Source of the DNA: an uncultured Clostridia bacterium | GTDB taxonomy: Bacteria > Bacillota_A > Clostridia > Oscillospirales > Oscillospiraceae | Reading direction: 5' to 3' | Assembly (NCBI GenBank): GCA_949289625.1 | Contig: CASEPH010000452.1 | Span: 1 to 7,915, forward strand | DNA length: 7,915 bases | Part shown: positions 1 to 7,915 of the stretch, piece by piece | How the letters are laid out: each line of letters begins with the position of its first letter | Position numbering within the stretch: the stretch's first letter is position 1 | Notes under the pieces: generated by a model | What the model saw: only the letters and a program-made list of their open reading frames with translations | Databases searched by the model: none | What the model was told of the DNA's origin: nothing | Made by a program: the position numbers and the translations under genes

Positions 1-533
1 GGGACACCCAGTCGCCTGGCATATTCCACCTGGGTCATCTGACGCCGCCGGCGCATTTCTTTAATCTGTCGTCCCTGACCATTGTAGAGGAACAAATTAA
101 ACTCGTCCAGCAAATCCGTGACCGGCACGGCGAACAGCTCCGCAATCTTCTGCATCTTCTCGATGGGGTAGTAGTCCCGCTGGGTATTCTCATAGCCGGA
201 ATATGTACTACGATCCAGACCGGCGTAGTCTGCCACATCTCTTTGCAGCAGACCATGCTGGTATCTGTACCACCGAAGCTTGTCCGCTATATTGTCGATT
301 TGAGTTGGATCTGTGTAGATAAGATTGAACTTCTCCGCCTCCACCAGCGTGTGGGGCTGGACAAGCCGGAAACTGTGAATATACAAGGGCGCGTAACTGA
401 CCACATCGAGAGCATAGCGTGTCATGACTACCATGCGTTCCGTAGCTTGGCAAAACACACGCCATTTATCCCTTAAGTCGGTGTGATCCGCCACATGAGG
501 GGGCAAAAAGTCCGCTACGATAGTGTAGCATTT
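1..533 (-). CDS. XRE-type double helix-turn-helix regulator, partial (start lost, runs off window)
   Basis: An uninterrupted minus-strand frame reads from the sigma-fragment junction to the window edge, so the C-terminus is missing. The first in-frame ATG is at 434, but protein-like sequence ([23 protein letters not shown]) continues upstream of it to about 527. The real start codon was therefore probably removed at the junction. The first half ([21 protein letters not shown]) is not a domain I recognise. An HTH_XRE domain follows ([20 protein letters not shown], then [18 protein letters not shown], with a DLLDEFN tail). A second HTH begins at [20 protein letters not shown] and is cut by the edge. 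Such proteins bind DNA as regulators, often of the mobile element that carries them. That role is inferred here. Codon use and spacing give no sign of its own Shine-Dalgarno site. It may be a pseudogene or may start at 434. Confidence 0.72.
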
Positions 534-2295
534 TCGATGCAGCGGGCCGCATAGGACGAAAGCTTGATGTTCTTTTCCGGATTGAAGGTATCGACGGCCT
601 TGATGAGGCCAATGGTGCCGATGGAAATGAGATCGTCCTGATCGCTGGTGCTGGAATAGTATTTTTTGGAGGGAGAAAGCAGAAGGAATCCTTTTCCCGA
701 TCAATCCTGACCTCACAGAGGTCCCCGAACTTCAAATAGATGTCCAGATAGATCTCCTCTCTGGTGCTGTTCTTTTTGACCACGATGCGATCGAGGATGG
801 TGGTGACCAGTGCCGAGCTGACTCCGTTCCGGAAGGAAAGCTCCTCCTCCAGGGCAGCCCGGATCTTCTGCAGCTGCTCCACGGAGACCCGGCTCTTTTC
901 CTCCTCCGCCTTCACAGCCTCCCGCTGCCGCTCCAGCTCCTGGAGCTGATGGTTGAAAGCGTCGTTGCGCTGTTTAAACTCCGCCGCCGAGAGGGCGCCC
1001 TCGATGCTCATCTCAAGCAGGCGGTCCTTTTTGGCGCAGACGGCGGAAATGTCCGCTTCCACGCGCTCCGCGTCCTGGCGGTAATCGTGTTCCTGCGGAA
1101 CGGCCTGGATGACCTTCAGCACGGCATCCACGATCGCCTGTCTATCCTGCGCCAGTTCGTGAAAGATCTGCGCCAGGATCAGATCCAGCTCGCTGCTCCG
1201 CATCTGAGGCGCGGAGCAGCCTGCCCGCCCCCGGTTCCGGTACACGCGGCACTGCCAGACCTCCTTTTCCCCCCTGGCGCTTTTCAGCACCTGCCGGTGG
1301 AAGCTGGTGCCGTGCTCTTCGCAAAAAATCTTGCCGCTGTAAGGGTAGCGGTTGTGGAATTCGGCGGCGCTCTGGTGGGCCATCATCTGAGCGCTGCGCC
1401 GCTTGTAGAGGGCGTTGGCCCGATCCCACAGCTCCTCTGACACGATGGCCGGGATGGACGGGTCCGGGTACATGACCCACTCGCTCTCGTCCAGGAAAAT
1501 CTTCCGTTTGCTGCGGTAGTCCACCGTCTGGCTCTTGTTGGCGCAATACCAGCCCTTGTATTTGGGGTTCTCCAGGATGTGCCGGATGGTCAGCACGTTG
1601 AAGGCGTTGCCCTTCCGGCTGGTAAAGCCCTCGTCGTAGAGCTGCCGGGAGATGCGCCGGATGCCCATCTGCTCGTTCGCGTAGAGATGGAAAATCCGCC
1701 GGACCACTTGTGCTTCCGCTTCGTTGATGGTGAGGACACAGTCCTTTTTGTCGTAGCCCCACAGTTTGTCATTGCCCAGCACATGACCGTTTTTGATGGC
1801 CTGGCGAAAACCGAATTTCAGCCGCTCGGAAAGCTTTCGCACCTCGTCCTGGGCCACCCCGGCCATGACCACGAGCCGGAACTCGCTGTCGCTGTCCAGC
1901 GTATTGATGTTGTCATTCTGAAACAGCACCCCCACGTCGTGCTCCAGCAGCTCCTGGGTATACTGGATGCTGTCCAGCGTAGAACGGGAAAAGCGGGATA
2001 TTTCCTTTGTGATGATGAAGTCAAACCGCCCTGCTTTGGCATCTGAAATCATCCTCAGGAAACTATCCCGCTTTTTGGTGCTCGTTCCGCTGATGCCTTC
2101 GTCGATGTATCCCGGCACATAGGTCCAGTTTCGCTTGGACTGGATCAGTTCGGTGTAATACTGCACCTGGTTTTCCAGGCTGTTGAGCTGTTCATCCTTG
2201 TCTGTGGACACCCGCGCGTAAAAGGTCACCCGCAGCGGCAAGTCAAAGATACTCTTCCCGTTGCGCATTTCATTTCGAATCTTGAGCACATTCAT
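466..2295 (-). CDS. Large serine recombinase (site-specific integrase/excisionase), with out-of-frame tail
   Basis: This is a DNA recombinase of the large serine (resolvase/invertase superfamily) type, which integrates or excises elements by a serine-linked double-strand break. The N-terminal catalytic domain (about 20-165) has YARVST with the nucleophile Ser30, EGISGTS at 66-72, and KEISRFSRS at 97-105. The recombinase domain (about 170-300) contains GYDKKD and [18 protein letters not shown] zinc-ribbon-like segment follows with C325, H328, C349 and C360, then a charged coiled coil (about 404-487) and a beta-rich end ([17 protein letters not shown]). Start ATG 2295 has a good AGGAGG site 9 nt upstream. 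Native sequence stops near residue 542 (position about 668). The last 66 residues are the sigma fragment and regulator DNA read in the wrong frame, ending at TAA 466, so the natural stop was lost. Family members are usually about 500-560 residues. The relative that excises skin from sigK is SpoIVCA. The chimeric tail may or may not impair function. Confidence 0.93.
515..667 (-). pseudogene. sigK: Fragment of sporulation sigma factor (SigK/SigE type), region 2 only
   Basis: This frame encodes [12 protein letters not shown], then [18 protein letters not shown], then [16 protein letters not shown], and hits TAG after four junction codons (A-T-L-S). It is the region 2.1-2.2 core of the SigK/SigE family, where [12 protein letters not shown] and YAARCIENE are hallmark strings. 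The KKYY...DQDD lead-in and the [10 protein letters not shown] string resemble clostridial SigK more than SigE, but I judge this from memory. Regions upstream (start, region 1.2) and downstream (2.3 to 4.2) are absent, so no working sigma factor can be made. The left edge falls in an A6 run touching the recombinase C-terminus. The right edge falls exactly after the codons for CIEN, where the regulator sequence begins. There is no start codon, and the frame is closed upstream by TGA at 701-703. No internal stop or frameshift has accumulated, which suggests a recent event. Confidence 0.8.
527..534 (-). other. Candidate site-specific junction inside sigma-factor codons (skin-type crossover)
   Basis: On the minus strand the sigma reading GAA-AAT-G stops matching after AAAATG and continues CTACAC, which belongs to the regulator frame. 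In intact SigK the next residues are E-I-L-M. In Bacillus subtilis the skin element interrupts sigK at this same CIENE position, with a short AATGA core as I recall it. Here AATG is retained and the next base is C. The coincidence of position is seen in the sequence. That it is a recombinase-made att junction is inference. A microhomology deletion would look similar. Confidence 0.45.
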
Positions 2296-2464
2296 GCTGA
2301 CATTCCTCCTCTGTCAAGCATACAGGATACCGCAGAAGCTCCGGGAAATCCATCACGGAATGTACCAAATCCTGCGCCCGGGAATAGGTGAATTGTGATA
2401 TCAAGCCAAGAGAAAAAACATGCTCCAGCAGAACGCTGACCACCAATCTCTGTGCGTTCTCCAA
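2270..2464 (-). CDS. Small ORF (64 aa) overlapping the recombinase start, unknown function
   Basis: A 64-residue frame starts at TTG 2464, is preceded at about 6 nt by AGGTGA, and has an in-frame TGA just upstream. The protein reads ENAQRLVVSVLLEHVFSLGL, then ISQFTYSRAQDLVHSVMDFP, then [17 protein letters not shown]. It looks alpha-helical and globular, has no transmembrane segment, and gives no family match I can name. It overlaps the recombinase by 26 nt in another frame, a typical coupled pair, so a role in controlling or assisting the recombinase (for example as a directionality factor) is conceivable but unproven. The alternative start ATG near 2475 leads into a different frame whose product is not protein-like. 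Against it: TTG starts are uncommon, and the sequence is short. Confidence 0.6.
   Translation of the reverse strand: MENAQRLVVSVLLEHVFSLGLISQFTYSRAQDLVHSVMDFPELLRYPVCLTEEECQHECAQDSK
2305..2310 (-). promoter_or_regulatory. Ribosome binding site of the recombinase
   Basis: Minus-strand AGGAGG lies 9 nt before ATG 2295 and fixes that start. It lies inside the coding sequence of the upstream small ORF, whose translation overlaps the recombinase start, so the two may be translationally coupled. Confidence 0.8.
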
Positions 2465-2465
2465 A

Positions 2466-2504
2466 TTGCATCACCTCATATACAAAATATGAGTTTTGAT
2501 GCAA
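2466..2504. promoter_or_regulatory. Inverted repeat covering the Shine-Dalgarno site of the small ORF
   Basis: The arms are TTGCATCA-C-CTCATA (2466-2480) and TATGAG-TTT-TGATGCAA (2488-2504), 14 paired positions in two blocks around a 7-nt centre, with one unequal internal loop. The minus-strand RNA would place the AGGTGA site of the 64-aa ORF inside the stem. It could be an operator for a dimeric regulator such as the XRE protein, or a translational hairpin. Minus-strand TTGCAT and TATATG, 16 bp apart, resemble a promoter weakly. A start there would fall at the Shine-Dalgarno site, so I do not call one. Confidence 0.5.
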
Positions 2505-2548
2505 AAAAATGCCGGCCGGAATGAAGTGACCCCCAAAAGTTAGACAAT

Positions 2549-2618
2549 TGAACAGGTCCAGTAAAAATAGACAGTGACAAAAGTGAACAGGTCCAGTAAA
2601 AATGGACAGTGACAAAGG
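2549..2618 (+). repeat. Two tandem 35-bp direct repeats at the IS left side
   Basis: Both units begin TGAACAGGTCCAGTAAAAAT and continue with RGACAGTGACAAA. Unit one is 2549-2583 and unit two 2584-2618, differing at only a couple of positions. They sit just outside or at the left end of the IS. They may be transposase-binding sites, a tandem duplication of an IS end, or ends of two abutting copies. Confidence 0.85.
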
Positions 2619-2657
2619 CCCCCTGATGTAGGAAAATGGACTACATCAGGGGGCCTT
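2615..2657 (+). promoter_or_regulatory. Strong hairpin just upstream of the transposase orfA
   Basis: AAGGCCCCCTGATGTA (2615-2630) and TACATCAGGGGGCCTT (2642-2657) pair perfectly over 16 bp around an 11-nt loop. The second arm ends 3 nt before ATG 2661 and contains the only G-rich stretch that could act as its Shine-Dalgarno site. In several IS elements such hairpins stop outside transcripts from producing transposase. That role fits here but is inferred. No U-tract follows in the plus direction. Confidence 0.75.
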
Positions 2658-2660
2658 GTC

Positions 2661-2813
2661 ATGAAAAAATGGAATAAAACACACGTTCAAGCATTGCTGC
2701 CTGAGACCAAGGCAATGGTGGCGGAGGGGAAAACCCAACGGGAAATTGCAGAACTCTATGGCTTTCAAGATAAACAGGTGATAAAAAGGCTGCTTGAGCG
2801 TGAGCGAAGATAA
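2661..2813 (+). pseudogene. IS3-family transposase orfA, N-terminal remnant
   Basis: ATG 2661 opens a 50-residue frame (KKWNKTHVQALLPETKAMVA, EGKTQREIAELYGFQDKQVI, KRLLERERR) that is the helix-turn-helix DNA-binding part of IS3 OrfA. It ends at a premature TAA at 2811. Removing one T after CGA-AGA restores the frame into KKRKQKAGILP (to about 2846), the normal continuation, so a +1 insertion broke it. The rest of OrfA, with its leucine zipper, is missing; family members are about 100 residues. Confidence 0.82.
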
Positions 2814-3384
2814 AAAACGCAAGCAGAAAGCCGGTATCCTTCCATGGGGCAGCAGTTTCACAAATACGAAAATTTACTCAACTAGAGATTTTCGATCGGA
2901 CAGGCCCAACAGCAAATGGGGAACGAATATCTCTTACATTCACACGAAACAGGGAGTACTGTACCTGTCCATGATCCGGGACCTCTATGACAATAATATC
3001 GTGGTCTGCAAGACCGGAACACAGCAGACGGTGAATCTGGTTTTGGATACCATTCGTCTGGATGTGAAGCAGGAGAAAAAGAGAGTCGCTGCGGAGTTGC
3101 AGCTCCACAGCGACCAGGGATTTCAGTACACATCTCAAGCATACTTTAACCTGGCTAAAGCATACGGCATTACACCATCCATGTCAAGGAAAGGAAATCC
3201 GTATGATAACGCCATGGCAGAAAATTTCTTCTCTATTCTCAAAACAGAGTGCATTTACCGCCACAAACCAGCGACCTTTTTCGAAGCCAATGAGATGATT
3301 GACCGCTATATTTACTTCTACAACCATGAACGCATCCAGCTAAAAACTGGAGAGGCGCCGCTTGCGCGACGCCTCTCCGCTTAA
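2814..3384 (+). pseudogene. IS3-family transposase orfB, truncated and inactivated DDE domain
   Basis: The continuous frame (open to 2794 and joined to the orfA tail) holds the catalytic core of OrfB: SKWGTNISYIHTKQGVLYLS, HSDQGFQYTS and GNPYDNAMAENFF. The second Asp (HSDQG) and the Glu (AMAEN) are separated by 35 residues, the DD(35)E spacing of IS3. The first catalytic Asp, normally in W-x-TD-I-S/T-Y, is Asn here. Upstream, FHKYENLLN (about 2856-2882) lies in a different frame from the following RDFRSDRPN. One extra T near 2883 explains that second frameshift. About the first hundred residues of OrfB are deleted; the full protein is usually about 270-290 residues. The C-terminus (LKTGEAPLARRLSA) is complete. 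No start with a Shine-Dalgarno site exists, so this is a pseudogene. Confidence 0.88.
3341..3378 (-). terminator. Intrinsic terminator for the ABC operon, inside the transposase 3' end
   Basis: Read on the minus strand, GGAGAGGCG (3378-3370) pairs with CGCCTCTCC (3357-3349). The stem can extend by three more pairs past one mismatch to a four-base loop. It is followed at once by AGTTTTTA (3348-3341). It lies 65-100 nt beyond the stop of the last ABC gene, with no other candidate in between. In the plus direction the T-run comes only about 12 nt after the stem, so it would be weaker for orfB. The 58 bases 3385-3442 between the two convergent units show nothing else but the putative IS right end. 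Confidence 0.65.
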
Positions 3385-3442
3385 AACTCAATTTTTTCAT
3401 GCCAAGGCCCTTTTTGGTGCTGTCTGCACAACCTGGGGCAAC

Positions 3443-4201
3443 TCAGAAGGCGGCTTCCACCAGGCGTTTGGCACAGTCCGACTGCGGGGAGCAAATCACC
3501 TGATCCGGTGTGCCTTCCTCCACGATTTTCCCTTCGTGCATCACCAGCACACGGTCGCAGAAGGACTGCACCAGGGCAAGATTGTGGCCGATAAACAGAA
3601 TAGACAGGCGGTTTTTCTGTTTCAGCGTTCGCAGCAGCTCCACGATCTGGTGCTGCGCCATGACGTCCAGTGAACTGGTCGCCTCGTCGCAAATCAGCAG
3701 CCGGGGACGGACGGCCAGCGCTCGCGCGATGGCGGCTCTCTGGCACTGGCCCCCGCTGAGCTCGTGCGGGTACCGCCGCGCATACGCGGGCGAAAGATCG
3801 CACTGTTCGAGCAGTCCGGCGACGCGCTGCTTTCTCTCGGCCTTCGGCACACCGCTGTTTTTCAGCGCCTCACCGATGCCGTATCCGATGGGTCTCCGCG
3901 GATCAAACGACGCCATGGGAGACTGGAAAACCATCTGCATCTGGCGGTATGCTTCCCGCAGCGCTTTCCCTTTTGCCTTTGTGATGTCGATCCCGTTCAG
4001 CCGGATGGTGCCGGCAGACGGATCGATCAGCCGGGTGATCAGCCTGGCCAGCGTGCTTTTCCCGCAGCCCGATTCCCCGACAAGGCCCAGCGTCTCGCCC
4101 TCACGGATCTGAATGCTGACGGAATCGACGGCCGCGTCCGCCGCGCGCTGCCCGCTTTCAAAGATTTTTGTCAGGCCCTCTGTCTTCAAGATCTCGTTCA
4201 T
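3443..4201 (-). CDS. Peptide/nickel-type ABC importer ATPase, DppF/NikE-like
   Basis: This is a 252-residue cytoplasmic ATPase, the second nucleotide-binding subunit of the importer. Walker A is GESGCGKS (42-49), the Q-loop is FQSPMASFDPR with Q93, the signature is LSGGQCQR (148-155), and Walker B is LLICDE (168-173), followed by ATSSLD. The switch histidine is H206, in an unusual IGHN instead of THD/SHD. It is short like NikE and lacks the long C-terminal extension of OppF/DppF. ATG 4201 was chosen because GGAGGG lies about 9 nt upstream and it follows the preceding stop by 4 nt. Frames further upstream overlap that gene. It is the last gene of the operon and pairs with the ATPase before it. 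Confidence 0.9.
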   Translation of the reverse strand: MNEILKTEGLTKIFESGQRAADAAVDSVSIQIREGETLGLVGESGCGKSTLARLITRLIDPSAGTIRLNGIDITKAKGKALREAYRQMQMVFQSPMASFDPRRPIGYGIGEALKNSGVPKAERKQRVAGLLEQCDLSPAYARRYPHELSGGQCQRAAIARALAVRPRLLICDEATSSLDVMAQHQIVELLRTLKQKNRLSILFIGHNLALVQSFCDRVLVMHEGKIVEEGTPDQVICSPQSDCAKRLVEAAF

Positions 4202-4205
4202 CCCG

Positions 4206-4988
4206 TCATGCCCTCCGCAGCCGCGGCACGGCCGCGAGGAGCGCGCGCGTATAGCTGTTCTGCGGCTCCTGCAGAATCTGCCGTGCAGGACCATATTCCA
4301 TCACATTTCCCTCTTTCAGCACAAGGATCGAATCCGCCATGGCGGACACGACGCCGATGTCGTGCGAGACCAGAACCACGGCGGTGCCAAACAGCCGGCG
4401 CAGGCGGAGCAGTTCCTCCACCACCTGTTTTTGCACGGAGGCATCCAGGGCGCTGGTCGGCTCATCAGCCAGCAGCACCGGCGGGTTCATACACATGGCG
4501 ATGGCGATCCCCACGCGCTGCTGCATCCCGCCGGAAAGCTCAAACGGGTAACTTTCCCAGATGCGCGCGCCGTCCTTGAGCTGAAGGGCTTCAAACAGCG
4601 ACAGCGCCTTTTCCTTCGCCTGCGCTCGGGTGATCTTCCTGTGCGCGGCCATGCTTTCCGCCATCTGATCCCCGATGGTGCGGACGGGACAGAGGGAAGC
4701 CCCGGCATCCTGAAAGATCATCCCGATCTCAGCGCCGCAGATCCTGCGCAGCTCCCGTTCCGGCAGGTCGGGCAGATCCTTGCCCTGAAACCAGATGTCG
4801 CCCCTCGTCACCAGGCCGCCCGTGCCGAGAAGCCCCAGCGCCGCCTTCAGAAGCGTGCTCTTCCCGCTGCCGGACTCCCCCACAATGCCGAGGATTTCCC
4901 CCTTCTGCAGCGCAAAACTCACGTCATGGGTGACGGCGCGCCCGTGAAAGCTGACTTCCACAGAGCAATAGCGCAAGATGGGCTCCAT
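4206..4988 (-). CDS. Peptide/nickel-type ABC importer ATPase, DppD/NikD-like
   Basis: This is a 260-residue ATPase that couples ATP hydrolysis to ligand import. Walker A is GESGSGKS (37-44), the Q-loop is IFQDAGASL with Q93, the signature is LSGGMQQR (151-158), Walker B is VLLADE (171-176), the D-loop is SALD and the switch is SHD with H209. The length suits the NikD subgroup. ATG 4988 is preceded by an AAGGAGG site at a suitable distance. A GTG at 5021 in the same frame would overlap the binding-protein stop and is less likely. It lies 29 nt after the binding protein gene and 4 nt before the next ATPase. Confidence 0.92.
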   Translation of the reverse strand: MEPILRYCSVEVSFHGRAVTHDVSFALQKGEILGIVGESGSGKSTLLKAALGLLGTGGLVTRGDIWFQGKDLPDLPERELRRICGAEIGMIFQDAGASLCPVRTIGDQMAESMAAHRKITRAQAKEKALSLFEALQLKDGARIWESYPFELSGGMQQRVGIAIAMCMNPPVLLADEPTSALDASVQKQVVEELLRLRRLFGTAVVLVSHDIGVVSAMADSILVLKEGNVMEYGPARQILQEPQNSYTRALLAAVPRLRRA

Positions 4989-5017
4989 CTCTCCCCCTCC
5001 TTTTCCCCATCGGATTG

Positions 5018-6577
5018 TCACGGGGCGGGCTTCAAATCCGCCGTGATCTCATAGAAATCGCAGGGATGCGCCGTCAGGCCCTCCACATCCGACCGGCAAA
5101 TCATGCTCATCTGCAGATGCGAGCAGAAGACGAACGCGTCGTCATCCAAAAGGATCTGCTGCATGTCCGCCGCCAGCTCCGCCCGGCGCGCCGCATCAAA
5201 GGTTGTGTTCAGCTCAGCCGCCAGGCTTTCCAGCGCGTCGCTGTGATAGTGCCCGTTGTTCGCCGCGGAGCTGTCAAGGCAGTGGGTGGTGAAGAAATAG
5301 GCCGGATCGCCGGTGGGCGCCGTGACCATGGCGCTGGCATAGACATCCCACGCCGCCGGATCGGTGCGGATGCTGTTGTGATCGGCCGTGCTGTTGACGA
5401 TGACGTCAAACCCGATTGCCCCGAGGGAAGCCTGCGCGGATTCGGCCAGCAACGGCAGCTCCTGACGGCTGGGATACGTGAGCCAGCGAATGGTCAGCTC
5501 CTGCCCATCCTTTTCCCGGATGCCGTCGCCGTCCGTGTCCACCCAGCCCGCTTCTTCCAAAATGGCGCGCGCGCCGTCCGGATCATAGTCTTTGGCCGTG
5601 ACCGCGTCGCCTCCGAACGAAAAAACATCCGGAAAGGCGCCGGCGGCAGGGTATCCGTTCCCGCCCAGCAGATCGGTTACGAAGCGCTCTTTGTCGATCC
5701 CCATCGCAATCGCCCGGCGCACGGCCGGGTCCTGAAGGATGGAGCTTTCAAAATTCATGCTGACGAAGAACACCCGGCTGGTCGCTGTGCCGGAGAAGGT
5801 GTATTCATCATTCTGAAACAGCGGATAACTGGCGTAGGGCATGCCGTAAGCGCCGTCGATCTCCCCGGACTGGAGGGCCATCGTCAGCGTGTCGCCGTCC
5901 GAGATCGTCAGCACTGTTATCTCGTCGAACCCCGGTTCGCCGTCCCAGTACGATTCATTCTTTCTGAGTGTCAGCTCCTCCCCCGTGGTCAGCGATACGG
6001 CAAGGTACGGGCCGGTTCCGCAGACAATCCCGTCCTCGGTGATGCCGGCCTCCATGTCGATGATGCATCCGTACGGATCGCTGAGATAGTTCAGCAGGGT
6101 GGGGCGAGGCTCCGTCGTCCGGATGGTCACCGTCTGCCCGTCGGCAGTGATCGAATCGATCAACAGGTCGCCCCGGGCGCGATCATGCACCTCAATCAGA
6201 TGCTCGAGGCACTCCTTCACGGCCTCACCGTCCATCTTCCGCCCGCTGGAGAAGGTGACGCCGTCCCGCAGCGTGATCTTCCAGGTCAGGTCGTCCACCA
6301 GCTCATAGCCGGTGGCCAGCCAGGGCTCGATCTCCATGCTGTCCGAATACCGGAACAACGTCTCCCCCACGCCGTAGCGGATACAGGCCCAGCCGGAATA
6401 GGCGCGATGCGGATTGATGTCCGGCTCCTCATTTTCGGCATTGAACGTGGTATCGCCCAGCACGAACGTCGTTTCGTCCGTCCGGGTATCGGAGGAGGGC
6501 GCGGCACACCCGGACACCAGCCCCAGCACGAGGACCGCTGCGGCCAGCCACACCGACAAGGCTCTGCATTTTTTCAT
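5018..6577 (-). CDS. Extracellular lipoprotein binding protein of Nik/Dpp-type ABC importer (SBP family 5)
   Basis: This 519-residue protein has a lipoprotein signal peptide: MKKCR, a hydrophobic run 8-22, and the lipobox VSG-C with Cys24 as the lipidation site. It would be anchored to the outer face of the membrane and bind the ligand for import. The mature part is full length for SBP_bac_5, with typical strings such as INPHRAYSGWACIRYGVGET (54-73), TWKITLRDGVTFSSG, GTGPYLAV, RRAIAMGIDKERFV and DPAYFFTTHCLDSS. DTDGDG at 347-352 resembles a calcium-binding loop. The GVGE-L-RY and W-ITLRDG pattern is closest to NikA-like members in my recollection, but the ligand could be a dipeptide, nickel complex or metallophore. 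ATG 6577 has a purine-rich GGGAAGGG upstream. It sits between permeases and ATPases rather than first. Confidence 0.92.
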   Translation of the reverse strand: MKKCRALSVWLAAAVLVLGLVSGCAAPSSDTRTDETTFVLGDTTFNAENEEPDINPHRAYSGWACIRYGVGETLFRYSDSMEIEPWLATGYELVDDLTWKITLRDGVTFSSGRKMDGEAVKECLEHLIEVHDRARGDLLIDSITADGQTVTIRTTEPRPTLLNYLSDPYGCIIDMEAGITEDGIVCGTGPYLAVSLTTGEELTLRKNESYWDGEPGFDEITVLTISDGDTLTMALQSGEIDGAYGMPYASYPLFQNDEYTFSGTATSRVFFVSMNFESSILQDPAVRRAIAMGIDKERFVTDLLGGNGYPAAGAFPDVFSFGGDAVTAKDYDPDGARAILEEAGWVDTDGDGIREKDGQELTIRWLTYPSRQELPLLAESAQASLGAIGFDVIVNSTADHNSIRTDPAAWDVYASAMVTAPTGDPAYFFTTHCLDSSAANNGHYHSDALESLAAELNTTFDAARRAELAADMQQILLDDDAFVFCSHLQMSMICRSDVEGLTAHPCDFYEITADLKPAP

Positions 6578-6616
6578 CGTTTCCCTTCCCTTTCGTCTTT
6601 CTTTTCGGGATCGCCT

Positions 6617-7465
6617 TTACCGGCCGGTGCGGGGATCGAGCACATCCCGCACGCTGTCCCCCAGGAGATGAAAGAGGGCGACAGCCGCAAAAATGGCGAC
6701 GCCGGGGCCAAGAATGACCCACGGATACGTTTGCAGCATGCTCCGCCCGCTGCTCATCATGCTGCCCAGTTCGGCGGTCGGCGGCATGGCGCCGAGTCCA
6801 AGGAAGCTCAATCCGGCCAGCTCCATCATCATGGTGCCAATGTCGAGCACCGCCGTGACCAGAATGGGCCCGGCGATATTCGGCAGGATGTGCCACACCA
6901 TGAGCTGCACAGAGGAGTCTCCCGACAGCCGGGCGGCCGCGATGAAGTCCGCGCTTTCCAGGGCCAGCGTCTGGCTTCTGGCAAGGCGGGCATATTTGGG
7001 CCAGCTGACCACCGCCAGGGCAAGCACCGCGTTCTGCAGCCCTCCGTTCAGCAGGGCCGCAATCGCCAGGGCCAGGACGAGGCCGGGGAAAGCCAGGCAC
7101 ACATCCGCCACCCGCATCATCAGGGCATCCGCCGCGCCGCCCAGATGGCCGCACAGGACGCCGATGGCGGTCCCCGCCGCGGTGATGATGGCCACCAGGG
7201 CGAGGGTGGACAGCACACTGGTCCGCAGACCGATCAGAATGCGGGACAGCATATCGCGGCCAAAGCGATCCGTCCCGGCGGGATGCTGCACGCTGGGCGG
7301 CTCCAGGGCGGAAAAGACCTGCGCATTGGGGTCATACGGGCAGAACTGCCGGGCGAAACAGACAACGATCAGAAAAACCGCCGTGACCAGCAAAAAGCAG
7401 ACAAACCTCTTCCTTGTGTGATTCTTCCGGATCTTCTGCCGGCGGACAGTAACGGAATCGATCAT
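6617..7465 (-). CDS. Peptide/nickel-type ABC importer permease, DppC/NikC-like
   Basis: This is a 282-residue inner-membrane channel subunit. It starts with a basic cytoplasmic tail (1-20), a first transmembrane segment (21-38), and then the OppC-type motif HPAGTDRFGRDMLSRILIGL (61-80). Further hydrophobic segments lie near 86-106, 120-140, 144-153, 198-215 and 250-267. The EAA-type cytoplasmic loop that contacts the ATPases is around 170-198 (SADFIAAARLSGDSS...HILPN). The C-terminus LLGDSVRDVLDPR is typical. ATG 7465 overlaps the TGA of the upstream permease as ATGA, with AGGAAGGG just before it. A longer reading of the frame to 7633 lies inside the upstream gene and is not used. Confidence 0.93.
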   Translation of the reverse strand: MIDSVTVRRQKIRKNHTRKRFVCFLLVTAVFLIVVCFARQFCPYDPNAQVFSALEPPSVQHPAGTDRFGRDMLSRILIGLRTSVLSTLALVAIITAAGTAIGVLCGHLGGAADALMMRVADVCLAFPGLVLALAIAALLNGGLQNAVLALAVVSWPKYARLARSQTLALESADFIAAARLSGDSSVQLMVWHILPNIAGPILVTAVLDIGTMMMELAGLSFLGLGAMPPTAELGSMMSSGRSMLQTYPWVILGPGVAIFAAVALFHLLGDSVRDVLDPRTGR

Positions 7466-7914
7466 CCCTTCCTCACCCCCAGCCGGATGCGGGGATCCAG
7501 CGCCCGATAGGACAGATCTGTCACGAGATTCACGCAGACATAGAGGATCGCCATCCACATCACATAGGCCTGAATCATCGGATAGTCCCGCATGTTGATG
7601 GCGTCCACCGCCAGTTTGCCGACGCCGTCCCACATGAAGATGGATTCTACAATCGCGGTGCCGCCCAGCAGGCTGCCGATCGAGAGGGTCAGCAGCGTCA
7701 GAATGGTGATGAGGCAGGACCGCAGGACGCTTTTGGTGAGCGTCACCGAAAAGCGGACGCCCCGCGCCTTTGCCCCCGCCACATACGCTTTGCCCAGCTC
7801 CTCCAGCACGGCAGCCCGGACCTGCCTCAGATATTTGGCCGACATCGCGATGGCGAGCGTCAGGGAAGGCAGCACCACATTCTGCAGCGTCACCCCGCGG
7901 GAAATCACGGGGAA
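7462..7914 (-). CDS. Peptide/nickel-type ABC importer permease, DppB/NikB-like, C-terminal part
   Basis: The frame is open to the window edge, so the N-terminus (about half of a usual 305-340 residue protein) is outside. Visible are a transmembrane stretch (VVLPSLTLAIAMSAKYLRQV), the EAA loop (EELGKAYVAGAKARGV), the next helices (ITILTLLTLSIGSLLGGTAI), VESIFMWDGVGKLAVDAIN, MRDYPMIQAYVMW, and the terminal VNLVTDLSYRALDPRIRLG, all standard for DppB/NikB. The GTG at 7908 is an internal codon, not the start. It forms the channel with the following permease and is translationally coupled to it. Confidence 0.92.
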   Translation of the reverse strand, partial: FPVISRGVTLQNVVLPSLTLAIAMSAKYLRQVRAAVLEELGKAYVAGAKARGVRFSVTLTKSVLRSCLITILTLLTLSIGSLLGGTAIVESIFMWDGVGKLAVDAINMRDYPMIQAYVMWMAILYVCVNLVTDLSYRALDPRIRLGVRKG

Positions 7915-7915
7915 C

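Follow-up and report, generated by a model that had tools for sequence, protein, structure and literature searches.

Sporulation genes interrupted by intervening elements are known from several spore-forming bacteria. In Bacillus subtilis, the skin element interrupts sigK and is described as carrying the large serine recombinase SpoIVCA and Skr, a 64-aa factor whose gene overlaps spoIVCA (PMC6957869). In the skin element of C. difficile (CD1231, CD1234), the recombinase gene CD1231 directly precedes the 3' part of sigK, and the small factor, of 72 aa, is placed under the control of sigma-E and SpoIIID (PMC5025042). That account treats skin as an exception in clostridia and names as others C. 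tetani, some C. botulinum and one strain of C. perfringens (PMC5025042). In C. tetani and C. perfringens, sigK is the integration site of prophages (PMC5553647). Elements in other sporulation genes include gin in gerE of Bacillus cereus (GirC, GirX), which is reported to have no phage genes and three serine recombinases (PMC5595907), and yin in yabG of Clostridium botulinum, with a recombinase and a putative small factor (PMC10747680). Elements that intervene in sigK are described as distributed among spore formers (PMC5595907).

The locus studied here shares with B. subtilis skin an interrupted sigK, a large serine recombinase and a 64-aa ORF that overlaps the recombinase gene, but the overlap is 26 nt here as opposed to 101 in B. 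subtilis (PMC6957869), the cargo that was scanned has no phage structural gene, and sigK is interrupted at a further codon by a second element. It resembles C. difficile skin in having a recombinase gene flush against a downstream piece of sigK, while the latter is described as a single element (PMC5025042). The sigK interrupters of C. tetani and C. perfringens are prophages, and the account in PMC5553647 contains no double split. Both gin and yin, as described, differ in the gene affected (gerE, yabG) and in having one element per gene (PMC5595907, PMC10747680). We found no report of two elements in one sigK, or of skin in Oscillospiraceae or Ruminococcaceae, in a search of titles and abstracts that lay mostly outside subscription journals. 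The new feature is not the skin-like developmental element, a known type, but the presence of two in one gene.

The probable middle piece of a split sigK gene

The window, that is, the whole stretch of 7,915 nt that was analysed, carries on its minus strand (667-515) a reading frame for 50 SigK-like residues. An earlier note, made from the letters alone, had described these as a fragment of SigK/SigE region 2 between a serine recombinase and a regulator, and profile searches agree. The Pfam model Sigma70_r2 matches the slice with an E value of 4.2e-12, and two NCBIfam SigK models match at 7.4e-20 and 2.5e-19 (TIGR02846, positions 66-114), with SigE behind at 1.7e-18. The sigK origin of the slice thus stands, while its length of about fifty codons has to be corrected. 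Comparison with relatives limits the sigK homology to the 46 codons KKYY..CIEN at 667-530, and the final codons and the stop of 667-515 are different DNA. All 46 residues are identical in L017, the contig of genome G001 that carries a relative of the neighbouring recombinase, and there sigK runs on to its end. Scans of the window for tRNA genes and Rfam families gave no matches.

The remaining parts of sigK, which the earlier note proposed to look for in the same genome, were located in related genomes. In Anaeromassilibacillus sp. An200 (G016), contig C56 has three sigK exons at 66162-66362, 72382-72555 and 78776-79093, in order and on one strand. The same arrangement is found on contig C29 of G128 (20633-20830, 31988-32188 and 39069-39386). 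Exons 2 and 3 of G282 share a contig, 26 kb apart, and exon 1 is on another; in G277 the three pieces are on three contigs. When TIGR02846 was run against 20 genomes with an LSR1 locus (LSR1 being the recombinase beside the slice), the matches listed contained an intact sigK in one (G007) and, besides paralogues, only pieces in the other 19. Again among the matches listed, four of these genomes (G002, G003, G016 and G018) have three pieces, and G010 has no piece other than exon 1. For the window itself, the splitting is read from exon 2 and from these relatives, in which exons 1 and 3 are known; in its own genome, both would lie elsewhere.

We consider it probable that two independent skin-like elements divide a sigK gene into three and that the slice is its exon 2; both elements are proposed to excise in the mother cell and so to restore sigK.

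Purifying selection on exon 2 of sigK

Among the readings that compete with a working three-piece gene, decay survives best, although we regard it as improbable. It holds that the insertions destroyed sigK in a lineage that no longer sporulates, and it draws on the number and large size of the insertions and on an IS3-like remnant beside LSR1 in the window. The earlier note had likewise allowed for a scar. However, the 19 doubly cut slices, window included, are all open, with a median dN/dS of 0.107 over the 130 pairs, out of 171, that could be used; no pair reaches 1, and the median is close to the 0.117 of singly cut slices (257 of 528 pairs used). These exon 2 sets omit L051, whose slice is cut by a contig end, and drop pairs with saturated or zero dS; the labels double and single were assigned by eye from junction comparison. 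Exon 2 is under purifying selection in the doubly cut slices. Between the window and L017, dS is 0.458 with zero amino-acid changes, and the alignments of exon 1 and exon 3 contain no stop codons. LSR1 also stays open: none of 76 frames has a stop before residue 544, at the junction, and the stops at residues 544-546 in six of the 76 are the natural end. G016 and G001 both have SigE, identified by its own profile as the full-length paralogue. The scar is disfavoured by the open frames together with the purifying selection.

Site 1 and its recombinase

LSR1 (minus strand, 667..2295; 543 aa to the junction) has the complete domain set of a large serine recombinase, namely Resolvase (PF00239), Recombinase (PF07508) and Zn-ribbon (PF13408), and matches the PHROG integrase family phrog_95 at E 2.1e-112. 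Its reading frame is open across the junction with sigK, from 2295 to 466. Relatives in species genomes amounted to 366 matching stretches, of which the best 80 were used. In 74 of these 80 loci, the 3' end of LSR1 lies less than 400 nt from a sigK piece. The six exceptions are L043 and L067, which stop at a contig edge, and L026, L055, L084 and L093, which have no sigK piece at the end of LSR1 though the contig continues. In L093 (position 2583), the LSR1 relative is in a bin labelled Brachyspira and ends at DNA without recognisable sigK. LSR1 was found at E 1e-120 in 37 of 200 genomes of the family, and at 57% identity or more in 21. A search of viral contigs with SigK gave three loci.

Site 1 lies in codon 66 (HIV|KKYY) and spans 666..686 on the minus strand: the right arm of element 1 at 686-668 and a putative core dinucleotide AA at 667-666, the first two bases of codon 66. 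This was read from a comparison of arms and core in 44 tandem and 30 convergent LSR1 loci. The core is assigned to AA because the left and right junctions overlap there. With arms of the GGTGAAGC type, the ends of site 1 form a short direct repeat with inverted arms, and the window has one end of element 1.

The element is found in both orientations. Orientation A, with LSR1 co-directional with sigK and abutting KKYY, accounts for 44 loci (42 from the set of 80, plus one viral contig and the window). Orientation B, with LSR1 opposed to sigK and placed against exon 1, was read at the junction in 30 loci and is represented by 32 in the tree; exon 1 has its end there near HI[VIM][KN][KN]. The arm beside LSR1 and the distance from arm to core look alike in both, and the core on the LSR1 strand is AA in A and TT in B. 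Reversal of the element at an unchanged host AA would by itself flip the core, so the actual finding is that both orientations exist. A quick tree of 76 LSR1 proteins requires at least 10 changes of orientation, at least five of them forced by starred branches, and the mean for shuffled labels is 24.7.

Site 2 and a second recombinase

The second breakpoint, CIEN|E, has the core AAATG at 529..533 (minus strand). We take CIEN to be the position of skin in B. subtilis. In L127, L129 and L133, exon 2 ends in GAAAATG|CTA and exon 3 begins with TAGC|AAATGA, and in L017 the site is empty. The ends in L127 show AAAT(G) with GCTATCCTCACA arms; the window has one end of element 2. This left end occupies 1..529 (minus strand) and carries the HTH regulator gene (about 434-3), which runs off the window edge. 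The HTH protein has matches in 20 further locus records, some of which overlap (L018/L128, L038/L137, L034/L138), and in 16 of the 20 the match exceeds 120 residues. In L127, L129, L131, L133 and L156, exon 3 has a second recombinase, LSR2, directly beside it. The element 2 of the window's type has its left end and LSR2 on separate contigs in G002, G003 and G065 and was not seen whole. A second, independent element has its edge at CIEN, and its own recombinase lies beside exon 3 in relatives. Since LSR1 sits at codon 66 and LSR2 at CIEN, there are two elements in one gene.

Positions 1-540 of the window are 98.0% identical to L155 of another genome (G065), where the same DNA occupies site 2 of a sigK that lacks the split at site 1; the LSR2 of G065 is 96% identical to that of G003. 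L017, with an LSR1 96% identical to that of the window, has the split at site 1 and an empty site 2. The two elements thus assort independently.

The slice could also be a duplicate that hitch-hikes on a mobile element, outside the working sigK of the host. Slices do lie at element ends, and the element families are spread over several bacterial families. Nevertheless we hold this to be very improbable, for the slice follows the host and not element 2, its residues being those of L017 while the DNA behind it is that of L155. In addition, no second full-length sigK was found among the matches listed for G016, G128 and G001.

The earlier note had paired the neighbouring recombinase with the CIEN breakpoint, as a single skin element. 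The position of CIEN and the recombinase adjoining the fragment had suggested this, but it is now scarcely credible. Out of 53 slices, 33, including L017, are split at site 1 and continue past CIEN into EIL or EVL and onward through sigK. Another 19, the window among them, leave sigK at CIEN, and the last, L051, breaks off at a contig end. LSR1 belongs to the codon 66 end, LSR2 abuts exon 3 at the other breakpoint, and three exons stand on one contig in G016 and G128. The broader suggestion of the note, skin-like elements in gut Clostridia, was nonetheless sound.

Contigs of relatives often break near site 2, yet an assembly chimera, which the note had considered for 500-680, is very improbable, for the order LSR1, slice and same downstream DNA is repeated in L018, L019, L038 and L039, which makes chance or assembly error very unlikely and the fragment real, and a comparable three-exon order exists in the isolate-labelled genome An200 (L057/L127).

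A candidate directionality factor and its proposed promoter

Upstream of LSR1 is an ORF of 64 aa (minus strand, 2270..2464) that starts with TTG and overlaps the LSR1 start by 26 nt. Judged by its position and its counterparts in relatives, it is a candidate recombination directionality (excision) factor. A pattern search of 66 upstream regions, with loci below 64% LSR1 identity or with less than 300 nt upstream omitted, found counterparts of 44-66 aa in 51 and no match to the pattern in 15. The overlap of 26 nt recurs in 34 of the 51, and the start codons are TTG in 28, ATG in 21 and GTG in two. Searches of the small ORF against Pfam and PHROGs gave no match.

A sigma-E-like promoter can be proposed at 2470..2512 (minus strand), with a -35 GCATTTT at 2512-2506, a spacer of 14 nt and a -10 CATATTTT at 2491-2484, followed by the ribosome-binding site GAGGTGAT at 2477-2470. 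The proposal rests on conservation of CATA and on a promoter score. For these counts, 65 regions were used, one of the small-ORF regions, without GGTGA, being omitted. CATA occurs 14-18 nt upstream of the ribosome-binding site GGTGA in 61 of the 65 (1.2 expected from shuffles). Measured against the sigma-E consensus, the whole promoter scores at least 12 of 15 in 18 of the 65 (1.5 expected), but its -35 often falls on the end of a terminator-like hairpin and on the T-run there. The -10 appears sigma-E-like. In the window, the IS3-like remnant has taken the place of the left arm of this hairpin, which lies upstream of the small ORF; both arms are kept in L017.

Proposed excision of both elements

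Under the reading of two elements in one gene, element 1 (LSR1, small ORF and cargo) would sit in codon 66 and element 2 (the HTH gene at its left end and, as in relatives, LSR2 at its right end) at CIEN|E. Mother-cell sigma-E would activate both the small ORF and LSR1. Element 1 would then be excised by LSR1, the small ORF acting as its directionality factor, and element 2 by LSR2 together with a separate factor. An in-frame sigK would be restored in the mother cell, which later lyses, and the spore would retain both elements. Both elements probably must be removed before the spore is completed.

No excised product, that is, a joined sigK beside a free circle, was seen in the contigs examined. 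Junctions that resemble attP were found in L026 (G007) and L084 (G275), on contigs whose ends show no overlap that would mark a circle; G007 has its intact sigK elsewhere in the genome. At L026:11560-11700 and L172:2900-3060, the right end of LSR1 is joined to the left end of an element outside any sigK. The two left ends differ in G275, and tandem accretion therefore fits better there than a circle. The junctions of L026 and L172 may reflect tandem accretion or another integration route.

Cargo of the elements

Positions 3443..7914 of the window (minus strand) hold an operon for a peptide/nickel-type ABC transporter with two permeases, a solute-binding protein (PF00496) and two ATPases, all but the binding protein being named by eye. 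It is probably cargo of element 1. Between it and LSR1 lies the IS3-like remnant (2525..3420; PF00665, rve), with an inverted repeat at 2651-2673/3388-3410; homology with L017 stops at 2524. The operon is 95.9% identical to one on contig C10 of G001, which also has exon 1 of sigK about 21 kb away on the same strand. Contig C10 and L017, on which a CotH gene is present, would join in the G001 genome.

Contig C10 also bears type I-E cas genes. Cas3e, Cas7e and Cas1e are found behind exon 1 (L150:11479-19746), and from this position they probably lie within element 1. Other cargo at site 1 includes a prismane/hydroxylamine-reductase-like protein (L136), a Na+/H+ antiporter (L143) and a TctA transporter (L128). 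In Intestinibacillus massiliensis, the sigK element at site 1 contains a complete Wadjet set, JetABCD (L135:5998-13984). Phage structural genes were absent among the selected cargo ORFs scanned from a few elements. Beside LSR1, the element 1 of An200 has another serine recombinase and a fragment of a resolvase (L127:4477-6549), which recalls the several recombinases of gin, and a chloramphenicol-acetyltransferase-like gene (PF00302) lies at the left end of its element 2 (L127:8599-9237).

A wider reading, to which we incline with clearly less assurance, is that sigK of gut Clostridia serves as a permanent docking place for two elements. Each of two different recombinase families would own one site, insert either way and bring in cargo other than phage genes (Wadjet, transporters and probably CRISPR-Cas I-E), and jointly they would form a two-key developmental switch that gives sigma-K only after both excisions in the mother cell.

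Distribution of split sigK genes

Three overlapping samples of genomes were surveyed with the SigK of L146. Each includes its centre genome, which was picked for its split sigK, and classes were taken from query coverage among the matches listed, not from individual junctions. In the family sample around G015 (61 genomes), 40 have an intact sigK, six are split at site 1 only, eight at site 2 only and one at both; one has exon 1 only and five are without. On this basis sigK is split in 15 of the 61, or 14 of 60 without the chosen centre. The order sample around G016 (59 genomes) has 48 intact genes, five split at site 2 only, one double (G016 itself) and five unclear or without. The class sample around G016 (59 genomes) has nine split at site 2, one double (G016), 32 clearly and four probably intact, and 13 unclear or without. 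By these counts, splits at site 1 are a minority, and in the order and class samples none was seen outside G016 among the matches listed.

Skin has been called a clostridial exception (PMC5025042), yet sigK is split in 15 of the 61 genomes of the family sample, as counted among the matches listed. Split genes could lead annotation to list sigK as missing or truncated. If the proposed excisions hold true, sigK would depend on two independent site-specific excisions, and this would be a control logic new to sporulation among gut commensals. The recombinases, both orientations and the empty sites offer natural sets for testing recombination direction. In two genomes of the class sample (G298, contig C134; G320, contig C31), the insert that splits sigK at site 2 measures only about 1.6 kb, which leaves room for little beyond a recombinase.
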